NCBI GenBank assembly: GCA_001630475.1
Contig: KV419420.1
Coordinates: 1 to 64,000 of the forward strand
Origin: Sistotremastrum niveocremeum HHB9708
Lineage: Eukaryota > Basidiomycota > Agaricomycetes > Sistotremastrales > Sistotremastraceae
DNA: 64,000 nt
Reading direction: 5' to 3'
Part shown: positions 1 to 64,000 of the stretch, piece by piece
Layout: each line of letters starts with the position of its first letter
Numbering within the stretch: position 1 is the stretch's first letter
Program-made: the position numbers and the translations under genes
The notes under the pieces: model-generated
The model's input: only the letters and a program-made list of their open reading frames with translations
What the model was told of the DNA's origin: nothing
Databases searched by the model: none

Positions 1-59
1 CTAACCGCTAACCTAACCGCTAACCTAACCGCTAACCGCTAACCTAACCGCTAACCTAA
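1..59. repeat. Telomere-like heterogeneous repeat array
   Basis: The array alternates the units CTAACCG and CTAAC; on the other strand it reads TTAGCGG and TTAGG. The C-rich strand runs 5' to 3' into the window, which is the orientation expected at the left end of a chromosome. The array stops abruptly at a truncated MULE gene, as would follow from telomere addition to a broken end. The canonical basidiomycete repeat is TTAGGG, so this would be a variant repeat. It could instead be a subtelomeric satellite, because the true end cannot be seen. Confidence 0.7.
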
Positions 60-1705
60 GATACATGCCAGAAATCTTGTTCAAACAACTTCAACTGATT
101 TTGGAGGACTGGCGACAGATTGCGGAGTATATTTCCATGAAGATGGTGGAGGCAGATGATGTGGTACGTGGTGGGATAGACGGTGGACAACATGCTTCGC
201 AGAGCTGTATCGGCATCAGAAACGAGGACTTTGGGAGGGTTTTGAGCCGTTTCGAGATGCTGACGATGAACCCAGATGTGAGTAGCAGCATCTTCGCGGG
301 CTTGGAGACAGAACCAAACACATCTGGACTTGCAATGGTTATCGATAATCATGCCGATATTAAGTGCATAATCATATACGTTGCGATTGACTGTGGCATC
401 GGTGATGAGAATATCGTAATACCTGACTGCAAGCGCTCTCTGTTTAGGAGATTGCCACCACAGAGCCGTGACAACAGCCTGATCGTTGGTCAGGGTCTTG
501 AATGTCCACAATGGATCTTCAAGTCGCAGACGCTCAAGCTCAGCGATGATGCTGGGAAAATCTCCACCTAATTTCTCAACCTCCTCACGAGCCTCCCTAC
601 GAGCCGAATTGAGCAGATTTGAGAGTTGTCGGACTTCCAAAGGGTGATCTGGATTTTCCTCTCCATTCTTCTGATCAGTAATACGGCGTAGGTGTCTCCG
701 ATTAAATTTCTTTAATGAGCTTCTTCTCATCTGCTGTTGGAAGCCGACAAGGTTTTGCACCCTCTGGAATCGTACGCCCATGATTGTGCTCAGAGACGGG
801 AAGACTGATGTGCCAGAGCTGTGATCCTTGATCGATGGGAAGATTATAGTGTACAGGACACCCACAGCGGATAGTCTTGCCTTCTCGATGGTCACTAGGG
901 TCGATCGAAGGGCTATGAGATGGTTTTCGATGATAAGCAGCAGGACAGCGAAGGACAAGCTTCAATAACTGGCAAGTGTGGGGGTGCTTCTTGGATTGAT
1001 CCGTCTTCAGCCTATGACCACGAGCGTTCTCGTATGCATGTAATGCCACAATTGCGTCATTCAAGTTCAGATATGCCTCTCCCACTAACAGACACGGATT
1101 CAGAGCACTTCGAGGGTCTGTATTCTGGGGCGAGGGAACTCGTGACGCTTGATTGGACAAGTTCGAATGACCACGGAGTCGATTGCGTGGGGGGTGGGAG
1201 TTATCGTAGGATTGAGACAATGGTGGGGGAGTGGGAGATCTGTGACGCTTGAGCTCTGGTTTCCGTTCTGCCAGAGCTTCAGCATGAGGAACAATTGATT
1301 TTTTTGTAGGAGGAAATATAGCTCACCTGATCGAACTGGTATGACAGGTTTCTTATCCATATTGTTACTGTCCTCGCCAATACCAAGACGATGTGACGCT
1401 TCTTCCCGTTTTATTGGCACTTTAATATCCTGAGCGTCCTCCTTGATCCCAGCACTTCGGAATCGTAAGCGTGCTTCAGAAAGCTGTGATCCTTTGAGTA
1501 TGACCACATGGGAGCTCCTACTGGAGTCTGATCCCGAAGAGATGCTGATAACATCTGGGTCTTTCACAGTTGTGAAAGAAATGCCCTTATAACTCGAAGA
1601 TGAATGGGTATCAAGCTCGACTTGCTCGTCAGAATTGGACTGCATCGATTCATCGGATGAGTGAATACGATTCGCGGTCATATCCATCGGATGACTCTGA
1701 ATCAT
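56..1705 (-). pseudogene. MULE transposase (FAR1 DNA-binding plus MULE domain), truncated
   Basis: The DNA-binding part (1220-702) has the FAR1/WRKY-GCM1 zinc pattern: a paired cysteine (RCGCPVHY) followed by an HNH triplet (LPVSEHNHG). The catalytic part shows the first MULE aspartate in ITDATVNRN, the second in VLVSDADTALR, and the downstream C..H pair in HIICLHHLHGN. The protein then runs into the telomere-like array and terminates there, so the last catalytic acidic residue and the C-terminal SWIM zinc finger are missing. At about position 703 the FAR1 part ends in a stop (KLIKEI) while the matching continuation (NRRHLRRI) lies in another frame, so there is one frameshift or an unrecognised intron. 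The upstream stretch to 1705 is rich in Ser, Asp and Glu and looks disordered. Assignment to MULE is firm; activity is excluded by truncation. Confidence 0.85.
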
Positions 1706-2070
1706 GCCAATTTGGAAGTGGAGATTGTCGAGTTGAGTCGGACTTGCTACTCACTCGTGACGTAGGGTGAGCACTCAGAAGAGACAGCGGAGGCATGAGG
1801 GACTCTGACTGAAGCAATGATGTAGTACATCGATCGCTCGCAAAGGCATCGGGGCAATAGAAGAGTTCTGATTCCTCTTCAAAATCGCCATCCATGATCT
1901 CTGTCACCGAGCGAAGGAGCTAGAGACGGATGGTAAGCTAGTGCAATCGTGGACATAATATCGTGATACTGAGCCTGTCATCCACCTGAAGAAATGGCGC
2001 CTCTGGTGAATTGCTGACACTGGAGTGTGGACCGGCAAGGGGAAGCTGGAATATGTCATAAGTCCCATAG

Positions 2071-3275
2071 CTAATGACACGCGTTGATCGATACACTTAC
2101 TGGAAGATCGGAGAAAACCTGATTTAGAAGCAGGAAATCAAAGAGCCAACTGTCACGAAAGACATCCGAGAGCTCCGGAGTCCAAACAGCTGACGTCAAG
2201 CCAAGAAAATGCTTGATGCCGTTCAATGCCGCAAGAGCACAACTGTTTGTCCCAAGGGCTTGTTGTTCAGTTGGAATGAGAGCGATGTCGGTGATCAATG
2301 GAAAGTTAAGGTCTTTCAACAACCAGTTGAATACGGGAATGAGCTGTCGTGCGGACTCCGTATTGCAAAAGTCCGAAGAGATGAGCGAGTTAGAATAGTG
2401 AAGAGAATGGGCACCATTCCAAACGTATCCGTCATGATGATTCGAGATACATCGGACCATTCCGATGCCTTCACAATCCTCAAGAAGGATGTGATTGCGC
2501 AACTGAGAGACAATCGCCGAATAGCTCCCTTCTAGTCCATTGGCTTCATGTTCTCGAATGACAGCATCGACTAACATAGGACTCAGAAAAATGTAGTTCT
2601 TGCCAAGATAAGAGCTGACAAAATGAGAGGTCTCGAGACGAGCACTGACGGCGTCATCCCAGATAGGATCGTCCTGAGTCAACATAGAAAGCTGCCATAG
2701 TGGTACGGCCGATCGAAACCCGCAGAGGCGAGAGTTTATTGGAGCCTCCGAGAGCTGACGAATGAGCTGGGAAGTTGATGGGAGTAGATCATGAATACGG
2801 TTCCAGATTTTCTTCGCACTCTCAACGCGGTGACTATAGTTGGCGAGATTTATAAGAATCCGCACCTGTGGGTTTTGAGGGCGTCAGAAGAGGTTAATCG
2901 AACGGAAATCTACGGTACCTTCTGGAAGTGATAGGTTGCAACAAAGGTCGAGCCCGATGGAAGGTTGATCATGACATCAACACTGCGGTATCCAAGAGAG
3001 AACCGATTCCCCATATCGCTGACAATAGCCCGTAAATCCTCGTTCGAAGGCACGACATCGCTGCCGGCGATCTGGATCTGGGAAGGAAGGGCAGGGGTTT
3101 TCACACTCCATGTGAAAGACTGCAAGCAGCCAGATGGCAATAAAGGGGGGATAAAAACAGTCGGGACTTCGGAGAAGGTAAGATTATTGAAGAAATGGGT
3201 AGAATAAAGCTGCGAAGCTGGCGGAGTAGAGTAGGATGTGAACGAGAGCAAGGAAATACGAGACATCATTGTCAA
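2071..3275 (-). CDS. Ulp1/C48-like cysteine protease exons of the MULE
   Basis: Two exons join across a 53-bp intron (2918-2866, GTACCG to CACAG), keeping the frame from TYHFQK into VRILINLANYSH. The C-terminal part has the layout of a C48 peptidase: a histidine region (HHDGYVWNGAHSLHY), the SL motif, and the glutamine-to-cysteine stretch (EQQALGTNSCALAALNGI) holding the oxyanion Gln and nucleophile Cys. The position usually held by the catalytic Asp (YGDSL-like) reads YSNSL here, which may mean the copy is decayed or that the acid lies elsewhere. A GTAAGT-like donor near 2099 suggests splicing onwards to the linker at 1907-1650. In the family, Ulp1 enzymes cleave SUMO-like conjugates; the role in transposons is unknown. 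Confidence 0.6.
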
Positions 3276-4333
3276 TGAGTGATGTACGGAATGAGCGTGA
3301 AGCTTTGAAACGAGAGTCTAAAGAGAAGAATTCTTGTGTTTGATGGGGATTTTTGGTGTCGTCAGATCCGCGTGGATTTATACTGTTTTGTAGTGAACCC
3401 TGGTAGCTTTAATAAATTCTCGAGCCGCAAACAAATTTCAAAGCACCATAACGACTCACTTGATAAGAGAAAAGGTTACCATGTCCCTTTCAATATTTCA
3501 AAGATTTTAATTTCGTCGTCGAGGATCGAGGGTTCATGGAGAGCGGCAGGTGCAAGCGACATTTTGTTGACAGTTCTAAGACACCGAGTAACACCGGAAG
3601 CTCCATAGATGGAGGATGTATGAGAGACTTGTAATGAAGATGAAGCAGCTACGTGCTGTGAAGCTGCGTATCGTAATCGTCAGACCTCACGGTTCCCTGC
3701 AGCAGTTGGAGGTCGATGGCGGTCTTGATTGCGATTGAGAACGCACCTAAAAGATTAGCGCCCATGGAAGCACTGCGATCAACTCGGCTCTCGCTCAGTG
3801 TCTTGCCGAGGTTCCTGACTCGGGTAAGTATTCATATATTCATACACGAGCACGAAATTCCAAATATAATAACAATCCTCAATGAAAGTTATCTGACAAC
3901 CCAGATTCGCCGAAAGAAGCTCGGCTACCCTCGGCTATCAAGAACAGCCCAGAACAACCCCATCTACCGGGGTTGTTGAATAGAATTTTCCATGCCTGCC
4001 CCTGGACCTTCTCACTGTGGAGTCCCCAGAATAAATTTCGTTTTATCTTTTCTTTTTCTATTTATTTATGATTATGTTTTTGACTTCAGACTATGATCAA
4101 GACCTCTTAGATATTTATTTTCGACTTTCTATTTATTTTCCGAGTCATAGACGGAGCTTGCGCGTCGAACAGCCACTTCCGCAGACGCGTAAGCGCCCGC
4201 AGCCCTTTTCGTCGTAAGCCTCCTTTCTCATTGGTTTCTTATTTATTTGCCTTTGTTTCTTGACTGTGCCGCAGTTACTGCGATTGACTGTGCATTCCGA
4301 AGCCCCCAGTAACTATAGAGCCGCCTCAATGTA
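3276..4333. other. Gene-free stretch between MULE and MITE
   Basis: No convincing coding region or RNA gene is seen. The part from 4030 to 4140 is T-rich on the plus strand. The only open stretch of note (3716-3979, plus) resembles no family I recognise and has no supporting splice structure. Confidence 0.4.
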
Positions 4334-4597
4334 CTGTACATACACGACCATAACATACGGCCGTAACGCCGTAACGATCTCAGGAACCGAAGTTTCAACA
4401 TGCTCACCAAAATATCAGCGTAACGTTCGAAAAAATTGACATACAGTGACGCCCGGATATACCAGCCGGCGTAGCCGGCTCGCCGAAATTTCAAGACTCA
4501 ACGTATCTCGAGAGCGGCTGGCGTAACGTTACGCCAATTTGACATACTAATTCCACGATTTCGGCCGTAACGGTATGTTACGGTCGTGTATGTACAG
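4334..4597. mobile_element. Small MITE with long TIRs and TA target site (Tc1/mariner-like)
   Basis: The ends are inverted repeats starting CTGTACATACACGACC, with similarity extending to about 30 bp and few mismatches (CATAACATACGG against CGTAACATACCG). Each end is flanked by TA (4332-4333 and 4598-4599), the target duplication of Tc1/mariner elements. The 264-bp body has no coding capacity and contains more CGTAACG motifs. Because the junction sits in palindromic GTACTGTAC, the exact boundary could shift by a base or two, so the superfamily is an inference. Confidence 0.65.
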
Positions 4598-4685
4598 TAC
4601 TAGATAGAGAATACAAGACGTGCTCTCCAAAGACAAACAGTGTGATCTATTAAAGTCAGAGCACTTTTATTCACCGAGCGAACGC

Positions 4686-4704
4686 GAGGTGGATTTAAGT
4701 GTCC
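4686..4704 (+). repeat. Helitron 5' terminal inverted repeat
   Basis: GAGGTGGATTTAAGTGTCC is exactly repeated in reverse complement at 10657-10675, just beyond the stop codon of the helicase gene. Two identical 19-mers 6 kb apart at both ends of one coding unit are not expected by chance. Confidence 0.8.
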
Positions 4705-5063
4705 GCCCGTCCTTTTCTTACGTAATCCCGGCGTTAGCCGCAGAGAGGGTGGCATAGTGATCGCCCTGGGGCCTCGGAATGAAAGTTAGTTCGCGCAAGC
4801 TCTGCCCCAATTGCCACTCCTGTACTACATCTTTCGCTCTGAAATTTGGATAGCTGTTATCTGTATAGCCGTCCCTATCTACATACCTCTTTACAGCTTC
4901 CCATCCGCCCGAATAAACGATCTATGTCAACGCAGCCTCGCGTCGCGTCTACGGACTTACCGGGATGACGCGATGACGCGATCGGCGCCAAACTCGATCG
5001 CGGCTTCCCAATCCTTCACTCTAAAAGTCTACGCGTTATTCCAGTGAACGCGATCTCAGTCGA

Positions 5064-8000
5064 GTGTCGATGAAGATGGTGCGTACAACGGCTGTAACGA
5101 CACCTTTTTGTCCTTTGTTCCTAACCATCATGACAGTTCAACTCTCCTGCAAGCTTTACCTTCGCTGTCTGCTTTGCAAGGGCAAACTGACAGACTGCGC
5201 CGACGTGCACACTCATAAGCAAGTGCATCGACAGTGTCCCGCCCCTCCTCCTCCTCCTCCTCCCACTGAACCGATTGCTCAACGGTCCTGTATTCTATGC
5301 GAAGTCAAATACCCCGAAACTGCTCGACACTTTCCGCGTCTTTTCAAGAGCGCCAGCAATGCTGATCAGCCTTCTGACAACTTCCATCTTCGATGTCACC
5401 GCTGTATAAGCAGGAAGAAATGTCAACATTGCAGAAAAAAGAAAATTCTGTCAGAATTTGGATTGACCCGAGGAGGCAATACCAAGGCTCACTGCTCCCA
5501 ATGTGCTTTCCATCGCGAAAAGAGACGCAAAGAGGAGATCGAAGCCAACAAAGGTGAGTACCCTTGTATGTGAGCAGAAAAATCAATACATATCTACTTT
5601 CACTCAGAAACCCGTCGCTGCAAATCGTGCAAGATACACCTTCCATACGCCGCCTTCAACCGTTGGGGAGAAACTCAATGGAGACGCGATTGCAGGGAGT
5701 GCCAAAAGAAAGGAGACGACATGGAGAGGATAGAGAGACAGTTACGAGAGCACTCCGACGAGCTGGATGAAGCAGAGGCGCAAGCTGTGCTTGATGAAGA
5801 AATAGCGGAAGACGAAGACGATTATTGGAACGAATTCAACGATCTGGATACTTCGACTATCCCCACTAGCGACCTCGATGACTCCCATCCTACCGACGAC
5901 ACATTCTCTGCTCAAAATCATGAGGCCGCCAACAAGTTCGAAGAAGACCTGAAATCCGTTCGCTACACCGATTGTGAGCTCTGCTGTGAGAAGTTCTGGA
6001 CCCTCAAGGAGGGGGCCACAAAATGCAATCGCTGTCAGAGGTTTCCGGTGAAGGGAAAAAAATATTCCGCCGATAACGACATGGATCCAGGTGCGCATAG
6101 TTTTTTCCAGCCCGTGTCAGAATGAAATTCACCATAGTGTATAGGAAAAGTCGTTCCCGATTGTCTGAAGGACCTCACGGATATCGAAGAACAGCTGATA
6201 TCTCTCACCAGACCTGTTATTCAAGTTCGCTACGTTAAAGGAGGCCAGATTCGCTATCAGGATCATATTTGCAACTTCGTCCAGCACGTCGAAGAATTAC
6301 CACCGCAACTCAGCAACCTCCCCCAGCAATTACCCCGCCGTCCTCGCGATCTTGATATCGTTATCATCCGCCATACTGGTGTCGATCTCACCCGCCATAT
6401 CGATTTCAAGGTCAGGAAGACGCATATACGGGACGCTCTCCACTATCTATGCGCAAATAATCCCCAATATCGAGATATCGAGATCGATGAAGATCTAATT
6501 GCAAATCTTCCCGATAATGGATCTATAGCACAAGATCTCGTTGTACTCGAAACGGAAGGTACACACCAAGCGGAGGTGGTCCCTGCTCCTGGCCCATCTC
6601 AAAGTGCTGGAGATGCCGCCAACGAACCCGAAGAACAAACCGACGTTCTCGGGGGTGTCCTGAACTTGGCAGAGGATCAACGCGAGTCTGCTGCTATCAA
6701 CGATGTGCTACAAAGATGCGCTCAAATGGATACTCTGCCGGTCGACACGACAATTGTGAGCAACAATTACATTTCAGTGACTAGCAATGCTAATAATACC
6801 TAGATTCGCGCTCCGTCAACAGACCGTACACCCATAAACGAAAGGACACCAGGTTACATCATCAGAGCCTTTCCTACCCTCTTCCCAAGAGGCATTGCTG
6901 ATCTGCATGCCCCTCGTTCAGACCAAATCAGTACCCCTGATTGGTTTGAACACATGCTTCGCTTCTATGACGGCCGCTTCTCTCGCCATCGTAGATTCGC
7001 TTGGTTTGCTTTCAATACAATTCAACAGGCCCGAGCCGCAGAGCATGCCAAAATATATGTAGGCCAAGAAGCGGGTGAAGGTCATCTAACAGTCGAAGAT
7101 CTGCGCGCTATGATTGACGCCGGCGACGGAGCCCTGGCTGGAAGAATGATGCGATATGGTCGACTACTACGAGGCACACGCGCCTATTGGGCTACTCGTC
7201 GAGCGGAACTCAAGGACATGATCGACGTACTCGGAACTCCTCACCTGTTCATCACATTCTCCGCTGCCGACAAACAATGGGCCGATCTACACAAGCATAT
7301 GCCGTATCAATCCAACCCTCACGACAGCCCACAAGCTCAAGCTCAACGTACTCAAAACCTAAACGAAAATCCACACATTGCCGCCGGCTATCTTGACCTT
7401 CGCTTTCGACGGTTTATGGAGACTGTCATCAAGCCACTATTCAAGGTCAAGGTCAAGGACTTTTGGTATCGATATGAATGGCAGGAGCGAGGGAGTGGCC
7501 ACATTCATGGTTTCTTCTGGCTTGACGACGCACCGAACCCCGATGATCTTGACTTCTCCCATCTGTCTCCTTCGACGAATCCATCAGATGGACGCCCAAA
7601 GGAAGCTTCCGAGGAGATGAAGAAGAAAATCAAAGATTTCGAAGAGTTCTGGGATGAACATATCTCCGCGATCAACCCTAGAGTCTACGATGGCGACCCC
7701 AATGTACCCAATGTCAGCCGCAGTCCGGTCTCTATGCCACGAGAAGAAATGAAAATGGAAGATGCTCAACTGGCCGACATTGTCAATTGCGTACAGAGAC
7801 ACCGGGAATGCAAACCAGGCTACTGCGAAGTCAAACGGCACGGTCAGGTCGTATGCCGATTTGACTTTCCATTTCAGCTATGCGACAAAGGAAGAGTTGG
7901 AGTGGACTCTCTCGGCAGACCTCGATTCGAAGCACGGCGCAATGATCCTTATACAAACTGCTATAACCCGACACTCCTCATGCTCTGGCGCGCGAATATT

Positions 8001-10617
8001 GACATCAAGCCAATTCTGAGTCGCTACTATGTAATTAAGTACAGCTCCTTGCTCAATCAAAGACGATGTCAGATTGACTTTTCAACAGATACATTGCCAA
8101 GTATGCTACAAAGGCAGAGAAGGATGCACCAACCTTCCCTCATATGCTTGACAAGATAATCCGAGATGCACCCAATGATATGACAGCGCAAAGTACCTGT
8201 ACAAAACTCTTGAACAAAATGCTCTCCGAACGAAAATATTCTGCTCAAGAAACACATCATCTCCTCCTCGGTATACCTCTCTATCGCTCCAGTAGATCCT
8301 TCTCCGCCCTCTCGCTATCAAGTAATGGCGCGCTTCGCCTCATTCGAGAAGAGAGGGAAACCGCACTCAATGCCGAAGAGCCTCCCGCAGCGCCTTTGAA
8401 TCGATCAGGCCGAATTGTAACCTCAAAGTCTGATCTGGAACGGTATTGCGAACGTCCGCCAGAAATGGAAGAACTATCTTTGCACACAGTCTTAAGAGAA
8501 TATCGATGGGAGAAGAACAAATATATTCGACGGAGGGATCAGAATACTCTTCCCATCCTCCGAGTATGGCCTCGCCTTCCTCCCAATCCTGACGGAGAAT
8601 CGTATGAAGAGTGGTGTCGGATAAAGCTTACACTCCATCACCCTTTCCGCAACGCCGAAGACGATCTGCTAGGGATGTATCATTCATGGAACGAAGCTTA
8701 CATCGCTCGCTTAGGTCCTTCGCCAGTCCTACCTCCCGATACTCTATGGAATGACTGGACTCCAGAACCGGACCCAAAAGACGAGGAGGATGACGATGAA
8801 GAGCTTGAGGGCAAAGATCAGACAATGCAGGCTACCGACTGGCAGGTCCTCGCTCAATTACATCCAGGCCAAGAACTTCCCGAGGACACCGAAGAGCTTG
8901 GAAATCGCCACCTCGACACCATGTTGAACACTCAGGACGGATGGAATAGATGGGAGAATAATAACAGAGATGAGATGGGCCAATACCTCACTACCGCGCG
9001 TAGAGAATTCCATCAGGATACAGATCCAACGGAAGACTCTTGAGTCGATCTTGACAACCTCGTCAGGAAGCATTTCAACAAATCATCGACGGAAATCCCA
9101 ATCCCTCTTTCGCTTTCAATATCGATGGCACTGCTGGCACCGGCAAAACCTTCCTCATCAAAGCTATTCGTCAGACTCTTGGAGATATGGCCCGCGCAGC
9201 AAATCGACCCCATCCTCTTCGAGTATTGGCACCTTCGGGTGTTGCAGCTTTCAATGTCGAAGGTTGGACTATTCATTCAGCACTATCTATACCGGTCCGA
9301 GTCAACAACAAAGACGAAGGCATGCTCCCTCTCAAAAACGAAAAATTGAGAAAGATTCAAGAAGACTGGGATGGCATCGAGTTTGTCATTATCGATGAAA
9401 AATCCATGCTTGGGTTAGCACTATTGGCTCAGATTGACTCCCGCCTCCGCCAACTTCGTCCTATGGATACCTGGCTCGGCGGATTCAGTGTTGCACTGAT
9501 TGGCGACTTCTATCAGCTCCCACCCGTTGGCGACATTGGTCTCTTCTCTCCTCCTCCCTCTCCAACAAACGAATCCCCTCGATCGAATCTGCAACGACAC
9601 GGAAAGGCTGTTTACCGGCGATTTGATGTCAGCTTCGAACTCACACAACTCCTTCGTCAACAAGGAGGCGGAGATGCCGGCGATCGATTCCGGGACCTCT
9701 TGACTTCAGCTCGAAACGGCGAGTTATCGCGTGCTCAATGGGAATTGCTTTCTACGAGACATTGGGAACGGCTATCTGCAGATGATCACCATCGCTTAAA
9801 GAATTCTGTGTGCCTATTCACAAGGAAAGAACCGGCGCACGCCTACAACCTGCAGAAGCTCACGCTCAGCGGAAAACCCTGTGCTCGCATTAAAGCTACT
9901 CATGAGGGAGGACGAGAAGCAGCGAGAGCATCATCTGAGATTGGTTCTAATCTCGATGCCGAATTACTCCTCAGCATCGGGGCCAAAGTCATGCTAACAA
10001 GAAATCTTTGGACCGAAATGGGTGAGTGACAAGCATTGTGCCTGTTATGCTAAACTGTCGCAAGGCCTTGTGAACGGTACCGAAGCTGTGGTCGAAGACA
10101 TTATCTGGGGTCCGGATGCCGAAACAACTTCAAGTCTACCATATGTGGTCCTCGTCTCAGCACCCAAATACAAAGGTTTGAGACTCTTATTCCGAATTCC
10201 TTACTGACTATCAAATTAGGACCAAGCTTATGGGAGACCGAAGACAAAAGACAATTAATCCCTATAGTTCCATTCAAGACTCACTGGCAGCCGACTGGAT
10301 CATCACGAACCGAACATACTCGAACTCAGATTCCGTTACGTCTCGCATGGGCTATTACAGTACACAAGTCACAAGGTCTAACTCTCGGCGACGGCGCAAG
10401 GATTGCTCTCGGAACTAAAGAATTTAGCACGGGCTTGACCTTTGTCGCACTCTCACGTGTTCGGACAATCAACGACATCGCTCTTATTGAAACTGTCGAC
10501 TACAATCGTGTGAAGAACTTGGGGGGAAAGGGAGACACTATGGAACAGCGCAGGCAGGATAAACGACGTCGTTACCCAGCAGTAATTACTACAGTAAATA
10601 CAGAAAACTCAGAATGA
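5064..10617 (+). CDS. Helitron RepHel protein: zinc fingers, DUF6570-like, HUH Rep, PIF1-type helicase
   Basis: Exons join in frame over short introns. The N-terminus has several C..C knuckles (5200-5720), then an acidic region, then a DUF6570-like part from about 6150 (PDCLKDLTDIEEQLISL, followed by RPRDLDIVI). The Helitron N-domain begins near 6850 (FPTLFPRGIADLHAP). The Rep nuclease has the two-His motif HIHGFFWL (about 7500) and the tyrosine motif YYVIKYIAKYATK, restored by the 50-bp intron 8039-8088. The helicase has Walker A GTAGTGKT (about 9128), Walker B-like VIIDEKSM, LIGDFYQLPPV, AWAITVHKSQGLTL and FVALSRVR, with introns at 10022-10064 and about 10177-10218. The one doubtful joint is 9000-9070, where the Rep frame meets a TGA (9041-9043) before the helicase frame opens: either a missed intron or a break. 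Start at 5064 or 5070 is by eye. Confidence 0.85.
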
Positions 10618-10656
10618 ATGTCACATTTCGAAACAATAATTTATCACTTGGATTAA

Positions 10657-10690
10657 GGACACTTAAATCCACCTCTCTGTTGTGAGGTGG
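10657..10690 (+). repeat. Helitron 3' inverted repeat and terminal hairpin
   Basis: The reverse complement of the 5' repeat occupies 10657-10675. Its last seven bases, CCACCTC, pair with GAGGTGG at 10684-10690 across the loop TCTGTTGT. A second small palindrome, GCACCGCGTGC, follows at 10697-10707. The order of repeat then hairpin matches Helitron2-type 3' ends. Confidence 0.75.
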
Positions 10691-10707
10691 GCTAAAGCAC
10701 CGCGTGC

Positions 10708-11141
10708 TACGATGTTATTACAGTCTTACGACTATCAGTATCATTTACGACCTCCAGCACCGCAGCCCAACACCTCTTCCTTCGATTCCGACTGCTTCTC
10801 ACCTTTCGACCTCGCTTCCGGATTCCGATCCGGATCTCAACGTGATTGCGTTCATTTCGTGAACTCGTCGCACACACTCTCCCTCGACCTCTCAGACCTT
10901 CGTTTAAGTTCCCTCAAGCGTATATTAGTCTTTGCAACTTCTCTCTACGGCCGATAGTAAGTTGTGAACTCTATATCAGAGTGCGGGGATTGCCACCGAC
11001 GAGCCTGAACTTTCAACCCTGAAAATCAGGTTAACACGCTTGGCGGTAGGGTTCCAACGAATCACATTCCGTGCATGAGATCTCATACTTTACTCAGTAC
11101 ATAGTAGATACTGATTAATACTGATTAATACTGAGTACTAC
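10708..11141. other. Spacer with AATACTGA repeats at the hAT border
   Basis: No gene is supported. Positions 11095-11140 carry iterated TACTGATTAA/TACTGAGTAC words next to the hAT stop codon and may be the subterminal part of that element. A related patch (TACTGAGTATTAACTATG) lies at about 16640-16660. Confidence 0.4.
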
Positions 11142-14100
11142 CTAGTGATAAATACAATAGTTTCGATCAAGCCGTACATTAGGATTATTATCCTGAAGTG
11201 CAAAAGCCTTGTGCCTTGCATCATAAGCTTCCTCCATCTTCTTCTTCTCTTGTTGATGCTCCCACACCTCTAGCTTGCGAAGCATTCCATTCCGTATCCA
11301 AACCTTTGTAAGGAGAATTTGTTGATTTGTTTCAGGATTCAGCCGCGATCGGCCTTCGGTGCAAATACCCCTGGCCTGAGAGAACAGCCGTTCAAGGGAG
11401 ACACTTGCTGCCGGGTTAGGAAGGATGTCTCGTGCCATGCGAGCAATTGTGGGGAATTTGGACTGATGCTCCTACAACAAAATGAGGATTGAGGTGAGAT
11501 GTGTACCTTGATGTGTTTGAGATTGGGAGCTTGCTGCATTATTGTTGTCATCTTCGCGTTCTTCGGGTTCCTGGGCATAGGCATTGAAAGCGGCTTCGAA
11601 AACAGATCGACCTTTAACTTCTTCGCCTTGCTGTTTGAGCCAGTGTAAACGAAGGGACGGATGAAGTACTGGGAATATCACAATGAATGAAAGCGTTCAT
11701 TGCGAGTTGCAAATGCATACCGTGCGCAAGATAAAGTGTATCACACTTCTTTCCCCGTGCTTGATAAGACTTGATTTTCTTCAAACCAGCAGCTGCAGAC
11801 TTCTGGATCACCGGATTGAGGCTCGCATTGATTGCACTTGTCTCAAGATGCTTAACAATGTCAGCATCAAAGATCAGAAACCATGGTAGCGTCGGTTTGG
11901 AGTTTGACGAAACCAATAGAGTCATTCGTTCAAGAGGCTATGAGACGAGTGGTGAGCGGGTAAAGGATTGTGACGAAGAAGAAGATAACGAACCTCGAGC
12001 AAGTCATGAACTTGCTGCAACAGCTTCCACTCAGCATCTGTTAACGCCAAATGAGAGAGTGGCCCGTGCTCGGCGATCCGTTGTCGAATGGCACTCTTGA
12101 GGCGTAGAGATCGGCGGAGCATCATCAGAAGGGAATTCCATCGTATGACAATGTCAATTAGGACCATGAGCTTTGACAGATGTTCGTCTTGGCCTTTATA
12201 CTTGCGCCGGGCGATGGTACGGAAATGATTTCGACGCTGAGGTGATGATCGGATTTTCTTGCAGATTTCCCGTATCTGTCATGATGAAGTTGTGACAGAT
12301 CTGACAATGTGAAAGAAGGTAATCACTTGCCTTCTCGAGAGCTGTCCACTTCTTTGCACTTTTCTTGGCAGTTGGCGCAGAGTCTGCGGCAGAGTCGCTC
12401 GTGATCATCTCTTGCACGATGCTGTTGAAGAGCTCAATTTCGGCGTCGTCCCCATCCAGAACCGCTTCATCGACTTCCTCGTACTCTTCGTCCGCAAATT
12501 CAGCATCTTGAGCGGCCATCTCATCCAAATCTGCGGTGGATTGAGCAAAATCCGTGTCCGACTCGATGTCTTCGTCATCATCACTGTCACTGATAGGACC
12601 ATCTCCAGCACGAAGGAGGACATTGAGTGTCTTGATGATGGCCTGGACGACAAGGTTTTGCTCGTGGGCATGACAGTGGATGCGGCCGATTTTTGGGTCA
12701 AACGATATGTTGTATCGCTGTTTAATGAGAGTGCTCAAAGTTCGAGCCATGACGTGATTGACAGCGACATTGTCCATGGCAAGTGCTGATATGTATAGAT
12801 AAAATCAGTCAATAGTGACGATGAAGCAAGGACAAAACACATATCTTATTTAGTCCACCTCGTGCCCTTGCCAAAGCGACAAAGGCCTTGGCTCCCATCT
12901 GACCTTTGTGTTCATCGTCTTCAAGAACATGCATGTCGACACATGGCTCCTTCAGATTCCAGTCCTCATCGATCCAATCGGCGATGCTTCCGGCAAAAGA
13001 GTGAATCATGCCGCGGTTGGTCCATGAATGATGTTGATATGCAATCCTGGAGTCGAGATTCTGGCAGAGTATGAGACAAGCAATGCGAGAGTATGGTCGC
13101 ACGTACCGTAAAATCGCGTACAACCATTCTATGGAGGTCGGCATACAAACGCGCCAGCTGGCTGCGCGCCGTAGTTCCCGAAGGAAGCTGGTAGTTGACC
13201 TCCAGCCACTTGAATAGGGCCCTGAGTGTCGGGGCTTCGCCGGCGGTGAAGGGCGTATCTTCTGAGACCAACCACGCCACAAACATCCGATAGAAGCCCC
13301 GTTCGTCCTTTGAGACGGCAGGATTGTCGAAGCTTGCTATCCGCCAGCTCTTCATCAAATCTTGCTCTGCTGGCGTGGCATATCCGTGACGGCTTTGAGT
13401 GGATTCTTGTGCCACGTTGACCGTATTGTCATCTTCTTCGAGAAGCTTTGAATGTTTGGCCTTGAGATGTTGGCTGAGATTGCTGAGAGCCGGCAGAGTT
13501 TGGAGCATATGAAAGAACTTAGGGCCGTTCGCGGCACGCAAGATGTTTTGCGTTCTGCAATGTTAAATTCCAAAATCAATGAGTTAATCCAACACAATTG
13601 AAATTGGAGGCATACGATGAACAGTGGCGGCACTGGAGACGCCACCGCGGCTGGCCATTTGGATGAAGCACAGGTATCGGTGCTGCATAGTGACGAGCGG
13701 CACGATTCTCTGGTCCTCGACGGGTCTTGTTCTGTTCTTCAGTCTCCTGAGCAGCACGCAAGGCGCCTTCACCATTGGATGGTTCTTCGTCGGAGACAGC
13801 TAGCCTAGGCGTCTATACAAAATTAGTCGACGATAGCGATGCAGACCACAATGCCATACCTTCTCCGATCGTTTGCTCTTTGGGGCGATTCCGCACGTGC
13901 CTTCCCCTTGCCTTTGCCCTTTGAGGCCTTGTTCTTTGCCTTGCTCTTCTTACTACGCGCAGCCTACAACCATTCTCACTCACGTATCGGAATCCCAATG
14001 AATTCACAGACCTTGACAGGTGACAGCTCTTCAGACTCTGCGCCTCGAGATTGTCTTTCTTTGTCACTCCCCAGTTCCTCTTCTTCAACGCCGTTAGAAT

Positions 14101-15165
14101 CCTCCATGTCCAGCTGGAAGTCTTCGTCCGCAGAATCATTAACGGCTATGACGTCGGCTGTTGAAGCAGGTGCCACGTTCTCCTTGTTGGCCTCTAACGC
14201 AGCCCGTGCCTTGATTTGTGCAGTAATATCTAGAGAAGAGATCAGATTGGCAATGGTTCACAAGGACCACGACGGTGACGCACAGCTTAATCGTTCATCC
14301 GTTGTCTTCCTGGCTACTACAACAGGAGATTTCCAGGCAGCTTTGATGATATCGGCAGATGACACGTGAATCTGGTTTTCAAGCCCTATGCAGACGGAGT
14401 TCGAGTTAATAGTTAATGTTTGCTTGGAGATTGGAATGGTACTTACGATTATTGAGTGTTCTACCTTGGCCCTCAACGACATCTTGATAATTTAGTCGAG
14501 CCTTCTGTCGTCGGCCTGTCACTGGGTCCTGCTCCAGTGGACGCTTCTTTGCGCCTGCTGCGGGAGGCGTGGTGTCAAGATCGTCAGGCCTATGACTAGA
14601 TGTTAAGAAAATACACGATAATTGATTAACATACATACAGAAGTTTCTTGATTGCCTCGATGACGCGTTCAACCTTGATGCTGGCAAGGTCATACAGCAT
14701 CCCTTTTTCTCCCACAAACCGGTTGAAAAAGTGGAGAATCGCGTCAATACCATACTGGCCAAGCTCGATCGTCGTCGGCCCCCCCCCCCTCACACAGTTT
14801 AGTGACTCCCAGGACGGTATCGGTGTGCTTATTGAAGGTGAACCACGCGCCCTCTGACTGTGGATCAACAGACGTGTTGCGTAACGTTGGATAGACTGGA
14901 CCCGTCTTTTGCGACATCAAGAGTTGCTGGGAGCTTCTTGGCAAGCCGGCGGCACTCAGTGATGAGTTTCTTGTAACGTGCTGCCTCGGGCGCAGGAGGC
15001 TACATAGTGGGGGTAAGGAAAAGAGCGAGGGGACACGCAGAAGAGGAGAGGATAGATATACAAATTGAATTTCTCTACAAAATCTGCATGCGACTTCAAG
15101 TCAGCCTATGAATGCATCAGAGATCGCGCAAAATGCTCACAAAATAATCTATAAACGCGCTCCAT
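11142..15165 (-). CDS. hAT-family transposase, multi-exon
   Basis: Read on the minus strand, the gene shows a BED-type zinc finger split over an intron (WRLQCRHCSS near 13640, then NLSQHLKAKHSKL near 13460), a central catalytic region (MDNVAVNHVMARTL near 12777, CHAHEQNL near 12680), the hAT RW motif (IVIRWNSLLMML near 12150), and the C-terminal dimerisation domain (NPAASVSLERLFSQARG near 11420). The N-terminal exons (15165-14200) join by intron, for example DERLS to YITAQIKARAALEANKEN, and are low-complexity and charged. A run of 11 Cs at 14779-14789 breaks the frame among the N-terminal exons and may be an assembly or replication slip. Exact exon borders were not all resolved. Autonomous hAT elements mobilise short MITEs with 8-bp duplications; several such MITEs lie further right, but none visibly shares ends with this copy. 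Confidence 0.75.
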
Positions 15166-15427
15166 GACATCAAACCCCCTCAAACGCGCCTCTTATTTGC
15201 TCCCAATATTGTATTCGACCGCCAATACCCGCGTTTTGCATCCATCGATCGTGTCGGGATTGTCGGGATCCGTGGCAAATCTAGCGATATGGATAAACTT
15301 AAAATGACTGGTCGACTTCGATATTGTAGAGGGCCGTACCTGACAATGTATGACGCATTTGAGAGGACGGAATGGACAGAGGAATGGTTCAAGTCTTGAG
15401 GTTTAGCCGAAGGATTTTTTCAAGGCA

Positions 15428-15526
15428 GATCACACCAAGTGATCTACGTTGATTAGTCTGACAGTTTCACCCCAAGTGAAACCATACAGACACACCCACA
15501 TCGCAACACCAAGTTGCTCGTGGGTG
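15428..15526. repeat. Three iterated stem-loops with ACCAA/CCCAA loops
   Basis: Hairpin 1 is GATCAC/GTGATC around ACCAA (15428-15444). Hairpin 2 is GTTTCAC/GTGAAAC around CCCAA (15464-15482), with a further GTCTG/CAGAC clamp (15456-15491). Hairpin 3 is GCAAC/GTTGC around ACCAA, clamped by CACCCAC/GTGGGTG (15493-15526). Stem sequences differ while loop sequence and spacing are kept, the pattern of conserved structure rather than simple duplication. It lies just upstream of the hAT transposase gene. Function is unknown. Confidence 0.65.
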
Positions 15527-17529
15527 GAACGCGCTGGGGTCTTGAGGCCGTGCCTATCGTGGAGGGCGAGATGGAAGGCCGCAAAGGAGCGCCGCTGCCG
15601 ACCCCGAGTGACGAGGTCACACTTGTGATCTGTCACTTCGAAGTGGATTAATCTTCGGAATAACAGTGTCACGTGTGCTGCAGTAATCGGGAATGCTCGG
15701 TTGAAGTCTTTTGCATATGTTAGGAGGCCTCCGGCCAACAATGTATTTTACCAAGTACCATGTACATTATAATTTATTACTGAAGAGATCGTTGACACAC
15801 GGTCAACGAAGGGGGGGAATGCTATGGGTAGCAGAGAGAGTTGGAGGGGTTTTGGCGTGCGGATAGGGTTCTGAAGCCTAGCGTAGTCTTGTGTATGTGT
15901 TCTTGATGTCAAATACGATATTTCTGAGCGATAACGAAGGTCTGAGAGGGGGAACAACTGATAGATTCGTCGGGGGGAGCACTAGCTAAGGCACAAAAAA
16001 ATCTAAGACAAAAGTATAAGAGAGAAATTAGCTATCACGCAATACGGTCACAAGGTACATGCCAAGCAATCATATGAGCTATTTTGAGAGTCCTGAAACG
16101 CGAAAGGAACCAAAAGAAACGAGGGAGAACGAATATAATATCCAGAAAAGGCGTGATTGATATTGTCGAGTATTTTTGATGTGACGGATGGGGAAAAGCC
16201 AGGGATATGTCGTAGGGACTCGGGGAAATATGATAAGAGCCTTTGGCCAATGAGAGAACGCGTATGTCGAAAGGAACAAAGGTGAATGAGTCGAGGGCCG
16301 CTGGAGGCGTTGTCGTTCGCTTAGCCGTTAGCTAGCCGAGAGGTACCGATCAATCGAGATTTGGTTGGGGGCCGAGATTCGAGCGATTCGAGATCCGGAT
16401 CTTGAGATTGCGTGATGAGAGAGTTCTGATGAGAAGGAATGAGATGGATTGGCGTATAGATGCCGAGCACGAAGGGAGAGATCGAGCGTATAGCAGATAG
16501 AACGAAGTGTTGACGCGTGTTTGAAAGTCAACGGGATCACGTTGAGATGACGTAATCGAGGTTTTCGGCCGCGCGTGATTTTCGAGTTGATTATTCGACG
16601 ACTATGACTAATACAGAATGCTATGCTACTCTACATTACTGAGTATTAACTATGTGGAATACCGAGTATACGCAGTAATTACATGGAATCAGTAGATCCC
16701 TATTCTGATTCACACAAGACATTGTATCTTCTTCCACAACATCTATCGTCCACCTCTATCGATCCATTCGACCATATCTTCAGCACCATACCATCCATCC
16801 GATCCACATTCACTCACAGCCCCGAATGAACCGTCTATACCTCCGACGGTCCGATATCACCGCCACAAGTTCGCATCGAGCAAACTTTCCTCGGATATAA
16901 CGGAGATGACTCGGCACGGGCTTTTCGGACATTGCCCCGCCTCGGAGGCGCCGCGCGGGGGGTTCGGCATCGGATGTTTCGGAGCGGAGTTCAAAAATGC
17001 ATCGCAGGGCGATTCCCTCATTTACTGTGCTATACGCTGTGATCCTCCCAAAAAAATAGTCTACCATGTTGCTATGTATTACTATTGATGAATAGCCCCA
17101 AAAGATCCACTGAGATCCACCTAGTTCCAGCTGGATCCATTGTTCGCTGGCTCGTCGGCCTTTCGGATCGGCTCGGGAGTTCCCGAACACCTTCCCCTCC
17201 TGGCCATGCGATGAAGGAGCCCCCATTCCTCCACAACGACTCGTTCAAATGAGCTCAGATTTTGTGTGTTATATCTAAGGCATATTGGAGATCCAACGAC
17301 GTCTTTACATCTATTTTATTTTCTTTCCAAGTGATACCAATAGCATATCATCTTTATTACTCCCCACAGACCTGCAGAACGCTAGGAGCCTCCTGGGGCC
17401 CTCAAAAGTATCCTAGAAAATCGATAATAATCCTATATATCTATTTATCCCCATCCGACCCCTGAGATCCAACTCCTTTCCTGTGAGATCCACGTCGACA
17501 TTCACGGGCCGTGCCCGGCGGGTCATGCC
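15527..17529. other. Gene-poor 2-kb stretch
   Basis: No convincing gene is seen. A further perfect hairpin, TCGTTGAC/GTCAACGA around ACACG, lies at about 15789-15809. Several GAGATCCA words occur at 17100-17490. The open stretch 16810-17226 (minus) has no recognisable family or splice context and was not called. Confidence 0.4.
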
Positions 17530-18013
17530 CTATAGGATTCCTGCCTCATCTCGACAAGCGTTACGCGCTTCATGAAAGATTAAACAAATAATCTCAGTAG
17601 CCAGATTGCTCCAATGCGCAAGGTGAGCCATATTCGCCTTGGAAAGATGTGCAGCATTCCATGGAAACTTGCTTCTCAGAGGGTGTAACGAAAGAGCAAG
17701 TGCTTGCGGATCGGGGTACTTGAGACGGGCAATGAGTTCATTGTCCCTGTAGTACTAGACTGAGCGTGGAACTCACTGTTTGGCGACCTGGCACCATGGT
17801 ATTCTTTAGGCCAGACTCAGCATTGGAGACCACCTATTCCATTATTGGCTTCAATTGAAGATGGTAATGGAAAGTTACTCACTGTTTGGCTACCTGGCGC
17901 TCCAGCGTTTGTCTGGGCGGAGTTGGCATTGGCAGCGGTGTTATCAGAGTTCTGACACTTTTGAGTCAGCCAAAGGAGAGCACAATATTGTTACATAAGC
18001 ATTCACTTACCAT
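17530..18013 (-). CDS. Small unrecognised protein, four exons
   Basis: Exon 1 is only the ATG (18013-18011) before GTAAGT; exon 2 is 17951-17883, exon 3 is 17833-17777, exon 4 is 17718-17530. The introns are 59, 49 and 58 bp, the size usual in this window, and all join in frame to a protein of about 105 residues. The ends of exons 2 and 3 are repeats of each other (APGSQT and VPGRQT, both followed by GTGAGT), so an exon seems to have been duplicated. The C-terminal part is helical-looking (SKANMAHLAHWSNLATEI). A TATAAATA box stands 83 bp upstream of the ATG. I do not recognise the family. There is no signal peptide, so a cytosolic or nuclear protein is more likely. Confidence 0.5.
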
Positions 18014-18095
18014 CTTTCACAGAGACTGCAAGTGGTTTACGTCTGGGTTATAGACAGTGGGTGGGAAGAGGGGAAAGAGGGTCTGGGGAGTGGGG

Positions 18096-18103
18096 TATTT
18101 ATA
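18096..18103 (-). promoter_or_regulatory. TATA box of the small four-exon gene
   Basis: TATAAATA on the minus strand lies 83 bp before the start codon at 18013, with a pyrimidine-rich stretch (CCCTCTTTCCCCTCTTCCC) between. This is a normal fungal core promoter layout and supports the gene call. Confidence 0.55.
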
Positions 18104-19185
18104 CCCAGTGGAGCCCCCTGTGTACGCTTGTTTGTCTGAGATCCAGCTCCACCGGACCATACGGTCTACTACCATGTGGATGAAGCAATGTGTCCCTGCC
18201 AAGCAGTCACACTTAGGAATGCCTTTTCAACTGTCAAGTACTTCAAAGTCCTCAAAGGTAATCCAGAGTGGACCAAGGATCCGTAATTTCACAGAAGCTT
18301 CTAAGTAGAGTGGGGACCATGCGGGCGTGCGGAGCTCCTTCCGGGGCCTTTGGATTCATGCCCCACACAGCCACAATGACTGTCAATGAGTCCTACTGAT
18401 GATCTATGTACTTTCCCCCATTGCTAGTCACAATCCATTAAAAGATTCAGATGAGGCTGATAATGACAACATTGGGACTGGGGTGTATCACGCTTTCCAT
18501 TAGTAGCATCATTTGAGTCCCGTAATGGAATGGACGCCTAGCCTAAGCGGAGTTTGAAATATTTCCTAATTAGGCAAACCCACCTCGGCTAAATCGATAT
18601 ACGGACCCACCAGACCTTTGAAAAAGACTAATAAATATCAGGTAAGTGAATGAATCAATGAAGGCTTGGTCCAATTTCTTCTTATCATTATCAAATCGAT
18701 TGATGCTAACTCCGCTAAGTCCGTTAAGCCCGCTAAGTCCGTGCGAGCCAAGGGTGCAATTTGTCACTTATTTACAAGGCCATGCCTTGGAAGCTGTATC
18801 ATTGAGTGTTCTATAACTATCAATGCAGTACCCAGACTGCAAGGTCCAGCCTCATATCGCAATGAGTGGATGAAATCAATGGATTGTCCTGGCATCATGT
18901 GCGATCAGATTCACGCATAGCTGATTCGTTGATTAGCAGTGATCCTGTGTCCTGTCAGCGGTCCAGACACGGGTGACAAACACGAGAATCATTTTGCAAA
19001 CATGTTACACCAATATCGTGAAGGGGCACAAGCAAGAGTATCGTGTATTATTAATGATAAGATACAACTCAAACAGAAGCATCCATCAAACTACACAGGC
19101 CCAGCTGACAAATAGAAGAATAAGAGTGGACAGGAATAATAAGTATAAACCCAAAGACAATGCAATGACAACATTATGACATTAT
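18104..19185. other. Gene-free stretch with interstitial telomere-like words
   Basis: No gene is seen. Positions 18705-18740 hold CCGCTAA/CCGTTAA words at 9-10 bp spacing. CCGCTAA is also the core word of the 1-59 array. The rest is unremarkable. Confidence 0.4.
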
Positions 19186-19994
19186 TTATGCTCCACCACG
19201 GTTTCGCTTTGGTTTGGGTGGTGATGAAGGAGGCTCAACCCCTCTTGCGCGCTTTGGACGTCCGGCTGCACCCTGAGGCAGAGCGTCGCCACGAGTGTCC
19301 GAGGTGATGATAGCTGAAAGGACTGATAAAGATTGGGCAAAACCAAGAATACAAGGCGAACCATCATTATCATCGGCAGTGTCACCATCAGTAGGCGGAC
19401 CGGCTAGACCCCTCCGTGCCCTGGTTGACCGAGTAGAGAGACCAGCTGCAGCGGCTGTGGACTCCAAGACACTGCTGTGTGCTGCAGTTTTGGCAGCAGC
19501 AGCCGAATGACGCGTCGTGTGACCAGGGCCACCTTGTGAGGGTGGAGAAGAAAGAAGTGAGGAAGGAATCTTTGGTGGAGCAGCCTTGCCTTTGCCTTTG
19601 TTTGCAGTGATCACCGGCAAATCCTGAGGCTCGTCTTCATCGTCATCATCTTCACTCTTATCCTCATCCTTGTCGTCGTCCTCTTCCTGATCATCTTCGA
19701 AAGGTCCATCTGAAAGTCCCAGTGTCAATGAAATAAAATAGCAAAGGGTAAAAATACAAACCAGGTGAGCTGGAGACCTGATACTCCTCAGCATCCGTGG
19801 GTTTTTCAGAGACAACAAGAACCCCGTTTGTCTCCGTAGGATGGCGAACAAAATAGCCTAACAAATACGCTCAGCCGGCAAAGAAAAGGAAAAGAAGGAG
19901 GCTGACCGATCTCTAGGAAGACTTCATCGCTCACACAAGGGTAGGCTGAACGTTGAACCATGCGTGTCCCGTCGCTGCGTAGGGCAATGGGCAT
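19186..19994 (-). CDS. Acidic, low-complexity protein, unrecognised
   Basis: Three exons join in frame: the first from 19994 (MPIALRSDGTRMVQRS), an intron starting GTCAGC near 19907, a middle exon (GYFVRHPTETNGVLVV), an intron near 19762-19713, and the last exon running to 19186. The last exon starts with a Glu/Asp block (DDQEEDDDKDEDKSED), then an Ala/Ser-rich part, and ends in a basic tail (GRPKRARG, PPKPKRNRGGA) that looks like a nuclear localisation signal. This composition fits a nuclear or chromatin-associated disordered protein. No known domain is seen. Its leader contains ACTGTCTATGACCC, close to ACTGTCTATAACCC in the leader of the gene at 17530-18013, so the two may be related. Confidence 0.6.
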
Positions 19995-21352
19995 TGTGCG
20001 GAACGAGTATTGCGGATCATGGAGAGAATAGAAAGTTGAGGAGAGAATAGGAGGGAGGGAGGGTCATAGACAGTTGTCAAATGTGAGTTGTTCTTGGAAG
20101 GTTGTTGAGGAAAAGAGGCTTGTTATATGACAGTCAGTGGAGGCTCAACATCGAGGAGATAAATGCACATACCGGTCAACAACTCTGACCCAACTGCTAC
20201 AACCTGGAAGCAAGTGCCAGTCCCTTCACTTCCGTTCCTTGATCAATATGCGTGATGTCGAAAGACATCTGGAAAAGAGAGAATGTAAGCGACCATCATC
20301 GGCATGTCCAGCCGCTGAGTTCGCCTACGGATTTCAGGGACCTCGTGCTAGACTATGTATAAGGCTCAACATCCAGTGCGATGCGAGGTCGAAGCGATGG
20401 GAAGTGGACAAGGAGCGGCGATGGCGATGAAAGAATTGTGCGAGGGATGTCGTAGAGAGTTGGCATGATCATAGTCAGCGATGAGGCGTTCCTCGAGAAT
20501 GTAGTCAACGCACCCGATGATTATCATGTGCCCATCCACACTCAGCGCCGTTCTTCCTTTACTGTTCTCCCTCTCTCTCAGCGTTCAGTAGCTGTCCGAG
20601 AAACTCGACTCAGTCACAATATCAAGGTGGGACGCACGAGTACTTACGAATTACAACCAGATGTCGTATTATCTTGCGCGGACGACAGTAATCGAAAGCG
20701 GCGAGCAACAGGGGCATGTAGTGATAGAGAACGTGGGATGAGGACGAGTATGTGGACGAGTATGTGGACGGCGAATAACGCAGTCGATCGAGGGAGAGGG
20801 TACACGATGCGAGAGTTGGATGCACGAGTTTGGTGAACTGAGGCGGGTAATTCATCGATAAGGCGGCGACGTGATTCTTGACCGTTGAGGAGGTGGAAGT
20901 GCGTGGTTGGGATGCACGATGTCGTGCATATTCGTCGTTCGTTTCTACTGAGGAAGGGATCTTGACGAGGGCCGAGAGCTCAGGGATGCTTTACAGACAC
21001 GACAAGTGCGTGCAGGAGAGTGAAGCATTTGAGCCTTGCTCAGTTGCCGACACGGACCCAAGCCTGCGATACTGACACTCTTGAGTCTTCGGAAAGAGTC
21101 TTGAATGACTGAACCAGATAGGGAACGTTCCGCGCCTTGAACGAGACTGAAAGCGGGTCGAAGTTGCTGAAAGCGAAGTCCCAGGTTGCGGGAAAGAGAC
21201 AAGGCTCAAACGTCACACACATGTCACGCCTCATTCTCCTCGCCGGCTCGCAAATATCCTGTCGAGACTCGAAACAATCAATTGTTTATACAATACACAA
21301 GGAAGCTGTCAAGAATTTACACAAGAAATCGAAACTCAATCTAAGGCTATCA
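19995..21352. other. Gene-free stretch
   Basis: No supported gene. A 12-bp direct repeat (ACGAGTATGTGG) occurs twice near 20745-20770. Open stretches here lack family similarity or splice logic. Confidence 0.4.
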
Positions 21353-24014
21353 CTATACTTTGGAATTCAATATTGGCCGAATACCGGATCCATCCCGTCC
21401 CATCAAATCGACCTCCTCACTCCGCTTCATACGCGTATCAAACCCGTTTCTCCCTAGCGGACTAACACCCTCCGGCAATGCTGGTGATTCCGAAGCCTCC
21501 ACTCCATTATCTCGAGGTCCCGATCCACTTTCAAAACTCAATTCCGGCAATCTTGAGTGCATTGGATCGTCGAAGAAAGATGTTCCGGAGTAATACCCCC
21601 GAGCCCGTGCCTCTGTGTATGCTTCAGAGTCCGGACGAGGCCTTGACGACGTTTCCGACGACCTCACATTCGGAAACGTGAACGCAGAAGTTGTCGGTCG
21701 AGTTGGTGGAGGCGACGTCGGAGTTCTCGGAGATCGCAAGGCGTACTCCGACGGCGTCATGGGCGAGAACATATTGAAGAGTTCTTCAACACTTGTCGTA
21801 TGAGGTGTTCGAGGCGAAGGTGGGGGTGGGGATTGTTCTGCAACTATCCGAAAACTTCGCGGTGCTCGAGGAGGTCGAGGACCACGAGGTGAAATTGGTG
21901 AACGTGGTGTACGAGGCGATAGCGGTAGAGTTGGTGAGAGCGGAGGTGGATCGATCAATGCATCGCGGTTTTGTGGAAGCATGAGTGGAATCTCAGCCTC
22001 GGTTCTCGCAGCTTCCGCCGAAGATGTAGTAGGAATATCACGGATGTACGGATGGAAGGACGATCCGGACTTCTCCATAATTGGCGTGACCATCTCAAAA
22101 TCATCGTCCACGAGCTCACTCGTTCTCCCAACACCGGATCTTCCTTCAACACCTCCTCTCGACTTCTGTTCATCGTCACAAATCCCTTGATCACTTTTCC
22201 CTTCTCCCTCCTCTTCGCTTCTCAAATCCGGAATTGGCGGCAGCTTCTGCATCGGTGGCGGCAGTCTTGGCGGTACTTGATTCGCAATAAGACTCCTACT
22301 AGACGGCGAAAGACTCCTCGAAGGAGAAAGAGGAGATACCACATTTCCAATAACAATCGCAGTCGGTCTCGCAGCTACCGAAGGACCAGGTACGTGATTC
22401 GGATTCGGATCCGGAGTCGTATTCCGAGACTGCGATTCAGATTCGAGAATCGCCGACAACGGCGGTAGATGCTGCGAGAATGAAGATGTTGCGAATGACG
22501 ATTTGCGCGACGAATAGATCGATGTGTCGATATTCGGTAGAGGAGGAAGAGGGCCAGTAGGAATTGGAGGAAGATCACGAGACACGGGTCTCATAATTCC
22601 TCTCGGTCCTCGTATAGACGGAGGCGGTCTTGGAGTTAATGGGATGACGCGCGATGTCGAAGGAATGGAAGGTGTAACAGCAGGGTCCGGTACTGGATTC
22701 GACTCGAAGTCGGGCATGTTGATATCCAGCACCGATCCTTTACCCGAACTCGTCGCTGCTTTCGACGAAACAGAGGCATCGGTACCCGCTCTAGCCCTAA
22801 CACTCTCGGATTTCGCACTATCCCTCTCCCCCGACTCGATATCCGAATCCGACCCATTCACCACCACAAAGTTTCCCCTCTCCATCTCTCCGCTTTCTAC
22901 CCCTTTCCCAGACGATCTCGACTCAGATTCCGTGAAAGGGAAAGGCTGGATGATCTTCGCAACACCCAAACTTGAATCATCCACCATCGTCACACTGTCA
23001 GCTCTCCACTTTTCGAGAGCCCGCTTCTCTCCTTTACTCCGATACCGACGCAGATATCCTCCACGAATGCACCAGATATAAAGACCAATGGTCAGCGCGA
23101 CCACGAGTAGACACCCAATGACAAGGCTGAATGTGACAGCCGCGCGATCAAGGACCGCTGGGGGGTTCGACGGAGTTGGCGAGGAACTAGAAGCCGAGAC
23201 CGACGACGAAGATGCGAATTGTGAATTAACTGTAGAGCTCAGTGATGTTGATGGCGTTGACGAGGAGACACTTGTTGGACTGGTAGACTTGGCGGATTGC
23301 GAGACAGTGGTGTTCGGAATGGTCATTGGGATGTTTGTGAGATTGAGATCTCCCGGCATTCCGAGTGGTGATTGAGACGGCATCCTAAAGCTGCACAAAG
23401 TCAGACGAATTCATCCAACGAAGAGCAATAGACGACGAAAAACGTACATGACGGAATCAAGAAAGAATTTCGCATTATTACTTGAAGGTAGTACATCAAG
23501 AACGAGGTTATGTTGTTTAAGAGGATCGATATCGTGAAGTGCTGCACATGTAACGACTTGCACAGTCGACGGTGAAGGTGGAGGAGTTATGAAGGTAGAG
23601 AGAGAGGCAGAATCGAGGGATAGGGTGATGGTGGATTGGGTGGCTGGATTGTTATTCAGAAGACATTGAATGAAGACATCCGTTGCATCTGTCGGACTGG
23701 TCAAGAAATAACCTGATCCTAATGAGCAGAAACTCACTGAAGAATGTGACCGAAACCTGTCCGGACGTCGCAGACGAGACCGTATTTTGGAAAGCTAGGC
23801 CTTGTGCGACCGGCTGCTGTAACCAAGACCCATTGTAAACGAGTGCACTATCGCGGTCGTCGATTGTAAGATTGGAGAATACGGTTCCCGAAGGAAATTG
23901 AAGCGCGGATGATGTGGTAGTGGAAGAACGGATGACTTGAGGTGCACCAGCAGCGAAAGTGAATATCGACAGAAATATAAATAAAAGCATAGAGCGATTG
24001 GGTGCCAGCACCAT
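21353..24014 (-). CDS. Single-pass membrane protein with Ser/Thr-rich ectodomain
   Basis: The start at 24014 gives a signal peptide (MLLFIFLSIFTFAAGAP). Exon 1 holds a short ectodomain with the motif NLTIDDRDSALVYNGSW, which recurs in basidiomycete membrane proteins of this architecture. An intron (GTGAGT to GACAG, 49 bp, near 23690-23740) joins VTFF to NATDVFIQC, and a second joins FLDSV to FRMPSQS at about 23400-23440. There follow a Ser/Thr stalk, one transmembrane helix (FSLVIGCLLVVALTIGLYIW), a basic stop-transfer (RRYRSKGEKR) and a cytoplasmic tail of about 500 residues rich in Pro and Ser. It resembles fungal wall-sensor-like proteins in layout only. Function is unknown; a glycosylated surface protein is the safest reading. 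Confidence 0.8.
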
Positions 24015-25639
24015 ACGGAATGACCAGGCTATGGTCTCATACACGAGCCCTCCGCGTCCTACCAACACTCAGCCAGAAATCGAGAGGAGGATGACGGTTC
24101 GGGATGAGCTAGAATCATCGCTCATCAAGGAGGTGACCCAGGAATGTGGCCGCGGACGGGATCATTTCTGTTGCTTTTCGTTGTCGTTGGCGACGACGAT
24201 GATGGCGAGAGCATTTGAAACTCCGACATCCTCTTAGGGAAGCCTTCATGCCGAGCTGATAAGCAGATCAGGCACGTTTCGTATCCATGTCCAAGAAATG
24301 TTCGGAATGAAGTATATACAGTCAGTCAACGATCTGGATCCAAACATACCGGCCGAATGCCCATACGCTGCCTGCCTTGAGATCTTTCCACAACCTGTCC
24401 CATTTTCTTTTTCAGCGTACTGACGATTACTCGCCTTCGATCAACCACATCCGCCTTTCGTGATCGTTTGTCATCCTTCTTATCCTGTGTCTTCAGCCAT
24501 CATTCTCGAAAGCAGAACACCGCTCTGGAATACAGCCACTTTTAGGGATCCTGAGTCACTTCTCGATAACATCGTCTTCACGAAGGTACATTCTTTATTG
24601 AGCATTCGAAACGATGATCAGAATTGGCCTTGCCGTCTTCTACTTTGGGATGGCGCCAAATGGAGAGGCAGATAAGTCGACCGACGATCCTTCCCAAGTA
24701 CGTTGATCTCATCAATCACCCGGTCGCACTACCGAACTTCTAGACATCCATCGACCATCATCAGTGAATCACGTTGCCCGAGAAGCTTACCTCGTTCAAC
24801 GACGTAGAATCTCCTGAGTTGTCCGGTCGTCCACGAGGACTGATTGTCAGTTGTCTTCGTCGAGATCATGGCTCTCCTCTCGTTTGCACGAATTATCTGG
24901 CGGTCGGCGTACGCTCTACAAATCCAATCCTCTCAGATTGGTAGCAGACATCTCTCGAATCGACGTTCACTATTGCCGACGTCTTTTAATCCAGTAATCC
25001 TCATGGTATCGACGTAGAGTCACAGCTATCTTCAATATTTTCTTCCGCCGTAATCATTCTATTCCAGATCTTTCTCCCCACGAAATCGACTATCATTCAA
25101 CGACCTGTTCAGCACCTCCTCCAAACGAAACACTGGTACAGCCTCCAGACTGTTTCACCTCGCGACCCCGACCTCTGCACAGGAATCTCGACATGATATC
25201 GAACGCTTCACTCGTAGCACGACCGTCGTGGTAGAAATTGCGTCTGTGTGAAATCAACGTGAGATACTTTAGATTGCACCGTCTGGTATCACAACCGTCC
25301 ATATTCTGTTCAAATATTAACGTCTACGCGACTTGCATGAATCAATTCATTCAAACAGTCTGCTGTGCAATCGGTCTTGTTACTTTCACACCTAACAACG
25401 TCAACCGCCAGTTATCAGGAATCATCACGAAAGCGATTTCGATTGCGGAGGATATAAATAGATACACTTAACAAATCCAAGCTACAGTGTAATTTTTGGG
25501 TATTCGGAAATACAGTGAGAGAAAGAAAAGGAACGCAGAGAACAGACGAGAACGAGATAAACAAGACAAAACAGGACATGTGCTCCAATAATTATATCGA
25601 GGACAAAGCATGAAAACGTAGCAAATATAGATGAGTTGA
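24015..25639. other. Intergenic, nothing recognised
   Basis: The region separates a gene reading leftwards from 24014 and the 3' end of the SET3-like gene. It should hold the membrane-protein promoter. No gene, RNA or repeat was recognised. Confidence 0.4.
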
Positions 25640-28600
25640 TCACCACCGACGGTTACGATCACGGTCGCGTTCTCGATCTTTCTCGCGGTCTCTCTCCGTC
25701 TCCCTCTCCCCAAAAGGTCGAGACCAATTCGGAGGTGTTAAAGGAGGAGGTCGTCGATATCCAGGGGTAGTTGGAGGACCGACAGGAGGAGGAGGAAGAC
25801 CCGATGAAGACGCGGCTAGGCGAAGCGCCCGAGGACCAGACGGAGGCGGCTTCGCTGGAGTAGAGTTTAGTTTCGGAGGCATAGCCATCTTCGAGGAACG
25901 CGGACCAGTCGGAGGTGAACGCGGACGATTCAGCCCTTTCCCATACCGAAAGAGATCGGGCGTTATGTGTTGACGTGGAGGAGAATTGGCTATGATTTCT
26001 CCATCTTCGGCCGCATCTCGAGTTTTATCAATCAGTTTTGAGAATGGGGGAGTTGTCGGTTCCGGAGTAGGGGTGGAAAGGGCATTTGCTGAGCTAATCA
26101 TCGATGACACGGTGGGCATTGTCTTGAGCAAATCCTGCAACGAAGGAGCATGTTTCGTGGGAAGAGACGACATCCAGCCCCCGGGGGAGACTGGGTTTGG
26201 ATCCCATGCAGGAGGATTTGAACTTGAGCCGGGATGTGAATGAGAGAGTCGAGGAGAATGACTCGACGGTTCGACATGATGATCGTGAGAGATGATGCTA
26301 TCGGACGACTTCGAAAAACCCGGAGGAAGCGACGCAACACCTGACGATGGCTGATATATCGCGCCATCACGAGTATGATTGGGTTGGGGAGCTGCTTTCG
26401 CGGCGAGGAACTGACGGAAGACGGGGTCGTCTTTCAATCTGGACGGTAACCCGATCGTCTGAGGGACTGCATCAGAAAGAACAGGTTGAGGGCTCTCTGA
26501 CTTGGGGATCACATCGAACGGTACTTTCTGCGGAGGTACGTGAGATGATGATACGGGATTCAACTCTGGTTGCGGTGCAGCCACGTTCTGGTCCAACACA
26601 GAAGAAGCGCTCGATGGCATGATCACGTGATTAGAAGCCGCAAGCGGCGTCGATGTCGGAGGAGTCGCAGATTTGGCGAGCGATGGAGACGAAGGAGGGA
26701 TAGGAGCAGAGCGCAGCGGAGGAACCATCGCTGGGATCTTTTCGACAGGAGGATGGTCTGAAGGTGAAACGACGGCCGTTTGCGAAGTCTCGGAGGGAGC
26801 AATCGTAATACCCAAACCCTGAACCTCTTCCGTATGATGCTCTACTTCTTCCGGCGGATGAGTGCCAGTAGGTGTAGGAAGAGTTTGAGCGCGCCGTTTC
26901 TTCCACTCTGCGAATGACGTCTTGGCCCTCCGTGGTGCTGGCGAACTGACGGATTCCGCTTCAGCATCCCGAGTCGCCGACGAAGGCGATATCAGAGGAT
27001 TGACAACGTCCGGAGATGAGATAGCTTGATCGAGCGTGTTCGGGAAGTAACCATCCGGAGAGCGTGACGATGTAATGGGACTCGGAGAATGCACTGCCTT
27101 CGTCGGCGACTTCGGTGCGGGAGATGCAGTATGACGTACGCCATCATCGTGGGTGGAGGGTGAAGCTGATCCAGAGCCTTCCAAACGTGTTGGGACTCTT
27201 TTATGCGGAATAGTCGTAGAGACTGCTCGCGGAGCCTTGGAAGGGTTGACATCCGGTCCAGCCATGTCCACGTCAAGTTCGTCTCGGAGAAGGGAAGCAA
27301 GGCTGAAACGACGGTAGTCATGTCCGGAGGCTTGAATTTTGGGAGTAGGCGGATGTGTTGAGATCGGCAATGGCGAAGGAGCTATGGCCGCCACCGTCAG
27401 CGAACGTTCAGGATGTCGGACTGGAGAGGACTTACATCGTTGAAGTGGTGCGTTTTGCCCTCCGTGATTATTGACACCATTGACAACAGACCGGTCATCG
27501 ACATCCATCACATCCGCTTCCACCTCGCCCTCTTCCAAAGCTTCCTCAGCCTTCTGCGACTTCTGTGTCTGAGTCTCAAGTCGCTTCGCAGCAGCCACTT
27601 CCGCTTCCAGACGAATCCGTTCCGCTTCTTGTTGACGTGCTCGTTCGCGCTCGATAGCCTCCTGTCTCGCCTTCTCCTGAGCTTGCACGATCTCGAATAA
27701 TCGTCTTTTCTCCTCTTCCTCTCTCTGAGCCTCGAGCGCCATTCGCCTTTCTCTCTCCGCAGCAGCTTGACGTTCCGCTAGCTCGCGTGCATCAGCTTCA
27801 GCCTGGACTCTCTCCCTTTCAATCCTCTCCTGCTCCTCCTTCGCTCGCTGCTCTATCTCCACTCGAATCCTCTCCTCCTCCTGCAGACGAAGTTCTTCGG
27901 CGACCTTCCGAGCCCTCTCCTCTTCCTCAGCTCTACGTCTCGCGTCTTCTTCCTCCGCTTTCCGTCTCGCCTCCGCTTCTTCGGCAATTTTCCTAGCCTC
28001 TTCTTCTGCAGCGATCCTCCGAGCCTCCTCTTCTGCAGCAATCCTCATAGCCTCCTCTTCTTCAGCTCTCTGCCTTGCCTCCTCCTCCTCAGCTCTCTTC
28101 TTCGCCTCCGCCTCCGCAGCTTCAGCCTCCAACTTCCTCTTCGCCTCCGCTTCCTCCTCCAATTTCCGTTTAACCTCAGCTTCAGCCTCTAATTTCCGCT
28201 TAGCTTCAGCTTCAGCCTCTGCGATAGCAGCTTCCTGTTTCTCCCGCGCAACTCTCAGCGTCTCGGCTTTCTCCTTCATCCACTGTTTCCTCATCTTCGG
28301 CGGTAAAGTCTCCATCCCAGGCGTTGACTTTCGGATTGTCGTTGCTGACTGCGACGGGGGAGCAATATCCGGTACGGGCTTTACAAGAACAGCAGGTGAA
28401 TTCGGGAAAGGGGATGCTTGGACGCCTTTAGCGCTCGTCGTCGTAGGCTTCGGTGTGACGTGAGGCCGCGAACCATTAACTTCAGGCGTAGGACTCCGAA
28501 GATGGCTCCCGTCAACGCGTCTCGGAAGATCCGAAGTCGATCGCATAGGACTGGAGGCTGGCTGAACGGTGACCAACGGCATCTGTCGAATGATAGGAGA

Positions 28601-30675
28601 GGGAGTAACAGTCGCACTTCGCGGTGGACTCGTAGCTGCGGAAAGGTTGGACGTATGTGAGTGATTTCCATTCCTTTGCATCGAATGACCGCCAACAAGA
28701 TGCATGGGCATCTTCTCCAACCGACGTTGTTCGCGAGCACGGATATCGTCAGGCACCTCTTCTTCAACAGGCTCTCCATTTCGCATCAGCGTCGCACCAC
28801 CTTTCCCGTTCTCCTTCGTGGTCACCCCACGTTGTACGCCCACCAAAGGACCAAGATTGGGCTTCGGCTTTCGGGAAGTCGGAGTAGGGGGAGGTGATTC
28901 ACGATCTTCGACGAAGGCGGTCATTTGATAGAGGGCGCAGTCACGAGATGGACCACATGCACAGGATTGAAATGAAGAAGAAAGTGAATGAATGAAAGCT
29001 GACATCGTACGCTTCAATCGCCGTCTGCAAAATAGGCGCTCAGGGGTCATATATAAAAGGAAGCGAACGAGCGAACGTACCGATGAGCAACTTGCTTCCC
29101 TTCGTATCTCGCATCAATCACACTGTGCAGCTGATGAACGACATGCCCATCATCCCATTCCCATCCCAAAACAATCTCTTCTCCGACCTTCAGCTCCCTC
29201 GTCGCAAATAATGCAAACCCCACTTCATCAGCTTTATCCACCTGACCATTGACATGTTGATCGCCATTTGCTACCGGTGGTGGATCTGTGCAGATGACAG
29301 GCCGTACTACAGCGTTCGGATGACAACCTTTCCTCGCCCATCTGCCGTCGTTACCAGCACGACGAGCGTCGAGAGCGAGATCAGGGAGTAATCGAACGTA
29401 CGGCTTCGGTAAGCCCGTACTGGGATAAGCATTGAGAGGATCGGAGAGATATGTCGAAGAGGGGGTGATTTCTGACGTGTACGGCGTGAGAAGGGAAGCA
29501 TTAGGCGCCGGCGATCGCGTATGAAGTGTGTAGGTAGGCGGTCGCAGAAAATCCGGGGTAGTAGAATTTTCGCCATGTCGAAGAAAGGCATTAGGAGGCA
29601 TTGAGGGAGGTTTGGGAATAATGATAGGTACAGAGGTCGATATTGGCGATAACAAAGCACTGGGAGGGTCAGGGCCGTCAATGTCGATTTGTTCTTCAGT
29701 GTCGTCGTCGTCGACGCTAGGATCCCATAATGCACTGGTCACACGAGGGGATTTCGTGGGTGACCGACGAGCCATCGTACGCAGGATAGGTCGAGCCTGA
29801 TCGGACACGATGTTGTCGTTGATGGGAATATATCCTGATTTCCATGGCGTCGTGGGAGGTGGTGGTTCTGACGGCGTCGGCGGGACTGAGACAGGCTGAG
29901 GTTGGGGTGGTAGAGCAATAGTGCTTGGTCTCCTAGGCTTCCGTTTCTTTCTCTCCTTCTCCTGCGCTTTCTCTTTCTCAACTCGCTCCTTCTCCCTCAA
30001 CATCTCGGCCTCCTTTTCCCTCGCTCTCGCCAATATCGACGCTTTCTCCTGAGCAAGGATTCGAGAGTTGTGATACGACACATGATCGCAGTTCTGACAC
30101 TTCCAAGTATCAGGTGCAACGTCAGAGTTAGGAACTCCAACGCACGAGCCATGAAACCATAGCCCACATTTATCGCATGCGATCATAAAGGAACCAATAT
30201 CCTGATTATCTCCACATATGCATCCAATGTCGTTATTGCCGCCTGAACTCGGCATAGTATTCGTAGGAGGAGGTAAAGGTTGCGGTGGAGGCAAAGGAGG
30301 GGGAGGGGGCAGCATCTGTTGCATTTGTTGCATTGTCTGTGGTGGCGGTGACATCCTCTTTCTCTTCCCCAATCCCGACGACGAGCTCATCCCATTCCCT
30401 CCATATCCACCATCCAACGGCGGCTGAGGCTCAGGTACCCTCGAATCAAGCTCAGGTCTCCAATATTCTTTCCTAGGAATTATTGGCGGGAGTCGCTCGT
30501 AATCGTTGAGGGTCTGGATGTGATGGATCGACGGGAGCTGGAGGGTGGATTGACGCTGGGGAAGTGGGGGCGTTCGTGGTAATAAATTCAGCGCCGTCTG
30601 GTTGTCGTGCGTCGGGTGGAAAGGCGGGAAGGCGGCGTACGCGCTGGGGCGGGATGGCCCAGCACGTCGATCCAT
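25640..30675 (-). CDS. SET3: SET3-like PHD and SET domain protein with long coiled-coil tail
   Basis: The PHD finger lies at about residues 151-197 (CICGDNQDIG, ACDKCGLWFHGSC, WKCQNC), followed by a basic coiled coil and a SET domain near residues 430-540 (FATRELKVGEEIVLGWEW). A 56-bp intron (29080-29025) joins GKQVAHR to RRLKRTMSAF, and the next exon carries SCACGPSRDCAL, a cysteine motif that follows the SET domain in basidiomycete SET3-like proteins. The two exons sum to 4980 nt, or 1659 residues; a 54-bp in-frame segment near 27380-27434 (GTAAGT to CATAG) may also be an intron. Residues after the motif form a long Ala/Glu/Arg/Lys coiled coil (AEAKRKLEAEAE), then a Pro/Ser-rich end. In yeast, Set3 is the scaffold of the Set3C histone deacetylase complex and reads H3K4 methylation through its PHD finger; that role here is inferred. 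Start chosen at MDRRAGPSRPS. Confidence 0.85.
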
Positions 30676-32586
30676 CGACGACGACGCTGATAAAGGTACA
30701 CAAACAATGACAAACAACAAATTTCTTTGACCAAGCGACCGCGAGCGATTCGTCATCCAACTTTCAATGTCGGATACTTGAACATCCTGAAGCATTCAAG
30801 ACTGAAATAGTTGGTCAAAATTGCTGAACATTCTGTCGTCTTCAAGAGAGAGCTGGGCTTAGTCAGTGCGTTAGGCAAATTTCGTTCTTTTTCACGACGC
30901 CTTGGATATCGTAGAGTGGGCTGTCTACCACGGCATGGATATCAAGTTGTCTTTAATGTCCTCTTACCCGTTTGCATAGCGCATGAGACTCATTCTCAGC
31001 TTTACCGATCACTAATTCGGGCTAGCTCAGTCGAGTCGACGCTTTCGGTCACACGCTCAGTCTCCGTGGTTTTGATGATCACTCCTGGGGATACGTTCTA
31101 ATGTCCGTCAGGCGGTCTTTTCTCAGAAGCTTTCCGAGATGATCCTACATATATCAATAATCACCTCTCACCTCCCGCTCTGGTTTTGCGAACATCGAGT
31201 TTTGGGCGCCTATTCTACTTCGTCGACACGATATCAAATTCTACGACTTGACTTAGCAAGCTTGATTGCTGGCAAGTCATCCCATGGTTGTTTTGGGCTC
31301 CATCTCTCAAAAGACCGCCCATATATTCAGTCACTTCAATATCCCTCTCCGGCAGCGATTTAGACGACACGGCGGCTGGAATTTCTCGATTTTTCGACTT
31401 TTCAAATCGTTCAAGTATTCTATCCCCTTCAAATCCACGCTAAATCAGCTCTTTGAAATCAGTTCTCCGCTCGAAACGTGTGAATCACATCGACACCTGA
31501 CTCTGTACCATTCGTTTCCTCTCATGGTGCATCATTTTTTGGATCAGTTTGAGACTCGCTATGTCTTTCTGAATTCTGTCTCAGACTCACGATCGATGCA
31601 TCCGGAAACGAATTTATGGATGCTACGATAACTATCAACGGTACCAAAAAATCTTCATAATCATAATATTGCATGGCCTTAACCCAAACTCTGCATGGTA
31701 TGACATCGAAGTCGAAGCTATCGTCCACTTGAACGCTGTGTCATGCGCACGGAGAAGATTGACCTCATATGCATATGGTTCTCCAAATGTCCAGCAAAGC
31801 ACTTCCTGTTCCGTGATTTTCGATGATTTCCTGTCGAGCGCTTAGCCCTTGAGCTCGAGGTCATGCTCGGTCATATTTGATCCCCGTAGCCATACGATCC
31901 TCGATGGAAAAAAGAAATCAGGACGCTACGACCAGTGTCTTCGACTCCGTCGTCGAAGAGACGAAAATGGCGGAGCTGTCGGTAATTGCCGATCATCCTT
32001 TTCTGTCATCCTCCATCAAAGCAAAACTGGCGTTTACGACACCGTTGGCTGAGCCTCCTCTGATTAATTCGATCGATTTCCTGGTTTTGGTTACTTCTGC
32101 AGCGTTGTCACCTCTAGCGATATTAATTATCTCCTTTCACTGAGTAACCCCTCATGGAGCGCCCCTCGTGAAGCGAGAAGCCCAGGCTGCATCCAGCGAC
32201 GCTCTCGGCGTTGCTGACCTCCAACAACAACACAGACGCTCCGTCCGCATGGTTCTTTCGTCGCTCTCGTCCATTCCGTCCCACAAGGCACTTCCTCTCC
32301 ATCCGCTCACCCAATCGTGCATTGCCTTTGATAAGAGGACCCAGTCACATGGCGATCTCCGGAAGCAAGATAAGCTCCTTTCTTGGCTACGATCCTCACT
32401 AAGAAACGTGTGGGTGATCAAACAGAAGGCCGCGGCTCATTCAAAGCGCTTCTGTCGGACAATGGAAGAAAAACCTGACCGTGCTGGTGCTGTAATGGAA
32501 CCATATGATGGTTCATCGGGTGCCTTCGTCACCGTGCGGTGTATAAATTCGTGGTCTCTAGACTCTCTTCACTCAAGTTCCCCACC
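30676..32586. other. Divergent intergenic region between SET3-like and carboxypeptidase genes
   Basis: This 1.9-kb segment lies between two divergently transcribed genes and presumably carries both promoters. A TATAAAT box on the plus strand at about 32541-32547 precedes the carboxypeptidase start by some 45 bp. No coding region was supported. Confidence 0.45.
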
Positions 32587-34757
32587 ATGATCTCCTTACG
32601 GTTGCTCTCCCTACTCTTACTCTGCATTCCGTCGTCGGTCCTATCCAAAGAGATTCCCGTCGTCAACGGAGCTCTTGGTGGAGTCCGAGAAAAGCCCTCG
32701 TCGACAACCAATCCGAAAGTGAAACTCGCAACTTCACCTCAGGTATCAGGTACTCCGGTAGCAGGAAAGCTGCGATACGTGAAGAATTCGGGTGTTTGTG
32801 GTAAGCTCCTTAGTTTCGACTCCTTGTCTTTCCGCTCAACGAAATTCACAGAAACGACTCCAAATGTCTTCCAAGCTTCCGGATATGCTGATCTCACTAC
32901 CTCCCAAAGCATGTGGTAAGTGTACACCGCGAAATTGAGTCCGGTGTTGTCTAATCCGAGATAGGTTCTGGTTCTTTGCTGCTCGCACAAATCCCAGCAC
33001 CGCACCTCTCGCCATCTGGCTTAACGGCGGGGTAAGCTCCACACGCTGTGTTTTGTATCTGTCTCCGAGAATCTCATCCACAATCAGCCTGGTTCCTCGT
33101 CAATGATTGGGCTTTTCCAAGAGAATGGGGTTGGTGTTCTCGATTACGTCATCACTGATCGACCGATCGTCTGACTTCTTCTGTAGCCTTGTCGCATAAA
33201 CACCGACAAGAAGACTGTCAGCCTTAATCCTTACTCGTGGAATACCAATGCGAACATGTGCGCACCTTTTTCTTCTCGTATCCCCAGTACTTCAACTTAC
33301 GTAATAATCAGGTTATATATTGATCAACCAAGTGATTAATTCGCCCGCCGAACACAATCAATTCAACTAACATGCGTATGTTCAGTCGGTGTTGGGTTCT
33401 CGCACGGAACCCTGACCGTTTCCGGCGCGAAGCAAGCGGCAGCTGCAGTCTGGCAAATGCTTCAAATATTCTTCAAAGACCCGACGTTCTCAGCCTATGC
33501 TACGAACCCGTTCGCGATCTGGACTGAATCGTAAATCACATTCGGCTCCCTCATTCCTGGATTTATTAACGGTGAATGACTTAGCTACGGCGGACATTAT
33601 GGACCGGCTTTCGCAAAGTAAGTCTTAGTCCCAACATCGGATTCACCGTCATGATGTTCCTTTCCAGCTACTTCCTTCAGCAGAACGCTGCCATTAAAGC
33701 TGGAACTCTCTCAGGCATCACTATCAACCTCAAAACTCTCGGCGTCGGAAACGGTTTGACTGTATGTTCTCTTCTCTGCGCACCCATCACACCCTAATCG
33801 CCATTCAGGACCCCCTTTCGCAATACCCCCAATACATGGTCTACGCCGCGTCCAACCCTTACCGTCAAATCGTCTCCAACTCCGTCATCACTAAAGCCAA
33901 CACCTCGTACTATAAATCGGGAGGCTGTCAATCCCAGATCCAAAACTGCTACAAAACCGGGTCAACTTCAACTTGCTCGAACGCTCAGAGCTACTGCAAC
34001 AACAACATCCTCAGTCCTCTCGCAGGAAGCGTTGACGTCTACGACGTCCGACAGCCCAGCAACGACCCTTATCCTCCCGATCTTACCAGCTATCTCACTT
34101 CTTCCGCCGTGACGTGAGATCCATATCGTGCTGACATATTTTCGGGAAGCTTAAGTCTCTGGATGTAGATCGAAGATCGGATCTGAAGCCACGTGGCAAG
34201 AAACGAATGATGACGTGTACGACAACTTCGCCAATACCGGTGACTGGATGCTCAACTCAGCTCCCGACCTGGAAGCCGTCATCAACGCTGGAGTGAGTGT
34301 TTCTAGATCCTCTCTACTTCAAATTGATCTCACGACCAAATTTCGTTACTCAGGTCCGCACCGTTCTCTACGACGGCGATGCCGATTACATCCTCAACTA
34401 TAAGGGCTACGAAGCTATGGTAAGTGCCCACTCAAATGAATGAACGTAACACTGATATTGGTCCAGATCTCGAACCTTGTGACTTCGTTCTCATCGAGTT
34501 ACAACTCACAAGCTTTCGCCACCTACACAGTCGCCGGTCATGCCGCCGGTTTATTCAAGAACGCCGGGACCTTCTCTTACGTGAGGATTTACGGCGCCGG
34601 ACATGAAGTACGTATCATATTTTCTTGCGACAATGACATATTTGATTGATTTTGTCATTAGGTGCCCGCGTACAACTATACCGGTCTGGCTGTTGGTCAA
34701 GCTGCTCTTCAATTCTTTACACAGGCAATGAGCGGTGGACCCTTGACTTCGACCTGA
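32587..34757 (+). CDS. Secreted serine carboxypeptidase (peptidase family S10)
   Basis: The start at 32587 gives a signal peptide (MISLRLLSLLLLCIPSSVLS). About ten exons with 45-60-bp introns join to the S10 hallmarks: the substrate-binding loop LNGGPGSSSMIGLFQENGP, the nucleophile in WTESYGGHYGPAF (split by an intron at about 33531-33583), the catalytic Asp in LYDGDADYILNY and the catalytic His in IYGAGHEVPAY. All triad residues are present, so an active enzyme is expected. Family members release C-terminal amino acids from peptides in the vacuole or outside the cell; there is no retention signal here, which favours secretion. It is tail-to-tail with the AA8-CBM1 gene, with 204 bp between the stop codons. 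Confidence 0.92.
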
Positions 34758-34961
34758 GGGGAAAGAAATTGATTTAAATAAGGGAATATAAATGGTTCCT
34801 TGGTCTGGTTGAATTATTTGTAGAACAGTAAATCAAACAAAGTTCAGATTTAAATGCTTCCGTGGCGTTCATCTTGGCCTGATCAACGAGCATGTTTTCG
34901 GCGATGTATATCATTCTACACGAAAGAACACAGTACATTCTCCGTCCGGATACTATGCGAT

Positions 34962-36064
34962 CTACAAGCACTGATAATAATAAGGAGGAGAGACCGCAGA
35001 GCACGTCGCCGGCGGTGCACAAGTAGTAGGTCCAGTATACCCATTTCCACCTAAATTCTACTTGTCAGAAAGTGTATGGACCGTTCAGCACGTAAACCTA
35101 CCGCACTGTCCATATTTTGTCTGGGTGGCTCCGGACGATGTCGTAGTAGAGGTTTTGGTGCTGCTGGTCGTCGTCGAAGTCGTCTTCGTCGAAGTAGTGG
35201 TAGTGGTAGACTTCGAGCTTGTAGTCGTCGTAGATTTGCTAGAGGTGGTGGTGCTTGACTTGGAAGTCGTAGTGCTCGATTTAGAGGTAGTGGTAGAGCT
35301 CGATGAACCGAGATAGCTCGAGTAGTTGGGAGAGTTTGCGCTGCTGAAGATCTCGCCCCAGAATCCGACTGTTAATCGCATCAGAAAAATAATCAATAAA
35401 ATCGATTCGGATAACTGACAGTCGTCATGCTCGTTGAAGTTGCTGGCAGCGTTTGACGGAGTATCGACGGCTTCATTGCCTGGAAAATATTGTTAATCAG
35501 TTGATCGGGACATGGACAAGAATTACTCACTGATGACCCAAGCGACGACGGGCGATCCAGTAGTATCCAAACTACCACCTTGCCAGCTGGTGCAGTTCTG
35601 GCATCGATAGATCCATTTCCAAGCAGTAGCGTTCACGGATGACTGAAGGGTCGTGATCGTGGGTCCAGCATAGACGGTCGGTTGAACATATCCACTACAA
35701 TCGTCGAGTCAGACCATCGGAATTCCTGCGGCAAAAAATAGAAATGAACTCACGTTGTATAACGAGGGCTGAACACAATCGAGTTCGCATTCGGCCAAGC
35801 AACAAGCAACAAATTATCAGCCATCTGTCCCCCAAGCGCAATTCCGACCCATTTATTAGCGATAGGAGCGATAATCTCTCCAATGAACTCCGTAGCTAAA
35901 GAACCAGTCGATCCAGCAGGAGGAAGGACGAATCCATAGGTAACGCCATGAACGGATTCAGTGATTCCTTGGAAAGTGATCCCGCTGTCCGTGTAAGATG
36001 AGCTCTGAGCCAGAGCTACGCCGACGAGAGGGAGCAGAGAAATGAGTGAGCGGAAGGAGAGCAT
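34962..36064 (-). CDS. Secreted AA8 cytochrome domain protein with CBM1
   Basis: A signal peptide (MLSFRSLISLLPLVGVALAQ) leads into a cellobiose-dehydrogenase-type cytochrome b (DOMON/AA8) domain: ALGGQMADNLLLVAWPN carries the likely methionine haem ligand, YRCQNCTSW is conserved, and NEHDDFGFW, restored by an intron near 35370-35420, carries the likely histidine ligand. A Ser/Thr/Lys linker (35130-35310) follows, then a CBM1 cellulose-binding module (TKYGQCGGNGYTGPTTC) whose coding is split by an intron and which ends in YYQCL. No flavin dehydrogenase domain is present, so this matches the stand-alone carbohydrate-binding cytochrome known from Phanerochaete, not full cellobiose dehydrogenase. 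It is thought to pass electrons at the cellulose surface, for instance to lytic polysaccharide monooxygenases. Confidence 0.9.
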
Positions 36065-37486
36065 GGTAGATTAGCTACTGAACAGTCTGTGGAGCTGATT
36101 CGAATCAGCTTATAACCTCGAGCCTGACGATCCCATAGAAGCTTTCGAGAAGATGACCACTCAAGCTACACTCGAAATTGCAAGAGTCGGTGCGAAGTAC
36201 GCCCGACGAAATAAGTTTTGTCGTTCAAAAGGCGTCAAGGCGATGGACGAAGTGATGACATTTTAGTGTTCCGAAAGCTTCCTCGACTCCTAAGCGACCC
36301 AATTAGAACAGCAGAGTTACATCTGATCGCTTTGCTTCCGCAAGATGATCCGAGGCAAAAACCTGAAAAATATTCGGTCAGCGACGCACACTTCGACGAG
36401 ACTATTTTCCGACCACAAGCGAAAGCTCTCCAGCTCAAAGGTCAATGTATGGAACCAAAGAAGCTACATCCAACCGACGAAACAGCCGAAGAGCGTCTGT
36501 GCGGAGCCTAGATTTCGGCAATACCGCGCTATTCCAAAATCGGATGACTGTCATGCCAAATTTGGAAGCGCTCCACTGGAAACTAAATATAGTGAAGTCG
36601 TATGCTCGATGAGTGGGGCTAGAGCGTGATCTTCATCCTCCGGATTTATCATCGCAACATCCGACATATAGCCCAACATCGTGACAAGCGAGACTGCACT
36701 GGACAATCAGAATTTATTTGTATTCCGTATTTGGCTTTATACGCTTCGAAAATCGAGAAGAGATGTAGCTAAAGAATCATTTTGATAAATAATCCTCGGA
36801 ACAACACCTTCAGTCCTTTGGTTTACCCGAAGACTTCCAGTTCAAGTCTCGTGAGCACCAAACGATCTCGTTTCGGCAGCATCGAATTAGAGTGCCCGAA
36901 ATTCGGCGAGTCACGCCATTATGGGCGAATCGTAGTGCAGATGTAAGTTACTTGACATCGAAGTCTGATGCAGACGTAAAGTAAACAAACACAGCGACTC
37001 GGTTCGGGGTGGAGATTTGCACCTACTACGATCAACCTCGGACTAGGACGTCCAGCATTTTGTGATAACAGGAACAAAAACCCTCCATAAGGCCCAGGGA
37101 AATTTCGATTCAATGATCTACTACACTCGGTACAAGCCGAACATATGTCTGGAATTACTTACTAGACGTGCAGCCTAACCGCTCGCTAAGTTGAATCTGT
37201 TGTTCCTCGCGGTCACTCTAGGCCGTAGAGAGCGTTCAAAAACCGCACAAGAATTCACTCGTGTTCCGAGGTCGAGGAAAGCAGCAGGGTATAGCGACGA
37301 CGAAAGAGCGAATTTCGGGAATAATTCTGCACGCAACGTTGTCAGAGCCACACTCAAAGCTGTTTCAATAGATAGCATAAGTCCTAAGTAGAATGTCCAA
37401 ACAGATAGCATATGTACTAAATAGAATGTCCAACAACAACAACGATAGGTATAATGTTACTGTACTAATAGTAAAATTAAAATAAA
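36065..37486. other. Intergenic, nothing recognised
   Basis: The segment lies between the start of the AA8-CBM1 gene and the 3' end of the amylase gene. The phrase CTAACCGCTCGCTAAG near 37175 recalls the telomere-like unit but stands alone. No gene is supported. Confidence 0.4.
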
Positions 37487-40158
37487 TTACGGTGCAGGTC
37501 CATTCCAACTATCATGTTGAACCAACGCTCCCCCAGCAGCCCCAGTATCCAGCGACCTATTCGGATCATACTCCCACGTAACAGCCCCATTCTGAATCCG
37601 AATATACTTATACTGGAAACTCGTACTCGCTGGAATATCTGTAACAAGACAATCAATACATCGCATATCGCCAAATCAAATGAACATCTCACTTATCGTA
37701 ACAGACCACGTGGGATATCCCGCTGACGAAAGTGGTATCGCATTCGTAGTCGACCAACTGGAAAGCGCGGGTATGGATCCGGTGATGAATATGTTCTCTC
37801 CGTAGTTCGTGGTGGCGGTAACGTCAAACGTCACCGCTACAGCGGATGTTGTCCCCATCTGTCCAGTATGCAACGCAATCGCGGTTCGTGCTGGTACTGT
37901 CAACGAGACCTTTCCACCGGATACGACGTACCTAACAAATCATCAGCATACAATGATTACTAAAGACACGAGACACCTACGCTGCACCGGAACATTTGCC
38001 TCCTGAAGCGGCGCTTCCGCTAGCAACATCGCAATAACTACCAGCAGGCAAGGAAGTCGTGAACGAAGATGTCCAAGTCGAATCTTGATTATTAATAGCG
38101 ACGAATCCCAAAGCTCCTAATAATCACGCATTAATCAAACGAAACAATATATCATCGAAGTCGACGAACCTCGACCAAAGGCGACTTGCTGAGACGACGG
38201 AGCAACGTAATTAGTCACCGCAGAACTCGGACCAACATAGTTCCGGAAGCCAACAAGACCAGCGATAGCAGACCAGCGATGCTGACATAACCTATGATGT
38301 ATGATTATTGAACAACGTAAGAGGCTGGTGCGGGAGTATCGACATACCATCCGTTCGTTCCGCCGGCGCCGTAACAAGTTCCGGTGCCTGCATAAGATTG
38401 AGAACGTGTTAACAAGACGACTGCGTAGCCAACGTACCGTTATTCGGAGAGCCCTGATCGGTATTGGAGAAGGTATAACCAGAAAGGACGGTGGGCGTTC
38501 CATAAGGATATGCGCTATAAAGATTAAAGAAGATAAGTCCGGAGATCGCTCCATGCAAGGAAAGCTACGAACAGCATGAACACGTGTGCCAGCGTATAGG
38601 TATTCGACGGAGAATTATAATTGAGTGATCCTCCGCTCTGAGCAGTTCGTTGGTCAGTTAAGGCACATTCGGAAGTTGCCGAGTAAACTGACCCTTTCGG
38701 TATCGTGATCGGCGACGAAGATGTTCGCCTGTGACGAGGAGACCCAACCTAATGACATATGAGCTTCATAATACTGATCGTGGAAGATACTTACCGCCGG
38801 TATTTATCGAGTTCACCATGCCGGACAATCCGGACGAAGACAATGCGGTCTGGATGGTGGAGGCAAATCGGAATCTAGATAAACGGAAGCATGAGAGCAT
38901 TATCGTCGAAGGAAATAAGGACGAACTCCATAACGTCGCCTAAATGATACACATAGATGAATAAGAGAACCCGTCAAGATATTGAATATCACTAACCATT
39001 TTGGACATATTCGGCCGGCGTCACCGGCTGACCAGCTCCCCAAATGACTTCCTGTGTGATGTACGGTCTTCCTCCAGCCTGAGTATTCGCGACTCTTCCA
39101 AGGATAATCTTGATATCATTATAATTGATACCTTAGGCGCATATAAGCGTCCAACAGGCACAAAAGCGAACGAAATGGTACTTTTAGAGGCGTCGAGTCG
39201 GAATCCATCGACGCCGAGACTGAGGAGATCGTTCGCGTAAACGGCAAGTCTTGATTTCACCGTCGCATCGGTATCCGTTGCGAGATCTGCCAATCCGTCG
39301 AGTTCACAAGTCCAGACTTCCGTAGCGTTGTTATAGTCGTCTACGAGAAATCAGAGCATGATCTTTGAGTAACGGTAATAACTAACCGATTTGATTATCC
39401 GGTGTACCTGAAAGCAAGTGAATTCAAATGAAGAAATTGAAGGCGCATATATGCTTACCGCAATTGGTGTGGAAGTCGGTCGACGCATATATGCCAGGGT
39501 AGTTGAATTTCGCTCGAGGGAAATAAGGAATCAATTTCGTTACGTGATGTACTAGAACTCACTGAATGCTGAATGATGCAGAGTGTAAGTTATTCGCAGA
39601 CAACGAGTCATAAGAAGCACGCACAACTGCCAGCTACACCGACTCCGCCGCTGATACCAGCCATGTGATTCCATATCGTGTCTAGGAAAAGCGAATACCG
39701 AGAACGTAAATAACGAATATGGGTTATGAGACAGGTTCACTGGGCGCGTACCTGCAATTACACCAACACCCGCAGCATGACACGTCTGAATCATCGACTG
39801 ATATTGCGCCCTTGTACCTCTCTTCGACTCAATAATATAAGACACCGGCTGATAATCGGTCCACCATTGCGCCCCTTGAATGTGTTCCTGAGCCGGCGAG
39901 ACCTGCACGTAACCGTATCCAGCTGGACCGATGAACGAAGTGCATTCAGCAGCGATGGAAGCCCAAGACCATTGAAACATCTGGATGATGACATCTGCAT
40001 ACGAAATAAGCCTGGGCAAATTTTCCTCTGGTGAAAAGCGAACCATTTGTCTTGCTAGGCTGTCGGGTGACCAAAGGTGAGCTCAACGTTGTCGGGAGCG
40101 AAAGCAACGTGATAGATAGCAGCGCCAGCGCTGTCTGGATGAACGAGGGGATAGGCAT
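37487..40158 (-). CDS. Secreted alpha-amylase, GH13 with C-terminal CBM20
   Basis: The start at 40158 gives a signal peptide ([19 protein letters not shown]). Many short exons join to give the GH13 conserved regions: region I DTIWNHM, region [10 protein letters not shown] with the catalytic nucleophile Asp, region [12 protein letters not shown] with the acid/base Glu, and region [13 protein letters not shown] with the transition-state Asp. The early [14 protein letters not shown] and [13 protein letters not shown] are typical of the GH13_32 subfamily. The C-terminal exons form a CBM20 starch-binding domain ([17 protein letters not shown], then WEYDPNRS). All catalytic residues are visible, so an active starch-degrading exoenzyme is expected. 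It shares orientation with the AA8-CBM1 gene upstream. Confidence 0.9.
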
Positions 40159-40994
40159 AGCGATGTGATGGAAGGAAGAGAGGGGATGCAGACGAGGGCG
40201 GGGATTCTTTCTGAAGCCTTTATAGAAAATCTAAAATAGCTGAGTTCAGAATGGAAAGAACCGGATCCGTCAAGTGACATGATGACGTACAAATTAGTTC
40301 ACTAAACCGTTATTTCTTCATGCCCGCCGCTCGCAATATTTTCCCTCTGATGCGCCCATTTCTCTTCGAGCTTCAAGAGTCATCAAAGTGATCGGCCGAA
40401 CGTTCAAAGCAAAACTAGGAAAGGCCTAGATCGCTAAGGGTAACATCCAAAACGAAAAAGGGCGATATGCAGTCCCCCATTCAACGGAGTCGAAGAATTT
40501 CCATATACGGCGGTGTTGAACATCGATGCGCCGCATAGGCTATTCCAGGAGACGCGCCATACAGTGCTTGAGAGCGGCGAATTGGTCGAAGTGTTGGAAT
40601 TGCATGGCTACGAATGCTGCGACACGTGATGGTTCGATGAAGAAGAGCTGCCGATGGCATGACCTGACAGGAGGAGAAGAGGGCTCCGACTCGGCGATAA
40701 CGGCGGATTCACTCCAAGCCGCGACCGGCACCGTTTACATAAGCTTTTTCTGCTCGAAAAATCAGGCACGGTCACTGAAGCAGGCACCGATCTCTTATTT
40801 TCCGTGCCGGGCAATTTCTTGAGGATTGTTCCAGGCCAAAAACTGAAACACGGAAACTCTAGGTTCCGGAGCTCAGGCACATCATGTTCTTCCGGTGTCT
40901 CCGAACCTTCATGCTAACTTTATTTGTAGCATTGAGGTCGACTAGAATGAGTCAAAACAATGACTATCAGACCATCGTCTTGAAGGCTCAGTAC

Positions 40995-41017
40995 GGTATA
41001 TATATATATATATATAT
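40995..41017. repeat. TA dinucleotide microsatellite
   Basis: About eleven TA units stand in a row. It is a simple repeat with no sign of function. Confidence 0.9.
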
Positions 41018-41212
41018 GCTCAAATGGGAGAAAACCTCGTTATGAAAGCAACCAATTCTTCATGATCGCCAATGATATGGACTCATCAAGTACAGCCACC
41101 AACGCTCTCTGAGCATCTTTAACAACATCATACTGTACCCATACAACTTCTCTTCGAACTCTTGGTCTACGCCGCAAGTAAATCCTCATCATGGAAATCC
41201 GGAGATCACACA

Positions 41213-41341
41213 TCACACCCCTCTCTTCAATCTCTTCAATACAGGTAACCTATGACCAACACGATTCAACATACTCTGTAATCCAGCTAATTCCGCACCC
41301 ACGACGAGGACTCGCAGAGGAGGGCGTTGAGAGTCTGACAT
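41213..41341 (-). pseudogene. Relic of the N-terminus of an FAD-dependent monooxygenase
   Basis: From the ATG at 41341 the protein reads MSDSQRPPLRVLVVGAELAG, the Rossmann start of salicylate-hydroxylase-like monooxygenases, followed by GLQSMLNRVGHRLPVL. The third glycine of the expected GAGLAG is replaced by Glu, and no later exon of the enzyme (DG motif, GD motif) could be found downstream on the minus strand. It therefore looks like a decayed first exon. The family hydroxylates aromatic substrates. Confidence 0.5.
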
Positions 41342-43808
41342 TTTCAGATGTAGAAACGGCAGAGGATCCTTTGGGGCAAGCTTGATGAGTAGAGTGGATG
41401 TAGGTCGTTCGATGAGTGAGTCAACAGTCCAAGGAAGCGACGGCCCGGTTGGCATCAAGAAGCCGCCACTTGAGTTCGTATCTCGATATTGTGGAGAGAA
41501 AGTCCGGCGAATGCAAATGCTCATTCTGTTCATGATCATGGAAGAGCACGTGCGAGATAGGGGGCTTGGTTGGAGCGGAAAGCCATGATGACTTCTTGCA
41601 AGAGCTTCATTGGATGTGTCCCATACGTCCATACGCTTGATGAAGCAGCTGAACGAAAGAGCTATGTGTTTGACGCAAGCTGGAACGACGGCTGAATTCC
41701 GAATTTACCGAGCTCGGCGGTAGCCGAAGAAGCTTCCATCATCGTTCAAAATTCCATTCTCAGTACGATGCTTTCAATAATCCATCATGGGTTGTGCTCC
41801 AATCAGAATGATGTTCTATGAGCATGAACCACCCGGTAGTACAGTACGAGTACTTTATGATGATATGATACATGTAAATGTTCGGATTGCCAGGACTATC
41901 GTAAGGATAATACTACACAGGGGGAACGGACCTATATCCGCAGTGATTATACGTTGATTATACGGTGAATTCCTAACTTCTCCACTCAACAAATACTCAC
42001 TGGAGGCACTGTGATAAAACAAGAGGCACGGTCAACGTCTTCTCAGCGTAGATAAGCTGAAAGATTTGTATATATTTACACCGCTTACTCAGCATACTAT
42101 CAATGACCGTTTTTGTTTTACTCGCGGTGGGAATCAATGATGGAACACAGAGGATATTCCGAATACTGTCAAGCTATACTGCGTGGGAGTGCATAATATA
42201 CTTTCTTTGAAGATATGCTGCTCGTGTTCGACATCCTTTCACGGTTCAATCGTTGTCTCTTCAGGGCCGGTGCGCTGACGTAACTTCAATTGCCTTCGCG
42301 GTCCAGTCACTGCGGTCAGGCTGATGACGTCTCAAGTCGAATCAGCGCACAATCAATGAAGCCCACTGATGGAACATAGAGCAATGGCATTGATGATATC
42401 CTGATCAAACTATCAGTCCTTTCATCTCGTACTACCGACGACCGAACATTGTGCTTGGTAGAATCACTATCAGTGCTAGCGCGACAAGTGCCGTCATGGA
42501 GCCCCAGCGAGGACATTTTTTATTCTTTCAAGGTACGTTCATTGATCATATTCGACTCAGAACCCGGATCCAGAATCCAGATCCAGACTTTAGAACCGGA
42601 TTCTGCATGCGCATTCTCATCTCGGATCCGCTCTCCACTTCCCGACATCGATATCCGCACTCTCGCTCGGGATCCCGACTCTGAAACCGGTTTCGCATCA
42701 GCATTCCGCACAGTACAGGCTTCCGGAATCTACAACGACTGTTCTGGGTCCGTAGCGTCAGCCGTTTCCTGTCGCACCCAAGGCAGTACGGATTCCCTCT
42801 CCCAGCCGACTCAATTCATTCAACCAACCAAGGGCTCGTCGACTTGTCCCTCCCCTGATTCCAATCGATATCTACCCTTATATGGGTTATGAGAGGTGAG
42901 TTATGTCCATTGCTCGTGCCTTCGTCCACCGTCTCACAAGCAATGATCGGCCCGCCATCCATTTCTCTTGCCATCCCTAACAGTGTGGGTTTTTCGCTTT
43001 TACAGCCGAACGTGCGACGGCGCCTCATTGATCATACTCCCGTCTGGGTTCCTCCGGCATCATCTTCCATAGCTCAGATTCTTGTTTTTGAAGTTTGGTT
43101 CATTTCATTGCTGAAGCTTCTGTCAGATCTACTCTATTCGACGGGCTAACGCAGAGCTCAGTGTCTGCAGTTTGTATTCCGCCATTCGGGTGACGTCTCT
43201 GCAACGGTCCCCGATATCCTGGCCACCATAGAACGTAGCAATGAAAACGTGCTTACACCGAAGGTAATATTCTACATTCTACGAGACTCTGAACTGACCT
43301 GATGTTCAGGCTACTCGCGGAATCAGTGTCGGCTGAGATCCAGATAAAGATTCACACCTCGGCCGCCTCAAGCTACCTGGACAAGTCGCCTTGCTCTTCA
43401 ACCCTCACGTTATCAATGGGCTAGGTCGTTCATTGTTATGCAGCAATGGCGAAACAATTGCAGATGGTGCGCGTGCTTCTCTTTTCAGTTGCAATCCAAT
43501 TTAACAACAAGCTAGGCATCGTGCTCGAGGTCCCCGATCGGCTTGGATGGGCCGTCGTGAGCTTAGTTTTGTTTAGTTCGGCGTGCTCTCCCACAACTAT
43601 TTCTTTCTTATGCCTCCCTGTCGACAGAGGATCCCGGCAGGAATGGCATCTATAGCATGAGAAGTCGCAGTGAAATCCCTAGGATGAAGCATCCAAGCCC
43701 GTTACATTGTAGTTTAGAGAACATGTACAGCAAATCCAAGCTCAACCAAAACACACACAATATATATACCAACACAACATCTTTTTCTACGAGAGAGACA
43801 TGGATTCC

Positions 43809-45611
43809 TCAGGATTCGCCGATCATTGATTCCGACCCAGAAGATGTACAATCGCTGAGATCCTCACCAAACAGCTCTGCAGATAGACGGCGTAATTCGG
43901 CAGTGTCCATTGCTGGGAGAGTGGGTTCGAACGTCAACGGGCTATTGCTACTCCACGCGTGCCCAAAAGTGTGACCAGAGTTGGGACTCCGTGGAACGTG
44001 ACTTGCGGGATCGTAGCTGGTGGGAGAATGGCTGGACGGAGGGACGTCGGGTTGGGCCAGAGACTCGGAAAGGTCGAGCAGAGGCGACGAGGTACGGAAG
44101 CCCAGTGCAGTCGTGGATTGGACTGAGCGATCGCACCAGCCTTCCGTTAATCGGACTGACTGACCGCACCAGGGTTCGGTGGATTTGACTGCGTGAAGAG
44201 GATACGGTGGAGGTAAGGCTGAACACGGCTCACCCACAGGTTATCCGTGATCCGGATCCTCAGGTATGAGCACTCTCGAAACTCAAACCCAGATCCGGAC
44301 CCTATCCGGAGCCGTTTTATCCGGATCCGCGGGATCCGAACCCGCGGATTGAGCCGTATCCGTTCCGATCGATCCGAGGATCACGGATGATCCACGGAAA
44401 TGATATATTTTAATGATTTTTATATTCGATTATTTTAATTACTATTTTATATAATTTATTTACTATTTTCCGACAGCCTACCTCAGCCCTCCAGCACTAC
44501 ATCCAACCTCTGAACCAGCCATCCATCCCCTAATTCACTTTCAATCCATCCCATTCTTCTTCCAGAGGTAATCCTAAGTCTCTTTGACAGTGTTGAGATG
44601 CTGAAGGAGGCTGCTGATGATGAGGAAGGGGGTGGATGCGCGAGATGTTGCTGGATGGTGGTGAAGGGAGAGGCCGAGTTCGAAGTGCTGAGTTTGAAAT
44701 GTGTGCGCGCGGTGTTGAACGATCAATGTTTGATCGCAAAATGATCGCGAACGCAAACGAGGACAAACAAAACTCGAGTAAATAGTGGAAAAATAATATT
44801 TATATTGAATAAAATATTCGAAAATAATAAATATATTAATTATCTCGGATCCCGGATATCCGCGGGTAAGGCCGATTTCGGCGAAATCGAAACCCAGAGC
44901 CGGGCGCTATCCGGAGCCGCAGGTCACGGATATAACGGATCCGGGTCATCGCGGCTCCGGATAAGGATTTCCGCGGGTTAATCTGCGGATGACCTGGATC
45001 TGTTGTTCAGCCTTAGGTGGAGGAGCCCTGGGTGTCTCGATGGCGCACGGAATGTGCGCAGCAGGGTCATCGAGGGGAAATCCGGATGCGACAATATGAG
45101 GAGGCCATAGGGAAGGTGTAGGATGTGCTGAGAGGTCAGAGTTGAGTTTAGAAGAGAGCGGACTTATGAGCTGGAGACGTACAAGGTATCCAGACGAACT
45201 CCTTATCCATCAATTTCGGCATGGGATCGAGACAGTGGGCAATGAGGCGAAAGACGGCGAATATGTGGTTCACCCTGAGACCGTCCCCAGGATGGACAAG
45301 ATTTTCAACCATTTCCAAGATCTAGCCTATCACGTCAGTCCGGATTCGTAGTCCAGCTGGAACTGACTTACCATGTCGAGATCGGTGATCCGCAAGGCAC
45401 CGCGATGCCTTCCTTTCAACCAGCCTCGCATCTCGAGAGTATTCAGCGATTTATGGATGAGATCGACTTCGAGAACGCAGAGATAGTGCTGCGTAGAAGG
45501 CAGTTCGCAATCGAATACGTCGAAAATATCAGGGATGAATGCTGAAAATTCTTGAGCCGAGAGCGCGGAATGATGCAAAGCGACTGGGCGATTGAGTTGT
45601 TGGGTGGACAT
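43809..45611 (-). CDS. EF/EH-domain-like protein gene, interrupted by a hAT MITE
   Basis: Exon 1 (45611-45372, starting MSTQQLNRPVAL) and exon 2 (45321-45183) encode a helical region (SAFIPDIFDVFDCELP; LRVNHIFAVFRLIAHCLDP) that recalls EH/EF-type helices of basidiomycete adaptor-like proteins; this resemblance is from memory and not firm. Exon 3 starts at 45127, is Pro-rich, and is cut by a MITE (44214-45015). Without the MITE and one 8-bp duplication the four segments (240, 139, 112 and 397 nt) total 888 nt, exactly 296 codons, and the frame runs through PRAPPPYPLHAV. The host frame is otherwise open, so the insertion seems recent. With the MITE in place the protein would end early unless the element is spliced out. 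Confidence 0.65.
44214..45015. mobile_element. hAT-type MITE (802 bp) in a coding exon
   Basis: The ends are inverted repeats TAAGGCTGAACA, flanked by the perfect 8-bp duplication GGTGGAGG (44206-44213 and 45016-45023), the hallmark of hAT. The interior has AT-rich centres and, towards both ends, many GGATCC, CCGGAT and CCGCGGG words. No transposase is encoded. Confidence 0.9.
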
Positions 45612-46598
45612 TGCGACTGCGTGCTTCTTGGGCAGTGAGATGGAATGGATCATGGAATGGGTCAAATGAATCTGGGAGCGCACGCCTGGCATTTATAGCA
45701 AGTATAGCAGCATTCCAGGACGAAAGTTGAGCGTATCGACAATCCATACCTGCGACAGTCGGAAAGCTCCTTTGTTCGATCGCTTTGGGCTATTCGGGTA
45801 GAGGGGCGAGGGCGACGATGTACGGGAGGGAGTCCATCTGCATCGCCACGTCGGCAGTTCTGCCGAATTCCCATTCCAGGCTTGCCGGCAATGCCGTCTT
45901 TAGCGCCAACTACCCGAATTGTTATTCTGGGATTTTACTCGTGATCGAATTCCCCTTTTCGATACGCTTACAATCGATTCGACAGTGTAAACGACTGATG
46001 GCAAATCATGCTCCCAATCCGAGCATCATATAGGCGAATTACTATCTTCGAATGTCTCAAGGTCTATAGTCCGCAGCCAACTTTTCCCCTGCCCGCCGAA
46101 GCTTCATGACTGATACAAACACCGTCCAACCCGAGAGAACCGTTGACAACACGCGGTTTGAATGGAACTCGACGATTCGGACATCGTGGGCAGTCTGGTT
46201 TTGGAATGATGCCTGCACCCGACAATTGGAACTCAGATGGCCGAAAGGAGCGAGGCACGACATTCCAGACGACATTAGCGAGTAACCTCTGGTTGTGAAT
46301 ATCGAGTGGACATCGGAGGGCGAAGTCACTAAACCAGCAAACATCGCATACATCTGGGGTCGTAGGTGGTGACTGTCTAAAGTACAAGATATGTATCAAT
46401 ATGCGTACGTATTGTTCCGATGCATTATTTACCCGCTGAAGCGGATGTATGTGCTATTCGACGAACTAAAAGCCGCAAAGAGCACCGTCTACATTAGATA
46501 CGTTATTAGATACGTTGATCGCATAAGAATAGAGGGTATACATCATAGAAGTCAACGTTCGGCGGAATATGCTCTTCTCGGCCCTCTACAATCTAGAG
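45612..46598. other. Intergenic with one cysteine-bearing open stretch
   Basis: The promoter of the EF/EH-like gene should lie here. An open stretch on the minus strand at 46064-46399 has DVCDVCWF and CPRCPNRRVPF, reminiscent of a metal-binding protein, but I found no start context, splice support or family, so it is not called as a gene. Confidence 0.35.
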
Positions 46599-47129
46599 CT
46601 AGATTTGGCCATGTCCCAGAGGTTGGATAGCCTTTCTATCAGAGAACCCAGGGAACTCTTGCGCGTCCGAGAACTTGTAGTCGACGCTCAAAGTCCACGG
46701 AGACCATGGTAAGTGACTCTTCCGCCCGCCATAATCCAGCCTCGCCTGTTCCATCGGCTTAAAGCTCAGATCGACCTGAGCCTTCCACTCCTCTTCTCGA
46801 CGCTCGAGGGGGCTAAGGTCTGAGATATTCTCGTATTTTCTCTTATTTCCGGCGATGGAAGGAGGAATATGCTTCTCGGCCCATTTTCTCCAATACGCAG
46901 ATTCTCGACGGGCAGCCTTCGCAATATCTCTGTTAGGAGACGTTTTGCGATGCAGCCATATGTGGAACCTGGCCAGCTGTCTGGCTGTATCGACTCGAGA
47001 GGAGGGAGTTGGCCTAGTTCTAGGCCACGTTGAGCATTCGCAATGAGCGTCGATAGTCATGAATCTCACTCACTCAGCACGTGCGGACTGGTCAGACTGG
47101 GCAGAATGCATCTGGGTATCTGGTTCCAT
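46599..47129 (-). CDS. Unrecognised 156-residue protein
   Basis: Exon 1 (47129-47074, MEPDTQMHSAQSDQSAR) joins exon 2 (47013-46599) over a 60-bp GTGAGT intron; the sum is 471 nt, a whole number of codons. The protein is basic and Trp-rich (AYWRKWAEKHIPP, GGRKSHLPWSPWTLSVDY), with no signal peptide or membrane helix. It could be a DNA- or RNA-binding protein, but no known fold is recognised. It has the same orientation as its neighbours on both sides. Confidence 0.6.
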
Positions 47130-47975
47130 TATCGAGTGATGTTGACTGCAGAGGACTGAGCGATTGTGTTGTGGACTGAGAGCTTGCGTTGTGGACGACT
47201 TCTTTTAAACGCCAGAGAACAAGACCCGCCTTTCGCGTCGCTAGAAATATTGGCGTCTTGTATTCACGCTTCCAGATGGTCTTGTACTGAGTCTTGTTGA
47301 CGAATCGTACTGAAGAATACTCACAGCTTTTTCAAAGAGAGTTTTTGTGCCCCTTAAGTTAGTGAGAGGTACCTTTTCGCTGGTATAGCAACAATCGTTG
47401 CTGAAGAAGGATAACAAGGGCTTCGTGACAAGGAACCCAGGCCGGTAACCTGCATCAGCTAATAATAGCGCTATCAGGGCTTACGATACAAGGCAGACGT
47501 GAGCCCTCGGAGACAAGGCAACTAATATCTGAAGACCGAGTTGGATTTCCCCAGTAACAGTTGCCTAGATGCTTTCGGGAGGCGGCAGCGATTTCCTTGC
47601 GAGCTTTGAATACAAGAAAGGCCCCGATAAACGGAGGACAAGAATTCAAGGCCGTGGATGATGTTATCTTGTACTCCAAAATAATCAAGGACCGACTCGG
47701 CGAAGGAGTGCTTGTCAGGGAGGTGTTCGATTATTGCCGGACACCGATCTCAGAGGATATGTGGATGCTCATGAAAGTGCAAGTAAGTCATGGCAGGTAC
47801 CAGATATCTATCAAGTAGAGAGCTGAGGGACAGAGATACCAGTGATTCTTGTATAGACTGGGTGTACACAATGATGGACCGAAACAGAAGATGAATGATT
47901 ACATAATCAATCTAACAATTTCTACGGATAGCTCGTCATCTGCATGCTGTACCTAAGCTACCAAGCTCTGCTCCA
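47130..47975. other. Intergenic, nothing recognised
   Basis: The region lies upstream of the 156-residue gene and downstream of the MITE-bearing gene. No coding or repeat feature is supported. Confidence 0.4.
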
Positions 47976-50517
47976 TCAAACCAAGCTCATTACTCCGTTA
48001 ACGTCGACTGTTTCAGATCTAGACTGTGGCCCCGACATCGTTTGAGATTGGAGCTTCAGCATCGCAATTCTCTGGCGTTCGATGGTGGCATACGCGGCGA
48101 GCATCTCTTGCATCGAAGGCATCAGCACATTCTGACCAAGGGTTATGTTGTATTGTGAGTGTAATGCGTCTGATCCGTACGAAGCATCAAGAGATGGGAG
48201 AGGGCCTCGGCTGCGGGAAGAGTCGGGGGGGCTGAGAGGCCTGGCATCATTGATGAAGGATCTGGTGGAATGGGTGGTTAATTGAGGCGTGTGCTCAGCT
48301 TCTGGAGGTTGGTATGGCGTGGTGATCGAGGATTCGGAAGGGGTTGGATGTGAGAGGACTAAATCAGGAGTACCATTCGCGGTGTTCGACGTGCTATACC
48401 CAAAGTAAGCCGGATCGAATAGCGCTTGCTGGTTCATGGCGTCTTCTAATCCTGAAATGAACGTCTCTGAAGGCTGAAGTGATGCATTCAATGCGTTGAG
48501 ATGATAATGTTCGGGCGTGACAGGCGGGGCTCCCAATCCGTTAACGCGATTCGGCGAAGGACCGAGCATATGGGTTGATTGGCCCAGCTCTGCAGATGGC
48601 TGCAGAGACTGGACACGTTCTTCTTCGTCACATTGTGCAGACTCCTCGGCTGCCGATATCTTGAGCGATTTTTCCCTTTGTAGGGGAGGCTGGTTCAGAT
48701 ATCCCCCGCCGTCCCACATTGAAAGGGAGGATGACTGTTGGATTGTTGTCTGCGAGTTCTGCGAGTTCTGCGAACGAGGCGGGGAAACAACGCGATTCTG
48801 CACCAGACCTGGAGGTTGGGTCCGATAGTATTTCGTGGGTCGATTTTTGGGCTCCATGGTCGAGGGGTCCAGGATCTGTCGAAGGAACACTGGCGTTGTA
48901 ACATCGTGCGATGTAGGTAGTGTTTGAAAGTCAGGTTAAGTTAGGTTATGGGCCCCTCAGAGGCCCTAACCGTAACCAAACCACGGTTATGGTTAATGGG
49001 TTTTGCTGTAACCTATAACCGCCAACGGTCACGGTTAAGCCAAAATTGGGTGACCATGACCTGACTTTGACCGGTTAATGCGGTTATGACCTCAAAAAAG
49101 TCATAAATCTCCACTTTTTACTACTTAATCTAGGTTATTGGTCCTCATATATGATGTATATGACAAGCAGAACACACCAGAAGGCCTGGGAAAGGCTGTA
49201 GACAAGGATCTACCCATGTTGGTCAAGGCAAGCGGTTAAGGATTCCGGGGAGGTCTATGACTGTGACTTGACCACCAGCTCTGAGCCATGACCATTAACC
49301 ATGGTTAGGTCACAAATGGTTAAGTTACGGCTAAGTCGCGGTTATTTGGCGGTTAAGTGACCTGACTTGCAAACACTAGATGTAGGTTGTGGCGTGGAAT
49401 GCAAAGAGACTTCGGCTTGGGTTCCTGCTTGCCAGACTGTTACCATTTCCGGAGGCACTTCTGGTATCGGGTCTCGATCTGTGGTGCGATCCACAAAGGG
49501 TTCATTGGCGATTCGGTGCGTATTCACCCTGGAAGCAGTTTTCCTCTTCACTGATGAAGAAGAGTAGGGATAGCAACGAATACCGCAAAAATACAGGTAC
49601 TCGTGGGTACTCAAGTACAGGTACCTGCTTACTAAGCAAACACGAGTCCAGATACGGCCCGCTCTGGGAAAAAAATTCAAAATACAGGTACCCGTAGGCA
49701 GGTACCTGTGTTTTTAGGCAGAGGGACTCGCGGGTACCTGAGTACGAGTCCAGCATTTTGGCCCAAAATCAGAGGCAGATACGAGTCCACAGCCTGAAAA
49801 AAAACCGCAGGTACCTGCGCACAGGTACCTGAGTCCACGAGTATATACTCGTTGCTATCCTTAAAGAAGAGTATGGGGATGCGATACTATCGTTCCTAGC
49901 GTGACGGATTCGTCTTCCAGAGTCTGCGTCTATCGGCGATCCATGACTGGGGACTGATTTTACAACAGGTAGCGCTGAGCGTGCTGGTGGATGAGTGATG
50001 AAAGTGAATTGTGGTTGCCACAGCCCCGGGCCAACGTTCGTCAAAGAGATCAATAACAGGTTCTCGATTTCGAAAGGGGATGGTGAAGTGAAATCCTGTC
50101 TATTCGTCTGTACATCGAATTGTCAGTGCCCCGAGTCGTTATGCTAGCTATGGCTGACAAACTTTATGAAATGTGTAGGTTTGACAGTAAATCTGCCATG
50201 CTATGTGTAGCTTCTGACAACCATAGAGCTCGATTCTTTGCTCGAACTGGTCAGACCATCCATCCCACTGATCATCAAAATCAGACTCTGCGAGTCCATC
50301 GGACTTGCTAACGCACATGAAAAGCCAATAACACCGACTCTGGTTGGAAGTATGGAGCACCATCGTCCATTATCACTTCGTGAGCCCCCGTCAAAGCTGC
50401 GGCTGTCCCCGATTCATGATCAGCGAGGGGAATTCCAGGTTGGCCTCCCTTCCGATAAAACGTAATCGGTTCTTTTGACTGATATGGAACAAGGGCGAAT
50501 TGACTATGCGAGGTCAT
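47976..50517 (-). CDS. Unrecognised 549-residue host protein gene, interrupted by two hAT MITEs
   Basis: Exon 1 is 50517-50317 (MTSHSQFALVPYQ; FYRKGGQPGIPL), exon 2 is 50267-50163 (WDGWSDQFEQRIEL), and exon 3 starts at 50095 (DFTSPSPFEIENLLLISL). Introns are 49 and 67 bp. Exon 3 is split by MITEs at 49565-49863 and 48918-49378. Leaving out both MITEs and one 8-bp duplication each, the coding segments (201, 105, 232, 178 and 934 nt) total 1650 nt, exactly 550 codons with the stop. The N-terminal 150 residues recall an uncharacterised basidiomycete family with a WPGY-like motif (from memory). The middle has a basic patch (SSVKRKTASR), the C-terminal half is Ser/Pro/Gln-rich and ends with a short helix (MLAAYATIERQRIAML). 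A nuclear regulator is possible but unproven. Confidence 0.7.
48918..49378. mobile_element. hAT-type MITE family A, copy 1 (461 bp)
   Basis: Terminal repeats TAGTGTTTG(A/C)AAGTCAGGT are flanked by the perfect 8-bp duplication GATGTAGG (48910-48917 and 49379-49386). The body is rich in GGTTA/TAACC words. A second copy in the opposite orientation lies at 53577-54035. Confidence 0.95.
49565..49863. mobile_element. hAT-type MITE family B (299 bp), in the same exon
   Basis: The ends TA(G/A)GGATAGCAACGA(A/G)TA are inverted repeats, flanked by the perfect 8-bp duplication AAGAAGAG (49557-49564 and 49864-49871). The interior repeats the palindrome CAGGTACCTG four times, with degenerate copies. Confidence 0.92.
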
Positions 50518-52577
50518 GCAAGATTATCAGGAGAAGTAGGCAGAGAGAACGCAGACGAAGGTAGTCTGCGTGAAGCGCAGAATGTCGAGCGAGGAAGAAA
50601 GTGGGTATGGCTGTGCGCTATACCCATCTGATCGGCTATATGGAGCCTCGTGCCGCAGCGGAGTCATAATCCGAAGCTGTTCAAGCATCTGTGGTGAGAT
50701 GTTCGACGATCCATGAGCGGTGGCTAATTCTGTCAGATCCCGTTTTCTATACGAAGTCGTACACGACTGTACACACGGGCCTACTGCCTACACCGCCGAC
50801 TGCCGCTCCTGCCCGCCCCCGACGACGACGACGACAGTTTCATTGACCGTGAGAACCTCATACTCAGGTACAGCATTACCAATGCACATCTATACTCCTT
50901 ATGGCACTTATCTCCATTAGGTTGTGTCCTGCGCTTCTGTCCGTCTTGCGTTGTGATGTTACTTCAACGCTCCCAGTACCAGTGTTTAAGGTCTTTGAAT
51001 ACTCCATTTTCGGAGATGATACACAGTAATATTATTCTTTACGCTACTCAACGATCCTGACAAACCCTGTTATAAATTGATCCAAATAGAACGGTGCTTT
51101 AAATCAGAGTGCACCAGTTCACGATTGACAGGATTTCTGTGCCTACGAGGAGTACACGATATATTCTGTCATTCCGTCGAATTTTAGTTTCGAATATATA
51201 GATGCGCAGCACCTCAATGTAAAACTAAGAGAAGCACTTCAGTAGGATTGCTAATATAATGATTCCCAGCCAACTGGACCAGTGACGCCAAAGGAATAAA
51301 GAAGCAGATACAGTCTGCCATACAAGTGTTCGCTACGTCGACGCGCTTCAGTCAACACAACTACAGAATGTGAGAATACGACTACCTGGACGATCTCAAG
51401 TTTCGCCGCCAAATCAGACTGATGATTCAGCCTATTCTCGTGTTGTTTCTGAAATCTGCAATGATCAACGTAAAACAAAGAGGCAGGCTATGAAAAGAAT
51501 TCCCCATTACTCGCGGATCATGACAGTCATGGCTTGTATGGCTTTCGTGTGCTTGAGTATCGTAGGTAAGCGTCTCAAACATAAAAAATTTGTATGCGAT
51601 GCTCCTATGATGACGAACCTCTGCTATAACAATGGCGATCCTCGCTTGATCCGGAAGAACCAAGTTGAGCTGTCCGTGGATAGGACATTTGCAATGAAGA
51701 AGGGTGGTTTCGGCCGAATAGAAGGATGAACAGCTAGATCACTTTGGTGAATTGTACTAGAAGCGGTCGAGGAGAGAACGCACGGTTTCAATGGAGTTTC
51801 TGACGTAGAGGAGGATGCTCTAATGCCCTCCATTGCGCTCTCCATATTCGGCAGAGATGTATTCGGGGGTATCTCCGAGTTGACCTTGCGTATGATGTCC
51901 TCAAGGAGATCAGGGGATGACTGGGTCTCGCAGGTTGGGCACCCATTTGGATCTTGTTCGTCTGGTAAAAGAAAAGAGCCAGGTATGGGGAGCAAATCGA
52001 CCGACATCATCCTCACCTTGTTCGAAAGAGCACTACGATTGCACTAAATAATCCGGAATCGATCGCAGCAATCGTGGCACTGCGCTTCATGGGATGTTCG
52101 TTTCGAATCGATCGATGGACTTACGAGAGAGTGCCGAATTGCCTTTTCGGCGGAAATCCAGATTTTGAACGCTCAAAGATGCTGCGCATTGCCCTGTCTA
52201 GCACTTGAGTACTTGAGCGCAGGGCCAACGACGTCATATATCGTCCAAATCAAACTCCGCCCGTCGTGCGGAAAATATGCGATATTAATAACTTATCGAA
52301 GTCCGCGAGCCCATACGACAAGTGGTTTCAGGATCGAAATTCATTATCCTTTCGGTTTTGTATAGGGGACATTGCCTCAATATGTAGAAACGACGAATTT
52401 GATATATTTATATAATGTGCGATCGACTCCTAAAAATCCCATCTATACCTTAACAAGCGTTGGCAAACAGCAAGCGTGGAGCATTGGTTCTAGAAACCGT
52501 AGCTGCAAATGAAGACGATCTCATCAAGCCAAAGTAGGTAGGCTAGGGTTATTAGACGTACATCAGCAAAATTGACA
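50518..52577. other. 2-kb region with one doubtful small gene
   Basis: The promoter of the MITE-bearing gene should be near 50520-50700. The only protein-like stretch is 51624-52016 (minus), listed separately. The remainder shows no recognisable feature. Confidence 0.35.
51624..52016 (-). CDS. Doubtful small protein
   Basis: The open stretch reads PIPGSFLLPDEQDPNGCPTC then LLEDIIRKVNSEIPPNTS, with protein-like composition, but no known domain, no clear start and no homology I can name. It could be an exon of a larger gene whose other exons I could not place. Low confidence. Confidence 0.25.
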   Translation of the reverse strand: MRMMSVDLLPIPGSFLLPDEQDPNGCPTCETQSSPDLLEDIIRKVNSEIPPNTSLPNMESAMEGIRASSSTSETPLKPCVLSSTASSTIHQSDLAVHPSIRPKPPFFIANVLSTDSSTWFFRIKRGSPLL

Positions 52578-53006
52578 TTATATATCATACGCGAAATCGA
52601 GGTGCATATCTTTGAAGAGCTTCTCTCCGCCCTCGGTCAGTAGCACAAATCTGAATACCAGTGAGTTGTGAGCACATATTCGGGATTAAATTTGTACTGA
52701 CTGTTCGACCACAATGTCTGCATTCTTTCGATCGCTGCCTCTGATGTTGACAAGGGAATCTGACACACCCAAGCGCATGACTACTAAAGAGCCTCTCCAT
52801 TCCAGAAAACGATTGAGCTTCCGGACAGCGGTATTGGCAGGATATGAAGGCCGATGAGTGTAAAAAATGATATACCGAACGACGGCCTCCGCATGATCGA
52901 CTACGGATACCAAGCATTGTCGAACAGATGACTGCCGACCCAGAAGCGTTTCGGGTATGGCAAACGCTGACGAAGGGCCACGCTTCGACATCGCAACTAA
53001 AACCAT
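52578..53006 (-). CDS. Small unrecognised host protein, two exons
   Basis: Exon 1 begins at 53006 or 52991 (MSKRGPSSAFAIPETLL) and contains FLEWRGSLVVMRLGVSDSLV. A 51-bp intron (GTCAGT to ATTCAG) joins VVEQ to FVLLTEGGEKLFKDM, and the protein ends in HLDFAYDI. The frame is clean across the splice, which supports a real gene of about 120 residues. No family is recognised. Its 5' side is crowded by the MITE nest starting at 53175 and the assembly gap. Confidence 0.6.
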
Positions 53007-53247
53007 CCCAGAGGAAGGCCGGGTGCTACTGCACAGGTATGAACGTGCTCTGACCGCTACCGAGGTCTGATAGGAAGTAAGTACGCGATCCTAGCCTCAG
53101 CGGGAGACGAACCTGATACTTCTCACCGACTTGATGCTTTCGGAGATTCATGTTGGGCGATTTGGAGATATTTGTAGAGTTCCAAAGTCCAGTCACGACT
53201 GGACTTTTTCCAAAATTCCTTGTGACTGGCAACTGCGACCGGTTGCC

Positions 53248-53467
53248 NNNNNNNNNNNNNNNNNNNNNNNNNNNNNNNNNNNNNNNNNNNNNNNNNNNNN
53301 NNNNNNNNNNNNNNNNNNNNNNNNNNNNNNNNNNNNNNNNNNNNNNNNNNNNNNNNNNNNNNNNNNNNNNNNNNNNNNNNNNNNNNNNNNNNNNNNNNNN
53401 NNNNNNNNNNNNNNNNNNNNNNNNNNNNNNNNNNNNNNNNNNNNNNNNNNNNNNNNNNNNNNNNNNN
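53248..53467. other. Assembly gap (220 Ns)
   Basis: The unknown bases fall inside a repeat-rich MITE, so the gap is probably a repeat-induced break in the assembly and its true length is uncertain. Confidence 0.99.
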
Positions 53468-53576
53468 ATATACCATGAATACATGACCATACATGAGGAA
53501 AATACCACTACATTACCCTCTGAGCACCCTGTTTGGGGACCCTTAAGGGTCTTCCCTGAGTATCGGTCGCGACCGT

Positions 53577-54035
53577 TAGTGTTTGCAAGTCAGGTCACTT
53601 AACCGCCAAATAACCGTGACTTAGCTGTAACTTAACCATTTGTGACCTAACCTGGTTAATGGTCATGGCTCAGAGCTGGTGGTCAAGTCACAGTCATGGA
53701 CCTCCCCGGAATCCTTGACCGCTTGCCTTGACCAACATGGGTAGATCCTTGTCTACAGCCTTCCCCAGGCCTTCTGGTGTGTTCTGCTTGTCATATACAT
53801 CATATATGAGGTCCAATAACCTAGATTAAGTAGTAAAAAGTGAAGATTTATGACTTTTTTGAGGTCATAACCGCATTAACCGGTCAAAGTCAGGTCACGG
53901 TCACCCAAATTTGGCTTAACCGTGACCGTTGGCGGTTATAGGTTACAGCAAAACCCCCAAAAATAACCGCAGTTAGGTTACGGTTAGGGCCTCTGAGGTG
54001 CCCATAACCTAACTTAACCCGACTTTCAAACACTA
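53577..54035. mobile_element. hAT-type MITE family A, copy 2 (459 bp), nested
   Basis: This is the reverse-complement copy of 48918-49378, with few differences. It is flanked by the perfect 8-bp duplication GCGACCGT (53569-53576 and 54036-54043), so it jumped into the family C element after that had inserted. Confidence 0.95.
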
Positions 54036-54437
54036 GCGACCGTGGTCACGACTGGTCATGACTGCGGTTGCCGGTTGCCTGATTTTCAGAAACCAAGGCA
54101 ACTGGCAACTGCAGTCCAGTCGCGACTTCGGTCCGGTTGCCCAATACGACCAGTCACGTGGACTGGACCTTGGAACTCTAGATATTTGCATTCCTGGCAT
54201 AGTGATATATGTATATATATAGCGGATGTTGTGAAGACCGTCAAGGATTGGACTCGATGCTGCGTCGTGGGGTTGCCAGATCTAAAGATGAATTACCGAG
54301 AATGGCCAACTGATTGCCGATACAATTCCAGCAATGGCAATTCGCTTCGTTGGGGATCCGCGTAACCTCGCACAGCCCGGCCGAATGAACTGGATAAAAG
54401 ATAGTTCAATGGCCTTCGTCAAAGTTGGAACCGATCA

Positions 54438-56363
54438 ATGAGTCGGAAGCCTGATTTGACCTCCCGTCTCTGTACTTGTCAGGTTCACGGGTGTGGTAAT
54501 CGAGAAACACGAGATCGCATATTCCCCACACGCGTTGTGAAGGGTCAATGGCATAGTCTTTCTACTTACCGCTTGCATCAGAGGGATGAAGCTTTGCAGC
54601 CGACCTCACAGCAGCCGAGCACTCCGGAGAGACTGCAGCCAACGGGAACGGTCAAATCAGCAACGGAACCAGCGAAAGCGGCCGTTGACCGACCAGGCAC
54701 GGTGCGCTTTGAGACGATGGGCGCCTCCGGTTCGGCATTCCGGCCTTCCTCGAATAAGATGCCGTCGTTGAGGCGTGAGAAAGGTACCAAACCATCGACA
54801 CCCGTCTCCACGAGATCGCCGAATAAACCGAGTCCACCGTCTCTGGGCACACTCGTGGCATCCCTTCAAATTCAAGCCGATGAACTCCTCTCAAAGATCC
54901 CATCCTTTTCAGAACTTCAGTTTACCCGGGACCCTACTCCTGGGCTGACGTACAAGACTTCATCGACCGTGCACAATCACGGCGTGAGCTCTCTGCATCC
55001 TCGAAGTGCTGGGAATCAAGCCGTCCTCGCGTACGAGACGGATCTGCTCGCGCTCCTGGTCAATGCCCGCCGATTGAAGAAGGCAGCGCTGGGGAAAGAC
55101 AGAAAGGCCATCAAGCGACTAATCGATCGAGTCAAGACTCATCTCAAGAATTTAGATCAGCGAAAGAAGTTGGAATGGGAGCGTCAGCAGGACCTCAGGA
55201 TAGCAATGAAGGGGTCCGACTTTGGCCGCAGTCGCGAGCTCGGTACGTCTTGACTACGAAAAAAATTCCTGGTAATTGACTGCGATGAAGATCGTTACAT
55301 CCGCAACGACCTCTCCCGATTTTCGAGCCTCCGACTGGCCAGCTATCTGTTTTTGGCTGTGCTACACATACTGTGCGATGTATCTCGCAACCGAATGACA
55401 CTGTCTAGTGCAATCTTTAATTTCATCCTCACACTGCTCTCCCAGCACCTGGCGGATTGTCCTCCAGACTGGCGTACCTACCTCACAAGCCCGATTAAAG
55501 ATCCACGCACCGCCATCAAATATCTACAGCTGGAACCATCAGTCAGAAAATATGTATGTTGTCCCAAGTGTTTCGCTTGCTTTCCCTTGGACATATCGGT
55601 GTCCCACTGCACTTCGACTTCGCTTCCCAATGGCCCCCCCTGCGGCGCCCCTCTCTTCCTTTCGGTCCGTTCCAGGAGCATTCAAGATCCCGTACGCAAT
55701 CGAAAGGAAAGACCGCGGACGAAAGGCGACGGGGTCGATCAACCCCAAGCCGAACCTGTTGATCTGAAGACACCTCGACGTCCTATACGTCAGTATCTTC
55801 ATCAGGACATGGCTCATTGGGTAGCCCGATTTTTAGCGCGGCCTGGTATAGAGGATCTTCTAGATGCCTACCAGCTACCCTCAGAGGCGAAGAAAAGCGA
55901 GGTCCTCCGGGACATCTGGGAAGGCGAAGTCTTTCGGTCCTTTAAAGGACCCGATGGCACTCCCTTCTTTGAGCGGCGCGGAGAGGAAGGAAGATACGCA
56001 TTCAGCATGAATACCGATGGATTCAATCCTCGCGGAAACATGCAAGCCGGGAAGGCTGCGTCGGTGACGGCGATTTATCTGGTTTGCCTAAATCTTCCAT
56101 GGACCCTCAGGTACCACGCCGAGAATATCTATCTTGTGGGTGTCATCCCCAGCCCGACGAAGCCGTCGAAGTCCCAGATCAATCACCTTCTGACTCATCT
56201 CGTCGACGATCTCGTAACTTTCTGGGAAACGGGAGTCGTCATCCCTACTTTGAGAACGCCACACGGTCGCTGCATTCGTTGCGCTATGATTCCACTGGTC
56301 TGTGACATGCACTGGATAGAAAAAGCGTTTTCCACGGGGTGGAAATGCGATAGAAATGGGTAG
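54438..56363 (+). pseudogene. Tnp2/CACTA-like (Plavaka-type) transposase, 3'-truncated
   Basis: Two exons join over a 48-bp intron (55243-55290), turning SRELG into RELDRYIRNDLSRF. The N-terminus has a cysteine/histidine knuckle (CTCQVHGCGN) and VKGQWHSLSTYRLHQ, as in basidiomycete Tnp2-type transposases. The core is unmistakable: FSMNTDGFNPRGN, LNLPWTLRYHAENIYLVGV, PSPTKPSKSQINHLL and LVDDLVTFWETGV. Just after CDMHW, where the family continues with a long catalytic region, the similarity stops at about 56312 and unrelated AT-rich DNA begins. No CACTA ends were identified. The copy cannot encode a full transposase. Confidence 0.85.
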
Positions 56364-56890
56364 ACTTCTAAAAGGTTCCATCAGCAGTTCCCTCGGGATG
56401 AAATGAGACAAGTTTTTGAAGATTCCATACCAAATACACCTCGAGGGAGCGAGAGCGAGTTTTTTCAGTTTCCACCCCGAGGGACAAAGGAGTTTCCGTG
56501 ACAAATTCCCTCCGTGGGAAATTCTGGCAGAATTAGTAAGATCCCTTTCCGATTTTCGAGACAATCTCCTCGCGACAGAAATCTGTAGAAATCTGTGTCG
56601 GAATCTATGAAATTCCATCTAGTGAGAATGGTGTGATTTTCATGCCAATTTTCATGATTTCCGTTACAGTTTCCGCCAGTCGAAATGTATGAATTTTCAA
56701 TCAGATTTCACGGATCAGCATTGGTGACCAAAACTATATATTTTCTTTGCCTTTTCGCCCAGAGCAAACCCAGTCGGAAACTAAAAACTACGTACAGAGG
56801 GAAATTTATCATTTTCCACAGAGAATTCTCGAGGTGACAATGCATCGGAATTTTAAAGATTTCGGCCTCTGAGATATTGCGCAGGAAGAT
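56312..56890. other. AT-rich insertion or breakpoint sequence with TTTCCA/TGGAAA words
   Basis: The sequence contains many TTTCC, GGAAATC and CCCTCGGG-type words in both orientations and encodes nothing recognisable. It begins exactly where the Tnp2 similarity ends, so it may be another non-autonomous element. Clear terminal repeats or a duplication could not be defined. Confidence 0.4.
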
Positions 56891-56999
56891 CGATCGACAG
56901 GATCGCATGCTGGGACGGTCCTGAAAGAAGAAATGGGGCAATCGGAAGGGAGGACAGACGACATCCGAGAGGCGGGATCCTGGACGAGATGGATGATAT

Positions 57000-57500
57000 G
57001 ATGGGATGGTACGATGGTACGATGATAAGGCGGAGGTACGAGGATGCGAGAGAATGGACCTTGGGATGATCGACGTGATTATGCTCGTGGGGTGATGGAT
57101 GATATGAGGGGACGATACGATGGCACCATGATAAGGAGGGACGAGGACGAGGATGCGAGAATGGATGAGATGGTACGATGGACGAGGACGATATGGTACG
57201 GGTGGACGAGGATGAGAACGACGACGGTGGACGAGGGTGCTCAGGATGATATGATGGGATTGATCTGATAGGATTGGTAGGATGGACGATGCTAGAGGAC
57301 AGGATGGTAGGATGGTAGGATGGACGATGGCGGACAGGATGGTAGGATGGTAGGATGGACGATGGCGGAAAGATACGAGCGACGTTCCGTGACGTGACAC
57401 CCTCCCATATGGTGGATAACATGATGATCGATGGCAGAGAGCGATAGGATAGACGATGGTAGATGAAAATAGACGATGGTCCATAGGATGGACGATGATA
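57000..57500. repeat. GGATGG/GACGATGG minisatellite
   Basis: The segment is built from short words such as GGATGGTA, GGATGGACGATGG and GACGAGGATG. At 57298-57370 a unit of about 35 bp (ACAGGATGGTAGGATGG, then TAGGATGGACGATGGCGG) is repeated twice almost exactly. The long open stretches on the minus strand here (His/Pro/Ser-rich) are by-products of the repeat. Confidence 0.7.
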
Positions 57501-57940
57501 GATAGGATAAACGAGGGTCAAGTTGGCGTCGAACGATGTTCCGTGAAGAGTTGGCTATGATCTGGATGTTGGGTTATAACCGCAAGAGCAATATGAATGG
57601 CACATACTACGTTTTGATCGATACCTCAACCCTCCAAAGCGCGAAGGTACTGGTCTCTACCGCCCATCCATTCTAAGCCCGGATGCTAACCGATCACCCA
57701 GATACTCGTCAATGCAGGATACTATTGAAACTAGTCCGACTCTCCATGGATATTGACACCGTATTGGAACATGGTGTACGAGGATCGACAGCTTTGATTC
57801 CGTCATCATGGGGAGACAGGCGCCGCATGCCGCGCATGCCGGTTATCGATTCGGCAATCGCTAGTATTGTTCTCGTTCTGTTCTACCTCCTCGCTTTATT
57901 GTACCGGATACCATATGCACTACATACAAATCATACTGTT

Positions 57941-58818
57941 CTAATCATGTCGTACTTTATAATTGTAAAGTGGAAATGGGTGACCTTCGTCTTCATCCAT
58001 TATCGCCTGTGGGTCCTGCTCATCCTCATCCATTTGAGGACTCGCAGGCACCTTGAGTTTGATTTCTTCACTCCCGGATGACGACTGCTCAGAGCTTGAA
58101 TCCTTATCCTTGGCCACCTATGAAGCATATCAGTGTCGACTCATCACAATATAAATCTGACTGACATAGATGCGTTCGACACATTGCTCGATCATGGTGA
58201 CGAGATTATAGTGATGAGTCTGAGCGACGTACTCCCAAAGCTCGCCACGCATTTCTTCAATGGTCATACGGAAGGCACACCACATGATGGTCTCTGGAAA
58301 AAGAGATTGTTCGAACATGTCGTCGCCGCCGAGGCGCAGCTCAAGGTCAAGTGTCGAAAGAGCAGCTGTTATGGCTGCCCTCCGACCTTCCTTGTTGCGA
58401 TAGTCGGGGTGTGACATAAAGGCCTTACACATGTGAGCGGGTTGTCTGGATGAAAGCGGTAAATGCGAAGCACAAATATTGGTGTGAGCGCAACATACCT
58501 ACGCCCCCATGCGTCTATAACCCAGGCGCCCGCCACCCGAAGATCGTCACGAAAGGTTTTGACGCATAAAATCTGATTCCCGAGGATTGTCAAGAAGGTA
58601 GCGGAGAGGATGAGGCCTTTGTTTTGGATCGCGGGATCCAAAGAGAGGACGTAAGCCATACGCCATGGATTGTCTGCGGGAAGGTCGAGTATGGCCATGT
58701 TCTGTTGCTGGTCGTGGATAATGTCCTCTTCGAGTTCTTGAGCGAGGACGCCCGTGTTTTGTTGTTGGTCGTGGAGGATGTCCTCTTCGAGTTCTTGAGC
58801 GAGGATGCTGTGAGCCAT
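57941..58818 (-). CDS. Unrecognised acidic protein with internal 19-residue duplication
   Basis: Three exons (58818-58499, 58445-58166 and 58117-57941) join in frame over introns of 53 and 48 bp to give 258 residues. The N-terminus holds two copies of ILAQELEEDILHDQQQN, encoded by a 57-bp tandem duplication (about 58806-58693). The middle is helical with conserved-looking DNPWRMAYVLSLDPA and CAFRMTIEEMRGELW. The C-terminal exon is strongly acidic (DSSSEQSSSGSEE; MDEDEQDPQAIMDEDEG). There is no signal peptide or membrane helix. Its start is divergent from the plus-strand fragment beginning at 59075. Function is unknown. Confidence 0.65.
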
Positions 58819-59074
58819 GGTATAGGATATTTGGATAGGGTGGGGATGGGTGAGACTACGAGGTCTGTCTTAATGAGAGTCTGACAGAGAGGGTACAGAG
58901 AGGGCAGGTCCTTTATATAAGAACCTCCGCCCTACAACGTTTCTTGTGGTTCTGCGTTTGCTTTGTTGTGAACCGGAGTTACCCGGATGGTCCACGCGGT
59001 TGCCGGAGCCAAGAAGGAACGAGCAAACTAAACTCCGCTTATTCCCTTTCGCCTTATCTCATAACCCTGACAGG

Positions 59075-59323
59075 ATGTCGACGTCTGCAAGAACGGCAGA
59101 ACTCATTCACCCTCCTATGTCACTCAGTATATCTCTCAGCAGTGCTCAGAGCAGTCCTCCTATACCCACCACCGTACCCGTGCCTATAACCATCACCTTA
59201 CCCTCGCCTAATCCTATGCCTGCCAGTATCCCGGCCAGCCTTGCGGCCAGCACCTGCACCGACAGCCCTCCCATCCCGACCTCAACACCAGTTCTGAACA
59301 TGTTTGTGATACATGCATGGTAA
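59075..59323 (+). CDS. Start of an unrecognised gene, apparently cut by the KDZ element
   Basis: An ATG at 59075 opens a Ser/Pro/Thr-rich stretch (MSTSARTAELIHPPMSLSIS) divergent from the gene at 57941-58818. It ends after about 80 residues, just where the GTGATAC array begins (59306), so it may be the first exon of a host gene interrupted by the transposon. No intron donor or downstream exon was found. It could also be a chance open stretch. Confidence 0.3.
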   Translation: MSTSARTAELIHPPMSLSISLSSAQSSPPIPTTVPVPITITLPSPNPMPASIPASLAASTCTDSPPIPTSTPVLNMFVIHAW

Positions 59324-59973
59324 AAGGGTACATTCCCTTGTGATCACTGCCAGTAGGTCCTGTGGTACAAGATACAGTAAGCAAATGTAATACTACTATG
59401 GTAGCACCTATATACCTTGCATGTGGTATTAGCTGGTTAATGTGAGGATGGCATGATAACAGGGTGATACGGGGGACAGTAAGCATGAGACATTCAATCT
59501 TCCCATACATAGCCATGATAGCTGTGTGATACATCACATGCAAACAATGTATGGCTATACCAACAGCTGGCTTTACCTTGGAATGATAAGGATGTGATAC
59601 CTGCGTAACAAGACATACAGTAGACTCACTTGGCACCTCCATTACATTGTTCTGATAGCACAGTGATACATTTCTGGCAAGCAACATTGTACACCATTGC
59701 ATTACATGCCATTGATAAGGATGTGATACCTGGGCGATACATGACATGCGAGAGATGTATGGCTAAACCAATAGCTGGCTTTACCTTGGCATGATAAGAA
59801 TGTGATACCTGTGCAACAGGATATAGTGCAGGCCCATTTGGCACATTCATTACATTGTTCTGATAGCACAGTGATACATTTCCGACACACCTCTAAGCAT
59901 AGGATCTTGCATGTGATAAACAAGTACAAATGTCTATGACAGAGTTATTTCTGCTGTGATAAGGATGTGATAC
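59306..59973 (+). repeat. Array of nine same-direction GTGATAC motifs, likely KDZ subterminal region
   Basis: GTGATAC occurs at 59306, 59464, 59526, 59594, 59663, 59723, 59802, 59871 and 59967, always on the plus strand. By chance fewer than 0.1 would be expected in 670 bp. Further copies lie in the transposase gene at 61386, 62735 and 62809. Such iterated words next to a transposase gene are commonly binding sites of that transposase; here this is inferred. Confidence 0.7.
59547..59883 (+). repeat. Imperfect tandem duplication, period 208 bp
   Basis: Copy A (59547-59675) and copy B (59755-59883) share ATGTATGGCTA, AGCTGGCTTTACCTTGG and CATTACATTGTTCTGATAGC with scattered differences. Each copy carries two GTGATAC motifs. 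Confidence 0.8.
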
Positions 59974-60064
59974 AGTGACCATAAACTTGATGTGCAGTCC
60001 TTGGGACAAACCTGTGATTAGAAAATACAGTGATCATGATTAGAGCATGGTATAGACATGGTAG

Positions 60065-63000
60065 CTAATCTATCTCCTGAGGTTCAAGCTCCTCTACCTG
60101 TGTTGCCGGAACAGATATCACAGAATCGGTATCTAGATCCCGATATTTCTGGATCCAAGGGCACTCAACATTAAAGCCATGGAGAGATGGAGCCCAAAGG
60201 TGCGCAGACTGCACTGCCATTGTGCGCCACATCTCAGACTGTTTGTGGCAGTATGCAGTAAGACCTGCCTGAACTTCATCAGATGCTTCCATACGTTGCC
60301 CTAACTTATCTGTCCACCATTGTGACTTCCACTCAAAATAAACAAGCACTCGTCGCATCTCCTCAACCACAAGTGTGCACTCTTCTTCCCAGCGTTTCAT
60401 GCGTGAGTAAGCTTTCACCCAATCCACACGCATAGCTGTAGATTTTTTTAGCTTGAAAATACTATAGCAACATTGAAACTGACCAATTGCATCTCCTTCC
60501 AAATGATCCCCAGGAGCCGACCAAATCCAACTCGGTTGGAAGTCCCCTTCTCCAAGACGTCTCTGACGATAACGGTGGGCAGCAGTACCTTGATCGTCGT
60601 CCTGATCTTGTAGCTGAGGGCCTTTACAGTCAGCTGCTCGGAGTAATTTGAAGGTTGCCATCCATGATCCATTGGGCTTCAATGCCTGGAGTGCATTATA
60701 GGAGAGTCGGTAAATATCCGCAGCTTGAGTGATCTTCTGTTGATACTGTGCTAGAACTCCACCAGCACGTGTCCCACTGCGCTGTCCTCGAACATTAGCT
60801 TCTTTGGCTTTGTAGATGTTAATTTTCAGTCGTATGGCACGACGTAGAGCTGTTAATGCTGACTCGCAATGGGCCATTCGGAGACGCTGTTCCTTTAAGC
60901 AGAGACCATCGGTAGTACATCTCTGACGATCAGAACATGTGGCCCCTTGTTCAACTGTGTCGGAAAGATGGGAAGGGAGTAATAATTTGACAGTAAGTGG
61001 TTGCAGGTCAACTTGTTCACTATCTTCAGTATCTTCATCCTCGCCACGTAGTAATACTTGAACACCAGGCATGTGGCTATACTGAAGGTCCCGCCAAGCA
61101 TGGATTTTACGAAGGAGAGCTGACTTGCGTTCACCGTAAACTGCTGCTAATGAACTTCCAATCTTGGGTTTATCCTCAGCAAGTTTTGCATTGAATTTAA
61201 GTCTAAACCCATTTCAGTGATGCAATCATCAAAATCACTTTTCTCACATGGATATTTCAAGATTGATTCCACGATCAAGGAATTCTGCTGGACTGACATT
61301 GTCCACTTCAAGTATCATGCCTTGTGCACGCTCCAACTCTTCTTGCTGTGCCACTAATACACGGTTGGCAGACTGAGCTTGCTCTGTGATACATTATCAG
61401 TAGGAGAACATCAACCACTGAAGTATCACGCACCATCATTTGGCTCTTGGAATGGATTTGGAGCATTATGAGGATCTTTCTGCCATGTGTTGAGCATTTC
61501 TGTCCATTCTGTGACATTGGCATCACTGGTCACTTCAGACAGTGACAGAAAGGCTGCTTCTTGTTTTGCCAAGCCTGCCTTGGCCAAATGAAATTTTGAG
61601 AGAAGTGTTATCCCTGCCAAAACTTGTCAGCAAAGATTATCCATTTCCAAAGGCAGAACTTACCCATCTCTTTGATCTTGCGCCAATTCCAAGACCCCAA
61701 CAGATCATCCATGGAATCATGCCTGTTTGCTGCTGTTTTCTCCTTATGACTACTACTATATGGGCCAAGATGTGCCCATCCTCTCTCAATACCCTCTCCA
61801 TCAAGCCTTGCTGAGCCTTCACGGTAGTTCAACGAAAATGGACACTGGCACTTCTCTCCGTGAGCGGGCAGATGAAACTTTGGAATCACAAAGATCAGAA
61901 TGAACAAAAAGAATGTTGCTGCAAGTTCAGGTGGATATCCTTTGACGCGCTCTCGCAGATTTTTTGACCATTGACAAGCAATATCATAGCTGATCAGTAT
62001 TTGGCACACTGTTGCACCAAGGATACTGGACAGAAATATGTAGTCCATGTTGACATAACTGTTGGGGTTTGAGACAGGAGACTCAAGACATATGAAATGT
62101 ATCTCACCGTTCTCCGACTTGAAGGTCACCAATGCCATTCGGCCGAACAAGGCCATGTCTTCCACATATTACAGCGCCAACCCCAGTAACAGTATAGCCT
62201 TTGTGACTTTTCAGATGCGCTCGCTCGATCGCACGATGTGTTGAGTCACAATCACTAGTCTGTTTGCAATGAGTTTAATCCATTACAGTCAAGCTCCACA
62301 TACCTCAATCACAAGATCCTGAGATTTACTGATCTGTTCCATATACTTGGTATGTTCCACAAAGTACGCCCATCCAGAACCTAGCTCTGGGTCCTTCGAA
62401 ATCCCCCGATCCTTCAGTTTTAGTCTGAAGTTGGCGTCAATGGCCAAATATAGTGTGAATAACCATCTAGCATGCTAATCAGCTTGGTATATATCGACAA
62501 TCATAGATCTGTGTCATACAGGTTTGCAGCACAATGTTGCCAATCTGGTGGTAAGTTAATTGCCGGATGTGGGCATGCTGGACATTGCAGTGCCAGGGCA
62601 CCTTGGGCCGTATTAGCAATCCCATTGTCTTCATGAGCTCGACCCGCTCGCTTAAGCATTTGCAGGTGTCGATAATAACGAGTACAGTGACCAAGATCAT
62701 CATATCGTTTCTGTACATTAATTGATAACCTTAAGTGATACATGCACAGTAAACACTCACTGGAACATTAACCGTTCCGGAGTTATCGGTTAAATTTTGT
62801 AAGGCTGAGTGATACTGATGTGCCGAAAAACCAGAGACACTTGTGATTTGATGGAATAGCTCAAGGAGATCAAACGTAAAAGCAGTTTGAGGTTTATCTT
62901 GCGACGCCGGGAACCATTTCACACGCAGAAGTTGGTTTCGCTTTAGTAAGTCATTGGGGTTTGTAGAACATCCACAGAAGACCACGGCGACATCATGGAA

Positions 63001-63908
63001 TCCGGTGGTGTGAAGAACGGTGATCGGGGCATCATATCGATGAGGAACGGGACATGGGGAAAGATCGTCGTGGCCGAGGCACACCGTGAGCCCAATTTCC
63101 CAAAGACTTGAGCGGTGCCACGTCCCTCCGTACCATTTCTGGCGTATCGGTTAGCGATCAAGACATATCGTGAGACATATAATAGCACGCACTTTGATTC
63201 GATGCAGGGGGTGATGGGTATGCATGCGTACGGTGCAATCGGAGCAGGCAAGAGGCGGGAGAAAGCAGTCTTGACACTGATAGAGGGCCTCGGCATCATG
63301 GTTGTTTGCGAGGCCACGATTCGGGCATTGCGGCTGAGTGCAGGAGATGACCGTCGCGTGCCCGTATCTCTCGTGACGCACGAACTCGTCGAGGTAGCCA
63401 TCACGATGTTCAAGCCATCTTTCCACGGGATGGCGCTGCGGTGAAAGTTAGTTAATACATTGTGGGGACTGAGTAGTCGATAACGCACGTCATCCCCTCC
63501 TGTTCGTTGGCCGTGACGAGGCAGCTCTTCCCAACGTTCAGGCCGTGGATATCCATCAGGATGCGCCAGCTGGTCCTCCATGAGGGCGGTGAAGACATTA
63601 AACGGCTCTTGCAGCTCGACCTCAATCTCTCCATCAAAATCAAGGTTGGCGAGCGGGGGGTCGGGGGGGTTGTCAGGTACGTCGTGGTCGTTGTCGCTAT
63701 CGCTGTCGCCGCCAGTTCCAGCCTCGGGAGGAATGTCGATGCCATCTGAGGCATCTAAGGTGCCTCGATCGACAGTGAGTCGGCCTTGAGAGCCTAATTG
63801 CTGACGGAAACGGGAGACAGATACGAGAGGTTCGGGAGCGGAGGGGTCGTCCTCATCGTCGTATACGCGAGAAACCGTGCGCACAGCTTTTTTATTCGCT
63901 CTGACCAT
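60065..63908 (-). CDS. KDZ transposase with CxC2 cysteine cluster, multi-exon
   Basis: The N-terminus at 63908 (MVRANKKAVRTVSRVYDDED) is acidic and disordered. Next comes the CxC2-type cysteine cluster: CTQPQCPNRG, YQCQDCFLPPLACSDC and HTHHPLHRI at about 63340-63170. It is followed by CLGHDDLSPCPVPH and DVAVVFCGCS, and by LLKRNQLLRVKWFPAS near 62940. The catalytic core has SYDIACQWSKNL, PKFHLPAHGEKCQ and GEGIERGWAHLGPYSSS, with RHDSMDDLLGSWNW, at 62000-61680. The C-terminal exon (61072-60065) holds the helical RVDWVKAYSRMKRW region. Introns are short; not all borders were fixed, and one or two frame changes near 61150-61300 may be real breaks. KDZ elements are common in agaricomycetes; the family is thought to move by cut-and-paste with an RNase H-type transposase. 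The upstream end lies at or beyond the window edge. Confidence 0.85.
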
Positions 63909-64000
63909 CGTCGCGGAGGCACGACGGGCGATGCGAGCAGGCAGCAGCGCCGATGTTTGGCTTGAATTTGGGCAGCTCGGGCGAAAACCAACATGACCGA

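What the first reader, a model, noticed from the sequence alone, without database searches (positions are those of the whole stretch)
47976..50517. One gene hit twice by different hAT MITE families
Two MITEs (299 and 461 bp) with perfect 8-bp duplications sit 186 bp apart in one exon. Leaving them out gives 1650 nt of open frame over three exons. Two insertions without other decay suggest recent activity or an insertion hot spot, or tolerated splicing of MITEs as new introns.
Basis: partly seen in the sequence, partly recalled or inferred. Interest (0 to 1): 0.7.

Follow-up and report, generated by a model that had tools for sequence, protein, structure and literature searches.

The report
Fungal gene split by two MITEs
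A low-copy fungal gene has recently had two short, non-coding jumping-DNA elements land in its last exon; this looks like ordinary transposon damage that cuts off a variable tail, and nothing in the sequence shows that the elements have become introns.

Summary
A minus-strand gene (50517-47976) carries in exon 3 a 299-bp element (49565-49863, duplication AAGAAGAG) and a 461-bp element (48918-49378, GATGTAGG), 186 bp apart. Both are multi-copy: of 29 full-length 461-bp copies examined, 27 have perfect 8-bp duplications; of nine 299-bp copies, 8 do. Two distant paralogues share the gene's exon junctions, read by eye.

Recent activity is supported: 1 and 2 private substitutions. "No other decay" says little: a gene dead since insertion would look clean with probability about 0.3-0.5, 0.02-0.9 over the error range. 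Splicing of the elements as introns is not supported: their best sites score below the gene's own introns and no better than many random in-silico insertions. The two families also lie side by side on contig C11, but without the window pair this is weak evidence for a hot spot.

Most likely effect: the frame stops inside the 299-bp element, giving 214 aa that keep the conserved region and lose a 370-aa tail. Three of four paralogues whose end was read have little or no tail, so partial function is possible.

The parts
50317..50517 (-). exon 1 (67 aa)
   Evidence: open frame; corresponding exon-1/2 junction in paralogues on C59 and C24, by eye
50268..50316 (-). intron 1, 49 nt, GTGCGT...TCAG
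   Evidence: position corresponds in C59 gene A and C24, by eye
50163..50267 (-). exon 2 (35 aa)
50108..50162 (-). intron 2, 55 nt, GTTTGT...ACAG
49864..50107 (-). exon 3, first part (81 aa and 1 nt), with conserved motif GLWQPQFTF
   Evidence: five further genome places match this piece, E 4.8e-5 to 0.025; alignment
49565..49863 (+). element 2, 299-bp hAT-type MITE, no transposase coding
   Evidence: TIRs 16/18; 9 close copies examined
49557..49564 (.). target-site duplication copy of element 2 (AAGAAGAG)
49864..49871 (.). target-site duplication copy of element 2 (AAGAAGAG)
49769..49771 (-). in-frame stop met when the gene is read into element 2
49379..49556 (-). exon 3, second part (178 nt; the next 8 nt to 49564 are the second copy of the duplicated site)
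   Evidence: open in the expected frame
48918..49378 (+). element 1, 461-bp hAT-type MITE, no transposase coding
   Evidence: TIRs 18/19; 29 full-length copies examined
48910..48917 (.). target-site duplication copy of element 1 (GATGTAGG)
49379..49386 (.). target-site duplication copy of element 1 (GATGTAGG)
47976..48909 (-). exon 3, third part: low-complexity S/P/Q/T-rich tail and stop codon
   Evidence: 310 aa open, only itself found in the genome
53577..54035 (-). a further copy of element 1 with duplication GCGACCGT, 4.2 kb away, outside the gene

Best explanation
A low-copy, uncharacterised three-exon fungal gene was hit twice by recently active, non-autonomous hAT-type DNA transposons (MITEs) of two different families. 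Each was put in by a transposase supplied from elsewhere and each duplicated 8 bp of exon 3. On the gene strand the 299-bp element comes first: translation runs 31 codons into it and stops at 49771-49769. The expected product is 214 aa: the conserved N-terminal region, without the 370-aa low-complexity tail. The allele is therefore a tail-truncated, probably hypomorphic or null, copy. Shown: elements, duplications, multi-copy families, reading frame, stop. Inferred: hAT transposase as the mover, the transcript, loss of function. The order of the two insertions is not known.
For: Exact TIR and duplication anatomy; multi-copy families with perfect 8-bp duplications at 27 of 29 and 8 of 9 close copies; 1 private substitution in 461 nt and 2 in 299 nt; five hAT loci of the same genome with TAGNG ends and 8-bp duplications around a Dimer_Tnp_hAT domain; corresponding intron positions in two paralogues, by eye; stop in element 2.
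Against: No transposase with ends matching either family was recognised in the 20 of 21 hAT loci scanned, though looser matches (2-3 mismatches in 15) to element-1-type ends occur in several of them and were not pursued. 8-bp duplications also occur in Zisupton and Dileera elements (PMC12730594, passages), so the superfamily rests on end motif plus duplication. No transcript or strain data. Short-tailed paralogues leave room for a working truncated protein.
Confidence: 0.78

Rival explanations
1. MITE-capped working protein: the 214-aa product stays functional, because the conserved region is intact and the tail is dispensable; element 2 merely supplies a new 31-aa end and stop.
For: Of four paralogues whose exon-3 end was read, three end soon after the conserved motif (C59 gene A at once; C33 and C35 within about 40 residues); only C24 has a long tail. 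The stop lies in what appears to be the last exon.
Against: No expression or selection data. Exon-3 pieces of the paralogues are only 27-35% identical. A further intron in the short-tailed paralogues was not excluded, and at least three other family places (C59 gene B, C64, C9) were not read to their end.
Confidence: 0.2
2. The elements are spliced out as new introns (introner-like) and a near full-length protein is made.
For: In-frame GT-AG pairs exist: 57 of 120 candidates for element 2 and 12 of 163 for element 1 keep the frame open, for example 298 nt adding 9 nt and 487 nt removing 18 nt; one long intron over both elements scores higher, 7.75, at the cost of 183 nt of coding. Introners with 8-bp duplications that add 12 bp are in print (PMC9860276, passages).
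Against: Best single-element scores 5.94 and 6.75 against 10.0 and 8.7 for the gene's own introns; 67.8% and 34.2% of 450 random in-silico insertions each do as well or better; lengths 277-487 nt, or 959 nt for the joint one, against 49 and 55 nt. The joint intron had no control.
Confidence: 0.05
3. Insertion hot spot: something local draws both families together.
For: Second side-by-side pair on C11, 95 bp apart, same order and orientation, with its own perfect duplications; 2 pairs within 200 bp against 0.009 expected uniformly, P 0.009, 0.003 and 0.0009 after shifting element-2 copies within 20, 50 or 100 kb.
Against: The window pair prompted the test; without its element-2 copy one pair is left and P is 0.10, 0.06 and 0.04. 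0 of 406 element-1 pairs lie within 200 bp. No target motif seen by eye. At 3 of 6 copies or pairs whose flanks were given to Pfam a transposon domain adjoins, so preference for transposon-rich DNA could give the same clustering.
Confidence: 0.2
4. Assembly artefact at repeats.
For: Both inserts are repeats; no reads were available.
Against: Perfect matching duplications at both inserts and a reading frame that resumes in phase on each far side.
Confidence: 0.02

Closest known systems
hAT-superfamily MITEs
   Same: Short, no transposase coding, TIRs starting TAGTG / TAGGG (one end TAAGG), 8-bp duplications, many near-identical copies
   Different: No source transposase with the same ends identified in this assembly
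Introners / intron-generating DNA transposons (PMC9860276; search listing and passages seen)
   Same: TIR element with 8-bp duplication inside a coding exon
   Different: Splice potential no better than at many random placements; no intron use shown
Zisupton / Dileera (KDZ) transposons
   Same: 8-bp duplications (PMC12730594, passages)
   Different: The ends are of the TAGNG type seen on this genome's Dimer_Tnp_hAT elements; KDZ ends were not compared, as none could be delimited in the window

Membership tests
hAT-type MITE | 8-bp target-site duplication | tested here: met
   27 of 29 element-1 and 8 of 9 element-2 close copies perfect at the exact ends
hAT-type MITE | short TIRs with TA(G/A)NG ends as in hAT elements of the same genome | tested here: met
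hAT-type MITE | short, no transposase coding, multi-copy | tested here: met
   only short open frames inside both elements in the window; copies
hAT-type MITE | autonomous partner with the same ends | tested here: inconclusive
   Not recognised in 20 of 21 hAT loci. Genome TIR patterns showed no readable long element, but the element-1 list shows only the first 100 of 128 places (element 2). One wide pair had an interior that reads N
Introner | strong splice sites at or near element ends, giving open in-frame introns | tested here: not met
   in-frame pairs exist but are weak and no better than at random placements; scoring uses a recalled generic consensus
Introner | efficient splicing in RNA | not testable with these tools
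   no RNA data
Pfam DUF6741 (host gene) | score over the curated cut-off | tested here: not met
   13.3 bits against 27, E 0.092, collinear over 15-136 of 183 aa; two paralogue models gave no match; no exon match in the genome

The most novel reading that the evidence does not exclude
Element 2 has turned a long-tailed member of this gene family into a short-tailed one by supplying a new C-terminus and stop, mirroring the short-tailed paralogues, so that a MITE makes a working protein variant rather than a dead gene.
Probability: 0.12. Interest if true: 0.45.

Novelty: new member of a known kind. Interest (0 to 1): 0.25.

Why it matters
It is a clear record of recent DNA-transposon activity in a fungal genome, and a caution: intact flanking frames around recent MITEs do not show that the elements are tolerated or spliced. 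The second side-by-side pair on C11 and the short-tailed paralogues make two small questions (insertion clustering; truncation by MITE) directly testable in strain collections.

Tried and rejected
Rejected or left open: MITEs as introns; a close intact paralogue; an autonomous partner among Dimer_Tnp_hAT loci; a shared target motif (tables judged by eye, 27 element-1 and 10 element-2 sites, only weak preferences). Frames through empty sites gave no sign of preference for genes: of 39 copies the lowest fraction of random window positions doing as well was 0.08, at element 1 in this gene, where the 300-nt flank runs into element 2 and so is not a clean test. A PF14372 search rang nowhere, controls included, so it shows nothing. 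No paper holds the word DUF6741. Five literature searches listed no paper that I recognised as describing these two families; two papers were opened, passages only. The hot-spot odds were lowered from 0.25 to 0.2.

Full report
WHAT IS THERE. The window is the start of contig C27 of a 34.7-Mb assembly in 111 contigs. Short introns and gene content point to a fungus, probably a basidiomycete (inference; no species name is available). The 461-bp element lies at 48918-49378 between copies of GATGTAGG, and the 299-bp element at 49565-49863 between copies of AAGAAGAG. Their terminal repeats match at 18 of 19 and 16 of 18 bases, and 186 bp separate them.

THE GENE. On the minus strand, exon 1 is 50517-50317, intron 1 is 49 nt, exon 2 is 50267-50163, intron 2 is 55 nt, and exon 3 starts at 50107. 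Exon 3 is interrupted by element 2 (phase 1) and element 1 (phase 2). Element plus one duplication is 307 and 469 nt, and the frame resumes correctly on each far side. The pieces add up to 1662 nt with the stop. Two paralogues support the model, with junctions read by eye. On C59 (L032, gene A) introns fall at the corresponding two points and the gene stops right after the motif GPSLWQ. On C24 (L095) the same arrangement is followed by a 373-aa open, uninterrupted exon 3. On C33 and C35 only the second intron and exon 3 were fetched; there the motif is followed by a tail of at most about 40 residues before the stop, unless a further intron follows. Exon 3a finds five further places in the genome (E 4.8e-5 to 0.025) and exon 1 two, on C59 and C16 (E 0.025 and 0.042); the C16 place was not analysed. 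The 310-aa tail found no other copy, so no second, uninterrupted haplotype was found in this assembly. Pfam gives nothing over cut-off. The only hint is DUF6741 at 13.3 bits against a cut-off of 27, which neither paralogue model supports.

THE ELEMENTS. Genome search returned 42 matches to a 1001-bp query spanning both elements (40 of 93 candidates scored) and 40 to element 2 alone (40 of 52 candidates scored), so counts are lower bounds. One search gave 39 rows for element 1 and 17 for element 2. I dropped 10 and 8 of these as truncated, split or diverged (about 65-85% identical, or partial), which leaves 29 full-length element-1 copies at 87% identity or more and 9 element-2 copies at 96% or more. 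Perfect 8-bp duplications at the exact ends occur at 27 of 29 and 8 of 9. The exceptions are C46:213329 (7 of 8 bases), C86:27266 (a perfect match only at shifted ends) and C27:203123 (none). A perfect duplication is therefore normal for these families and does not mark this insertion as specially young. In the gene, element 1 has one private substitution in 461 nt and element 2 has two in 299. The nearest element-1 copies are 99.35% identical, 3 differences.

hAT MEMBERSHIP. The genome has 21 Dimer_Tnp_hAT matches. Of 20 loci fetched with wider flanks, five contain a terminal repeat pair with TAGNG ends and 8-bp duplications around the domain (C68, C24, C40, C46, C92). A sixth reported pair, on C25, matches only 10 of 14 bases and looks like chance. 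Compared by eye, none of these ends matches element 1 or 2. Exact element-1-type ends occur in two of the fetched stretches. One is the element-1 copy on C46. The other is a pair about 0.5 kb apart on C68, outside the hAT there. Looser matches, with 2-3 mismatches in 15, occur in several hAT loci and were not pursued, so a related source cannot be excluded. Genome-wide end patterns showed no readable long element, but one search lists only the first 100 of 128 places, and one 2-kb pair with related ends has an interior that reads N. The elements are thus hAT-like by anatomy, with their source unidentified. An 8-bp duplication alone would also fit Zisupton or Dileera (PMC12730594, passages).

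DOES 'NO OTHER DECAY' MEAN TOLERANCE? No. Three private substitutions in 760 nt give about 6.5 expected in the 1653 coding bases counted. Of all single-base changes 4.4% make a stop. With indels at 5-15% of substitutions (assumed), the chance of seeing no lesion in a gene dead since insertion is 0.28-0.54 at the point estimate, 0.77-0.88 at the lower and 0.02-0.17 at the upper Poisson bound. Only if the age is near the upper bound would the clean frame mean something.

ARE THE ELEMENTS INTRONS? A scan with a recalled generic fungal consensus found in-frame candidates, but the best scored 5.94 (element 2) and 6.75 (element 1), against 10.0 and 8.7 for the gene's two introns. One 959-nt intron over both elements scored 7.75 but would remove 183 nt of coding; it was given no control. 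In 450 random in-silico insertions per element in three window ORFs, in the same orientation as here, 67.8% (element 2) and 34.2% (element 1) did as well or better; in the opposite orientation 70.2% and 33.3%. The sites are ordinary. The scoring scheme is crude and RNA could overrule it.

HOT SPOT? On C11 the same two families lie 95 bp apart, in the same order and orientation, with duplications CAGTCAAC and GTCCCAGC. Pairs within 200 bp number 2 against 0.009 under uniform placement; shifting element-2 copies by up to 20, 50 or 100 kb gives P 0.009, 0.003 and 0.0009. Those figures include the window pair that prompted the test. Without its element-2 copy, one pair remains, the uniform expectation is 0.008, and P is 0.10, 0.06 and 0.04. 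None of 406 element-1 pairs is within 200 bp. I gave Pfam flank pieces of six copies or pairs. Three adjoin transposon domains: C40 sits within a copia gag-pol (gag on one flank, Pol_BBD on the other), C27:203-206 kb has a copia reverse transcriptase between its two elements, and C62:78742 has an integrase core near by. The pieces from C11, C62:89217 and C46:213329 gave nothing, although they looked transposon-like to me by eye. Preference for transposon-rich DNA may explain the clustering; it was not tested genome-wide.

LIKELY EFFECT. Read from exon 3, the frame enters element 2 and stops at 49771-49769, giving 214 aa: 183 gene residues plus 31 from the element. The conserved motif ends well before this. 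Three of four paralogues whose end was read are short-tailed, so truncation need not abolish function; this is my most novel reading, at 0.12. The ordinary reading, a recently damaged allele, is preferred.

Noticed in passing
L074 (C24:426248-427436): An element-1 copy is itself split by a roughly 0.7-kb insert with duplication CTCATATA; one of its ends starts TAGTGATGT, like the 4.8-kb hAT on C92, so it looks like a nested non-autonomous relative (by eye).
   Followed up: partly
L054 (C11:941506-942360): The same two MITE families lie side by side, 95 bp apart, in the same order and orientation, with their own perfect duplications.
   Followed up: yes
C27:203123-203420 (L059): An element-2 copy with intact TIRs but no target-site duplication, 2.1 kb from an element-1 copy, with a copia reverse transcriptase between them: possibly an ectopic recombination product.
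   Followed up: no
window 56-961, 6804-8159, 61608-62168 and 53577-54035: Other mobile DNA in the window: MULE transposase, Helitron_like_N, KDZ transposase and a further element-1 copy.
   Followed up: partly
L032 (C59), L095 (C24), L100 (C33), L101 (C35): A divergent gene family with corresponding intron positions where seen, no Pfam model over cut-off for the members scanned, and tails from none to over 300 aa.
   Followed up: partly
C57:57361-57648 and C57:87510-87797: Two diverged (85%) element-2 relatives on one contig with the same length and the same identity to the query, in opposite orientation, perhaps a duplicated segment.
   Followed up: no
L038 (C66), L044 (C9), L045 (C46), L047 (C25), L052 (C83): Ends of the kind TAGNGTTNNNAAGTC (2-3 mismatches to element 1) lie near hAT transposase domains; one of them may mark a relative of the missing element-1 source.
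   Followed up: no
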